This document shows, piece after piece, positions 1 to 63,756 of a stretch of DNA of 63,756 nucleotides. Position numbers and translations under genes: made by a program. The notes beneath the pieces are model-generated. The model was not told the DNA's origin. It saw nothing but the letters and a program-made list of their open reading frames with translations, and made no database searches. The stretch comes from Saccoglossus kowalevskii (lineage: Eukaryota; Hemichordata; Enteropneusta; Harrimaniidae). Where the stretch lies: NCBI RefSeq assembly GCF_000003605.2, contig NW_003106095.1, positions 8,720 through 72,475 of the forward strand, read 5' to 3'. Position 1 is the stretch's first letter. Each line of letters starts with the position of its first letter.

Positions 1-107
1 ATAATATTATCCTGAGTGGTCCCACAACAGGGGAGATAATATAGTTTCTGAGTGGCCCCAGCAAGGGAAATAATATTATCCCCGAGTTGTTCCAATAACA
101 GAGATAG
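1..107. repeat. Short minisatellite, about 35-bp unit, three copies
   Basis: Three consecutive units begin with ATAATAT and continue through GAGTGG/GAGTTG and an AACAG or AGCAAGGG ending. They run off the left edge of the window, so the array may be longer. The array is noncoding. Confidence 0.6.
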
Positions 108-949
108 TAATACGTAGTTATGTAGTGATTTTTTCAAAATGTTCGTAATGTTGGTTTAAATTGTGCTATTTTGATTATTATTGCATTTTCTGCTGGTGAA
201 GTGAAATACTAGTATTCATGGTCATAATATTCCATGTTGCTAGAAAGTACTGTTTTTTTAAAAACATTTTCGAAATTGTATCACACCAATAAACGGCAAC
301 AATGACAGGTATCTCATAAGATACAGAGTGGATGGGATGATGGCCGTAACCAACAATGCATAACGTAATCAAGCACGGAATGTCGTTCCCTCCACACTGC
401 GGGCGTTACTCTTAACATGCCCACGAGCTTGATTGGCTTGAGTTGAGGAGATGAGCCTCTAACCAGTTAAAATTTTTATTCATAGTTGCGCCCTCAGTCG
501 TTCATTCATACACACTGGATCACTGGATTCACACTATAGCTAAGAGGGCGCAAGAGATGCGGCTCCGTTGTATTAGGGATCAATAGTCAGTTAGACGAGT
601 AACGTTGTGAGCTAGTTATGTCTAGGTGTGAAACAGATCACAAATATTCACCGGACATGGAATTGATTTTTTGCTCAAGATAAATCAGAATTGGTCACAT
701 GCTTTATTTGTAGATATGTTTTCATGAATAGAATGTTTCTTTGATGGACATAGACAGGGCAAGACATCACAAAATTCGATTTTTGTTCCAGAGAAGACAT
801 ACATTTTCATATGCTGGCAATTGAGTATAGCACCCTGTTTTAATACTCAGTAAATGGTTACTTATATAGACGAAACTTAATTGCCAATATTTTATACAAG
901 TACACATAGTTGAAAATATTTCGATACTTGAAAATAAAATAAAGAACAC

Positions 950-2400
950 TTTTAGGAAATTAAAGACAGAAAAATCACCTGGACTTGATGGTATCGCAGC
1001 AGAACTACTTATTATATACAGCAGTTCAAATCTTGTCAAAGCACTTCGAAAACTCTACAATTACAAGCCTGTTTCATGTATTCTTCTGTATTTTTTATTC
1101 CTTGGACTAAATGAAGATAATTTAATGGCTACAGATCTATGTCAAAAGTTTGGTGAAAAGTTATGAAAAAACTGTGGGTTTATTTTTGACTTTTAAAGTT
1201 GACTTTGACACACAAAGGGTTAAATCTAGGAAACAAGTTGTACCACTGGAACTATATTTACAGGAAATATAAATTAAAGAATAACGAAGTATCGTGACGA
1301 TAATAACATCATTCACAACAACCAAACAGAATTTAGAAGTAAACACAGTGAGGATCACTGATCACATTTAATTCTGCACATCGTTGTAAAAAGTACAAAT
1401 CAATAAATATGAACTCGTGTATGTATATAAAGTACAATAATGTTAAAAGAAACTTATAAAATTACGTATGAAAACATCAACTTCCATATAACTCGTTAAT
1501 ACAAACTAACACCCGCATTCCAGACGAACAACAATGTAAAAAACGATGTTCAGAATATTCATCAATGATCTTGTCGATGTATAACACAAAGAAATCAAGT
1601 TTCCTATTTGTAGATAATATCATAACCTCATGTACATACAAACAAGCTTTTCAATCATTACTCCACGCACTGCATGAACACCCCATAAACTTGGTCTAGA
1701 GATGTACACAGCGAAATATGACTATAGAATGAGTACACTTATTTGTGTGTAACATTCAATACTAATGGCTTCTTACACTGAACCATAGGGACTTGTAGAT
1801 AAGACAAGGACAACACTCAATTTCAAGCGTCTATAATGGTATAACAATAACATAACAATGGAATACAAGTTATTTGATACTATTCAATCCTCTTTTATGT
1901 ATCTGAGTAACTACCAATCTAATGTAGTAGGACAAAACAGATACAGAAAAAAAGCATATTTCAAACATAAACAAACAATGGAATAAATACAATTGGATGC
2001 AGCCCTGAGGCTCCCATATAAGTTTAAATTACCATGCAACAATAGAACTTTAACAGAATTGTTATATTGGCTCATGGTTAGAAAGGTATACAGAATACAG
2101 GAACATTGATCTCATGGGAAAATATATTAAACTATTCAAATGAACACTAAAAAGGCATATGGATGGCTGATATCAAAAGAAAGGATTCGGAATTGTGAAA
2201 AAAAGGTCTTTTGAAAAATGACAGTAAAATTTCATTATACCTAAATGTTTTACACAACAGGTATGATATGAAACTGTTTTCGCAACTCAAGTTGAACAGC
2301 CACAGCCTGCAAATTGAACTTGGTCGTCACTATAAGCCAAAAACACAAATTAGAGAAAACCTTGAATTGTAACAAACAAACAATACATTGTAACAAACTA
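950..2400 (+). mobile_element. Decayed LINE (non-LTR retrotransposon) fragment
   Basis: Near 955-1065 the plus strand reads an early reverse-transcriptase block (KSPGLDGI, then ELL and LRKLYN). Near 1550-1690 a later block is recognisable, with FINDLVDV followed in another frame by a FVDNI-like degenerate FADD box. Near 2270-2370 a C-terminal stretch resembles the tail of LINE ORF2 proteins (GRHYKPKTQIREN). Many stops and frameshifts separate these pieces, so it is a dead copy. The order of blocks fits one element with internal deletions. The clade cannot be named, and the ends are approximate. Confidence 0.5.
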
Positions 2401-2776
2401 GAAGATGAAATGCACTTTAATTAGAATTTGAAAAAAAAACCTCAAAAACTTCAATAATCGATAATATTTTTATTTTTAGACTGTATATTATTTCATTTGT
2501 AAACTTTATATTATATCATTTATATTATTGTATGTCATTGTATTATTCATCACTATGTTCTGACATACTTAATTATCGTGTAATAAAATATTTTGTTATT
2601 TTATTCATGGCGTAATTAAACATATTATTATTAAAAAGAAAATTGAAGAATATAAGATGCTGTTGCATCTTTGGGGAGATTTTTTTCTGGTTGTGAGCAT
2701 TTTGATTCCGAGCAAGAATAGGGTCCTTGAATATGGCACGCGCATGCGCATTAGAATCTGGGGTTATAACGCACAA

Positions 2777-5700
2777 ATGATGTCGGTGACAGAAGAAACA
2801 ACGACCGAAGAGCTCCTAGAGGTTCTGAGAAAACATGGCACACCAGAAATAATTGTAACTAAACTCAAAGGTATGTGAATGTTATTCGTCTACAGTGTAT
2901 AATGGTAATTTAGTTGATAGAGTCCAGAGTTGCGTCAGCGATGCGTTTCCTCGGCTCTTTCATTCATCAACATAAACTGCAATGAACTCAATCAAGTACA
3001 GACGCCCGTAGATATTACTTAGGGTCCGAATTATAGATCTCCATTAGATTAGTATGTCAGAATACACGTCAGCATCAGACTGACCTCGGAGATTCACCGA
3101 CTTTACCGTATATACCGACAGACCCCGCGACAGATGAAGTCGAACTGCACCCAAAAAAACCGAAATCACAGCTCTCAAATAAAAATAATGATGTGGTTTT
3201 GCGTCGTTTTGGACACCAACTATGGGTCTCCACTAGGCTTAGTCTGTCAGAATACACGACAGCATTAGACTGACCCAGAGGTTCAGAGACAAAAACAAAT
3301 AACACATAATGAGAAACTATTGAAAAAGAAAATATCTATTACAGAAATAAAACCCTTATTTAATTTTGTATATTGTTTTTTTTTTAATATTTGACCGATA
3401 CAGTACTACAATTATATATTGTTTTAAATTTGTTTAGTCTTTCTTCTTTCTGTTTTGTTGTAATATCTGCACCTTCTTTAAATAAGAATTTCCTTCCCTC
3501 ATTATATAATTCAAAATCTATGATGAAGTGAATTTTATTGCATTTTTTACAAATAAAGTCTATTCTTTTTTTTCTATGAGTGGTTTTCTTCTTCTACCTA
3601 TTTTGATTTCCAAATTATGGTCACTGATTATAAACTTTGTTACAATTCTTCTCTTGTTGTAGTTGTAGTTTCATTTAGGTAATTTTCATTCCATTGAGTA
3701 ATTGGTGTGTTCTTAATTTGTTTAACTGCTTTGAATACACAAGAAAAAAATTATTTGTCATGTAAGTTGCACTCAATAATTAAAATGATACGAATGTCAT
3801 ATCATGCATTCACACATACACATACACATCAAATGCAAACGCTATTGCTTTGCAAATGATTTCCAGTGTTTTCCCCTTTCAAGCTGTGAAGGGGGCCTTT
3901 GTGTAGTACCTTTACACTGGTCTAACGGGTTCACACTTTTTTTTTAAGCTGGTTGTAAATATTACATAATACAGGTGGTTACACTGGTGCTAATATCCCA
4001 TAATATCTTCTGTACAGTCTGACAAGGTCGCGTGAGTTGCGCCCTCAATAGTGTTCCAAACCCAACATACGCCTGACAGAACGATGTAGTTTTTCACTTC
4101 CCCTGACAATTTTTTGTCGGTACCAATTAAATTGCAGGAACATCAGATAGTGACAGCCATCAAAGAGTAACCAACCATGGCAAAATTTATTTCCACCCAA
4201 TGTTTATCATCTTGTTCAAAACAGTCTGTGATTTTTGCTGACAATACAAACACGGCTTTGTGTTACTATGACCACAAAACTCATTGCAAGAAATTGTGAA
4301 CTTTGCGAAATTCGCAGTATTGATCTTGTTGACCAGACATACACTACTGTAAAAGGGTTAATTATTCACTGGGTTTTAATTTTGCTGATTTCGCTGACTG
4401 GAAAATGCACTAAATTACCCAGTGAATATGTAAAATTGCCTGAAATGCTAAATCAGTGAAATTTAAACCCAGTGAAAATTAGTCATTTTACAGTATTCTG
4501 TCAGGCGTTAGTGAGGTCTAATGCTGTTTGGCCGGCGAGGGCGCCACTCACACCTACATGTCAGGCTAATGTGAACATGACACTTGGGTGATTCATTTGA
4601 ACGTTTGTTGTTTTATTAAAGATATTTGTTTTTTCATTGTCTAATTTAAGATTTTTTTCTCTAAATTTACCCCTTTTCGGCACCTTGTCAGTGATGAGAC
4701 AGAATTCATGTTGTGATTCACCAGGCCATTCTTGGGTGTTCTTAGAATTGCTGGATTTCAGGATCATGATGCACTTAATATTTTGTATTTTAATACAGAT
4801 GAATTTATTGATGGTGAGAGTTTCTTGGATTTGTGTAATAACTTGATGTATATGCAAATGATACCGCAGTATGGTTTACAATTCAAATTCAGGAAGATAT
4901 ATCTAAAAATAACAGGAACAAACTTGATGGTAAGTATTACATAGCCCTTTCTCAAATACCTCAGTTAATGCATTGTAAAGCCCCTCCCCTCTAGATAAAC
5001 CCTACATCAGGTTATGTACATTTAACCCTCTCATTGTCAGATTAATATCTCATCCAAAATTCAGTGCAAATAATTTCAAATAATTTTGTATTGGCCCATA
5101 CAAACAGGCTGCATGTAGTTATTTATCAATTTTAGTCAATTTTGTCAATGTAGAGCAGACTGTAAAAGCTTTTTGTAGACAGTGCCAGAAGTTGACACAA
5201 TCGTAACAATATGCTAGAAAAAAGGGAAGCCCTGTATTTCTCGTGATTTTGCATGGATTAAAAAAAGGAAATCATCTGAATGAAGTATCAGTATACAATT
5301 TAATTTAAGGTAGAAATATACTCAGAATATTTGTACTTTCTATATGTAGATACTGAAATGAAATAAAATATCTGAATTCAAATTTTTGCATAATATATTT
5401 TAAGTGAGTCAATATAAACTAAAACTCAATTAGTGATTTCTAATTTTTTACCAAGTTGGTCATAAATCACATGAAATTCATTGATTTATTATGTACAATA
5501 GAAGAGTGTCAAATTCCTGCGAGTGTTGCCAAGTGAATGCGTGCGCTCACAACAGAAATGAGGTTCAATTTTACAACCGGTCATTCATTTTTCTGTTTCA
5601 TAATTTGAATATATTTGAAAGCATGTACAGACATCATGGGAATATAAATGTTGTTTAATCTTTCATTTTGGATGTAAAACACATATTTTATGAAAAGTTT

Positions 5701-8700
5701 GTGTCATAGGTTTGATGGATACAATACAGAATCAATATACGTGATCGAAAACTGAAGCTAGTACAGTAAATAACTGCCTAAAACTGTATTTCTGCTGACT
5801 GGAAGTAAATCCATGTCAACCCCCCTTGCACACATGGTAGCTTAGCAACCAGGGAACTTCGGGAACCCCAGACGTGTCAATTATAGAATTATATTTTCAT
5901 GGTATTATGAATTCTTTTTTCTGTTTCCAAATCGTATTTTGAGAATATTCATCAAATAATTTTTTTTGTTAAAGCATTATTTCATTTTTTGGCACTTTTA
6001 AAACTTGGGTTTAAGAACAACACAAAATTCCCTGTCAGTCATATCATTAGCCTACCTTTTGAGAAATGGCATAACATCTCCACTATCAGAACCACTTGTG
6101 GAAAATGGCCACCAATTACTGAATTTAACCCACAATTTCGCAAAAAATAGGTTGGTTAGTAAATAATCTTACATGTATATTGACTAGGAGTACAATTTAT
6201 TGCAAACTAAATACATATTATGTATCCATAATTTTGTAAGTGAAATAGTTGATATAACATTTTTTACATACTTACTCCAATGTATTATCCTAATTTATAT
6301 TAATTAATGCAATGTAACACTACAAGTACTTTCTTTCTTCGTAGCTCCCTCCAATGTTTTTTGGATTGCCGGGTACTACAGTGCAAGTCAGCAATGCTAC
6401 AACTGTTGGGCCTGCCCCGTCTGTATCAACTGCTACAAAAGACCCTGCGTCTGTGGAAGTATCAGTAGACAAGAATACAGATAGCACTCTCTCACATATG
6501 AAGTCTAAAACTATTGGACAACGAGAGCTAGTACCGAATCCTGCACCATTACCAATATTCAGTCCATTAGTGCAGCAACGACTTGATGCTGGTATGATAG
6601 ACTTAACTCTTGACAGAAAAATTATTCTGTTAATCTTTTTTGAAATATTAAACTCATGTGACTTCTTTCAGCAGTCACCCTGCCATGCTTCAATTACCTC
6701 TTTAAGGGAAGTGTGGATATTTGAATACTTTCAAATTTGACCCATATGATACATGTTGCTGTTCTCAGTATGGGTCCCACATCGAAAGCCTTGCTCTTTA
6801 AATTTTTCTACAAAGCGCCATGGGCACAATTATGCAGTTGTGGCTATTCATATTCAGGGTGCTGACTGGCTGTCTAATTAAACTGTTAAGGAAAAGCCTG
6901 CTTATAAACTAATAACAAACAAAAAATCAATGAGTTTTCAATCTCAGTGAAATGTACAGGTTTACTGGATCTCTCATCAGAGGTACAGACGTCAGTTAGA
7001 TTTCAATGTAGTCTCTCCTGACTTAATTTTATATTAAGATTGCCAGTGTGAGTGCTGAGATATATAGTGCATTTTTTCACGGACATCAAATTTCAGTTTG
7101 GGACTACATGACAGGGATGTGTAACCATCTTCCTATTATAATGGTATCATGGCAATTTAATGTGATAACCTGGCGTTTAGCCATGCCCGATCGAACAGAA
7201 GCACCTGCAGACCTTAACTAACGTTTTCCTAAGGTTGTATTTCTTAGTAAATGGATCTCGGCCATCGGCTTCAGCCTTCCCATTGAATCTGTGGAACACT
7301 CACTCAGGGCAGGGGTCAACTATTTAATGTTCAACTCGAGGTACGATTTGAATTCTGGATTTGGGTTTAACTGAGGTATTAGTACATATGTACTATCAGC
7401 AACTTCTATCCCACCATGTCATGATGCAGTTACACTATTTTGTTTTTCATTCATAATTTAACTAAACAATTTGTATGTATGTAGTTACTGGTTCAGTGCA
7501 TTCCATGTGGCATAAATTCATTGCTGAATTGGCTGAGTTTTACGTATGCCAAGGATATTATTTAAGAACCCAAGTTGAATACAAGAATATTGGTCAGACA
7601 TTACAAGCAAAATACAGTTTCATTTCAGAAGGGACACCTTTGGTGAGTTGCAATATTTGTTTTTCATTTTTACTTGTTAACAGCATTAAAGCGCGGTAGT
7701 CATCGCGCGTGTGCGAGATATATGGGTTTCATATAAACAAAGATGGCGACTTTGACTGTTGCGCAGACCAACGAGTACGAACTGAGACGTTTCCAAGCTT
7801 CAATTAAGTAATTTTCATGTGATTGGAAGGCATCGAAGGTGTCACCGGCGGTAATCAGTACATGTTGCGCCCAGGTCAAACCTCATACTTGTGATTTCCA
7901 TTTGAAGAGCACATTGGATTGTGGGAAAATCAATGTTTATCAACACAAATGTGGCACATGTGCAGCGCGACAACTACCGTTTGAGTTGTCAATCTCTTGT
8001 TTTCTCAATATGTACCCTATATTAAAGTGAGAGGGTCGTCACCTGCGCACGCGAGGGAATTGAGTTCCAGGCGATGATAATAACACACGCTAAAAATTCA
8101 AAGGATCATGGGTAGATGTTTGTTTGTAAACAATGACACACTATGGCCATCCGACGCATGCGGATGTGATGACTCCCTCACTTTAACATCTTTATATTAT
8201 AATGGGTTTTATAAACCTTGATTGATTCAGTGATTTGAAAGTTACCCCATTTTAAGCCTACAGAAATATTTTTTCAAAATGAGTTTGTGTTTCTAGTACA
8301 TTGAGTAAAATTTCATGTAACCTCGTACAAATTTCTAATTATTTAATGATCTTGAGACACTCATAGTAAAACTGTCAGTAACTGAGCTCTCAACATTATT
8401 AATTGATGATTTAATCTTTGCCTTGTCACCCCAATGAAATTTTCACTACAATATTATTTTAAATTTTTACTGAATCAAGTAATTTATAAAAAATGTTCAC
8501 TTAATTTTGCATTAAAATCACACATTTTTCATGTTCAAGTTTTGTATTTATTGATTTCTTGTAGTTCATTGATCGCTATAAATTACTGCTTTTAAATAAT
8601 GCTTGCACGACATTTTTGTGTCACACATTTTAACTATTGCTACAAGTACAGCTATCTAAACTAAAAATTACTCTGGGAAACTTAGCCTTCGAAATGATCT

Positions 8701-9620
8701 GCTAACAAATGAAATTACCTTGAAGCTATTTCTCATTGTAATATATTTGTCTCGTTTCTCTTTTTCAGACATATTTCACCAAAAGCTTATCAGCAAAAGT
8801 GCGGAATCTGAGGATGCATCTGAAGAAAAAGGATGGTGATTCATCTTCTTGCAATAGAACAGTTGCAACACCAAACAAAAAGCCAAAAGTTGAAAGTACA
8901 CCAATGCCAAACCAGCACGAACCAACAAGGGAGACATACAATGAGAATCTGGTAGAAACACAAATATAATCTTTTGTCGAAAAAGTATTCACTTGTTTCT
9001 GGATAGATGTTTGTGAACATTATAAACTTCTTCAACAGCCAAAATTTATTAATTTGCCATTATACCTTGGCAGAATTCCAAATACATGTATAAAACTATA
9101 TTCAATATCAACATAATCAAACACACGCTGTGTGTTCTTGTGCATTTCCATGGTAAATGTAATAGGAAGCCGCGTGTTGTAACGCGTTTCTGTGGAAGTT
9201 GCATGTTTTTATCAGTTTAGGTGGCTTCAGTGAAATCTTGCAAGTTGGGTAATGACCATAATAGGACATTTGTTTTGGTGAACTGCTATTAACATAATTA
9301 TCGCATGTATAGTCCGTGTTATCAGTACAGTATGATGTTATTTCGGGAAATGCACTTTCCTCAAATAACATACTTGACATTAAAGCCGTAATATTAATAT
9401 GGGCAGAGCTAATTTTTCTTCTTTTTGTGATTTTCCGTATCAATGTATCCCTTCTCACCTTTGATGCGGAGAAATACAGCTGCTATATGGGAGTCACTCA
9501 CCTACAAAGACATCACACTCATTCAGAACACAAGGGGGGGGGGGGTTTATACATAAATATATTCAATCTTACATCACATATCATCATGTGTTTGTACACC
9601 TGGTATCAATGTTTTAAGAA

Positions 9621-9668
<48 letters not shown>

Positions 9669-11078
9669 GGTGAAAACACCCCATAAGGCAGTTGATTGTT
9701 TTTAAAATTATGAATCGTGTGATCTTATTACTTTTCAAATCAATGAGGAAATGAAATTGCTGATCAGAGCAGAAGATTTTGCTAACATGGGAAACAATTT
9801 TGACCAGACTATTTCTCGTTTTTCTGACACTAATGAGGTGTCTGAAGTTTGCCATGTACGTACTAAGAATTGGTATATAGATCATGTTTTCCTGGTATGA
9901 ATTAGCTAACTGAGATTTCAATGCGAGTACCATACACTATTATAACTCTTTTTATTCAAATACTTGGGTGATATCAATAGATGAAAAGTCAAAATATCCC
10001 TTGTTGATGATTCAAATGAGTACTATTAAGAAATTTGAATGTTTTATGAATATTCAGAAAAAATTGGGCAAGAAATTTCTATTACATTTCAACTTTTGTG
10101 TGAACAGTGGCAAGGCTGTAATTGTTTCACTATGTTTCCTTTTAGCCCTCAAAAAATGACAGTGATACTTATTTACATATAGAGACAACAGTTGACAAAG
10201 AAAAGGGCACAAACATTGGACAATTACCAAGGTTAGTGAATTCATATCATCAGTTTTATGTACCATATTTGCTCTATTAGTAGGATATGCGCTTACATAA
10301 ATGACTGAGGTGTATCTATATGTGCACTTCAGCAGAGCTATACCTTTAAAGGGCAGGAATGGGAATATGTGCAATAATGTGCGTAACGTAGTTGAGTCTA
10401 TTATATAACTAAACATCCGAGTTCGAATTTGAGTCTAACTTCTAATAAATCCCAATTAGAGGTTTTAGAACTTAAAATTATCACACAATAATGTAGATCT
10501 CTATTCGTAAGTAAATTTATTTCAACAAAAATTTGTTTAATTCTGATGGCAGTTATTTAAAACAACAATAATGAATCCCCCACAGTGTCATATTGCATTT
10601 GAATAAGTACCAAGACATTATCTTGGCAAAAACCATACTTGTACAATATGTTGCTGTGGGGGATTCATTATTGTTGAAATAATAGTCAGTTATAAAAACT
10701 AATGTTAGGTTTGTTATTTAAACGATACATACATATGTAGGCAAAAATTGGATATTGCTGATTTACATGCAGTTTTGTTCTTGCTTTTCATCCTAAGCAC
10801 TGCCCGATCATGGACAACACCTGGTACTAATCAACCAATAGGAACAAGCTTTTGCAGTGCATGGCATAATAATAAATAATACTGGGAGGGGGGGGGACAC
10901 TAAATAATGCATCCTTGTATGCCAATGAACCAATCACTTTATGTCAGTTGTAAAATTGAATAACAATGTATATGTGTTAATTTTTGTTTATTTTTGTATA
11001 ATTTCTGTTTACAAGAATATTATGTAGTTATTAACTGATTCCAATATGATTGTTTTTGTTCACAGGAAAAGGCGATAG
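2777..11078 (+). CDS. SAM-domain protein of unknown function, multi-exon
   Basis: Exons joined by phase-consistent GT-AG introns: 2777-2870, 4799-4929, 6345-6591, 7485-7642, 8769-8951, then probably 10146-10231 and 11066-11078 (stop TAG). Exons 1-2 (about residues 1-75) form a sterile-alpha-motif-like fold: a helix with LLEVLRKHG, then DEFIDGESFLDL and MIPQYGLQFKF, the usual SAM order. Exon 3 is a Ser/Thr/Pro-rich linker. Exons 4-5 carry a second basic domain with WHKFIAELAEFY, an EYKNIGQTLQAKY helix and YFTKSLSAKVRNLRMHLKKK, ending in likely nuclear-localisation Lys clusters. I recall similar SAM-plus-basic-domain proteins among uncharacterised animal proteins, but no function is known to me. 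The predicted length is about 303 aa. If the weak exon-5 donor (GTAGAA) is not used, the stop at 8967-8969 gives about 276 aa. The start is the first of two adjacent ATGs; an in-frame ATG at 2657 would add 40 residues. SAM domains usually mediate protein-protein or RNA contacts. Confidence 0.7.
6990..7375 (-). mobile_element. Truncated tRNA-derived SINE copy in the SAM-gene intron 3
   Basis: This segment is clearly homologous to 60130-60558. Both share the phrases GGGACTACATGACAGGG, TGGCGT, GATCGAACA, CTTCCCATTGA and CACTCA in the same order. On the minus strand a remnant B-box (ATTCAAATCGTACC) lies near the right end, but the A-box part is eroded. It is an old copy, truncated at the head, inside the intron between 6592 and 7484. 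Confidence 0.55.
7686..7984. mobile_element. MITE family B, copy 1 (SAM-gene intron 4)
   Basis: An element of about 300 bp begins TTAAAGCGCGGTAGTCATCG and ends in GCGCGACAACTACCGTTTGA, which are imperfect inverted termini. It is homologous over its full length to 22681-22973. The left end shows TTAA while the right end has decayed to TTGA. It is noncoding and so non-autonomous. It lies 43 bp after exon 4 of the SAM gene and about 40 bp before a family-A MITE. Confidence 0.7.
8022..8186. mobile_element. MITE family A, copy 1 (SAM-gene intron 4)
   Basis: A 165-bp element bounded by TTAA at both ends. The left terminus AGTGAGAGGGTCGTCACC is matched by the inverse of ATGACTCCCTCACT at the right. 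The interior contains GGCGATGATAATAACACACG and GGATCATGGGTAG, also present in the copies at 20777 and 39628. TTAA flanks recall piggyBac-type insertion, but no transposase is visible, so the superfamily is inferred only. Confidence 0.75.
9535..9666. repeat. Homopolymer tracts: poly(G) then a long poly(A)
   Basis: A run of G near 9535-9545 is followed by an uninterrupted run of about 40 A at 9626-9666. The poly(A) could be the 3' tail of a retroposed sequence on the plus strand, but no recognisable body precedes it. Confidence 0.8.
10563..10676. mobile_element. Small hairpin MITE with perfect 23-bp inverted ends
   Basis: The left arm 10563-10585 (CAACAATAATGAATCCCCCA and three more bases) is the exact reverse complement of the right arm 10654-10676. 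About 68 bp of unrelated DNA lie between. It sits in the last predicted intron of the SAM gene. The perfect arms suggest either recent origin or hairpin-driven correction. Confidence 0.75.
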
Positions 11079-11099
11079 AATAAGCAAGCCCAATCTATT

Positions 11100-11300
11100 A
11101 ACATGTATTTGTATCATGAAGGCAAGACAAATAACATCTCTTATCTGGAACCTCTCAACTGAGTCACTAAAAATGTCATCTGTGATATTGAGAGTTCTTC
11201 GTGTGGACTTACTTACCTATGTTGGTCAAACTGGTATTACCCTTCGTTCTTGAATGAATAGTCATCGACATGCAATTAAACTTTAACGTTTACAACCATT
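11100..11300 (+). pseudogene. GIY-YIG endonuclease fragment, Penelope-like element remnant
   Basis: The plus strand reads NVICDIESSSCGLTY and, after a frameshift, YVGQTGITLR. A stop follows, then MNSHRHAIK. This is the usual order of a GIY-YIG-like module: a Cys-containing strand, the YVGQTG motif, then an Arg and a HRHA box. Such modules are appended to reverse transcriptases of Penelope-like elements. Both a frameshift and a stop break it and no RT is seen beside it, so it is a scrap. It directly follows the predicted last exon of the SAM gene. Confidence 0.6.
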
Positions 11301-12949
11301 TTAGATGTTGCCTGGTGGTGCCGTTTTTTTCTCCTTCATTCTGGTTATCCATGGAAACTTTTATTACATCATTCTTTGCTTCCTATGCGTGTCCACATTC
11401 TTTTTGTAGAATCAAAGACTAGACCATTATACTGTTCAAAGTGGTGATCTTCATGTATCAAACTCGGGGTTGATATAGAAGAAACCTGAATATTTTAGTG
11501 ACATTTGATGAACATTAACTACAATTACTTGTCATTTGCAATCATTTCATACTTTTGAAATAGGACCAGGATTGCTTTCTACATCACCACTTAGCAACAG
11601 AATCAATCTCATATTGTATAAATAAAGTTACATATTCCACACAGAAAAAAGATATGTGATTTATTTAGAAACACAAAGACCAATACATATTTATTTTTGT
11701 ATACATAATTTTCGATAGATCCCCCATATTCTAATTCCAAGGTTATTGGAGGAGAGCCAGACATGGCGGGTACAACCTGAGGCGGCCCCGCAAAGTCATC
11801 CCTTCGTAATGCCTCCCTGAGCCACGTCGTGGGGATGTTGCGCGATATCATCGAGCCTAGTGACAAGATGTACATACCCACCACCCTCGATCCTGAAGCA
11901 GTCCCAAAGATCCCGACCCCGGTACCACAAACTTCTGTTTGGCAGGACGAGTGAAGGGGGATGGCCACGTTCCACGGCAGCTCAATCTGAGACCATCATG
12001 CCCTAAGTGCAGAGTTACGACCCATTAACTTTTTGGAGTATGTGGCCGGCACGCTGGAACGCATAATTATGTGTGTCCAGGATTCTGAGACCTCAGAGGC
12101 AGAATGCACCAGCCTCCTAAACCAGGCGACACAGCTATTAGTAGGACATCGCACGGATATTTGTGATATCCTCCAGTGTTATCTGGCTCCCTTGGCAGGG
12201 GCTACTTTGGTACAGCGGGATGCTGTCTTGGCGGCTTGTGTTTTAGCCGGCTGAGTCAGGGGGTACGCTACCACCTCAGTTATGCAGACTGGACCTCTTC
12301 CATGCTCTTTGATAGGGAGATTGTGGGTGCAGTCTCAAAGCTTCGGGAGGCCACCTATCAAATAGTTCAGGTCAAGTCCACTTGTCAGTTGGTTGCTGCC
12401 AAGGGCAAGCGGAAAGGGTCCCAAGCGCAGAAAACACAACAACCAAAGGCGGTACCCACTGGCCAGAGGCAAGGAGATAAGTGCCCCCATCTTTCCAGGG
12501 AGGTAAGAGGAGTGGCACGCCCCCTCTGCCAGGAAGAAGAGATCAAGTGGTGGGTCCACCTATTTCTTGGGTGGTCGCCCAACTCCGTTGCAGGGGAAGC
12601 AAGTTTGACACTTACCTTTGTGAAAGAGGGATGGGGGGAGGCAGAGTCTGAGCTTTTTGACTGCTACAAGCCTTGTGGGGATTCACCTCGGCGGAGGAGA
12701 GATCACCCCCAATATATAACCGCCTAACCCATGGCCACATATTTCTGTCGCAGACAGATTGTGTCGGTGTATTCCGGTTTAGAGGCAGCGGGTAACCGAT
12801 CCCTACACTCTTCAGGCAGTGATACATGATTACAAGATACCTCTGCGATCTCCACCCCCTGTCAATAGCACCCCTGCTGGGAGCACTGCCAGGGGATCCT
12901 CGCAAGGTGGAAGCAATCCGACAGGAGGTTGACAGTTTGCTTGCAAAGG

Positions 12950-13720
12950 GCGCCATACACAGGATAGAGGATCTGGCGATAAGTCCGGGCTTCTACTCCA
13001 AAGGTTACAGGTGGCTGGCATCCAGTTCTGGACATAAGCAGACTAAATCAGTATGTGCTTCTCGATCTGTTTCACAAGGAGACACTAAGCGCAGTTTTAC
13101 TCTCCATGCACCGTTTTGACTGATTAGCCCTGTGATGCCTACCTGCACATAGTGATGCACCCAGCGAATTCAAGGTTCTCTCCTTCAGGTTATGCGCATC
13201 CCCATGGTGTTCGACAGTGTTGAAACAGGTGGGTGTCAGTACACATCAACCCGTACCTACACAATCCAAACAAGGGGTTGTTGGCCGAGCTAAGGCAGGA
13301 TTTAAGTACACCAGTACAGGATTTACTACACCAGTTGGGCTTCCTAGTAAATCAAGAAAAGTCCCATCCTCAACAAACACACCAGTTCAACATGGAGGCA
13401 GGCTTAGTAGCAGGGGCAGGGTAGTTCCCCAAGCCACGTTATGCAGCCGCCTGGTTCAGCACACTTTGTTGCAGCAACGGGCCAACTTAGCACTGATATG
13501 CTTTCGACCCATAGTTTAAGGACAGAGTCTTGCTTCACATGGACAATAGGGTGGTGGTCTCGTATAATAACAAGGAAGGGGGACCAGATCCCCATCGCTG
13601 TCAGTCCTGGCGAAGCAAATTCTCTTTTGGTGCCAGGAATACAATGTGGAGCTAACTGCACAACACCTTCCAGTGGTACAAAACAGTCAAGCAGACGCCC
13701 TCTAGCGAGGACTCAGTCTC
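12950..13720 (+). pseudogene. Broken reverse transcriptase and RNase H of the DIRS-like element
   Basis: Recognisable RT blocks are QYVLLDLFHKETLSAVLLSM (about 13045-13105), DAYLHIVMHP (about 13135) and PYLHNP (about 13250), followed by LLHQLGFLVNQEKSH. The box expected to hold the catalytic aspartate pair (YLDD-like) reads YLHN, so the active site is lost. RNase H-like pieces follow: DNRVVVSYNNKEGG (about 13540) and ELTAQHLPVVQNSQADAL (about 13650). Multiple frames are needed to follow it. It is a dead copy. Confidence 0.7.
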
Positions 13721-13929
13721 CAGACTGTGGAGTGGCAGATACCCCAATGGGTAGACCCCAGACTGTCTTGGGCCGTGGATGCTTTATCGATCCCATAGAT
13801 TCCGGACTCACCTGTCCTCCTGTTCCAACCGGACGGTGCACTACCAATGAGCCCAGCGGTGTACCACTTACACACATGGAAGCTCTCAGTAGACCTTCAC
13901 AGATGGAAGGTTTGTCTGAGCGGGCCGCC

Positions 13930-14760
13930 AATGTCAGGCCAGGGCGAATAAGGATTCCACCAATGCAGCCTACGACTCATAATGGCGAGCGTATGTTGAT
14001 TGGTGTAGTGGAAGGGAGATTGATCCATGCCATCCCTCTGTTGGCCAGGTAGCTAACTTTTTCGTCCATCTGTTTGACGAACTGAGCTTGTCCTATGCGG
14101 TCCTATAGGTCACCCACCCTTGAGAAATCAGCACAACTGAAATATTTGACGCGGAAAACAGTCTTCCTACTAACTCTCCCCTCTGGTAGGCATCGTTCTG
14201 AGCTAGGGGCCTTGTTCTTCTCGGACGAGTGCACTGCCTTTATGGACAATCAAGCCGTTGTAAAGACATGAATCATGTTTCTCACCAAGAATCAAATCCC
14301 AGGACACAATCCCCGCCAATTGTCATCCCCCGTCTGGCCAACATTGTCGACCCGGAGGATCAAGAGGAGTTGCTACTTTGCCCAGTTTGAGCACTGATTT
14401 ACTACGAGAACCATACTAGGGAGTTGAGGCATGGCAACAAGCACATGTTTATCTGTTACTGCCAGGGTAAGCAGGACAGACCAGTCTCTCGACTTCCATT
14501 TCCAGATGGATCACTGTGACCCTGTTTGAGGTTTACAACCGTCTGGCATCCTTGACATAGAGTCTACAAAGACAAAGTACAAGCGCACGAGTTCTATGCG
14601 ATTGCTAACTCATTGGCTCTTGCGTCAGGTTTCCCCCCTCAGCATGTACTGAGGGCAGGCTTCTGGAGAATGCAAAACGTCTTTATCAACTACTACCCAA
14701 GAGATACCCAATCCATTGTGGAGGGTCTTTTTAGGGTGGGTCCTGTCATAGCAGGTCAGA
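13930..14760 (+). pseudogene. Broken tyrosine recombinase of the DIRS-like element
   Basis: The C-terminal part is best preserved at about 14613-14710: ALASGFPPQHVLRAGFW then NVFINYYPRD. This corresponds to the His-x-x-Arg/Trp and final Tyr region of DIRS-type recombinases, with Tyr retained in the YYPRD stretch. The N-terminal half (13.93-14.6 kb) has several stops. No complete open frame remains. Confidence 0.6.
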
Positions 14761-15911
14761 CTTTAGTTACAGATGCAGCCCGGACAACCACAGGGATCTT
14801 TGCGCATAGACGATAAAATAATTGCGCTAGCACATTTTTTGCAGAGAGATTTCTCCTGTTAGTGTTCCTTGGACGTTTCCTGGTCTCGCTTTCGGCCTAT
14901 GCCCTCATGCAGAACCGTTTTGGTTTTTTTGAAGGTTAGTTAGCCCAGAATTTGGGTTTGGGTCTAGCGTTCTCTGGCATACCGAACCCCGTCACCATTT
15001 CAGCATTTTCTTTTGTTATGAGAACGGCACTGGCAAGGTAAGAAACCGTTTATTCACTGGTCTTAACTAGGTGGTAGTCGTAAGTAGAGAGTATTTTCCC
15101 GGACTGGTACACCTTTTATTGTTTTTCAGTTTGCTTGGAAACCCAACACCTATTGGCATCTGACAGTTCAAAATTGTCATTTTGACTGACCGGGGGGTTT
15201 TCAACCCGCCTATTCACATACCCACCATAGATTCCGGACCCCTCCCGACCACCCCACTTTCCATAGTGATTGACTTAGTCCTCAGTTACCTAGAAAACCA
15301 GAAGTGATCAAGATGGTGTTGCCCTCATTGCCTCGGTCACGTGGTTCGTGACTAGGAAGAAAAGTTATGAGGTCATGGGGCTTTCCCTGACCTAGATTTC
15401 TCCCTCCGTCATTGGCTGAATCGCAGATTAATGTCTACAGTTCAAAATATTCATTTGGAATATGTCATTCTGATTGGTCAAGAGTGTGTTTTGATTATGC
15501 AAGTCTTGGTTAAATAGATGAGATACCATGTTTGAAAGTAGACCCAAATCATGAATAACACACAGAATTGTTAAAATCCTTCTGTTTAAGGAAATCTGCA
15601 AAAATAACATTTTGCATAGTGAGTAATGAAAATACGATCCTAGGGTATTTTGGGTCTGAAAGAGAAGCCCTGGAATTTTTTCAGAATTGTGCAAATGGCC
15701 AATTAGTTTCTGTATATTTTTAAATTATGTTGATAGCGATGATGTTGCATACATAGCAGAAACTACACTAATAAGCTTCGCAACACCTGAAGTGCAAATT
15801 TGATCCACTTCTCAGAGTATGTAGAATAGACACCTGTTAGTCCCTGGGTCTATTGGTTGGTTGCAAGTATGTATACTAAGTTTCAGATACTGTTTCACAT
15901 TTGACTCCTGT

Positions 15912-17620
15912 GTGCGAAGCACACAATGATTTTCTTTGCAGTTAGCCTGTCAGTATGTGTGTGTGTGTCCCACTGAAGAACCGTATGTTGATTTTAACGA
16001 AACTTGGTACATAGATTCTCTGGGCTAATGCGCAGATTTGATTAGGTTTTGGTTAAAATACATACATATTAATTACCTAATTTGCATGATAATTAGCTAA
16101 TGTTTAGCCATTTGATGACTGTTCCACAGATTCCTAAACAGCCACTCACTGGATTTTGATGAAACTTGGTACATGCATGCTCTGGACTAATGCATAGATT
16201 TGATTACCGGTAGTTTTAGCATATTAGTCACCTAATTTGCATAATGATTAGTCAATTTTCGGCTTTTCCACTGATATTTCGCGTACTAATTGTCACGTCC
16301 CCGGGACAAGGTCTAGTTGTCAAATAGAACCAAGCCCCTGAAACTAACTATGGTACGAGCCCCCACTTCCAGTAATGGAAGAATGACACAATAAAATGTT
16401 ACAAAATTAGATTTATTGTACTAGTCCAATCAGTAGTGACAGTAATAACAGTGAGCATAGACCAGGGTTGATAAATATTAACATTACAAATAATACCTAG
16501 TAGTTTAATATGACAGGTGGACGTTTTCAATAATAATAATCACTATAAAAATATATTCAACTATGAGCATGTCTCTAAATCAGTGCCAGTTCGTTGGGTT
16601 AACAATTCGGCTAGAGTCTGCGGTCTTGACGATGTGTATTGTACTCACAGTTCGACGAGAAACGAAGTTTTCATTAGCAAATAATAAGTCTCTTCCGAAT
16701 TCTTGAATTCGCTCGTCAGCCGGTCATAAGACTCCACAAAGAAGAACACAACCACGTTATCTCAACAGCAAAACGGATCCGGCGTACAGCAAGGGCAGCA
16801 ACCACGTGCGAGAACTCCTTTCAAGCTCTGCAATTCTCTGTTTTACGTAGTCAAATCGGACCCCTCAGGTCGATCATGGTTCAGACCCTTGCACGACGTA
16901 TCTACTTCCTAGCTTGGAGGTAATTTATACGTCATACGTAACGCAGTTCCCAACTTGTAACTTGGCAGCTATTCAAAACTTGCACAATATATATGCTCAA
17001 CCAAATTTCAATGTATTTTAACTTAAATATTTCCATACTCAATTGATAGAACACAAAAATGGCAAATCACCACGCCCTCATCTGGCGAGCATTCAACCTT
17101 TTGTCCACAAGCCATATTAATTTAATACAAACACTACGAAATCAATCCCTACAAGTCTCGTGAAATTACAGGTACGTAACACTAATCTTCATATTTCAAT
17201 GAAACTTAGTACACAGATGTCACAGGACAATGCACAGACCTGATAGGTTAATATCCATGCATATTAGTTTGCATAATTAATCAATTTTCAGCTTTTGATA
17301 TTTCAAATACTAATCATTACTTTTCAATGAAACTTGGTACATAGATTCTCTAGGAGTATGCAGAGACTTGATTTGTTTTTGGTAAATATTTGTTCATATT
17401 AATCAATGTACAGACCTGATTAGTTTGGGGTAATTCCGTAATTAGCATAATTATAGATATTTGGTTGGTTCACATTTCAATGAAACTTGGTACATACATG
17501 GTCTGTAACATTTTGCAGACCTTAGTAGTTTTACACTCAAATCTGTGTGTCTAATAATTAACTGATTTGCATAATTAGCCAGTTTCCAGCTTTTCCATCA
17601 ATATCTCAAGTACAAGTAAT
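15912..17620 (+). repeat. Degenerate satellite-like repeat, interrupted by a solo LTR
   Basis: Units repeat the phrases ATGAAACTTGGTACAT, a CTAATGCA..GA..TGATTAG stretch, ACCTAATTTGCATAAT, and GCTTTTCCACTGATATTTC. The head has TGTGTGCGAAGCACACAATG and a short GT run. A related copy lies reversed at 58860-59730 with the same head at its far end. The array is continuous apart from the 891-bp LTR insertion at 16291-17181. It is noncoding. Confidence 0.65.
16291..17181 (-). mobile_element. Solo LTR with 5-bp target site duplication
   Basis: The 891-bp block starts TGTCACGT and ends ACGTAACA, so its inverted ends match at 7 of 8 positions. It is flanked on both sides by CTAAT (16286-16290 and 17182-17186). 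The satellite sequence resumes exactly after the duplication. No coding region lies inside, as expected after LTR-LTR recombination. A TTTATT at about 16411 would be an AATAAA on the minus strand, which tentatively sets the orientation. A 5-bp duplication is typical of Gypsy/Ty3-type integration. Confidence 0.8.
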
Positions 17621-18099
17621 TTTAAATGTGTCTCCAATACTCAGCACACAGAAGTTCTTTCTAAGTTTTCTTTGGTTATCTGTCATCACTTAGTGTATTC
17701 CATGAGAACTTAAACCACTTATCCATATGGCCTAAACATTAAAGAAAATGTTAGATGAAGTATGCCCTCTTCTCTTTACTTCACTTCTCTTATTTTTATT
17801 GCATAAACAAGAGTAGCCATCTCTTCTTTTTTGAGTTGAGAAACGTTGTGCTGTTTTTTTAATAGTAATTTTTAGCTTGGAATTTTATTATTTTTATCAG
17901 CTACGGCTACTATTTTATTTATCTTGTTTTCATTTCACTCCGGCTTCTTCAAGACATTGTATCCTTCGTAGATCCACTTAGAACTAAGTGCCATTAGTGT
18001 TTGAAGTCGCTAAGGCTTGTATTGGATATTTTTTTTAGATTTCGTAACTTCAAAAGTTCGTAACTTTTGTTGAACGTCCACAAGTAACTTGAACTTTAA

Positions 18100-18294
18100 T
18101 TAAAGCGGGGGAGTCATCACCTGCGCATGTGATGGTCATACCGTATACCTTTGCGTTTTTTNNNNNNNNNNNNNNNNNNNNNNNNNNNNNNNNNNNNNNN
18201 NNNNNNNNNNNCGTTGAAATTGGGGCAGGGGACCAGACTGTCGTCGCTTGGGACTCAATTTTCGCGCGTGCGCAGGTTACGACCCTCCGCTTTC
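18100..18294. mobile_element. MITE family A, copy 2 (contains an N gap)
   Basis: The left end is TTAAAGCGGGGGAGTCATCA. The right end, GGTTACGACCCTCCGCTTTC, is its imperfect inverse with the terminal TTAA altered to TTCA. Fifty N lie inside at 18162-18211, so the true length is uncertain. Confidence 0.65.
18162..18211. other. Assembly gap, 50 N
   Basis: Run of N inside a family-A MITE. Repeat content probably prevented closure. Any reading frame across it is meaningless. Confidence 1.
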
Positions 18295-19429
18295 AGCTGA
18301 ACTTCCAGGTCCTGGCAACATACAACGTTCACAAACAAAATATGTTACGTTTTTCTTTTGATGTATCATATACTTGTATATGTATTCGAGCTTTTCTGAA
18401 TTACGTCACACTTTATGTCGGGACGATATTGATATCCTAGAAGAGCCCTAAACTTTACTCCATAGATGCTCACTATTCAAGTTGTACTATAATGAACGCC
18501 AACACATGAGCAATGTCAGATGATGATAAATGCTATTTAAAGCAGACATACGATTAATAAGTGCCAACAAATGCCCGTCAGTAATTCAATCAGTCCTCAT
18601 TATTATTATTGTAATTACTATATTATTATTGTAACCATAACGAATTTGTGCTTCATTTGTATTTTCTAAGGCACATAGTGTAACGTGAATAAAGAAAGAA
18701 AAACACGCTAATGATACTCATAGTAAGTGCGAAATTTAATCTGTCTGTTCGAAGTTCGTTCGTAATGTGCACATTGCCGTATTTGGTATTCCGTCACACA
18801 GTAGAACGACCCACATAAAAACGTAATCGATTAGTTTCCATGTATGCCGAGTCACGCACTTAAAACATACTCACAATAAGCGAGCATACAATTATTTTTT
18901 AATAAAAATATATTTGATGATAGAAAATAATTTACTTTTTTATCACAATTAATAATTATTTGTACAAGTGTATTTGTCACATTAATTATTCTGGTTACTA
19001 AAATGTATGTTTGATAAATGCAATGAATGGGACACTCCGGGATCGGAATGGAACGTTATCGACATTATTTTGTTAAATAGAATAATTCGCATAATATACT
19101 ACGATTTAAAAAAAAAGACTTTCTATATAAGTCGAAAATAGACACATTGGCATGTATTTTTACGATTGTTCACTGCTTAATTCCTTTAATACACACAGTC
19201 GATTCTGAACATCGGCTGTGTCGTATTATGTATCCATGGTGATGTTTCTGTATCACTTACTCCATGTATTCTCGATGCAAAACGTATCAGCTGTTATCGT
19301 TTTCTGAATACAAATTCTTCTATGTTCGGCATTTGCAGCCGCAGACACCATTGAAGCTGACATAAAAACCTTGTATATTTTCAATCTGTGTGAGAATATT
19401 CCAGTACATGCAGGATTTCCTGTTGAACC

Positions 19430-20725
19430 ATGAGGATGTTGGTCAGGTACAGCGTTTGCATAGTTGCTTCTATTGTCACGTTTGTAGTGTTGTCCAATAA
19501 TGTGTCTGATGAGTCTACAAGTACGCGGCGATCTGCAACGAATGGACAAAGTGAGTTTCCTAGAGGGGACATGTCATTGAGTGATCTCAAACTGGATTCC
19601 ATTGATGCGAACGGAATGTTAAACATTCCTGCCCCGGAGTCTGTGGACTCCGATATGCCAATGTACCTCTTTCCCATATTTCGATACGGGACAGGGCCGA
19701 ATAATCAGTACAGAAGTTTGAAAGTCGCGATACTATTTGCTATTCACTTTAAGAGAACTTTGGTTTTAGGCCCGTTTTTTAACCATTTCCTTGTGAAGAG
19801 AGAGACGAGGCACTTCAACGAGACTTTTGATGTTGCTACGCTGAGCACACTGCTGCCCGTTGTATCTATTGAACAGTTCTACCATGACTGCAATGGAGAT
19901 GTCGCCAGAATTGTACACGGGAGACCGTTCATAAACAAACCAACGGACTACGAACACTATGAAGATAAATACAGAAAAACTCGGAGGCGATTAAATTTCA
20001 CTACAGGTATTTCACTTCCTGGCGTGGGGACTATTCCAAAATTTGATTACGGAAGCGCCCAAAAATATATAAACGCAAGCAAGAGTAATTGCCTCGGTTT
20101 CTATACTCCACTGACAATTGATTACGAGTTTGTGAACATGACGTCACCACTTACTATTGATGAGTATTATAAAATAGGAAAACAAATCGATGAACACATG
20201 GTCAGAGCAACTCCAATTCAACGAATGGCAGACGAGTTTAAATCCGTTATTTGTAACGGTGCATCTTATATTGCATTGCACTGGCGGGTCAATGATGATT
20301 TCATGAAGACGTGGTGTCCCACAATTAAAAGTAAAGAATGCAAATTGTTTCACGAGTTGAACCAAACTGGATCATTTATTGGCGAACAAATACAGAAGGC
20401 AATGACTCGTGTTAATGTTGGTTGTATCTATCTAGCAGCACCGCCCGACTCTTGGGATCTGATCACTCACCTGAGAGGGTTAGGCATAACCGTTTATACG
20501 CCCAGACAGACCATAATGGACTCTGGAAATAAGAAACTTCTTTTCCTCTACGAAGATAATTATATTCTTTCTCTTATAGAACAAGAATTGGCGCTGAGAT
20601 CAGTATTATTTATCGGTAGTAGTTGTTCATCGTGGACCAGTTTTGTGAAGCGAGAACGACAACTACGTAACCAGCGCACCACATATTTGAGCGAATTATT
20701 CGGCTTCCCTGAAACTAGTTGTTGA
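19430..20725 (+). CDS. O-fucosyltransferase-like type II membrane protein, single exon
   Basis: An uninterrupted 431-codon frame, the longest in the window. Residues about 5-24 form a hydrophobic segment (YSVCIVASIVTFVVL) after a basic start, fitting a signal anchor of a Golgi/ER luminal enzyme. Residues 76-110 read YLFPIFRYGTGPNNQ, then RSLKVAILFAIHFKRTLVLG. This matches the opening of GDP-fucose protein O-fucosyltransferase domains, where a G-x-x-NQ loop precedes a LA..L.RTL strand. ALHWRVNDDF (about residue 282) sits where the family has its conserved H-x-R motif. Several N-x-S/T sites support a luminal position. Substrate is unknown. The assignment to the POFUT-like superfamily is by motif only and no EC number is given. 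Lack of introns could mean a retrocopy or a naturally intronless lineage-specific family. The ATG at 19430 is the first in frame and gives the anchor at the very N-terminus. Confidence 0.75.
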   Translation: MRMLVRYSVCIVASIVTFVVLSNNVSDESTSTRRSATNGQSEFPRGDMSLSDLKLDSIDANGMLNIPAPESVDSDMPMYLFPIFRYGTGPNNQYRSLKVAILFAIHFKRTLVLGPFFNHFLVKRETRHFNETFDVATLSTLLPVVSIEQFYHDCNGDVARIVHGRPFINKPTDYEHYEDKYRKTRRRLNFTTGISLPGVGTIPKFDYGSAQKYINASKSNCLGFYTPLTIDYEFVNMTSPLTIDEYYKIGKQIDEHMVRATPIQRMADEFKSVICNGASYIALHWRVNDDFMKTWCPTIKSKECKLFHELNQTGSFIGEQIQKAMTRVNVGCIYLAAPPDSWDLITHLRGLGITVYTPRQTIMDSGNKKLLFLYEDNYILSLIEQELALRSVLFIGSSCSSWTSFVKRERQLRNQRTTYLSELFGFPETSC

Positions 20726-20776
20726 TGTAGTTATTGTTATATATATATATATATACAATATTTGGTAATCTTTGTT

Positions 20777-20905
20777 TTAAAGCGGGAGGGTCGTCACCTG
20801 CGCACGCGCGGGAATTGAGTCCCAGGCGACGATAACAACACACGCTCAAAACGCAAAGGCTCATGGGTAGGCGCTTGTTTGTTAACAATGACTCCGCCGC
20901 TTTAA
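20777..20905. mobile_element. MITE family A, copy 3, just after the fucosyltransferase-like gene
   Basis: A 129-bp element with TTAA at both ends and termini AGCGGGAGGGTCGTCACC and ACTCCGCCGCT. It begins about 50 bp after the stop codon. An AATAAA at 20918-20923 lies just beyond it, so the element probably sits in the 3' UTR. Confidence 0.75.
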
Positions 20906-20917
20906 ATAACAACATTC

Positions 20918-20923
20918 AATAAA
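20918..20923 (+). promoter_or_regulatory. Candidate polyadenylation signal AATAAA
   Basis: First AATAAA on the plus strand downstream of the stop codon at 20725, roughly 190 nt away and beyond the inserted MITE. If used, the transcript carries the MITE in its 3' UTR. Confidence 0.4.
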
Positions 20924-20929
20924 CCTCTG

Positions 20930-22680
20930 TGTTGATGTAAATAACTACAAATGTACTTGCTTTCTGGCATATAACATTCATAAACTCTGCGGTGCATGGT
21001 GGGAAGGACAAAACCAAATCTCGTGGCTAACTTTCTCTCAACGAGACCACGGCAGCCATTTTCGTCTAACGTTTATTGATGTAATATGTTAATAAATAAA
21101 TACATTATTTATTCACTCGCTAAGTAAATGAGGTGTGGGTAAGAGCGTATATTACTGTTTATTATACCGGTAATAAAAATTAACATTGACATCACCCGCT
21201 TTGCAAAGCTGATGAAGCGAATATGATAATAATTCGCAGCAGCTGCATTGACATCACGAATCAGCGATTGTAGGATTTTATTAATCTTTTAATAACATCA
21301 ACTGTAAATTCATGGCCACCGGTAGTAAGCCATGCATGCATCAATATCATTGTGCACATTTAAATAATTGAAGGTATACTATCATGTTTTGTTTACATAC
21401 GTTTTAATTTGGAAACACATAGTACCCACATTCAAAAAGACACGTTAATTGAAGACAAGTTGCATAGTTGTTGCGTTTGAACTAATATAAATTATATAAG
21501 ATAGCTGGTGTGCCATACACTGTTAATTCACGTCCTGTTGACTCTTGCCTGTTCAAGAGTGAAGATGGTATCTCCACCTTTTCCAGCCTTTCCATGTAAA
21601 TAAGAGTTATGAACAACGCGTTTTCTTCTCAGTGTGTTTTTGTATGAAAGAAAAACACTAAAAAATCCAGATTAAAATAATGCACGTTGACACAGAATGT
21701 ATAAACATGTCATAATCGATGTACTTGGATGTCCCCTGTTTTCAATCCGCGTTAAAATAAAAAAACCTAATCATTGTAAACACCATACTGCTAACATTTT
21801 ACCAAATCAGTGACACAAAGACATGCGAGCTGCTGGGCATACTATAAAAACGATGTGATGGCAGGTGGTTCGAAAAGATGTGTAAAATAGATACAAGCTA
21901 CTTTCGAGTTTCTAGAATCTCAAGTTCATTTGAACATACTATCAATATATTCGATTTAAATTCATAAACCTGATAAGAATAATAAGCATAATTTGCTTCA
22001 CAGAAACTACATATAATCTCGCAACTATGTTGTCAGTCACAAATAACAGTATATTAGCAAACCGGTATTAACAATTTGTAATTATCTGTTTTATTTAAAG
22101 TGCACGGCGGACGATGAAACCATGATATGACAGACTCATCCTGTACTTTTTGCCTGGCTCAAACATGACGTCATTGCCTAGAACCTCGACGACGTGTTAC
22201 CGACATCGGCTCTACTCACACTGTAATACAATTTCCCTCCCACCGACAAACGGATTTCAGTATGTAATACCTTAAGTTTGTACTACGAACTGCATCCAAG
22301 CGCACTCGACAAACACGCAGGTTACAAACAACTGCATAAATTTAAAGAGAATTTAGTGGGCCAAACTGAAATATTGTAGTGCTCTGAGTACATTAGAATT
22401 ATTACTGGTTAGTGTCCTCCTGCATCCCTCATGATTATTTTGTTATTTTTTTCATACTCACACGTGCGTGTGTAATCGTTGTACCAAAGCTTTATTTAGT
22501 TTTAATCACTTAATACCACTAGCGTGTCAACCATGAAGTGTACTTTGAACGAACCCTTCACTGTGATTCTAATGTGCTACACACATACCTGGATTGGTCA
22601 TACTTATTTGAACACAAGTACATGAAGTCATACAATGTGTAAGCTATGGCGTGGATATATCAAATCTCCCTCTACAACAT
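20930..22680. other. Intergenic, no gene or repeat recognised
   Basis: AT-rich sequence with only short open frames that lack splice-compatible or protein-like features. I see no structured RNA and no named repeat here. Confidence 0.5.
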
Positions 22681-22973
22681 TTAACGGGCGCTAGTCGTCG
22701 CGCCACGCATGCGCGAGATATATGGCTCTCATATAAACAAAGATTTAGACTGTTGCGCAGATCAATGAATACAAACTAAGACGTTACCAAGCTTTAATTA
22801 GGTATTTTTTAGGTGATTGGAAGGTTTCGAAGGACTCACTGGCGGTAATTAGTGCAAGTCGCGCCCAGGTCAAACCTCATACTTGTGATTTCCATTAGAA
22901 GAGAGCATTGGATTGTGGGAAAATCAATGTTTATCAACTAAAATGTGGCACATGCGCAGCGCGACGACTTTAA
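22681..22973. mobile_element. MITE family B, copy 2
   Basis: Homologous end to end with 7686-7984, including GCGAGATATATGG, CCAGGTCAAACCTCATACTT and TGTGGGAAAATCAATGTTTA. It begins TTAACGGGCGCTAGTCGTCG and ends GCGCGACGACTTTAAA, with TTAA at both sides. Confidence 0.75.
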
Positions 22974-23354
22974 ACTCAAATTAAATTACAGTGGGCATAG
23001 AATTTCTCAATTATAGAACTAGACTTTCAAAACCGCCACTTCAGCACCAAAGTTTGTCTTACTGGTATATATATACACATAATGACCGCCACAGTCATCT
23101 TTAATACTTTCACAAATGGCTTAGAAATAAAGAATTGAGACACGTGGCGAATGTTGATAACATATGCAGAAAATGTCTGAATTTATCTCCCTAAATCACT
23201 GAATGTCTGATCTCCCACGATTATATTCAATTCACTTAATGTCATTATATAGTTGTATGAATATTCATAGTGACAATTAGGTCAGTCAGAGAGTGCATTA
23301 ATCACTGGTGCAAACAAGCTAGCACTTGATTTGATCAGTTGGACGAAACACGGT

Positions 23355-23950
23355 TGTCACGATTTCGTTAAACATGTTTATTAAAAAAAAACGTACAGAA
23401 GGCTAATCTACAGTGAAATTATCAATATGCTTGGTTTTCTGATTGACAACATATTTGTCGAGTCTTTCAACAGTTGTCACACGCAACGTAATATTACCGT
23501 AATTGGTATAGTACAGGTGTGATGGTTCAAATACCAAAATGGCAACAGTAACAGAAAGACTTCCCTGGCGGCGATGATAAAATACGAACACAGAGCCAAC
23601 AGATGAGGTTTCAACTGGTACTGGTATTATTATACTCTGCAAACATCAAGTACAATAATGCGGTAAAACGCCACTACTCCAATAACTAAATACTTAAACT
23701 CCAACACAATTCAACGAGATCTCCGATCTGATCTCAGTGCTGAACAACTGCCCTATATATACCCCCACTGTCTATAAATAGACCATTACATCAGCATACA
23801 TAATGAGTCTGGAACTTACTACAAATTTCTAGAATGTTCCATTACCTTCTATTGCCTCCTACAGTGTTCTATTACCTATTCAACCATTTTCTAAAAAATA
23901 TAGAATATTCCACCCAGACACAGTACGGTTCTAGAACATTCTCAGTGACA
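23355..23950 (-). mobile_element. Candidate solo LTR, minus orientation
   Basis: The block starts TGTCAC and ends GTGACA, a perfect 6-bp inverted end. On the minus strand a TATATATA box lies mid-element (about 23755) and AATAAA lies close to the 3' end (about 23380), the usual LTR order of promoter then poly(A) signal. Flanks are CGGT on the left and CGGA on the right, only a partial target duplication. There is no internal region beside it. It could be an unrelated promoter-like repeat. Confidence 0.5.
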
Positions 23951-25374
23951 CGGAAGTGGTAAATAAGTCGTATGCGACAACAGTGTATCATCATCTCAAT
24001 TCAGTATTGGCAGATTATTTCATTATTACTAGTAGTTAGAACGAAATATTGAAAAATATTGAAAAAATTTTTTCATTTTCAGATATATTGAAAATTTAAT
24101 TAATGAATATAATATATTCAGCTGTACTCGAGAAGTCCGAACATTAAAACTTTACATGTTTGATTATGTACTGGTTAGTTTTATTACCGACATTTCATCT
24201 GTCAGACCTTTGTCATATCGATCGTACAGACACCCACCATGGGCGTTGTCAGGATTCCCACGGGTGACGCTTGTACTGAAACAATATCAAGCGTAAATTC
24301 ACATTGCTGTCAACAAGCGTGGTTTCTGAAAACAATATTCGTGTCGCTTTTAGCAAGTATGTGGTATACGGGCAGCTGACAGTGTATGGTACCACGTGTA
24401 ACAATATAATTCGTAAAACATTATCACCTGCGACAAATCAGCCTATAGAGCATTTCACCACAATGTGGAGGTTCTAAAATCACTTTTGTATTTTTATTCA
24501 ATGTATTTTTATTCAATGTATTTCGGGAAACTTATGTGGGTGTATTGAATCACTGTCCTATCATAAAAGGTGTTTTGAGTCATGTGATGTATCAATTTGA
24601 ATCACGTGATTTACATTATAAAAAGACAAGTTATTTTAGATGGACTCAGACAGGCAGACATAGACATCGGACCTGGTCTACTTGTTTGCTCTCTGGGCTT
24701 GACCGTTTGGCCAACCATTTTACTCTGTGCTCTGGCTAGGCTTGGTCCTCCTGATGTCACCATCCGAATAAAGATCACCGGTTCTTACCAACCTCCGTTT
24801 ACAGTCTCAGTCCTTCCCTGACACCTTTTTAAGGCAGTTCTATCTATTATGATTAAGGGGCTTCAAAATACTAGTACTGTGATATCATCTTTTCAAAAGT
24901 GGTATAAATCAAATGTGGATATTACAAAATGAAATAATCATCGCCTTAAAATGTGACTCTACGCGTTTTTTATCAAGCATTTGTTTAATAGAAATGGTTC
25001 TCGGTGTTACACATACGTAGTATTAAGACATGATTCCACCGACTTTGTTGAGAACAAGATTGATGCAAAACTTTCATATACTGCAGATGGCATTAAGAGT
25101 ACGCTGGAATTTCTAATTGATAATATATATGTATTATATAACCACCTTCAATGTGTTTGGTCTTAGGGTAGAAGCCTACTCATAGTTGTTAGAGAAAGTA
25201 GGCCATATATCACATGACAGTTCATTGATCTAAAATCATGAAGCTATTGCCCCATGGCAACACGAAATAACATTCTTTTGTGTGATACACAGTATTAAAA
25301 TATTATTTATTTTGTTGTTATAACCTGTTGTGAAAAAGACACACTGCATATAAGACGAGGTCATATGTTACACA

Positions 25375-25505
25375 AATAATAACCGAAGCAGAGGTCAATA
25401 TTCAGTTTGATGACCGAAAGATAAAATTGTGTCTCGGTCAATTTCATCTGTGGTCATCTACACTGAATATTGACCAAACATTGAGGTAACTATTTGTTTT
25501 AGTAT
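25375..25505. repeat. Imperfect inverted repeat, possible MITE
   Basis: GGTCAATATTCAGT (about 25392) is the exact inverse of ACTGAATATTGACC (about 25461). Weaker complementarity continues outward through AAATA/TATTT flanks. It would fold into a long hairpin of about 130 nt. It is noncoding. Confidence 0.5.
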
Positions 25506-26129
25506 ACCAAATAAAATAACTACAACACTGTATTCAACATCATAAACTTGTTTTCTTTATTGTGAACATATCAATGTTTTTATATGTCTAATATACAACA
25601 TAAAAATCACGGCTGTGATAGAACAAACTTCTACTATTTATTCAACAACATATCGTGTCATTGTTTGACACATATTGGAACCGTCTAATTCTGTCAGAAA
25701 TGGTGTCTGCAATGTCAGTACCAGGATATTTTACTGCTCTAGGTATGATCCCAAAAGCTTTGTTGCCAACAAATGTTATTTATTCCTTTGGATTGGTGTA
25801 GTATTGCTTCATATTTTTTCCGATTTATGGCCAGTAATTCTCATTAAATATGCCGTCCTTCATGGGGACCATCTAATATAGCAGTCAATGTAGTGGGTGT
25901 ATTTCTGTGGTAGTTTAGCCTTTCGTACCGCCATGTTTGCTTTTCCATCTAAAGGAAACTGTCACAACATAAGAATTATCGGTTAAATTTGCTGTTATAG
26001 TATATATGCTGACACAGATATCTAGGTTCGCCTAAATAATATAACAAATATTTTATTATAATTAATATAAGATATATGATATAATCAAGTAAAGAAGATT
26101 TTCGTGAGCTGTCACATCCATATATTGGA

Positions 26130-27070
26130 TTTTGTTATGCATACCAATAACGTCATATGACCATACATGATATTCTGACATGTTAGTCATGTTTCTTTTT
26201 TTAGTGTCGTTATTGTAGCATATGATGCACGTCTTTCTGCAATACTCTCGAGGTATTAAGGTTATGTATAATAATGACATTGCATGACTGTTTAATGCCA
26301 CCAGTCGTATATCATGTCCATTAGAAAACTTGATATATGTCTCTATTCTTTACTGTGACGAAGATAATACAAATATGCATGAACAAATGACCATATGTAT
26401 TAACCTATTATATGTATCCATATCTCTTGTTCAATTTCTCCAATATTGTTCTGGTTGATTTAGTAAATCTACAACAATGCTTGAGATATTACAGTTATTG
26501 ATAATAATGAAGTCACATGACTGTACATAGTCGTCTGATATGTTATAATAGCATTTGTTTGATGTCACCATATGCAATAATGCATGATATATTACAGTTA
26601 TGCATATTAATGATGCTACATATATGCTAATCTGATATATTAGTCATATTTCTTGTCCGATGCCATCGTTATGACACTGCGTGTCCTTATCTGCGAGAGT
26701 GCATGAGATATTACAGTTAGCCACCTTGCAGAATGACTTCATTTTGGCACTGGTTGGATGTTCCTATCTGTAACAGTGATTCATTTTATTGCATTCATAC
26801 GTATTAATTATGTCAAATGATATATATTTTCACCTGATGTATAATTGATATATCGCATCCGATACCACCATTATAGCATTGATTGCTCCTATCTCTAACA
26901 GTGGCTGAGATATCACAGGTTTGCATATTAATGAGGTTACAGTAATATTTATGGTCATATCTCTTATCTAGTGCCATCATTATAGAATTGGTTGCATGCC
27001 TTTGTAACAATGTTAGAAATATTGTAGATATGCATGTTAATTGAGATCACACGATTCCCTAATCACCACA
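26130..27070. repeat. AT-rich degenerate tandem repeat
   Basis: The phrases GAGATATTACAGTTA, GCATATTAATGA, CATATCTCTT or CATATTTCTT, and GTGCCATCATTATAG recur in the same order at intervals of roughly 115-150 bp. Units are heavily diverged. No protein can be read. Confidence 0.5.
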
Positions 27071-27399
27071 TTTATTGTCAGATTCTATTCGTCCAATTCA
27101 AAACACAAATATTTAGGGTGGCAACTCCCTACCCTATGTATTATGTATTACCTATACAGTATACAGTGCATACCTGGCTCTTCCCATTTCCAATGATGCG
27201 TGAAAATAAGTAAAAAAAATAACCTTGTGTTTTGTATTATCTGTTTAATCTACCAAAAAAAAAAAAAACATTACACAAATGATAGCTGTGAGACCACAGT
27301 TCTTCTTGTGTCGGTCTTTAGTCATTGTGATGATATTTTAGTCATTTCTGGTATATTTTGTGTCATTAAGTTTGTTACTTTCAGATATTAGGATTTTTA

Positions 27400-30300
27400 T
27401 CGACACAGAAGAGCTAAACAAATGACAATCAAAACAACATTTTTTTCACAAAAACAATGGCAGCTAAATCACAGTAGTCGTAGACCAGGTGACATATGCC
27501 AAATGACACGTCGATTGGAAAAATAGGTCACGAGTAATTAGACAATTTCTGTTCAATCACTTGATTAATGAAAAATCGGAAAAAGTCACTTTGAAGAGAT
27601 TTTTTTGAAGATGACGTCAATTGAACCAGCAGTAGTAGCTGCTTATAATTCGAAAATTATAAATTTCGGCCATTTTGTGAATATTACTATACACACTTCA
27701 TAGATGATATACACAAAAAATACTAGACCTCAAGAAAGTTGTGAAAATGAGCACTCTCGGTTTTACAAAAAATACAAAAATCTATTTAGGCGCTTTGTAG
27801 AGTAGAACGAGAAGACTTCCGCGGATTTTGTTAATCTCATCAGCTTGATAGTATTATGAGCCACCCGACGACGTAACAGCAAACTTATCCCTGGTCATTC
27901 CAAGCAGGTTTTTATGACCCCTTAGCGACACAGGAACAACATAAGATCAAACAATACTTTTTACTGCAATCATGTCGGCCTTTTAGTGCTGCGAACATTG
28001 CTGCAGTGAAGGTTCTTCAAGTCTTGGGGTCATACTTCGGGGCTGTGATTTACATATTCATATACAGTTACAGCCTTGAATTGTTTGTTAGTTTCACAAA
28101 ACTCTACATCGTTTACAATGTCGATCTTCTGCACGCTTAACAGGTGTCTTGCGATGCCTTGGTCTGATGCACGGCATGGTAATTCTAGAATAGTACTCTT
28201 CGTTTACTTTAAAACACTGCCACCAACGATGCAAGTTCCTTCATGTCGTTGTCTTCAAAATTGTGGCCGACGTTAAAATTTCCGAAATCAAATTCTAAAT
28301 ACAATTTGCCCCCAGCAGCAAATGAAAGTTGCAGACGACGAAGTCATAATGTAAACAAATCAAGCAGCGAGGATACCGCACGAGTCATTAATTCGGTATT
28401 TTCTCACTGGGGCCATTAAACAGTTATACAACTCTCATATGACCGCATTCTGGACAATCATCGTGACAATGTTGGAAATGAGGTGTAATAATTCGTTTTA
28501 ACGTATGTGTATACATGCATGTCTGTTCCAATATTATTTAAAGAATTGTTTGTCGGATTCATTTCAATTAAATGTGGTACATGGATGCCCTTGAACAATT
28601 TAGATTTAGGTTGAAATCCGTAGTTTTTTAGTTTCAATACATCATTGTAATTCTTTCCTCCAATTAAACTTTTTTTATTAACACCAATTTATTTCGTAAT
28701 TAGTCGTACAATTTTTTAACCAACAAAATTCTGACAAGATTTACTGAAAATTAGTTAATAATTCTCATACAATACAATACAAAACAATAAAAAAGAATAT
28801 ATAAATAAGAATCGAGTGAATAGCAAAAAGTACACGTTCATTTAAAAAGAATTAAATTTACGTTTTTTAACACTCTAAATAAATTTTATTTAGGTTACTC
28901 CCAGTGTTTTTGTTATAGTTGACCGAATAACAAAAAATAATTTCCCAATCTGAATCTGAATAGAATCTGCCCAAACTGAAAAATAATAGAACAAGTTTGT
29001 GAAATCTATTTTTTTTGAATACTGATTACATTAATCTCAGAAGTAAATGCTCTTACGTCTTTGATAGTGCAATTAAATAAATAGTGTAATTTGTGAACGA
29101 TATTATCCTCACATCTTGTACAGATAGAATATAAATTTGCGTTTTCTATTGCATTCAATCAAATGTATGTCTAACGTTTTCATCAAAACAGTGTTCCGCT
29201 AAATATATGCGTTACGAGGAACCCTATCAAATAATAAATGGCAATATTTTGTCAGCAAAATAACTATGAGGTAACCACCTTTTGCTCTCATAAATAAAAC
29301 ATTCAGTCTTTCACTCCATTCAAATATTTCACATAACATCCCGTTAGATTGAGGTCAGAAGAGAAATACGTTCTTATAGTTCGCTCAGGCATGTACGATT
29401 ATATGTGATTTTGTTGGTTTACAGATATTGGAACGAAATGATTCATTTTTGTTGGAGTGATTCCTTAGAGAATATTTCCATAAAAATATAATGATTTTCA
29501 ATGTTTATATTAAATTGGCATATGCTGCAAATCATCAAGGATTAAATGATTGTTGTAAGCCCAGTTGCTGACTTGGCAAACATAAGAACTGACATCTTTC
29601 TGCCAGAAATATCTTGAATGTTAAATGAAAATGTATGCAGCGATAAAGGAATGCCATTGAGATAAGATTAAATTCAGGATTCAGAAACAATATTTGCAAA
29701 AAGAGATAAATAAACTGAACTGAAACTGAAATAAAAAATTATAATTACTACAGAAATGTTATGGATAACATCATTCAGCCAGATTATCAGGCTTGACTTC
29801 GATGGAGACCATGAATTAAATTGCCCACACCATATAATCCGTGGCACCTGGCGGCTATTCAATTTTCCTTGTGTGTATCAAATAAACAATATGGAATTAT
29901 GGAAAAACGTCATGTTTTATCTTTGAAATTTACACTTAGACTATGAAAAATATCCATATTTAATGCTTCACGTAATAATGCCACAGCGGTTTTATCCCAT
30001 TTTAAATTACCCCTACATCTGCCCTACATACTGTGGACATTCATTATTGTATTCTCATTATCACAGTTAAACTTTCAAAATACGAGTTTAATATATTAAA
30101 TTGAACTAAGGGCGTAACGACAAATTGAAAATTGGAATATTAGAGTCAAATTTCATTATTTCTTCTGGCTCTCGACCTGTTTTCAAGATAAAAAAGAACT
30201 TGCGACATTTGATACAAGGTAGCAACCGGACAGAGAGAGACCCAAGACAGCTGAAAACTGAAAAGTGTAATTGGTTAAACGATTGATTTGGTGTCATCTA

Positions 30301-30480
30301 CATTTGGTGAACAAGTAGTAGAATGTCATTTAATCCACACCTCTAATATTACGGCGTTTTCTATTGGCTGGAAGTTGAAATATGTCGATATGACTTGCAC
30401 TGACACAGGACGAAACAGCGTATAGAACTGTACGAAGCTCGCCCGTATTAGTTACGGTGGTTGGGGTTGGTGCGTGCAGT
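27400..30480. other. Intergenic, nothing recognised
   Basis: AT-rich sequence. The open frames are short and without recognisable motifs on either strand. No array or structured repeat stands out by eye. Confidence 0.45.
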
Positions 30481-30679
30481 ATGTCGGTTAATTTCAAGGT
30501 GCAGGAAGAAACACAGGGAGCTCAGGAACTATAATCAACTGTAGTACGCAGTCACTATGAGCGCGAGGGGGGGGGGGGTATCGGCTGGTATCTAGTGTAA
30601 GAAATAGACAAGGGATGAAGGCTCCAGCCAGCTCACATTTTTTAAACTCGAAAAAACAGACGAAAAGAATGAAAAATAT

Positions 30680-30729
30680 NNNNNNNNNNNNNNNNNNNNN
30701 NNNNNNNNNNNNNNNNNNNNNNNNNNNNN
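30680..30729. other. Assembly gap, 50 N
   Basis: Run of N preceded by a poly(G) tract at about 30568 and A-rich DNA. Low complexity probably caused the break. Confidence 1.
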
Positions 30730-30998
30730 AATCTAAAAAAAATACCAGGTTGAAGAATATTAGTTGCTCCTTCAAATTTTGCCAAAGCCTTGCCTACATT
30801 TTACCGATATCTGCAGAATAAATCAAGAAAACTACACAAATTGACTCCATTTAGGAATTCCTAACGGTTTGCCCGAACGCACGGCAAAGTTTGGAGGCGT
30901 GGCCTGTAGCATTTGGCAACAACCAATCACAAGACTGGTTACGAACCAGTTGAGCAAGGCTAACCGAGTCGTGACCTGGATGTGGTTCGTAACTAGTT

Positions 30999-31625
30999 AA
31001 AGTTACTATTTGAATTTTTCATTACCGAGAAAAAATGACCCCAAAGTTGGGGTAACTTTTCACCAGCAACGGCTTTTAACTCCTCTGTGATTTTTTCGGC
31101 TTGGCTGATTTTGTTCATACTTCACAAGTAGGTCGTACCGTCACTAATTGGAAAAAAAAAATCTGGCCCACCACTGCCATTGCAACATCCAAAAACTGAT
31201 TTTTGAATACTTTCGCCCCAAATGTATTACCTCCTACCAGTTTTGTAATAGCAGTGTTCAAATGATCATGTTTTTTATTTTTGCTATGTTGCGCACTGGT
31301 AAGAGATCACCGGCGCCGACATTGTTACACTGTATCAACGTAATCCCAACGCAACTTTGAACTATGAATGAACTGTAAATGCAGCCTTAATTCTAGAAAA
31401 TACTATCGCAAAACGGTTGGAAATAATAAATGTAACAGCAGAATACGTCCTAGTAATAAACTAAGTGACTTCTAAAGACTGAATGGTGTTTGCGAACTTC
31501 GTATACGGGCCCATTTAGTTATAAACCGACGTTAGCTTCACGTTTATGTCACACCATGGAAACAGCCAAAAACTATGTTGCTTGTTTTTGAGCGGAGCGG
31601 ATCGCTGACCAACCTACCGGCTTGT
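30999..31625. repeat. Dispersed repeat family F, truncated copy
   Basis: Direct repeat of 32223-32801, sharing ACCCCAAAGTTGGGGTAAC (itself a small palindrome), CACCAGCAACGGCTTTTAAC, TTTCGCCCCAAATGTATTAC and an AGCGGAGCGGATCGCTGACC tail. It is noncoding. Confidence 0.7.
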
Positions 31626-31861
31626 TAACATTATTACTAATGCATTGCAATACAACTAATTAAATTGAAAGAAATTGCAATATAAAATATTATGTTAGTA
31701 ACACTTCTCAAGGGCGTATTTCACGGACAGTGTTATTAACGAAAATATTTGTTTATAATTTTATAAATTTGCTTGGCAATTTCCACCCCAATTAGATATA
31801 ATGTGTACATATTTTAATAAATAAAATTAAAGATACACTAACAAAAATGAAATATTAATTA

Positions 31862-32801
31862 ATGGCGATCCGCTTCGCTAGGATTGCCCTTATAATCACT
31901 TTTGTCATTTTGTGTGTGTGCGCGTGTGTGTGTGTGTGTGTGTGTGTGTGTCTCTCTGTGTGTGTGATTTCCAGTGTTTTCACGTATTATTTCTTCTGTG
32001 ATTTTTTTGGCTTGACCGATTTTGCTCAAACTTGGCAGGTAGGTCACACCTTCACCCTAGTTATTAGAAAAATCTAAAAACAAATTGGCCCCCTGTTGTC
32101 ATAGCAACAGCCAACACAACTGTTTTTTTTGGATAGCTTCGCAACAAATGTATCTCCTCCTACAAAAGTTGGGATAAAATACCTCAGACATAGCTCATTC
32201 TACTCAGCTTGAGTGTGGGCACAAAGTTACTATTTGAGTTTTTGATATCTTTTTTCATTACCGAGAAATTTGACCCCAAAGTTGGGGTAACTTTTCACCA
32301 GCAACGGCTTTTAACTCCTCTGAGATTTTTTTTGGCTCGGCTGATTTTGTTAGGTAGGTCATACTGTCACTAATTGAAAAAAATCCTGGCGCATCACTGC
32401 CATTGCAACAGCCAAAAACTGATTTTTGAATACTTTCGCCCCAAATGTATTACCTCCTACCAGTTTTGTAATAGCAGTGTTCAGATGATCATGCTTTTTA
32501 TTTTGGCTCAGATGATCATGCTTTTTATTTTGGCTACGTTGCGTACTGGTAAGAGATCACAGACGCCGACGTTGTTACACTGTATCAATGTAATTCCAAT
32601 GCAACTTTGAGCTTTAAATGAACTGTAAATGCTGCCTTCATTCTAGAAAATACTATCTTCTATCTTTCGAACTTCGTATACAGGGCCCATTTAGATATAA
32701 ACTGACGTTAGCTTCACGTTCATGTCCTACCATGGAAACAGCCAAAAACATGTTGCTTGTTTTTTGAGCGGAGCAGATTGTCAACCAGCCTACGGCTTGT
32801 A
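31862..32801. repeat. Dispersed repeat family F, longer copy with inverted ends
   Basis: The head GGCGATCCGCTTCGCT is approximately the inverse of the tail AGCGGAGCAGATTGTC. A GT-rich microsatellite follows the head (31911-31965). The body from 32223 repeats 30999-31625 with a small internal duplication (CAGATGATCATGCTTTTTAT, twice near 32480-32530). It is probably a non-autonomous mobile element of about 0.94 kb. Confidence 0.6.
31911..31965. repeat. GT-rich microsatellite
   Basis: An alternating GT tract interrupted by CGCG and TCTCTC, within the head of repeat family F. It is a likely length-polymorphic marker. Confidence 0.85.
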
Positions 32802-33299
32802 TTGACTATGTCCCGGACTGTTTACTAGTACTTCCTTATCAACTTTTTGAACCAAAACAATCTGTCACCCTTCGCCGCCCACAGCATTGATATGATTTTA
32901 TATTGCATAGAAAAGAACACTAAATGCAGCTATCCCAGCCAGCAATCGAATCATCAATCTTCATGATTTATGTGACCGGCATTTCCATCTATTTGCTCAA
33001 TGGTCTGAACTTTAAGATTGTCAAGTTCGAGAGTGTATTTTTACGTACAGTGACGCGAACATTCAACAACGTGTTGAGCAGGAAGCCCATCTTGGGATAG
33101 TGGCATTGTCAAATTTTAGAGAGTACAGGAAATGTTTCAGTAAGGAATTGTTATGCTTATCAAAATCCTTTATTGGAACAGAACATGTTATATATTCACC
33201 AAAAACAACGTTGCCATGTTTCTAGGCGTACAACGAATTGGAAACAAAAGAAATCGTTCGATCCAAACCACATGCGCTCGGAACGTTTCTTGGATAATA

Positions 33300-33450
33300 A
33301 AAAATGACTGACTTGCAGCCATGCCTGTGCTAGCTGTAACTTGAACTATTTTGGTCTTCCTCAAATTCTTGATTAGTTCAATCAGAGTTTTAGTCTTGCC
33401 AGTTCCAGCTTGTCCCGTAAATAAAAAACTGTGTCCATGTATGGCCATGT
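33300..33450 (-). pseudogene. PIF1-like helicase fragment (Walker A region)
   Basis: The minus strand reads HSFLFTGQAGTGKTKTLIEL followed by a basic stretch and VTASTGMAAS. GQAGTGKT is a perfect P-loop, and the TASTG-AA strand after it is the second motif of PIF1-family DNA helicases. After AAS the similarity ends abruptly, and a stop lies just upstream, so only about 50 residues remain. PIF1-like helicases occur both as host genes and in Helitron transposons. No Rep domain is visible, so the origin is unresolved. Confidence 0.65.
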
Positions 33451-33699
33451 CTAAACTGAACTATTTTTGACATTGTGATCGGCAATAAAAGCTTTACTCC
33501 ACAACACTGATGAAAAGTTATTTTGAAAATTGTTGAATGCTAATAGCAAACCGTTTAGTTCACAAATGACTAACTTCAAAATGGAACAAAGTTCAAAATA
33601 TGAAATTTGGAAAAAAATAGAATGAATACGTGTTGCAGGTATCAATCAGGCGTCAAAATACGAAAGCAGCTCAGTCAAAAACGGGTTCCTTCCCTCATC

Positions 33700-35480
33700 C
33701 TGGACTTTCTAAAAAAACGTTACAGTGCTGTTACAGGATGTTAGTTCACTGGAGTCTGCCAAGCATCTGATCACTTGCTCAATTAAAACAGATGGTTTCA
33801 ATTACAACTTCCTGTCATTGCATATAATGACTTTGAATGTGTACACTTAAGCTTAATAAGTACTACCAAGGTCATATCTGTACTTAAGACATACTAGTAA
33901 TTTTATGCTGGTGTCCAATTTGGCGACCAAGGGCAAAACATTGTTATGCAAATTAGCTTTAGTTGAAAATTTGAGTTTTCTCGGCGATATCTACGTGAAT
34001 TTGAACCAAACTGTTACCGGCAAGACTCAGAATACGACTGTGACAGCCACTGAAACGCAATTAAAGGCAAATGAACACATCGAGCAAAAAAACTTTTTCA
34101 AGTCTTGGAGTAAAATGGAGGCACATACCATTTCGACTCTTGAGGGGAATGGAAATCAGTTGATTTGAGAGTATCACAATGAGCAAGGAAGTAAATCGTT
34201 TTTATGCTACGAAAAAATGCAGAACTTGAACGTACTTTTTGGACTTTAGTACAACGTAATTTTTGTTTGATTACCTAATGTTTTTAGGTTCATTTGCTGC
34301 AAGTTACAGAGCACATACTTAAGCGGCCGTCCCTCAGGAAATAATGAAGCAAAGGCATTTTCGATGTTGAAATCGCGAAACTGTACGTTTTTACGCAAAC
34401 TGGGAAGTTTGAATTACTAAACGAAGTACAGGACGACGAAGCTTAGATATCCAAGAACCAACACATACAAAAAAATATCTCAAAAGTGAATATTCGTGGT
34501 GTATTTTACCTCCAACCGAAGTAAGATTTTGTTAGTAATCTATATATTCAAACATATTTTAGTATAAGGTAGTAACAAAAACAAATTAATCCCTCGACTG
34601 CGCCAGTGAGGAGATCGAATTTCAGTTATTTATCGTTTATTGATGTATGTGATTTGTTCCAATTAAATGAGTGATTCCGAGTTATGTGCTTATAGATGTT
34701 ATACATAATTATTCCGCTCCAGTTTGTATAGAAATCGATCCAAAACATTCTATCCTTCCTTTCTGGCTGATATTCCATGATTAGTTTAGTACGCAGTCAC
34801 TGATTGGTTGACCTCTGTCTGCGTGGAAAACGCCGTAATTTTCCTTTTCCCATTTTTAAAGTTCAATGGTAGTTCTGTTCTAGTTTTAGTCCATGCTCAA
34901 TTGTGGGTCAGTTAATTCATCTGTTTACTATGCAACGTTCATGTTTTATTGCATTCTACAAGTTTATGTAATTACCATAAGTTTACACTTTCGTTCGATC
35001 ACCAATAAATGCAGTTTATGTTAAACAAGTGATTCGTGAGAGTTCAAGTTCCGCTGAAATCCTAACTCAAGTTTGAATGTGGCCGACTGAATCCAACCAC
35101 ATTATTAGCCCTACTAATTTACTTACAAATTCACACTAGCACGGGCTGAATTGTAAAATTACTTAAATTAAAATATCCAACGTAGAAGAACGTGTTGCTT
35201 AGTAAATCATCTGCGATATAACCAAGTGGTTCTTGGATCAAAGATGGCCAATAATTGGATACGTTGTATATACATGTATCAACTACACCTGATGCAAACA
35301 TTCCTTTATGCAACTATTTACACCAGTACAGAAGAAGCATGGAGACTGGTCAGATATAAATGTTCCCTACTTACCAGCATACTGATGGGATGTTTTACCA
35401 TTTTTAAATACAATCACAGACAGATATTATGTAACCCTTTAATGATTTTTTATTTACCAGTTCCTGTCGGCAATCACCTA
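33700..35480. other. Intergenic, no gene recognised
   Basis: Only short open frames such as 33905-34168 (+). That frame has no family signature, no flanking splice-site logic and no neighbouring coding signal. No repeat was identified. Confidence 0.45.
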
Positions 35481-35494
35481 CAGGTCTTTTTTTG

Positions 35495-36980
35495 ATCGTT
35501 CACGATTGCCCTCCCGGCCATTCCATCTCGCATACAAGCTTTCCAGAGTAAATCTCCCGGCCCAACACCACCTATAAAGTCTTCCCCGCTCATTTATGGC
35601 ACCTTCCAGCCCTCCTCACACTTACTATTCATATCAGCCTTTCCTTCTCACTTACTCCCCTCAAAGCTTTTCCTGATGACTTACCTACAGCTCTCCAACC
35701 TATTCCTACAGTCGATTTCAAGCTTCCCAATACTTCCCTCTTTCATAAGGCCGTTTCCGACCTCTTGCCCTTGCTCACCACTTTCCATAGCCTACCTACC
35801 CTGCTTCCAATCTCTACTCCCAACAGTTTGTCTTCCCCCTGCTTATGAGCTCCTCTATTTACAACCTTTTTCAGCCTCTCTCAATTGCTCACAGCTCCTG
35901 TCCCTCATTTACAACACCAGACAGCCTCTTCCAATTGTTTATCAAAGCTCACAATCTTCCCTCATGCTCACACAATTCCTCCCATGATCCACTACCTGAC
36001 TCTCCCAATCATCACCCATGCTTCCACCCTGATACTAACGGCTGCTTCTAGCATCTCCATCTTGCTTATGGTAATTTTATCCGACCCATCTTACAAACCC
36101 CCTTCTCCGATGGCCTTTCACTAGTTTATCACCACTTCCACCATACCCATTTTTCCCTACCAGCCAAGTTGACTTCTCTACCGACTTGCCCCTTTCGCCA
36201 CAAGCTCTTCCAACCACCTCTCTCTCTCTTACAGCTATACTTGGCCTGCAACTCGTTTGAGACTTCTCCAGGCCAACCAATCTTGAATGCGAGCTTTTCA
36301 ACCTCTACTTTCTTTCTGGCTCCTCTAGCTTTCGCTCATTACGGCATTTCCCTGCTTCTCTCTTTCACTCACCACTTTTCTCTCACTGGCTAACCACACC
36401 CTCACCTTGCTCACAACCTCACATGGCCTCTTCCGAGAGTTTTTTCCCCTCCGAAACAAATCCCTTGCTTTCAGTTCTTCCCAGCCACCTGCCTCAGGTA
36501 TACTGTCATTTCCCCCTCACTTGTGAGCGACTCCAGTCTGACTCTATCTATTGCTTATAGCTCTTCACTGCCACCCCATCTCTCTCCTCTTACTAGTCCT
36601 CATGTGATTTCACATCTCTTACAATCCCCTCCTAGCCTTTCCTTTACTGACCTTTCCTCCCACCAATAGTCCCTAGAGGACTTTTCCCTATTGCTTATGC
36701 CCATGGCAACTCCATCGCTCAAACAAGCTCCGCAGCTTCCTCCTCCTCGTTGTCCTCTGGCCTTTTTTATGCCTTAGCCGTTTAAACTCGTATACAATCT
36801 CCCCAGCTTCCTTGCATCTGTTGTAGCAACTCTCAGCCTCTCACATGCTTACTGCTACTCATGAACTCCCTGCCTTCCTTATGACCATTGTCCATCATTG
36901 ACATCCCATCTCACATACAAGCTCTTTAGAATTCTGGACGCTTACCGCCACTCCTAGCCTCCTCTCTCAAATGCTTAAAA
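35495..36980. repeat. 1.5-kb pyrimidine-rich degenerate tandem block
   Basis: The plus strand is dominated by C and T. Loosely repeated phrases include CAGCCTCT, TTGCTCACAGCTCC, CTCATTTACAA, TTGCTTATAGCTC and CACATGCTTACTG. The pattern is a decayed minisatellite. It is purine-rich on the minus strand. It ends about 300 bp beyond the 3' end of HADH A. Open frames across it are Ser/Pro/Leu-rich artefacts of composition. Confidence 0.6.
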
Positions 36981-37274
36981 GGACGACAAAACCCATAACA
37001 CAAGTCCCCTGTTTGAGACTTCAAATAATGAACACACAAGTGTTTTTCTTGTCACCAAATTTCAAATCAAAAAAATTTATTTCCCCCAATCAGAAAGTAC
37101 ATTCCATTCATCTTCAAGTTAAACCAATCAAGTGAGATATTACTTTTGAGATCCAGGAAAAAATATAATTTATCAATTTGAATGTATATCACTGCAAAAC
37201 CAGTCAACCAACTTTAACATTTGGAGTGAAGTTACCCTGTGATCTGAATTTCTGCACTTAAATTCACAACACGT

Positions 37275-40200
37275 CTAATATTTATAAAACCCCTCTCCGG
37301 TCTTTCTGCCTAATTTTCCTTCATCAACAAATTTATTAAGAAGCGGACTTGGCACAAATAGTGGATGATCTGGAAATTCTTCATGCCAACCTGCAACGAA
37401 AATAAGCAGTTATTTATCATAAACAGCACTATGTTGTAATATCAATATTTCTCTCACCCCCAACATTACAGTGCAGTCCTACATAATACAATGTTAATAG
37501 GAATATAATGGAAGCCTTTAAAATGAATGCTTCTGAAGAGGAACTGAACATTAAAAAGCGTTTTCAAAAATATATATATTGGCATTTATAAAACATTCAT
37601 TTCTGAATTTGCTTTTCTATAACATTCCCTGTCAAACTATCAAATTCGAAACAGCTCTGCTGTTTTAGCCTTGCACTAATAAGGGCATGCATAGTTTTAT
37701 GAACATCATAATGGGAAAATTAAATAAACTTTGTTTACAATCTATTATAAGTGTCTCATTACATATTTAGATCTTATCACTAATAGAACCAAAAATTGAT
37801 AAGTCTGTTCCTATAATTTCACAAGTGGAACTAATCTAATAGAGGTCCACTAATCTAATAAAGGTCCACCCAAGATACACTTACACTAAATATCAAAACA
37901 ATTTGAGTAACGGTTTTCAAGAAGAAGTCAAAAATAGCATTTTCACTGAAAAATGTCACAAATAGTTCAAATCTAATAGAGATCCACCAATGGTACAAAT
38001 ATATCAAGTGTTAAGGCAATAGGAATAGAAGTTTTCAAGAAGTTAAAACATTTTTTACCAAAAATATTTATTAAAAGTAGTGACCCAAGATGACGATGGG
38101 CAATCACCCATACCAAGTGATCCATCTGTCATCTTTGTTGACAGAGGTTATAAAGTAGCAACCACACCCTGTTAGATACGTGTGGTATGTAATATATCCA
38201 TATTTGAAATGAGCTGCAGCTGACTTGTAACTAAAGCAAGAGTAAAATGTGCTGCATTTCAACCTGCACTATTTGTCAATTACAGTAATTCTCATGAAGG
38301 CACAAATTTTATGAAATATTTGTAACATTTACCCTGGAAGACTTCATTCAAACCCAAAAAATACACTTTTTCCGTTTTTGTCACGACTGATGCATTGTAA
38401 TTTGTCAAATTGTTTGCAATTGTCATTTGAAATTTACAAAACATTTAAAAATATTTTACGTTAAAAAACATTCATACCATCGTTAGCTGCAACACATAAA
38501 TAATCAACTTCAGTTTTAATACTTTGTCATAATATCTTACCGTCAATTATAAATTTGGTGATATCTAGCCCAACATAATCCCCTAATTCAAACGGTCCCA
38601 TTGGGTAGCCTGCCCCAAGTTTCATACCTACATCAACATCTTCTGGAGTTGAATCACCTAAGCAATGAAAAAAAATGAAGGTACTACTATGTATACATAC
38701 CATCCAAGATAAATTTACAAACATCCAGACCTACATAGTCAGCTAGTTCTATTGGTCCCATAGGGTAGCCAGCTCCGAGTTTCATGCCTGTGTCAATGTC
38801 TTTTGGGGAAGCATCACCTAATGCATTGAAAATGAAAGCGGAAGCAACATGGATGGTTATGGTGTATTCATATAAAGCAGCAAATTAAAATGTCTGTGGG
38901 TGGGTAAAATAAATGAGTTATACCAAATATTGAGTTTTAATTATTGCATATGGGTACAATGATCAAGGTATACCAAATATGTCATTACCAGTACTTCATA
39001 CTGTGTCCTAATTATTACATATGGGTCAATGAACTAGTTTTACTAAATATGGCGTCTTAATTATTGCATTTGGGGATGATGAACGAGATATACCAAATAT
39101 GTCATCACTTCATGTGGGTCAATGAATGAGTTATGGCATGTTAATTATTATGACAACATGCATGGAGAATGTAGATGTGTGCAAAGCAAAATAATCCATT
39201 ATGAAATTGAACATATACAAAATAGAACCCCCTCCTTTTTGTTTGGGGATATTCTCTTCACATGAACAAACGTACTGCCCCTACACCTATTTATAGAGTT
39301 CAGGATAAATTAACTTGCTCTTATTAAGAATGGTTTGTCTAGTTTTTAAAATTGCAACAGGGGAAAAATATATAATAGTCAAAAATTGATCTAAAAATCA
39401 CTAAGCATGCTACTAAAAGATCACAAAAAAAACGACAATCCAGAATGAATGTGCAGCCAGAAACATTGCCAAGCAGAAAACCACCTTTATATTTGATGGC
39501 TTAGGAAATTGACTAGTTTAGTATTGCATGAATATGGTATTCTGTATTGTATTTAATCTTTCAGATGACATAAGTAGTCTTAATCACAAATAAATTTTGT
39601 TCAATTGTTTTTTCCCTGTTGCTATCTAAAAACAAGGGGGTAGTCAGCACAGGCAGGAAGTGAGACCTAGACAACGATAACACGCTAAAAACGTGAAGGT
39701 CTGATGTATACGCAGGTGACAACTCTTCTACTTTAAAATCAAATAAAAAATGACATCAGTTGTTCAAAGTCCTGAAAACAGAAATGTTGACCAAGCTGAC
39801 TACTCACTCTAAATGTATCAGTCCGCTATTTCAAAACCAGTTGCTTTTCACTAAATTAATCTTCCACTAACACATATATAATGCTTGGTTATTCTCTTAT
39901 CATATTTAATGAAACAGCTTGAAATACAACCACCCTATCCCTTGCAAAAAATTATTTCAAAAAAGAGAGGATTATTTTCATGTAGTCCTGGTACAAATAT
40001 CTATATCCAATTTCCTACCTCGCTCCACCATCCTTACGGCTTCCATCATGTAAGGTACCAACAAACGATTCACAATGAACCCAGGCGTGTCCTACAAAAA
40101 ATGCATATTTATTAGGTCAGTTTTCTTATGCAGTGATATGGTTAATTAAACATTCTTCGTCACCAAATAACAATCCACCTGCTTGAAGCTTGTCCAAAAT

Positions 40201-43200
40201 TCCAGTGCGTTCAATCAGCCATTCACACCAATTCGATCACACCACACCAGTATTTACCGACTGGCTGAAGCTGAAGCTGGAGGTTTTATTCATTTCAAGA
40301 TTTTGTTGGTCACATTTAAAATCATCAAAGGTACTGCTCCACAATATTCAACTTGAATATTTCAAGAACTTTGCTCAGCCATTAAGTTAAGATTGGGTCT
40401 TCAATGTAGTAAATTTACTTAAATCATATGGTCAAAGAGATTTTCCTGTTTGTGCATCACTATTGTGAAACCAGTTTTATGAAATTTAAAAACTTGTTTG
40501 TACCATGCACAGAGGTATACAAATTAGTGCATTTTGTTATGAAAACTTTTAATAATATGTATCACACACCCAATAAAGTACCCACAATTTAATATTCTCT
40601 GTATGGAAAAGTGGTAGCATATCCATTAGAATTTCAAACAACTATTACTGATGACATTATTATATGACATTATTATATGACACCATTACACTCACCTTAC
40701 AATTGACTGGTACTTTACCCAACTTCTTACAGTAATCAAACAAGGTATCAAATGTGTTATCATTTGTATTAGACGTGCGTACAACCTGCAATATCAGTAG
40801 ATGATTGTTTAGTTTAAGCTTTTCACTACCAGTTCTCTCTTTTCATCACAAATTCACAAAATAGTCCTGTTTATAGTCTGCACTTTCCTTCAGAAGATTG
40901 ATATAAAAGAAGCCAAATTTTTTGTGTCTGTTGGCTCCAAAATTAGAGTTCATTTCCAAAAATATTGAAGAATATAAGAAAAAAATGCTGAAAAATTTGG
41001 CGGAGGAAGTCTGGTGGTGAAAAGGTTGATGTATTATAATCATAAGAAACTAAATTTGTGTCATATTTTCAATCTTAACTAAAAAAATATTCATGCAAGA
41101 TAACCTGCAATGAAACTTGAAGAGTCTATAATATAAAACATGTACGATTCAACATTGTAAGCTTCAATTAATCGTTGCCATTATTTATTTTTATGTCCGC
41201 ATGACTGCAATTACTGTTTTTTTTTTGAATGTTGAAAATGCATTAAATGCTTGAACTTTCTCATTTGTATTTCTCATACATTTGCTTGAATGTATTGGAA
41301 TATTCATTTTTACATCTTAAGGAAAGAAATGAAAAGTTCAATAATGGTCAAGATGCTTATTGACATTGCAAAACTATAAAACACTTATAATTATTATCAA
41401 TCAACTTGAAGCTAAATTGCAGCTGGCAGCCTGGATATTTCATTTTGCTAAGTGTATGCTGTCGTACCTCCCACACACAAATAACAAATGTTGTAATATT
41501 AGATTCATTAGAGTTATTTTATCTCACATTGTTTCATTTCACTCAGTCTATGTTATGTGTGTACATCAACAGTACAGAAAAGAAACCCAGGCATCACATC
41601 ACATCGAATCACTTGCAAGCAATTATATTTTTTTTTCTTTTTACACTTAAGTCAGAATATTGCTGAAAATAAGATACTCCATTCCAGGCAAATCGAGCTA
41701 AGACTAATTGCTCCTCAAATCCAAAAATTCATGAATATAAATCTATGTGAACGTGAGCAATACATGCAGGCTTGCATGAAATAAAGTGAAAATTCTTGAT
41801 GAATACTAGATTTGTTGTGTCATTGATGACACAATTAATCCCAGATTTGAAACAGATAATTAAATTATTTACATATACTTTGAAAAATGATGCAAAGGTA
41901 ATAAGAAGCTGAAGCGATGCTGTAGTGAAAACAAGCAGTCTCTCGACTGAGATAGAACCACTGTTATCAATACACATTTCATTTAGAGAATTGAAGATAT
42001 CATCATGAAATGAACAAATCTGAGGACTACCCCAAGAATCTATGTTGCAAATATGAAAGCATTTGGTTTAACTGTTTTGAAAAAGAAGACAAAAATGTGA
42101 AAAGTTGACGACATACTACAGACTACGCCGGACAATCAGTAATATGAAGAGCTCTGTGTTGTTGACAAAGTCGACAGCGGAGCTAAAAAGCCAAAGCTTT
42201 GGCTACAGTTGTACTTTACCAACCATGCTACTGGTGATCCACTGCAGTTTCACCCTGTTCAACTTTCCATTAATCATACAACAATGTTCAGTAGTCTAAT
42301 AAACTACTTGTAAATATGGACATCTCTTACCTCAACAAGTTTCATCATGGGTACCGGATTGAAGAAATGCAAACCACCAAATTTCTCTGGTCTTTTTGTG
42401 ACTTTGGCCATCTCTGAGATTGATAAGGAAGACGTGTTACTGGCAAAGATTGTACTCCTGTAAAAAAATATACAACATAAATTATGAGGTTATTCACAAA
42501 ATACCAGAATTTACGTCTGAGTGCATTGTATGCTTGGGCATGATTCTGTGATTATTTCCTTTGTTTTTTCACTGACCAGGCGGAAAGGTAAACAAGCAGC
42601 GTATCGGCTGAGATAGCTCCGCTGTTAGCAATGCACATTTCAATTAAAGAACTGAAGACATCATTAGAAAATGAACAATATGAATAGTATCAAAGCAATC
42701 AGACTTACAGTTTTTAACAAGAAGTCGAAAATATCACTTTTTACCAAAAATTACAAAAATATTCACCAAAATAAATTAATTAGAGAATTGAAGATATCAT
42801 CACAAAATGAACAAATCTGAGAGAGTTCCACATGTAGTACCTATATATGTAATATCAAAGCAATCGGACTTACAGTTTTCAACAAGAAGTCGAAAATATC
42901 ACTTTTTACCAAAAATGGCAAAAATATTCACCAAAATTAGAGAACTGAAGATATCATCACAAAATGAACAAATCTGAGAAAGGTCTACATGTAGTATCTA
43001 TATATGTAATATCAAAGCAATTGAACTATTGATTTTTAACAAGAAGTCGAAAATATCACTTTTTACCAAAAATTACAAAAATATTCACCAAAATTAGAGA
43101 ATTGAAGATATCATCACAAAATGAACAAATCTGAGAAAGGTCCACGTGTAGTACCTATATATGTGGTATCAAAGCAATTGGACTTGCGGTTTTTAACAAG

Positions 43201-46200
43201 AAGTCGAAAATATCACTTTTTACCAAAAATGACAAAAATATTCACCAAAATTAGAGAATTAAAGATATCATTACAAAATGAACAAATCTGAGAGAGGTCC
43301 ACATGTAGTACCTATATATGTCATATCAAAGTAATTGCACTTGCGGTTTTTAACAAGAAGTCGAAAATATCACTTTTTACCAAAAATGACAAAAATATTC
43401 ACCAAAATTAGAGAATTGAAGATATCAACATGAAATGAACAAACCTAAGAGAGGTCTACCCAAGGTACATATACACCAAGTATCAAAGCATTCAGGCTTG
43501 TAGTTTTCAAGAAGAAGTCGAAAAAGTAAAACATTGACACGGACGACGACGGACAATCACTCATATGATAAGCTCCGCTCGACAAAGTCGACAGCGGAGC
43601 TAAATAAAAGTACAATAATATGACAAACAACCACACCCTCCCCGTGGCTTACGTTGCGTATGGAAGTTATTTTCAAGAGTCTTATGTTGTAACCTGTGGC
43701 CATCCGCGAGTGAAAGTAGAGCAGAATACACCGCATCTCGAGTGAAAATAACTTCCATACGCAACGAAAGCCACTGGGAGGGTGTGGGGTTCTGTTATTA
43801 TTAGTCGCCGCTCAGATGCAGTCCGAAAACAGGAACTTATGTTTTGACCTCTGTACGTCCGTGTGTCTGTGCTTCCGTGCGTGCGTACGTCCGAACCTGT
43901 ATCTTAGAAATGCCTGGACCGAATGGCAGCCATTTTTGTACCGAAAATCATCAAAATTAAGCATTTCTCGGCTCTTTACAGATGGATTTTGTTCAAACTT
44001 GGTATATAAGTTAGACATTATAGGACAACTGATGCACGTCATTTTGTTTTTCAGATAAAATTCAAGGTGGCCGACTGGCGGTCATTTTGTTTTAATGAAT
44101 GTGGTTGTAGCGCCATATCTCTGACTTGCTTTGACTGATTATGTTCAAATTTTAAATATTCATTATACATTCAGGGTTCAAAATACTCGGGTGCACACTG
44201 CACTATGCACATAGATTATTAACTAGTGCAAGTAAACTCAAAATCAAATGTGCACGCTGTGCATGTAGAAATTAACACAACATTTTCTCATTATATTCAC
44301 TAAGCCTAAATTAGTTTCAACCAATATTGTAAAAAAACTCAAAAGCACAAGTGAAAAAAATCAAATTCGTCCGTGATCGCATCGATCGAGAACCCGGAAG
44401 TAAATTGGTAGCGTACTCGCGTACATTGTGAGAGTACTTTGAGTCTCGCGTGACCTCAGAACAGCATACAGATTGAGTATTTCGACCCCTGACATGCAAC
44501 AAACCGAGATGGAATTTAGGACAGGGAACCCGATTGTCCATTAATATGTTCCAAGATAGTGTTACTCCCTGGCAACGCGCGTCAGTGTAGAACGAGTGTC
44601 ACTGTCTGTGTGAAAAAAAAATAATGAGACGTCTAATGTGAGTCACTGTCAGAATAAATAACTCATGGACATTTAGTTGGGACCACGACAGAACCAGAAC
44701 TTGAACTGGACGACTATGATACACAGTTTATGTTGAAATTATAAGTTCCACCACAGAATTGTGCATTGGCAAAATTGCTGTGCAACTGCGGTACTCCACT
44801 GACGGGGTGACTTTAATCAACAGCGGTCATCTCTGAGCTGCACATTACAACTTCGTTTGTGATGTTGCTTGGTGGTCGTGGATTGACTGAGTCTTGGTTA
44901 CCGGTTGAAATGTTGCTCATTTGGCGTTGGTAATCTTTATTTGGAACTGAGTAGTGCCGCAACGTCGCCAGTAGAAACAGATGGATTTTTTTGTGGTCTT
45001 GATGAGAGTGGGCACACACGTTATTGATTATATTCTCCCCAAAAAAAATGACAGCAATTTTAGCGTCAATATAATTTCTTACACCAAATGTTGCATAATG
45101 CAGAACATATTTTTGAAAAATAAATATACAACATGTAACACTACATGTAACAAAACTCTTCCGGAAAAAACCAGATTTCAATGGCAATAAATAGATGTAG
45201 TATTGCATCATGTTCTAAAAATCATAGAGAATTCTGGGTATGTGTTGTGCCAAGCATACAAGAGAGACCCACAGAATTTACTTTCAATTTTAACAATTTT
45301 TTTTTATAGGTTTAGTGAATACAGTTCAACCAAGTGTGTTCTCCTCAGATTATACTGTAAAACATACTAAATGTGTAAAAGTCTTACTCTTTTGCTACTT
45401 TGTCCAACTCTGAAAACAACTTCTTCTTGATTCCCATATTTTCTATAATTGCTTCTATGACTAAGTCTGTATTAGACACTGCTTTGGAACTGTCCGTTGT
45501 TGTAGAAATCTTTGACATGATATCACTAATATAGGCTTCACCTTTCTGAGTACATAAAGTATGAAAAAAAAGGAAAATTAAATCTTGTCTTTTTCCGGAT
45601 CCATATTACAAGTAGCATTCTTATTTTAATCAAGGTGACAATCATTGTTTGCAAATTAACTTCAACTTTGTACGACTTACACTTGGGTCATCTGCAAACT
45701 TCTTTTTTACAACCCTTTGTAAACTCTTATTAATAATAGCACAAGATTTATTGAGAATTTCATCATTCTGGTCAACCATTGTCACTTTATAACCTGCCTG
45801 GGCTGACACCTGTAAAAACGAACAAAGAACTTAATATATATACTATTTAAAAATTAGTTAACATTAAGCTCAAATTGTTATTGACACCAACATGAACTAT
45901 GCATTGTTTGGTTTGTTAGCGACCAAATAAATGGTTGAATTCACTTGCAGTCAGATTTGAGAATGCTGGATAATCTACAAAGTTTTAGAATTTGAATAAA
46001 TTTCTCTACACTGGTATTTCAAGCACAGCTTTGGATACGAATAGACGTTATGATAAATGGTCTATTTTTTGCAGATTATGTGGTGCTCACTGCACCAAAC
46101 TAAATACGATACTAAATATAATAAACAAATTCTGTAAATTTAAAAAAAAATGGCAGTCAATGAAAATAATTCCGACGTTCTAATCATAAACAAAAGTGTG

Positions 46201-49200
46201 AACTCCAGCTTATCAATAAAAGAAGCTTCTGAATATGAATATCTGGAATTTTTGGTTCACAAGGTGCCTCTGATCATACTCACTGTAAAAAACTAATTGA
46301 ACAAGCCATGCATAGCACAGTCCCTGTTAATTATGAAGTAGACATACAGAGAATGAATCTTGGACTTCTTACAATGGAAAACCGATCAAAAATTATCAAC
46401 TGAAATATCACAAACGACTGTGCCAGATGATTGAAATTACATTTATTAATCTAATTAATGAAAAGTAAATGAAGATTCCACAATAAGTGACAGGAAGTGT
46501 GGGATTGGGTAAAACGTATTAACCATGAAAGACAATCATTAAAATAGACAAATCAGAGATTTAAAACTTAGCACATTATACTAATGGGACAAAGGGAAAA
46601 CTATGGCGTGTAATAAAACACACTTATGACCACATTGAGAGTAAAATTACATTTGGAGATGTTGAAACTGAATACTTTGACCAGAAGGAGGGTCTTAGGC
46701 AAGGTCGTGTCCTAGCTCCAATGCTATTTGCAATTTATATAAATGAATTCAAAAAAAATCCTGAATGATTCATCATAACAATAAATAATATACTCATTAA
46801 TGGGTTGTTCTTCGCTGATGATGTGGCCCTTATTGCCCCAAATGAGGAACAGCTAAAATCTATGTTAGAGATTGCAAACTATGGAAAATGTCCATTAATG
46901 GGGAAAAATTTAATATCCTGATAGTAAATAAAAGAATAAATAAACATAAGGAATGGTATATTGGAGATTTAAAAATTAAAGAATCTAATGAATACAAATA
47001 TTTAGGCTACTGGTTCACCAGAAACCTGTCTGACCATACTCACTGTGTAAAACTAAGTGAAAAATTCAACAAACTATTCCCAGTAATGAAAGCAACCCTT
47101 GGAAATCATGGAAACATTAATAGGGTAGATTATGGGTTGTCACTATGAAATCATGTAATACGCCCTTCATTAGAATATGCTGGTGAAATAGTAACGTCTA
47201 GTTTATCTGATATGGAGAGTTTGGAAAAACTGCAAAGAACAGTTGGAAAATTTATACTGAAATGTCAGCGAAACACTGCAAATGAAGCTGTTCTTGGTGA
47301 TCTTGGGTTGAATACAATATAGATATAATGAGTTTAAAATATTATAGGAGACTGAATAAAATGAAAGAATCTAGGTGGACAAAAGTTACTTTTACCAAAT
47401 TAAATGAGCTAAACAAAGAAACTGAATAACATAGAGGTTACATATTTTGGAACTGGCTAAGATATACAGATGATGTAATAAAATATGTCAAAATAAACAA
47501 AAAACAGTTTACAAACTTAACTGATAAAAAACTAAAAACATTGGTTCTGAACCATGATGAATCCAAGTGGAGAGAAGATATGAAGTTAAAATCAAGCCTT
47601 AATTTTAATTATAATAGAAAATTCAAAACTAGCTTGAAAAGTGAGAAATATCTTCAGTCAATAAATAAAAGGGCCACTTTAAAGGAGCACAGCTAAAATT
47701 CAGAGCAAGATCATGTACTCTTGGGTTAGCATATGAAAAAAGGAAATGGAAAAATAATAGTGAAGATGACATAATTTGTCCATGTTGTTAAAAAGATGAA
47801 GAAACTCTCGAACATTTTATTTTGCAATGTCTAAGTTTTAAAATAAAAAGGGAAAACTTAATGTGTGAAATAAAATAAATGTTATTGAAGATGAAAGAAA
47901 CAAATTTATCTGATAACTTCCAGCAACTGAATAACGAAGAGTTAGTATGCTTCCTTCTGGGAGATACCACTCAAGGTTATTACAAAGAAATATGTTACAC
48001 CATAGACAAACTTATGAAAGAATTTTTAGTTGATGCCATGGATGTTAGAACACCATTTTTAAACTAATAAGTAGATTGTATTGTTATTTTTATTGTACTA
48101 ATATTAATTTTGTTATATGTTATTTTTCATGATCTATAACAATATTTCTTGTACTTATTTTAAAAAATGTATCTTTAATTTTGCAGCTCCAGTGAGCCAC
48201 TGCTTTATAAGGGTAGCAACAAATAAATAAATAAATAAATAAATACTACATGTATTAAACAAGCAGCCTCTCAGCTAAGATGGCTTCGCTGTTAGGAATG
48301 TACATTTCAATTAGAGAATTGAATATATCACCACGAAATGAACAAACTGAGAGAGGTCCACCTGTAGTACCTATATGTACATGTATAATATCAAAGCAAT
48401 CAGACTTGCGTTTTTAAACATGAAGTCAAAAATATCACTTATTACCAAAAATGACAAAAATATTCATCTAAATTATAGAATTGAAGATATCATAACAATT
48501 TGAACAAATCTGAAAGGTCAACTTGAGGTCAAACAAAGTCAAACAGTGTAATCTCTTTGGTTGGCAAATTTGATAATATATATAGATGACAGAAATCCAG
48601 GGGGCCTTATGTTTGGTGGACTAAGTCTGAACCAAAGACAATTTTTAGGTTTTTTTCCACTCACTAATATACAGATGATGTAAATCCAAAGAGACATTTT
48701 TAATACTGATATGGGACATAAATGTGTATATTAGACAAGGGATTTTTTTTCTGTTTTATCTGAGGGGTAAAGTTTTCCCAAATAACATCTGTATACTGTT
48801 ATGTATTTTATTGGCTTTAGTTATATTTGTAACTTTTTCTTTTTTTCTGTCATTATTTTATATATATACATGTATTACCTTTACTGTATTGATCAATACC
48901 CCATTGTAGATACGATTTCAATCAAGTTATTATTATTATTAAAAATAATGCAGGTTATTACTTGAGAATCCTAGGGTTGATTATTGTCTAAGGAGGTACC
49001 AAAATAGGCCTTTTTACTTGAAAACCATCTGTAGGGGGTTGGTAGATAGAAACTGCAATGACCCATTTAGCGGCAGATGTGTATTACCGGCCCGACATTG
49101 GCAGGTATTAGTTTGTGTCTTGTTCATCTGTTTGATTGAAAACAATGTACAATAATTTGCTGCGCACCCACTTTATTCTGCTATAGCAGGATCCATGCAT

Positions 49201-49428
49201 GACAGTGTTTTAGTGGGCAGCCAACGACCGAGTGTAAATACCATATACTAGTAACACGTTCCACCCCTAATCCAATGTGTACACGTTGTTGGGCGCCATT
49301 TTTCTCCTTACCTGGGCTATGCCGGATCCCATTGATCCGCCACCGATAACAGTAATGTGATTTAGAGCAGCCATTCTCCATGCAGTTGTAGCAAGGCCTC
49401 TGGACAAGACATTCGTTGCGAAAGACAT
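37275..49428 (-). CDS. HADH: Mitochondrial L-3-hydroxyacyl-CoA dehydrogenase, paralogue A
   Basis: Exons (minus strand, 5' to 3'): 49312-49428, 45681-45809, 45388-45545, 42331-42457, 40696-40785, 40019-40091, then one of 38701-38817 or 38541-38657, and 37275-37390 (stop TAG). All junctions are GT-AG and keep phase; the product is about 308 aa with one exon 7, close to human HADH. The enzyme oxidises L-3-hydroxyacyl-CoA with NAD+ in mitochondrial beta-oxidation (EC 1.1.1.35). Residues 1-20 are Arg/Ala/Ser-rich, a likely transit peptide. [13 protein letters not shown] is the NAD-binding loop and VDQ ends the second strand. [13 protein letters not shown] (catalytic His, Asn), KLVE (catalytic Glu) and GFIVNRL (Asn) are all present. 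[12 protein letters not shown] closes the C-terminal domain. An upstream in-frame ATG at 49512 would add 28 residues without transit character, so 49428 is preferred. Intron 1 holds a LINE and intron 3 holds satellite repeats. Confidence 0.93.
37830..38130. repeat. Family D repeat units in the HADH A last intron
   Basis: Two diverged units with CTAATAGAGGTCCACC, TTTTCAAGAAGAAGTC and TTTTTACCAAAAAT, related to the 157-bp array at 42.57-43.6 kb. Confidence 0.55.
38541..38657 (-). CDS. HADH: HADH A exon 7a (alternative exon, downstream copy)
   Basis: 117 nt, starting and ending in phase 1, preceded by TTAG and followed by GTAAGAT. It encodes [20 protein letters not shown] then [19 protein letters not shown], equivalent to the human segment in the C-terminal helical domain. 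Either this exon or 7b keeps the frame between exons 6 and 8. Confidence 0.9.
38701..38817 (-). CDS. HADH: HADH A exon 7b (alternative exon, upstream copy)
   Basis: 117 nt, phase 1-1, preceded by TTAG and followed by GTATGTAT. It encodes [20 protein letters not shown] then [19 protein letters not shown]. It is intact, with mainly conservative changes from 7a. Only 43 nt separate it from 7a, which suggests mutually exclusive use. Confidence 0.9.
39628..39736. mobile_element. MITE family A, copy 4 (decayed, HADH A intron 6)
   Basis: Contains GGGGGTAGTCAGCAC at the left, GACAACGATAACACGCTAAA in the middle and GACAACTCTTCTACTTTAA at the right, all matching family A. The left terminus is eroded. 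Confidence 0.6.
41925..42190. repeat. Family D repeat, short copy (HADH A intron 4)
   Basis: The head AAACAAGCAGTCTCTCGACT and the tail GACAAAGTCGACAGCGGAGC match the two ends of the larger array at 42570-43605. It lacks the amplified interior. Confidence 0.6.
42570..43605. repeat. 157-bp tandem array within a family D element (HADH A intron 3)
   Basis: GAAGTCGAAAATATCACTTT recurs at about 42721, 42886, 43043, 43200, 43357 and 43514, giving a period of 157 bp after the first interval. Each unit also has CTATATATGT, ATATTCACCAAAATTAGAGA and GAACAAATCTGAGA. The head has TAGCTCCGCTGTTAG and the tail has GTCGACAGCGGAGCTAA, which are inverted with respect to each other, so the array appears to be the expanded interior of a TIR-bearing element. 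Confidence 0.8.
43629..43791. mobile_element. Hairpin MITE with inverted arms of about 50 bp
   Basis: The left arm has CCACACCCTCCCCGTGGC and GTTGCGTATGGAAGTTATTT. The right arm is its near-perfect inverse, with AAATAACTTCCATACGCAAC and GGGAGGGTGTGG. A loop of about 60 bp lies between. It abuts the family D array. Confidence 0.75.
45990..48246 (+). mobile_element. Decayed LINE in HADH A intron 1
   Basis: The plus strand, antisense to HADH, carries RT pieces. [20 protein letters not shown] lies near 46690-46750 and [15 protein letters not shown] near 46808, with the catalytic DD intact. [19 protein letters not shown] lies near 46990-47040 and a Cys/His-type CPCC...EHFILQC near 47775-47830. 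An earlier stretch (46000-46450) repeats the FADD-to-DHTHC part with FFADYV, showing two overlapping fragments of one family. It ends in an AATA-type simple repeat at 48221-48246, a common LINE tail. Stops and frameshifts are throughout. Confidence 0.75.
48221..48246. repeat. AATA microsatellite (LINE 3' tail)
   Basis: Tandem AAAT units directly after the LINE C-terminal region, consistent with its 3' end. Confidence 0.8.
48255..48545. repeat. Family D repeat, short copy (HADH A intron 1)
   Basis: Starts AAACAAGCAGCCTCTCAGCT, then carries GAGAATTGAA, GAGAGGTCCACCTGTAGTAC and TTACCAAAAATGACAAAAAT, as in the 157-bp array. The tail is missing. Confidence 0.6.
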
Positions 49429-49773
49429 GTTGGAAAGTTGTACTGCACTGTGATACGCACGCAGGTCACCACAGATCACCACCAGAGAGTTCGAAGGAAG
49501 GGCAAAGTTCACCGTGTCATGTGATACCTACTGTGTGATACCTACTAAGTTGCGGATTGGGATTTTACATTTAGATCTATGTATACGATATTTTTATATC
49601 GTCATGAAATTTATTGTATTCTTATTGCATTTTGTCAAAGCTATATGAACATCGGACACACCGAGTGGACGGAGAACACAAGTTACGAACAAACACTCAT
49701 GGGTCAAATGTTAACCTCGGCGGGTGGCTCACGACCCAAATAAGATTTCGCTTACGACAGATGACGAATCATC
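49429..49773. promoter_or_regulatory. Putative bidirectional promoter between HADH A and GTF2H5
   Basis: Only 345 bp separate the two divergent start codons. No TATA box is obvious. The arrangement implies shared or closely spaced promoters. This is inferred from spacing alone. Confidence 0.5.
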
Positions 49774-50275
49774 ATGGTAAATGTTATGCGAGGAGTTTTG
49801 GTTGAATGGTAAGCATCCTTGTTTTGAATTAAAATAATAGGAAGCCGTAAAGTGTTGTAGTGGGTCATGCATTTACCGGTTATTTTATAAGTCTGTCAAC
49901 TGTTGTTTTATTGTGTCAATGGTTCGTGTAATTTGTGGTGTTTGATGGGCGAGATGCAATCACCCACTCTTGCAAGGCACATTTCCATAAGCACTTGTTG
50001 AAAATATTGAATATGTGATGGGAAGACAATTTTTGGGGCGAGTGCAGTTTTGAATCTGAGTGAGAAATAAAAATAATTTTAATTTCTGTTGCAGTGATCC
50101 AGTAATGAAGCAATTTTTGCTACACCTGGATGAAAGCAACGTTTTAGGAAAGAAGTTTATTATCCAAGAGCTGGACGAGACTCACCTGTTCATTTCGGCT
50201 GATATTGTGGATATCTTACAAGACAAGATTGATGAACTGATGGACCAGAATGCATACCCAGTGCTTCAGAAATAA
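49774..50275 (+). CDS. GTF2H5: General transcription factor IIH subunit 5 (TTDA / Tfb5)
   Basis: Two coding exons: 49774-49808 and 50095-50275. Exon 1 encodes [11 protein letters not shown] and the first two bases of a Cys codon; after a GT-AG intron, exon 2 supplies the third base and continues [14 protein letters not shown]. The product is 71 aa, the same length as human GTF2H5. Key conserved stretches are [32 protein letters not shown] and ELMDQNAYP. The protein is the small TFIIH core subunit that stabilises the p52 (GTF2H4) interaction and supports nucleotide excision repair and basal transcription in the nucleus. The stop codon overlaps an AATAAA hexamer, though the real poly(A) site is probably further on. 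It is divergent from HADH A, 345 bp away. Exon 1 is too short to be found by open-frame length. Confidence 0.97.
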
Positions 50276-50978
50276 AAGCAGAACTAAACTTTTTATTCCT
50301 GTCATGCCAGTGTTTGTTGACAGGAACTACTATTCACAAGATATGAATTCAGGGTATGAACTTGAATCACCTTCAAGGCCAAATACAAGGGTATCAAGGC
50401 AAACTCCCTGGGCGTGCAATTTTCTGTGAAGCGATGTGACTTATTTCACTTTTCTAAATCTGGCAAGAATCCAAACTCTGAAGTATGGATATGTTAATTT
50501 TAGTGTTGCTGGCATGATGGCGATTTACTGTACATGTGGGGTAAATACAATTATAATACCAAAACGTGAGTTACAGATGGCAGTGTGGTGCAGGTCATAC
50601 AGAATAATTTTGTCACTATTGGGATGTGATCCTATTCAACTTCTGGTCCCTAGAGCAATTTTTCATCCCAGCAACAAAACATATGTATGTGGAGATAATC
50701 ACAATAAAATATCACTACTGTGCAGTACTCTCATAATGTCTTGCATTCGCTTAGCATCATTGCTACATTGGGATGCATTTACACGTACAAGAAATGTATA
50801 AAGGGTATGGAAAAAAACCCTTATGGAGCTAACAATATGTTGGAAAATAACACTTTATAACAGTTCACTATAGCAGGTCTGTTTTCCTCCTTGTGCCAAT
50901 ACAGGAGTTAAAACAAAATCACAGCAATTATTTCAGTCTCAAATATAATTTATTTTATGAACCATTGTACTTGGATTG

Positions 50979-52808
50979 TGTAACATGCAGATAGACACAC
51001 ATAGAGACACGCATGTATGTCATTCACTGCGTTCTTTTATTCCAAGTTCATACTATGGTTAAGATAACATAAAACAAAAACAAAACAAAAACCCTGACTA
51101 GAACAACTCTAAATCGAGTGAAATGCAATGCTCTCCTCAGCTTCAGGTCGCCATTCACACAGCTCGAGCTCAGAAAAACATGAAATGGTTTTCAAACTTC
51201 CAGAGACTGATAAAGATTGAAACTGGGTGAAATTGCAGACAGCAAAAGAAAAGTGTTTGCAAACAGAAGTTTACAAGATGGAGTCTGTCATGTCACATGA
51301 CCTCGGCAAAAGAAGTGTTTTCTCAAAATTACAAAATACATTGAAATAATACATTACATATTCTCTACAGAAATTAATAATAAAAATAAAGAATTTACAA
51401 TACATCTCAAAGGTAGAAATATGAATATTTAAAGAAAATATAAATAACACTCAAGGGTGAACAGCGCCCCCATACACTCAAGAAGGGTAAACAGCACTCT
51501 CACACACTTCCCTGCTTGAAGGTTGGTGCCCTCAACAACCAAACGATGAATAGAAATTACAGAACAGAAGTTTTGTAATAATCAAAAAGATTCATGATGA
51601 CATGACCAGTTAACAACTAAACCAACATGCACTGGATCCACAAAGACGATCAAATAGAACAAATACAGTGGCTCCAAATGCAGATTGCGTTACGCTGTTG
51701 TGAAAGGGTCATTATCATACTAACACTTAAACATGTTCATTGAACACAAAGAAGAAATTACAAAGTACAAAGTTCAANNNNNNNNNNNNNNNNNNNNNNN
51801 NNNNNNNNNNNNNNNNNNNNNNNNNNNNNNNNNNNNNNNNNNNNNNNNNNNNNNNNNNNNNNNNNNNNNNNNNNNNNNNNNNNNNNNNNNNNNNNNNNNN
51901 NNNNNNNNNNNNNNNNNNNNNNNNNNNNNNNNNNNNNNNNNNNNNNNNNNNNNNNNNNNNNNNNNNNNNNNNNNNNNNNNNNNNNNNNNNNNNNNNNNNN
52001 NNNNNNNNNNNNNNNNNNNNNNNNNNNNNNNNNNNNNNNNNNNNNNNNNNNNNNNNNNNNNNNNNNNNNNNNNNNNNNNNNNNNNNNNNNNNNNNNNNNN
52101 NNNNNNNNNNNNNNNNNNNNNNNNNNNNNNNNNNNNNNNNNNNNNNNNNNNNNNNNNNNNNNNNNNNNNNNNNNNNNNNNNNNNNNNNNNNNNNNNNNNN
52201 NNNNNNNNNNNNNNNNNNNNNNNNNNNNNNNNNNNNNNNNNNNNNNNNNNNNNNNNNNNNNNNNNNNNNNNNNNNNNNNAATGTAACATGCAGATAGACA
52301 CACATAGAGACACGCATGTATGTCATTCACCTGCGTTCTTTTATTCCAAGTTCATACTATGGTTAAGATAACATAAAACAAAAACAAAACAAAAACCCTG
52401 ACTAGAACAACTCTAAATCGAGTGAAATGCAATGCTCTCCTCAGCTTCAGGTCGCCATTCACACAGCTCGAGCTCAGAAAAACATGAAATGGTTTTCAAA
52501 CTTCCAGAGACTGATAAAGATTGAAACTGGGTGAAATTGCAGACAGCAAAAGAAAAGTGTTTGCAAACAGAAGTTTACAAGATGGAGTCTGTCATGTCAC
52601 ATGACCTCGGCAAAAGAAGTGTTTTCTCAAAATTACAAAATACATTGAAATAATACATTACATATTCTCTACAGAAATTAATAATAAAAATAAAGAATTT
52701 ACAATACATCTCAAAGGTAGAAATATGAATATTTAAAGAAAATATAAATAACACTCAAGGGTGAACAGCGCCCCCATACACTCAAGAAGGGTAAACAGCA
52801 CTCTCACA
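50979..52808 (-). mobile_element. LTR retrotransposon with near-identical LTRs around an assembly gap
   Basis: LTRs at 50979-51504 and 52282-52808 start TGTAACATGC and end ACTCTCACA on the plus strand. They appear to differ by only one indel (CACTGCG versus CACCTGCG). The flanks are ATTG on both sides (50975-50978 and 52809-52812), a 4-bp target duplication. Read on the minus strand the LTR contains AATAAA close to its 3' end, and a purine tract (CAAGCAGGGAAGTG) abuts the 3' LTR. These features set the orientation to minus. Only about 270 bp of internal DNA is visible before 502 N, so no gag or pol can be read. The superfamily is unassigned. Confidence 0.85.
51778..52279. other. Assembly gap, 502 N, inside the LTR element
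   Basis: Covers nearly all of the internal region of the retrotransposon. The real missing length may differ greatly from 502. Confidence 1.
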
Positions 52809-53340
52809 ATTGCATACATAATATACAAACAAATTTATCAGGAATGTAGTCAGAAAATGTACTTGTATACTATTGAGAGCCAAGAAAAAGATTTATTGTT
52901 GTCATTTAACATACAAAGTGTACACACAAATAAATTTATTTTAATTTGCAATGCTTTACAATATTAAATGTATTCCTATACACATATAGCAGTATAAAAC
53001 ATCTTCACTTCCCAAGACTGGACTTATCTTACTTATATTATATATTTTACATCACTCTTTAATAGTCATGTGTCTCATTGTTTATGGTATTTGTTTATTA
53101 ATGGAAACACCATGAAGAAGTTTGGGTTATGGAACATAACGCTTTTCACACTTTCGAGCAAGTGTTACTTAATTATATGTATATCACTGAAAAAATGATA
53201 AAATTTAAAGATTCAGCAATTGGTTGCATTGGCAGTGCACATGCCCGAACGTGTGTTGATATGTATTGTACACTTTGTCATTTGCTCATGAATAATTGAA
53301 ATGATCATTCTAATTTTCCCCAGAATCTCTATCAGAAATA

Positions 53341-53412
53341 GCAATAGCTCAGTCATTCAAGGCTCTACCTGCTGTGGTTGATGTTGTGGGTTTAAACCCC
53401 TTCCCTGGCCAA
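53341..53412 (+). repeat. tRNA-like (SINE head) sequence
   Basis: TAGCTCAGTCATTCAAGGCT resembles a pol III A box and GTGGGTTTAAACCCC a B box, at normal tRNA spacing. The arms do not pair as a complete functional tRNA, so a tRNA-derived SINE head is the likelier reading. Confidence 0.45.
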
Positions 53413-53808
53413 CTTTTTCAATAGTTCAAAAAGAATTATCAACTCCACTCGTTGCACCTTAAATAAAGCTGCACAGTCTTAGTCAAGGTGCAAGGTCAAT
53501 AACGATTACAGTTATGCAGCTAAGATAATGCCAATTTACAAGTTACGTGTAGCAATTACACTTGGAAATGAATACAAATGTGACCAGCTTACAATCAGCA
53601 AAAGAACAAAATTGCAATTGCAAAAACAAAAGGTATACCAGAAGAGCCAGAACAAAGTGTTACATGACCAAGGATGTTATAGTTCCTGCAAGTCCCGTCC
53701 TTATCTCTTTATATCTATGAAGATTAGTAAACTGCTACTGTAACAGCTCATTCATTATTGTAAAGGCCCTCCAAAGAAACGCCACACTTTACACAACGGA
53801 GGCATGAC

Positions 53809-54177
53809 AATAGGGGATTTTCCGTACAGTTGCGAGATCTCGCGAGATGTATGAAAAACGCGCGTCGAACGTCTGCCGCAAAAATCGAACGATTTGATTT
53901 TGAACTAGAATTTCTTTATTTCGTAACTCACATCGACCGGCCGATCTTCGACAGAGGAATATTGCTTCCGAATACCCTTACTTAATCAAAATTGTCTATC
54001 ATCAAATGTGGACAGCACATTATTAAGCATGGAAATGTCCCCCAAAATACTTCGCGTTTGTCGAATCCCACGCGATGTTTGACGCCACTACGACGCTATG
54101 ACCTTTGTTTGTCCTGTTTTTACGTTCGATTTCACGCATAACGCATGATTCTCGCAGTGAACGGAAAATGGTCTATT
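53809..54177. mobile_element. MITE family C, copy 1
   Basis: The left end AATAGGGGATTTTCCGT and right end ACGGAAAATGGTCTATT are imperfect inverses. The interior shares GCGAGATCTCGCGAGATG, AACTCACATCGACCGGCC and CCTTTGTTTGTCCTGTTTTT with 57857-58194. It is noncoding, about 370 bp. Confidence 0.75.
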
Positions 54178-54972
54178 TCCAACACTTGCACAAACACTCT
54201 TCTGATTTCACAAGATGCTGATTTAACTGGCATTTACAATCATAAATGCACTAACTCTGGCTATTACCTATATTTATCAACTTGTACCTGTATTATTCTG
54301 TTGACCTGAAGACATCCACATTTCAATTTATGCAAAATAGGTGGACACTCTTCACTAATGCTGTGTTGTAATATCTGCATGTTTTGATGTGTAGTTATCT
54401 CATCAATAACATGTATGGTTATCATCAGGGTACCCTTAATTCGCTTTTACCATTGTGGTACCATATACATGTATTGCTGACTATGTGTTTCAGGCCTTGC
54501 TTTTGCATTGAAGCAACACATCTGTAGTGAGTCTTAAAGTTGCAGGGGAGCCGAACACAAGGCTTTGAAATGCATATTATTCAGCAATGGCTGCCACATA
54601 ATAAAAGCGCAAGTTTAGCTCCGAAAAGAAATGTGATTTCATTTCAGAGACCACCTTGAATCAGATGATTTTGCAAACGAAATGCATGAATGTAAAAGAA
54701 ATGTTTCTCAAATTGACTAATTTCACTGAAAAACTGTGAAAATTCCACAGAAGATGAGACTTGGTGGAAACACTGGTCATCGTGCACTGCACCATTGAAT
54801 TTTGTGAAAATCAAAAGTATTTTACCTGAGTTGTATAAATCACATGGGACCCATATTGAACAATGCAAGACTGGCTCTAAATTTAATTGTGTAAACCCAA
54901 GTTCAGGTGATGACTGAGTACATCATCTTACAGTACCTAATTTAATTTATGACATTGTTTCTGATAAATCCA

Positions 54973-57900
54973 TCATTTGTTGTATTTGTAAAATCCTTCT
55001 CCTGTTTTTCTTCCTAATTTTCCATCACAAACAAGTTTATGAACCAAGTCACTTTTCCTAAACAGTGGATCAGAGGGATATGAATCGTGAAAACCTGCAA
55101 GAAGAAAAATTGTAAAGAGAATTAGGTCTGTGATTTCTCAGATGTGTACTATCAGTGATTTCATGACAATATTAAACTAAGAATATAACAGTGAAATGAT
55201 TTGAAAGAACTGTCAACAAACTTTCATGTTTTATAATTTGAGAGCAATCATGACCTCAGCCATTTTCTTTCCAAATTTGAATTTACCTTAATTTACTGGA
55301 TCAAACTTATGATTCATTAGAATCCAGTGCCCTTAACTTACTATTCATTAGAATCCAATGTCCTTAACTTAGTATTCATTAGAATCCAGTGCCTTTAACT
55401 CACTATTCATTAGAATCCAATGCCCTTAACTTACTATTCATTAGAATCCAGTGCCCTTAACTTACTATTCATTAGAATCCAGTGCCTTTAACTCACTATT
55501 CATTAGAATCCAATGCCCTTAACTTACTATTCATTAGAATCCAGTGCCCTTAACTTACTATTCATTAGAATTCAATGCTCTTAACTTACTATTCATTAGA
55601 ATCCAGTGCCCTTAACTTACTATTCATTAGAATCCAATGTCCTTAACTTACTATTCATTAGAATCCAATGCCCTTAACTTACTATTCATTAGAATCCAGT
55701 GCATTTAACTCACTATTCATTAGAATCCAATGCCCTTAACTTACTATTCATTAGAATCCAATGTCCTTAACTTACTATTCATTAGAATCCAATGCCCTTA
55801 ACTTACTATTCATTAGAGTCCAGTGCATTTAACTCACTATTCATCAGAGTCCAGTGCCCTTAACTTACTATTCATCAGAGTCCAGTGCCTTTAACTTACT
55901 ATTCATTAGAGTCCAGTGCCCTTAACTTACTATTCATTAGAATCCAATGTCCTTAATTTACTATTCATTAGAATCCAATGCCCTTAACTTACTATTCATT
56001 AGAGTCCAGTGCCCTTAACTTACTATTCATCAGAGTCCAGTGCCCTTAACTTACTATTCATTAGAGTCCAGTGCCCTTAACTTACTATTCATTAGAATCC
56101 AATGCCCTTAACTTACTATTCATAAGAATCCAATGACCTTAACTTACTATTCATTAGAGTCCAGTGCCTTACCATACTATTCATTAGAGTTCAGTGCCCT
56201 TAACTTACTATTCATCAGAGTCCAGTGCCCATAACTTACTATTCATTAGAGTCCAGTGCCCTTAACTTACTATTCATTAGAGTCCAGTGCCCTTAACTTA
56301 CTATTCATTAGAGTGCAGTGCCCTTACCTTACTATTCATTAGAGTCCAGTGCCCTTAACTTACTATTCATTAGAGTCCAGGGCCCTTAACTTACTATTCA
56401 TTAGAATCCAATGCCCTTAACTTACTATTCATTAGATTCCAGTGCCCTTAACTTACTATTCATTAGAATCCAATGCCCTTAACTTACTATTCATTAGAAT
56501 CCAATGCCCTTAACTTACTATTCATTAGATTCCAGTGCCCTTAACTTACTATTCATTAGAATCCAATGCCTTTAACTTACTATTCATTAGAGTCCAGTGC
56601 CCTTAACTTACTATTCATTAGAATCCAATGCCCTTAACTTACTATTCATTAGATTCCAGTGCCCTTAACTTACTATTCATTAGAATCCAATGCCCTTAAC
56701 TTACTATTTATGACGTACTCCATGACTTCCAGTCCAATATAGTCAGCTAACTCAAACGGCCCAATCTTATATCCAGCTCCAAGTTTCATAGCAGTGTCAA
56801 TATCTTTGAAGGAAGCATCACCTATTTATTTAAGCAGAAATTTTATTATATCAGTGGCGCCCTCTAGAGGTTCAAGTTTCATAGCAGTCAGTATCCTTGA
56901 AGGGAGCATTTCCTATTGAAGGTCTCATTTCATCAATTAGTCAGTGTTCATAGTTAGGCAATGGATTTGCTTTCACTGCGTTTAATCTGAAACACAATAT
57001 ATGAGAGCATACTTCAATAACGTCAACTGTTAGATGTGTGTGTACATGTAGCTTTGTTTATTGACAAGTAAACAACCCTTGATTAGACACTTCAAAACTG
57101 GCTGCTTTTCTGAGAATATCAAAGATAGAAAACGTGACAAATCTGTGTGTTCTGTTTACATCGATTTTGTAGGAGTTTGAGCTGGCCAACATGTGTTTAT
57201 CTGGCCAGAATGTTATCACAACAATTGTTATTCAACAAATTAAAACAATATTTTGATTTTTCTATCCTGTTTTCACCCAAATGCTAATATTTCCATCTAT
57301 AAAGTTCTAATTGGTGGTATGAGCCATGAAGCAGAGAAGTTTATTATAGCAGTGGTGCCCTCTAGTGGTTCAAGTTTCATAGCAGTGTCTACACATTGAA
57401 GGAATAACCAACCATTAAAGTAAAGATTTACAAACACCCTATACTCTGTTATGATTCAAAATAAAAAAACGATTGGGCTTTTTGCTGGCCAAAATTCAAT
57501 TTTTACCAAATTCAATAACGTCAAAATGAAGATTAAGTTTGCAACATTCTGAAAAGTGTCTGATTTGCTAAAATTAATCGGGAAATTGAATATTATATAT
57601 GAAATCATGTTGTATGTATGGGTGTACACACCTCTTTCAGCCATACGACATGCTTCTAGCATATACGGCACCATTAAACGGTTAACGATAAATCCTGGTG
57701 TGTCCTATGATGCACAGAATATATGAATTAATTTATATTGATTGTACTCATGTCATCACTTGGGAATCAAAATACAGACACAATGTGAAATACATTACTG
57801 AACTGAATATAATTGATAGATGATACAATTCAAGACAATGTAGCTACTGATAATACAATAGGTGATTTCCCGTTCAACTGTGAGATCTCGCGAGATGCAT

Positions 57901-60900
57901 GAAAGATTCGCGTCGAACATCTGCCACAAAAATCGAACATTTGATTTTAAACTCGAATTTCTTTATTTCGTAGCTCACATCGACCGGCCTATCTTCGAAT
58001 ACCCTCACTTAATGGAAATTGTCTATCATCAAATGTGTACAGCACATTATTAGGCATGGAAATGCCCCCCAAAATATTTTCGCATTTGTCGAATCCCACG
58101 GGATGTTTGATGCCACTACGACGCTATAACCTTTGTTTGTCCTGTTTTTACGTTTGATTTCATGCATAACGCAGTGAATGGAAAATGGTCTATTCAGGAC
58201 AATGTTGCTACAAATGATACCATTCTGGAAAATGTTACTTTTTAGGGGTGGGGGGTGTCGGTGGAGCACTTAAATGCTAGCGAGTCTCTGCCACACGCAT
58301 CAGGATGAAGCTAACACATACACTCACCTTACACTTCACTATCTCTTTGCCAAGCTTTGTACAGAATTCCATTAATATATCTACAGTTCTTTGGGATATC
58401 ATGTTGTGAGTGACCAACTGTTCAATGAGACATCAATAAAAGTCAGAAATTAATTTCTAATTATTCTAAATAAAATCAAAGCAGATATTATTCATAGTGA
58501 AAACAATGATACACAAGAGAATTGAAAACAATGTATAGATGTAAATACCTCAACTATCTTCATGACTGGCACAGGACAGAAGAAGTGTAAACCACCTATT
58601 TTTTCTGGAAAGCCAGTAACACTGGCCATTTCACCAACTGACAATGAAGATGTATTGCTAGCAAATACAGCAGACCTGTCAACAGAGAAGCAAATATAAA
58701 AGTGCTTGAACGAACTTACATTTTAATCTATTTAATCTCTTTTCATCCTTTGAAATGGATGATAATGGATACATTGTACACAAAAAAAGAAATACGTGAT
58801 AGTGACATGATAGAGGAAAAACACAGAGAAAATCAAAGAAAACATCTGTGAACCAAATTTCAGTGAAATTTGATGATTATGCACATTGTGCAAATTTGGC
58901 AATTTAATCAAAAACTAATGCTGTGTTCCCAGGCACTAATTGGTTATTGAAATTATGCAAATTAGACATAGATTTCATTCCCAAATTAATTAGGTCTGTG
59001 TATTATGTACCAAGTTTCGTTATAATGTGAGGATTACCGGTAATTCTTAAAAAATTGGTGTACCAAGTTTCATTGAAATGAGTAGATCAGTACTGGTACG
59101 AGAAAAGCCAAACATTAACTAATCATTATGCAAATTAAATGATTAATATCCACAGATTTTTACCTCAAACTAATTAGATCTGTGCATAGACCTAGAGCAT
59201 CTATGTACCAAGTGACATAGCAATGTAATGATTGGTACTTGAAATATTAGTGAAAAAGCCAAAAATTTACAAATTATGCAATTAAAATTATCAGGTCTGT
59301 ACACTGTCAAATTACATCTACGTACCATGTTTCATTTTAATGTGATGGTTAGTACTAGAGATATACAGTGGAAAAGCCAAAAATTTATTAATCATTATGC
59401 TAATTAGATAATTAATATGCATGGCTTTTTACTCCAAGTCATATCAGATCTCCGCATTGTTCCAAAGCATCTATGTACCAAGTTCAAAATCCGAAGGGGG
59501 GTTCTTTAAATAACATGGAACAGCTAAAAATTAGTTAATTATCATGCAAATTAGGTAATTGATATGCCATTATTTTAAACCAAAATCTAAACCAATCTAC
59601 GCATTAGCCCAGAGCGTCTATGCATAAAGTTTCATCAAAACCCAACATATGGTTCTTGAGATATCAGTGGAAATGACGGACGCACACACACGTACAGACA
59701 CACTAACTGCAAAGACTCCCATTGTTTTGTTGAGTCAAAAAAATTTAAAAATTAAAATGGCAGAAAATCCAAAAATTTAGAATGTCATTAAGTGACATCA
59801 ATATCTTGGAAGTGTCTGTACTATCCCAATTGTGCATGATTATTACAAATGCCATATATGGATGTTTTCTGTGAATATCCCATTATGATATAGAAAGATG
59901 GTCACACATCCCTGTCAAATATGAAAAGTAGGTGCAGGAGAGACAATTAATTTTGACATACGCCGATGCCATGCTATTGGCAAGAACAGCATTTAAATGA
60001 CACACATGGAACTCTGTGGAAAGTTGAAGCCAGCCTGCACAATAAGTTTCATCACAATTATGAGTTTCATTCTTGGTAGATTATTTTTTTTTGAATTACG
60101 GCACTTACTTACTTTTTTTAAATATTTTTTGTGCCAGGCGACAGTTCCAGACATTGGGTATCACTGTTGTCTCTCCTGACATTTTTTTTTTGTATGTGCA
60201 AATTGCAAGTGCTAGTGACGACACATAGGGCATTTTGCCACAGAAGTCATATTCATGTTTGGGACTACATGACAGGGCAGTGTGGCCATCTCTCTGTCAA
60301 ATGGCAATTTGTAATGCGCTATCCTGGCGTCAACCAGACTCGATCGAACACAAACACCTGTGGACCTTAACCAAGGTTCCCCCAAAGTCGAATTCGTTAG
60401 TGAATGAATTTCGACCAGTGGAATTGGCCTTCCCATTGAGTCTGTGGCACACTCACCCAGGGTAGGGGTCGACCCTTTGATGTTCAACCTAAGGTAGGAT
60501 TTGAACTTGGGTCTACAGAACATGAGTCTGATGCGACAACCACTATGCTACCAGTGACCGGTAGCATAGTGGCACTTACTTCTTAATATCTGCATTGTTT
60601 AGCTCAGTAAACAGTTTTTTTTTCACTGACATATTTTCGTAGATGGCTTCAACAATCATATCAGCATTGGTAACAGCATCTATAGTGTTTGTACTCACTG
60701 ATATATTAGACATAACACCCTGAATAAATGTTTCACATCTCTAGAAATATACAAGATTAATCATATGAAAAGAATAAATGAATGAATAAATAAATTAATG
60801 AATAAAAAATATTTGTTTAATCAAGTAAAAGCACATATATACTTAAATATTTGGTGTTAAATAAATATGAAATTAATTAATATACAAATGAACCCATTAA

Positions 60901-62561
60901 ATCACTCTTCAATATTACAGAATTGGCAGAATATAGTTCATAAGATATTTTGTAATCTCAAACTAAAATTAACTTAAATTGTATAGTTCATCCATATTAA
61001 GCATATTTCAACAAAGTTTGAAACCAGTAGATAGAAATGTGAATGACAAATATTGAATCCAATTATAAATAAAAATGAGCTGAATATGCCTGATTTTTGT
61101 TACATTCTCTGCCTGCACAAAACTTACAAAAGTGTGAATCTCTGCCTCAATTTTATCAATCATCATTCTTATGTTTGGATGAAATACAGATACATTGTAG
61201 CATGATTATAAACAGATAACAAAGGTAGTTTATAGTTATAGTTTACAAAGAACTTTTATTTTTTTACTTCTCGCCCCAAATTTCACTAGGTACTCATACC
61301 CAAGTATTTATATTAAATTTGACATACAATCAGTACTTCAATACTAATTTTAAAAATTGCTGAAAAAAGATTAGCTTTTCAATTTTCTAAAAGTGAACTT
61401 ACACATGTTTTCTGTATTTCCCGTCAGATCATTTTTGTTATCATTATGTAGTCAAAATATGGTTTGAAAATATTTTTATTCTGAAATATCATTCCAGTGG
61501 GCTTTGGAATAACATAAACAAGGCCTCATTGGAAATGCATTTAACTTTGTGGTATTTTAATGGACATGGACAAAATGGACAAAAACAGTCTACTTTGCAG
61601 AGGGTAATCAGTCTTGCATCCATAGGGCCTCTCACTCATAACCATGCTCTTCTAGTGCTCCCCATTCCAATTGTATATACCCCTCTTCAGGGCACGTATA
61701 GTTATTTGGAGGGGCATATTGAATTACATTTGGGGGGCTGGATTTTTAGGGTTAGGCTTTAGGTCAGGGGTGAGGGGGTCTTAAGTAAATTAACATGAAA
61801 ATTCAGCGAAAATATAAGTGATAATATTGAAATGAGAAAAAATTGTGATTTATTTTCATGGTTGTGCCAATAGCCAACTACTCTTCACATGTGGCTGTCC
61901 TGTTTTGATATAAAATAATACATATATAATACTTACAGTTGGTTCTGTTTTAAATTTTTTATTGGCAACAGCCACCAATCCTTCCCTGATATCATTCATA
62001 GATTTATTTAACCGCTCCTCTGATTGGTCAACCAAGGTCACATGGTATCCCACCTGGGCAGAGTTCTATAGAAATGAATGTTATTACTAAAATTAATTGA
62101 TATTTTGGAAATTTGTTTGGTTGATTAAAAACAGTCAGATTAAATTTGATGTAGGTATAGGTTTATTTGTTTTTTTTAATTTTCATATTTTTTTGTCTAT
62201 TTATTAAATTCCCATTAAAATTACACATTAACTTTGATAGGGTTAGCTAATATCCCATGAAATAGCATCCAGTTACCCAATGTACCATCACCAGAGGCTG
62301 CGGCACAAAAGTTGCATTGAGGGGGGCATTTCGAAGGGCAAATTTTGCTGACATACGTAGCTTAGTTTAATGACATCTCCAGGGAAAACTTTGGGCAGTT
62401 TAGCTAATTGTCCATAACATTCTATAAGGTTTACTGAAGCCTACCTGAGCTATGCCGGAGCCCATAAATCCGCAACCAATGACAGTGACATTGTTGACAG
62501 CAGCAGTTTTCGCTGCGCGAACAGACAAGCTTCTGATGATAACTTTAGTAGCAAGAGCCAT
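54973..62561 (-). CDS. L-3-hydroxyacyl-CoA dehydrogenase, divergent paralogue B
   Basis: Exons (minus strand, 5' to 3'): 62445-62561, 61937-62065, 60580-60740, 58549-58675, 58328-58417, 57632-57704, 56705-56821, 54973-55094 (stop TGA). All are GT-AG with the same phases as paralogue A; about 311 aa. The N-terminus ([20 protein letters not shown]) looks like a mitochondrial transit peptide. [13 protein letters not shown] binds NAD; VDQ, NTSS, the catalytic His and Glu ([15 protein letters not shown]) and GFIVNRL are present. Unusually, the conserved Asn of HFFNPVP is Cys here, and exon 7 reads GYKIGPFEL where A and human HADH have GYPMGPFEL. This suggests altered substrate handling or activity while the fold is kept. 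All exons are open with intact splice sites, so it is not an evident pseudogene. The start is the ATG at 62561; an upstream in-frame ATG at 62741 lacks transit-peptide character. Confidence 0.9.
55312..56704 (-). repeat. 31-bp minisatellite carrying a 5' splice site in each unit (HADH B intron 7)
   Basis: About 45 tandem units of 31 bp. On the gene's sense (minus) strand each contains AATAGTAAGTTAAGG or the variant AATAGTGAGTTAAAGG, so nearly every unit has a GTAAGT or GTGAGT donor. The first unit on the sense strand is the authentic exon-7 donor: coding ends at 56705 and GTAAGT begins at 56704. Variants alternate at a few sites (AATCCAATG, AATCCAGTG, GAGTCCAGTG). The array makes up most of the 1.6-kb intron. 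Confidence 0.95.
56868..56920 (-). pseudogene. Decayed exon-7 fragment 1 in HADH B
   Basis: The minus strand carries a degraded 5' part of exon 7: after TTCAATAG come GCTCCCTTCAAGGATACTGA and CTGCTATGAAACTTGA, matching the real exon (GCTTCCTTCAAAGATATTGA, CTGCTATGAAACTTGG). It lacks the 3' part and donor. It lies about 50 bp upstream of the true exon 7. Confidence 0.7.
57368..57405 (-). pseudogene. Decayed exon-7 fragment 2 in HADH B
   Basis: The minus strand has TTCCTTCAATGTGTAGACAC then TGCTATGAAACTTGAACC, again the 5' third of exon 7. Both fragments are followed on the sense strand by AACCNCTAGAGGGCNCCACTG-like DNA, so they came from one duplicated segment. Confidence 0.7.
57857..58194. 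mobile_element. MITE family C, copy 2 (HADH B intron 5)
   Basis: Homologous to 53809-54177, with left end AATAGGTGATTTCCCGTTCA and right end GAATGGAAAATGGTCTATT. It lies between exons 5 and 6 of HADH B. Confidence 0.75.
58860..59730 (-). repeat. Degenerate satellite-like repeat, reversed copy (HADH B intron 3)
   Basis: Reverse-complement relative of 15912-17620. ATGTACCAAGTTTCAT, GGAAAAGCCAAAAATT, AATCATTATGCAAATTA and TCTATGTACC recur. The head at the right side (GTGTGTGCGTCC, AACTGCAAAG.CTCCCATTGTTTT) matches the 15.9-kb head inverted. Confidence 0.65.
60125..60558 (-). mobile_element. tRNA-derived SINE (HADH B intron 3)
   Basis: On the minus strand it begins GGTAGCATAGTGGTTGTCGC (A-box-like) and has AAGTTCAAATCCTACC (B box), then a unique body shared with 6990-7375. 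It is in sense orientation with HADH B. Its head lies next to the exon-3 donor. Confidence 0.7.
60540..60572. repeat. Perfect 13-bp hairpin directly after the HADH B exon-3 donor
   Basis: CCACTATGCTACC (60540-60552) and GGTAGCATAGTGG (60560-60572) are exact inverses with a 7-nt loop. The hairpin starts 7 nt into the intron, immediately after GTAAGTG. One arm is the SINE head; the other is an inverted copy of it. Confidence 0.85.
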
Positions 62562-62761
62562 GTTATAAGGCCGTTCAACCCCTCTTTTTCTCTGTTGGAA
62601 CGCAAAATTAAATGTCAAATCATCTAAGGTCAGGGAGACATCGATACGGGAGGATAACCAATGTACAGATTCGACAGTCGTCCCTATAGCGCGCCATCCC
62701 CGAGCTGCATATTTGTTTACAAGGGCGGCGCTAACGTACAAATCATTACAATGCCCATCTT

Positions 62762-63756
62762 TCGTTTACAATTTGCTTCGCACACGAGAAATATAATAAA
62801 TAGCTCTATTTTAGCGTTATAATGAAATGAAATTATATGAAATATAATGAAATTGTTCTCAAGCCAATACATACCAATTTTGTAGTAAATTGTTGGTAAT
62901 AAATATTTTGTATGGCACCTCTTGAGCTTGCAATTTAGTAATTTAGTTCATTTTTAGTTTTTTTTTTTAAAGTTGTTTCAAGAGAAATTCTGAAACTATT
63001 GACATTAGTAATGAGTTCAAAAAACGAGTATCGTTGTATAGTACTTGTTTACAGTGAGAATAATTTGGCCTTTAAACGACTAAATTCACCTCTATTTACT
63101 ACTTCGAGGCTCGTTATGTAGGTTAAAAATATCTGCACACGAAGGAATTTAACTTGCATGTCCCTTGAGGAAGCAGAGTTTGTCTGCTGTGTATGTTTTA
63201 CACAGTCGAAAACGAGTATCATTTTTGCCTAAAATTATACGACGGGTTAGAACGAAAATATATACATCCTACAGAACATATCCAAATATAGGACAATCTA
63301 GAAACTTTGTGAGTGGTATCCTTCTCAATACACTGATTATTTTTGCTAAGCTTGTACATTTTGCATTTCAGGAACGAGACATGAATACGTAAGTAATTTG
63401 CATAGTTATTTCATGATAAGCTTCTTTGTGCAAAAAAAAAAAAAAAATAGAGGGAACTATTCTTCTCATGTGCTTATTTTTGCAGTCAATACCAACATTA
63501 TTGAGCAACGTCGTAACAATGAATACCGCAGTACATACGTAATAATATGAAAGAACGCCATGGTCTCATTCTCCTTCGCAGAGACTACGGGTCTTTTATC
63601 ACTAAACTAGGTAGTCACCGTAGAACGTCCCACTAGTCTAGTTGCGGCTCTGTGTCTCCCTAGGTCAGGTCATATACTCGAAGACTCTGCAAGAACGTTT
63701 GTTGGGTATGACAGTTATATATTTTCACGAGTGATAAGTGTATAAGTGACAATTCC
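62762..63756. other. Sequence upstream of HADH B, no gene recognised
   Basis: AT-rich DNA with no convincing coding exon. A 17-nt stretch at 63372-63388 is bounded by CAG and GTAAGT but leads to an early stop if joined to the next acceptor, so it is not called. Confidence 0.4.

What the first reader, a model, noticed from the sequence alone, without database searches (positions are those of the whole stretch)
55312..56821. Minisatellite that multiplied a 5' splice site about 45-fold
Intron 7 of HADH B is mostly a 31-bp tandem array whose first sense-strand unit is the genuine exon-7 donor (A|GTAAGTTAAGG). Each later unit presents another GTAAGT or GTGAGT in the same context. Seen in sequence: the array starts exactly at the exon edge. 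Read on in frame, exon 7 runs into TAG at the second donor, so use of any decoy would truncate the protein. Inference: the array could act as a U1-recruiting platform, a splicing enhancer or a length-dependent regulator of exon-7 definition, or it may simply be tolerated because the first donor always wins. A minisatellite born from a splice site is, as far as I know, unusual.
Basis: partly seen in the sequence, partly recalled or inferred. Interest (0 to 1): 0.9.

Follow-up and report, generated by a model that had tools for sequence, protein, structure and literature searches.

The report
Tandemly copied splice site in intron
In an acorn-worm-like animal, the start of an intron in a fat-burning gene has been copied 45 times in a row together with its splice signal; this kind of repeat, called a mirage and known from lancelets, turns up at other genes of the same genome too, so splicing presumably has to keep choosing the right copy among many look-alikes.

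Summary
On the minus strand, exon 7 of an intact 3-hydroxyacyl-CoA dehydrogenase gene (HADH B) ends at 56705. From 56704 to 55311 run 45 head-to-tail units (44 of 31 bp, one of 30) headed by the donor GTAAGT; 41 of 45 keep GTRAGT, 44 of 45 keep GT. Any decoy would meet an in-frame TAG.

It is not unique. Tandem repeats spanning exon-intron boundaries are published from lancelets as "mirages" (PMC3087553, PMC3902484; passages). This genome looks like a Saccoglossus-like acorn worm, by mitochondrial gene order and code. In it I read 30 arrays carrying MAG|GTRAGT: 14 of 30 begin at a recognisable exon end, 11 of 30 show no exon, 5 of 30 start in assembly gaps. Ten of the 14 copy 14 or more bases of the exon end, e.g. 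ATP-citrate lyase, PSMD13, UBR5, DNAI3, RRP1. No background rate was measured.

Best reading: a minisatellite born at a real donor, grown into the intron and tolerated because exon definition selects the first donor. A U1-platform role has no positive support here. No transcripts were available.

The parts
56705..56821 (-). HADH B exon 7 (117 nt, [39 protein letters not shown] + first base of Ser codon)
   Evidence: tblastn, reading frame joined over 8 exons, PDB alignment
55311..56704 (-). 45 tandem units (44 x 31 bp, 1 x 30 bp), 41 of 45 headed by GTAAGT or GTGAGT
56699..56704 (-). the presumed working 5' splice site ATA|GTAAGT, first unit of the array
   Evidence: phase-1 position matches exon 8 and the exon 7 donors of HADH A; no transcript evidence
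55266..55310 (-). possible degenerate units at the distal end of the array (weak)
   Evidence: 16 and 17 of 31 matches to the consensus at two offsets, where other offsets reach 14
54973..55094 (-). HADH B exon 8 (last coding exon, acceptor CTTCTTGCAG|GTTTTCACG)
54973..62561 (-). HADH B gene, 8 coding exons: 62561-62445, 62065-61937, 60740-60580, 58675-58549, 58417-58328, 57704-57632, 56821-56705, 55094-54973
   Evidence: 936-nt open reading frame, boundaries placed at GT and AG; Pfam 3HCDH_N 7.6e-52 and 3HCDH 3.5e-33
56873..56917 (-). partial, diverged copy of the 5' part of exon 7 and its acceptor inside intron 6
   Evidence: self-comparison, 85% over 47 columns
57371..57404 (-). second partial copy of exon 7 sequence in intron 6
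   Evidence: self-comparison, 89% over 35 columns

Best explanation
It is a 'mirage'-type minisatellite. A short segment spanning the exon 7 donor was duplicated in tandem by slippage or unequal exchange; the copies then multiplied on the intron side only, because the exon side is held by the protein. Splicing tolerates the 44 later donor-like units: the first donor is the one bounded by a normal 117-nt exon with its own acceptor and is transcribed first, so exon definition commits to it. Rare use of a decoy gives a transcript that stops at TAG and would be removed by nonsense-mediated decay. Shown: the array, its register, the intact reading frame, the stop, the recurrence at other exon ends in the same genome. 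Inferred: the duplication mechanism, the choice of the first donor, the decay.
For: Real donor in register with the array. Intact HADH B frame. Fourteen sibling arrays of 30 examined start at an exon end; ten of these 14 copy 14 or more exonic bases with 0 of 1000 shuffles as good, e.g. ACLY 33 of 34 nt, UBR5 26 of 26, RapGAP-like 25 of 25, DNAI3 27 of 28, PSMD13 31 of 37, RRP1 14 of 14. The exon has a PDB or Pfam match at E below 0.001 in ten of 14. Where I searched exon plus following array residues, homology runs 2 residues past the exon end in PSMD13 and GABA-B receptor 1, 6 in DNAI3, and stops at or one before it in RRP1 and UBR5. Published lancelet mirages are suggested not to disturb splicing (PMC3087553 passages). 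Donor lesions at units 13, 18, 25 and 44 of 45 show no trend.
Against: For HADH B itself the exonic part of the unit is short (6 of 7 nt; shuffle p 0.008 and 0.018; 2 of 64 other GTRAGT contexts in the window score as well), so birth across the exon edge is likely but not proven for this locus. A similar 31-bp unit on contig C202 is not next to a recognised exon. With equal-strength competing donors the intron-proximal site is often favoured in test substrates (recalled, not looked up), which would predict use of the last unit. No transcript, no second haplotype.
Confidence: 0.72

Rival explanations
1. The array is a functional splicing element: many U1 binding sites downstream of a weak -1 A donor raise local U1 occupancy and help define exon 7, with length-dependent effect.
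For: The exon 7 donor ATA|GTAAGT lacks the -1 G; 36 of the 44 later units have exactly its hexamer GTAAGT and the same computed U1 duplex energy (-5.6), and 4 more are GTGAGT at -5.7. 41 of 45 units keep GTRAGT, and the hexamer varies less than the rest of the unit on average (0.027 against 0.056).
Against: The low variation is not exceptional (10 of 26 windows, itself included). Arrays of this kind also stand behind donors computed as strong (-10.7 to -12.2 kcal/mol in 13 siblings), which need no help; but those were found by strong donor words, so this says only that weak donors are not required.
Confidence: 0.1
2. The decoys are a poison switch: regulated use of later donors gives TAG-containing transcripts and lowers HADH B output.
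For: In-frame TAG at the second donor; seven of 15 loci, HADH B included, stop by the second donor.
Against: Eight of 15 loci have no stop in the first unit, four of them with units that are multiples of three, so a stop is not a shared design feature.
Confidence: 0.08
3. A dispersed minisatellite whose unit happens to contain AATAGTRAG came to lie against exon 7 and its first unit was recruited as donor.
For: Contig C202 has a 31-bp array sharing the core AATGAATAGTRAG (score 17, 7 of 300 shuffles as good). None of the 7 ATAGTRAGT arrays that I fetched shows an exon at its start (2 of the 7 start in N).
Against: The C202 likeness was picked out of a whole genome and is uncorrected. The intron position and phase agree with HADH A, so the donor position is old. 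Other genes show arrays clearly built from their own exon ends.
Confidence: 0.12
4. Assembly artefact (false expansion of one or two units).
For: Several sibling arrays start in N runs, so array lengths in this assembly are uncertain.
Against: Units differ from one another (mean identity at lag 1-12 about 92%), no N inside this array, and the same pattern recurs at unrelated genes.
Confidence: 0.03

Closest known systems
Mirages of lancelet genes (Adh3, TnC, globins Gb6 and Gb9, PGBD5)
   Same: Minisatellite-like tandem copies of an exon-intron boundary, units carry splice signals, gene apparently intact (PMC3087553 and PMC3902484, passages read).
   Different: Host with a hemichordate-like mitochondrial genome; 45 units here against 3 and 6 reported for the two haplotypes of BflGb6; only 7 exonic bases in the HADH B unit; splicing and length polymorphism untested here.
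Ordinary intronic minisatellites
   Same: Tandem repeat of similar units inside an intron.
   Different: The first unit holds the presumed working donor.
Intron gain by tandem duplication of AG/GT proto-splice sites (Rogers model, as cited in PMC3087553)
   Same: Tandem duplication across a splice junction multiplies splice signals.
   Different: No new intron here: an existing intron was filled.

Membership tests
Mirage minisatellite | Tandem repeat that includes an exon-intron boundary | tested here: met
   Array register starts at the exon 7 donor; exonic share small, 6 of 7 nt. Much clearer in ten of 14 sibling loci.
Mirage minisatellite | Repeat units carry splice signals | tested here: met
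   41 of 45 units GTRAGT, 44 of 45 GT
Mirage minisatellite | Regular splicing of the mRNA despite the copies | not testable with these tools
   No transcripts; the reading frame is intact if the first donor is used
Mirage minisatellite | Length instability between haplotypes or cells | not testable with these tools
   One copy seen in the assembly
HADH (short-chain 3-hydroxyacyl-CoA dehydrogenase) | 3HCDH_N and 3HCDH domains, catalytic His and Glu, intact frame | tested here: met
   the His and Glu of GLHFFxPVPVMKxVE are present (roles recalled), but the Asn after HFF is Cys in B
Lancelet genome (host) | GFP genes (recalled) and cephalochordate mitochondrial order | tested here: not met
   No GFP match (its control set is blank too, so weak); mitochondrial order with cox1 inverted, and AAA = Lys, fits what is said of Saccoglossus

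The most novel reading that the evidence does not exclude
5' splice sites are a recurrent birthplace of minisatellites in ambulacrarian and chordate genomes, so that dozens of genes carry long ladders of near-equal donors. Such genes are natural multi-donor competition experiments, and in-frame ladders (units of 30, 33 or 36 bp without a stop, as in DNAI3, UBR5 and TYW2) are a route by which exon ends grow into protein repeats.
Probability: 0.35. Interest if true: 0.75.

Novelty: new member of a known kind. Interest (0 to 1): 0.58.

Why it matters
If the first of 45 near-identical donors is always chosen, donor sequence alone cannot explain the choice, and these loci separate exon definition and order of transcription from donor strength in a natural setting. 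The recurrence at 15 exon ends (HADH B and 14 siblings) in one genome that does not look like a lancelet's suggests that mirages are a wider feature of deuterostome genomes than the lancelet reports imply, and gives a test bed with ladders of different length, strength and frame.

Tried and rejected
Host as lancelet: considered first because mirages are known there; dropped after the GFP search (weak) and the mitochondrial contig.

Unit as member of a dispersed family: unit compared with 14 other consensus units, two of them from one array. C202 scored 17 (7 of 300 shuffles as good), C993 scored 12 (0 of 300); neither corrected for the genome-wide choice; left open.

Selection on the donor part of the unit: variation 0.027 against 0.056 for the rest, but 10 of 26 windows (itself included) are as low; not taken as evidence of selection.

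Arrays with ATAGTRAGT: 7 of the 8 other contigs listed fetched (C1185 not); no exon recognised at any of the seven, and two of the seven (C446, C180) start in N; the listing was cut. Satellite-like arrays C1113 and C92 flooded their listings and were not examined, so CAG arrays with gaps of 31-46 and AAG arrays with gaps of 36-65 are not covered in full.

That check turned one of twelve negatives (C2126, RRP1) into a positive; Pfam on six further open frames gave nothing below 0.2. Some of the 11 remaining negatives may still hide a short exon.

So there is no measured background rate.

Full report
What is there. The window lies in an animal assembly of 572 Mb, contig C93. Two HADH genes stand in tandem on the minus strand. 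HADH B has eight coding exons that join into 936 nt without an internal stop; the protein hits both 3HCDH domains and aligns from residue 13 to 309, exon 7/8 junction included, with solved HADH. Exon 7 ends at 56705 in phase 1. The next base starts an array of 45 units, 56704-55311, consensus GTAAGTTAAGGGCACTGGATTCTAATGAATA. It fills 1394 of the 1610 nt of the intron.

Decoys. 37 units begin GTAAGT, 4 GTGAGT, and 4 carry a changed hexamer (GTAAGG, GTATGG, GTAAAT, CTAAGT). The computed duplex with the U1 5' end is -5.6 kcal/mol for the real donor and for 36 later GTAAGT units alike, and -5.7 for the GTGAGT units. So at HADH B nothing local tells the first donor from most of the rest. Reading on from exon 7 gives ten residues and then TAG at the second donor, so any decoy truncates the protein.

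Birth from a splice site. The last seven exonic bases ATAAATA match the unit's ATGAATA at 6 of 7 positions; a shuffle test gives 0.008 and, with the choice among the first units allowed for, 0.018. Two of 64 other GTRAGT contexts in the window score as well. For HADH B alone this is suggestive.

The siblings. I searched the whole assembly for three spaced copies of donor words. AAGGTRAGT with gaps of 5-35 gave nine arrays, GAGGTRAGT with the same gaps fourteen, CAGGTRAGT eight over two searches with gaps of 5-30 and, for GTAAGT alone, 5-35; one array (C2616) is shared, so 30 distinct arrays, all fetched and read. Fourteen of 30 begin at a recognisable exon end with an AG acceptor and an open frame (for C2511 an open frame only); 11 of 30 show no exon (C128, C850, C998, C1550, C1685, C1737, C2182, C2921, C3272, C4258, C4504); 5 of 30 (C166, C4506, C1169, C2826, C3783) start in N. 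The fourteen: C3228 ATP-citrate lyase (PDB 3.8e-28), C1646 PSMD13 (8.3e-17), C3162 UBR5 (1.7e-4; Pfam 6.1e-6), C2616 GABA-B receptor 1 (4.8e-21), C3943 DNAI3 (5.5e-26), C2126 RRP1 (Pfam Nop52 2e-10; PDB 4.4e-6), C4090 Rap_GAP (2.9e-11), C2447 TRM5-TYW2 (3.6e-6), C1608 TSP1_spondin (3.5e-6), C2476 SRA1 (1.9e-4), and four without a significant hit: C1734 and C1912 (none), C2511 (ANF_receptor 0.032), C3076 (WWE 0.36). The TYW2, TSP1 and SRA1 hits are below Pfam's curated cut-off for a whole protein, as may be expected of single exons.

Exon ends copied into the units, best among roughly the first eight: ACLY 33 of 34 nt, DNAI3 27 of 28, UBR5 26 of 26, RapGAP-like 25 of 25, PSMD13 31 of 37, TYW2 18 of 19, C1734 15 of 16, SRA1 15 of 16, C1912 15 of 17, RRP1 14 of 14, each with 0 of 1000 shuffles as good; TSP1 5 of 5 (4 of 1000); GABA-B 9 of 11 (33 of 1000); C3076 6 of 7 (130 of 1000); C2511 2 of 2 (248 of 1000). 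The three exonic letters of the search words favour a match of the last bases; matches of 14 or more go well beyond that. TRF copy numbers range from 2.4 (C1608) to 49.3 (ACLY, 41 bp) and 56.0 (C3076, 22 bp). So in ten loci the repeat was plainly built from the exon-intron boundary. HADH B belongs with them by position but is among the weaker cases by exonic sequence.

Strength. In the 12 loci where later donors could be lined up (HADH B included), the mean later donor is weaker than the first in 11 and equal in one (C1734); at SRA1 (0 of 10) and C2511 (0 of 18) no later donor equals the first, whereas at ACLY 35 of 48 and RapGAP-like 16 of 21 do (its walk counted two positions beyond the 45 units of HADH B). 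So relaxed decay of the copies is visible, and in some genes donor strength may help the choice.

Frames. Continuing the exon frame into the array, seven of 15 loci stop by the second donor (HADH B, ACLY, C1734, C1912, SRA1, C3076, RRP1), four have units of 30, 33 or 36 bp without a stop in the first unit and would add an in-frame repeat if that decoy were used (DNAI3, UBR5, TSP1-like, TYW2), and four shift frame (GABA-B, RapGAP-like, PSMD13, C2511) (C1734 has two open frames, both of which stop).

Against a designed function. At HADH B the donor hexamer varies less than the mean of the rest of the unit (0.027 against 0.056), but 10 of 26 windows, itself included, are as low, and lesions are spread along the array. 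These points favour tolerance, but say nothing direct about splicing, for which no transcript was available.

Host. The mitochondrial contig C4830 (17,037 bp) reads atp6-cox3-G-nad3-R-nad4L-nad4-H-S-nad5-cob ... nad6(-) ... nad2-L-K-V-nad1-I-cox1(-) ... cox2 (tRNAs by ARAGORN; cox1 by Pfam and PDB; the other protein genes named by eye), has tRNA-Lys with anticodon TTT, AAA at a conserved Lys and AGA at a conserved Ser of cob (the conserved residues recalled). The Rhabdopleura paper says that Saccoglossus kowalevskii differs from Balanoglossus by inversion of COX1 and transposition of ND1 or ND2, and has AAA = Lys (PMC3121625, passages).

Compared with what is known. Tandem duplications of exon-intron boundaries in lancelet globin genes, Adh3, TnC and PGBD5 are called or likened to mirages and are suggested not to disturb splicing (PMC3087553, PMC3902484; passages; the original Adh3 paper was not found in the library). 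The listings showed no report of mirages in hemichordates; the library holds open-licence papers only.

What remains uncertain: which donor is used, array length in real animals, the background rate at which arrays abut exons (no control set), and whether HADH B's array began inside the exon.

Noticed in passing
38541-38657 and 38701-38817, minus strand: HADH A carries two open 117-nt exon-7 versions (29 of 39 residues identical) only 43 nt apart, both with acceptor and donor: candidates for mutually exclusive exons forced by a too-short intron.
   Followed up: partly
42688-43524: 157-bp array, 5.3 copies, in a HADH A intron; related sequence at 41983-42187 and 48257-48519.
   Followed up: no
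50979-51504 and 52282-52808: 527-bp direct repeat, 99.8% identical, on either side of an N gap: probable assembly artefact.
   Followed up: no
19427-20725, plus strand: Single open frame of a GDP-fucose O-fucosyltransferase-like gene (Pfam O-FucT 1.1e-15).
   Followed up: no
L006 1303-4373 (contig C202): 31-bp array sharing the core AATGAATAGTRAG with the HADH B unit, about 5 kb beyond what looks like the last exon of a PLOD-like gene (name by eye), no exon seen at its start.
   Followed up: partly
L053 (contig C1550): 42-bp donor-word array lies antisense some 35-40 nt before the acceptor of an SLC24-like exon (name by eye).
   Followed up: no
L054 (contig C2126): The RRP1 array unit (GTAAGTTGAGGGG...TTTAGAATAAATA...) looks like the HADH B and C202 units by eye, although it copies its own exon end; chance or a shared liking for such sequence was not tested.
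   Followed up: no
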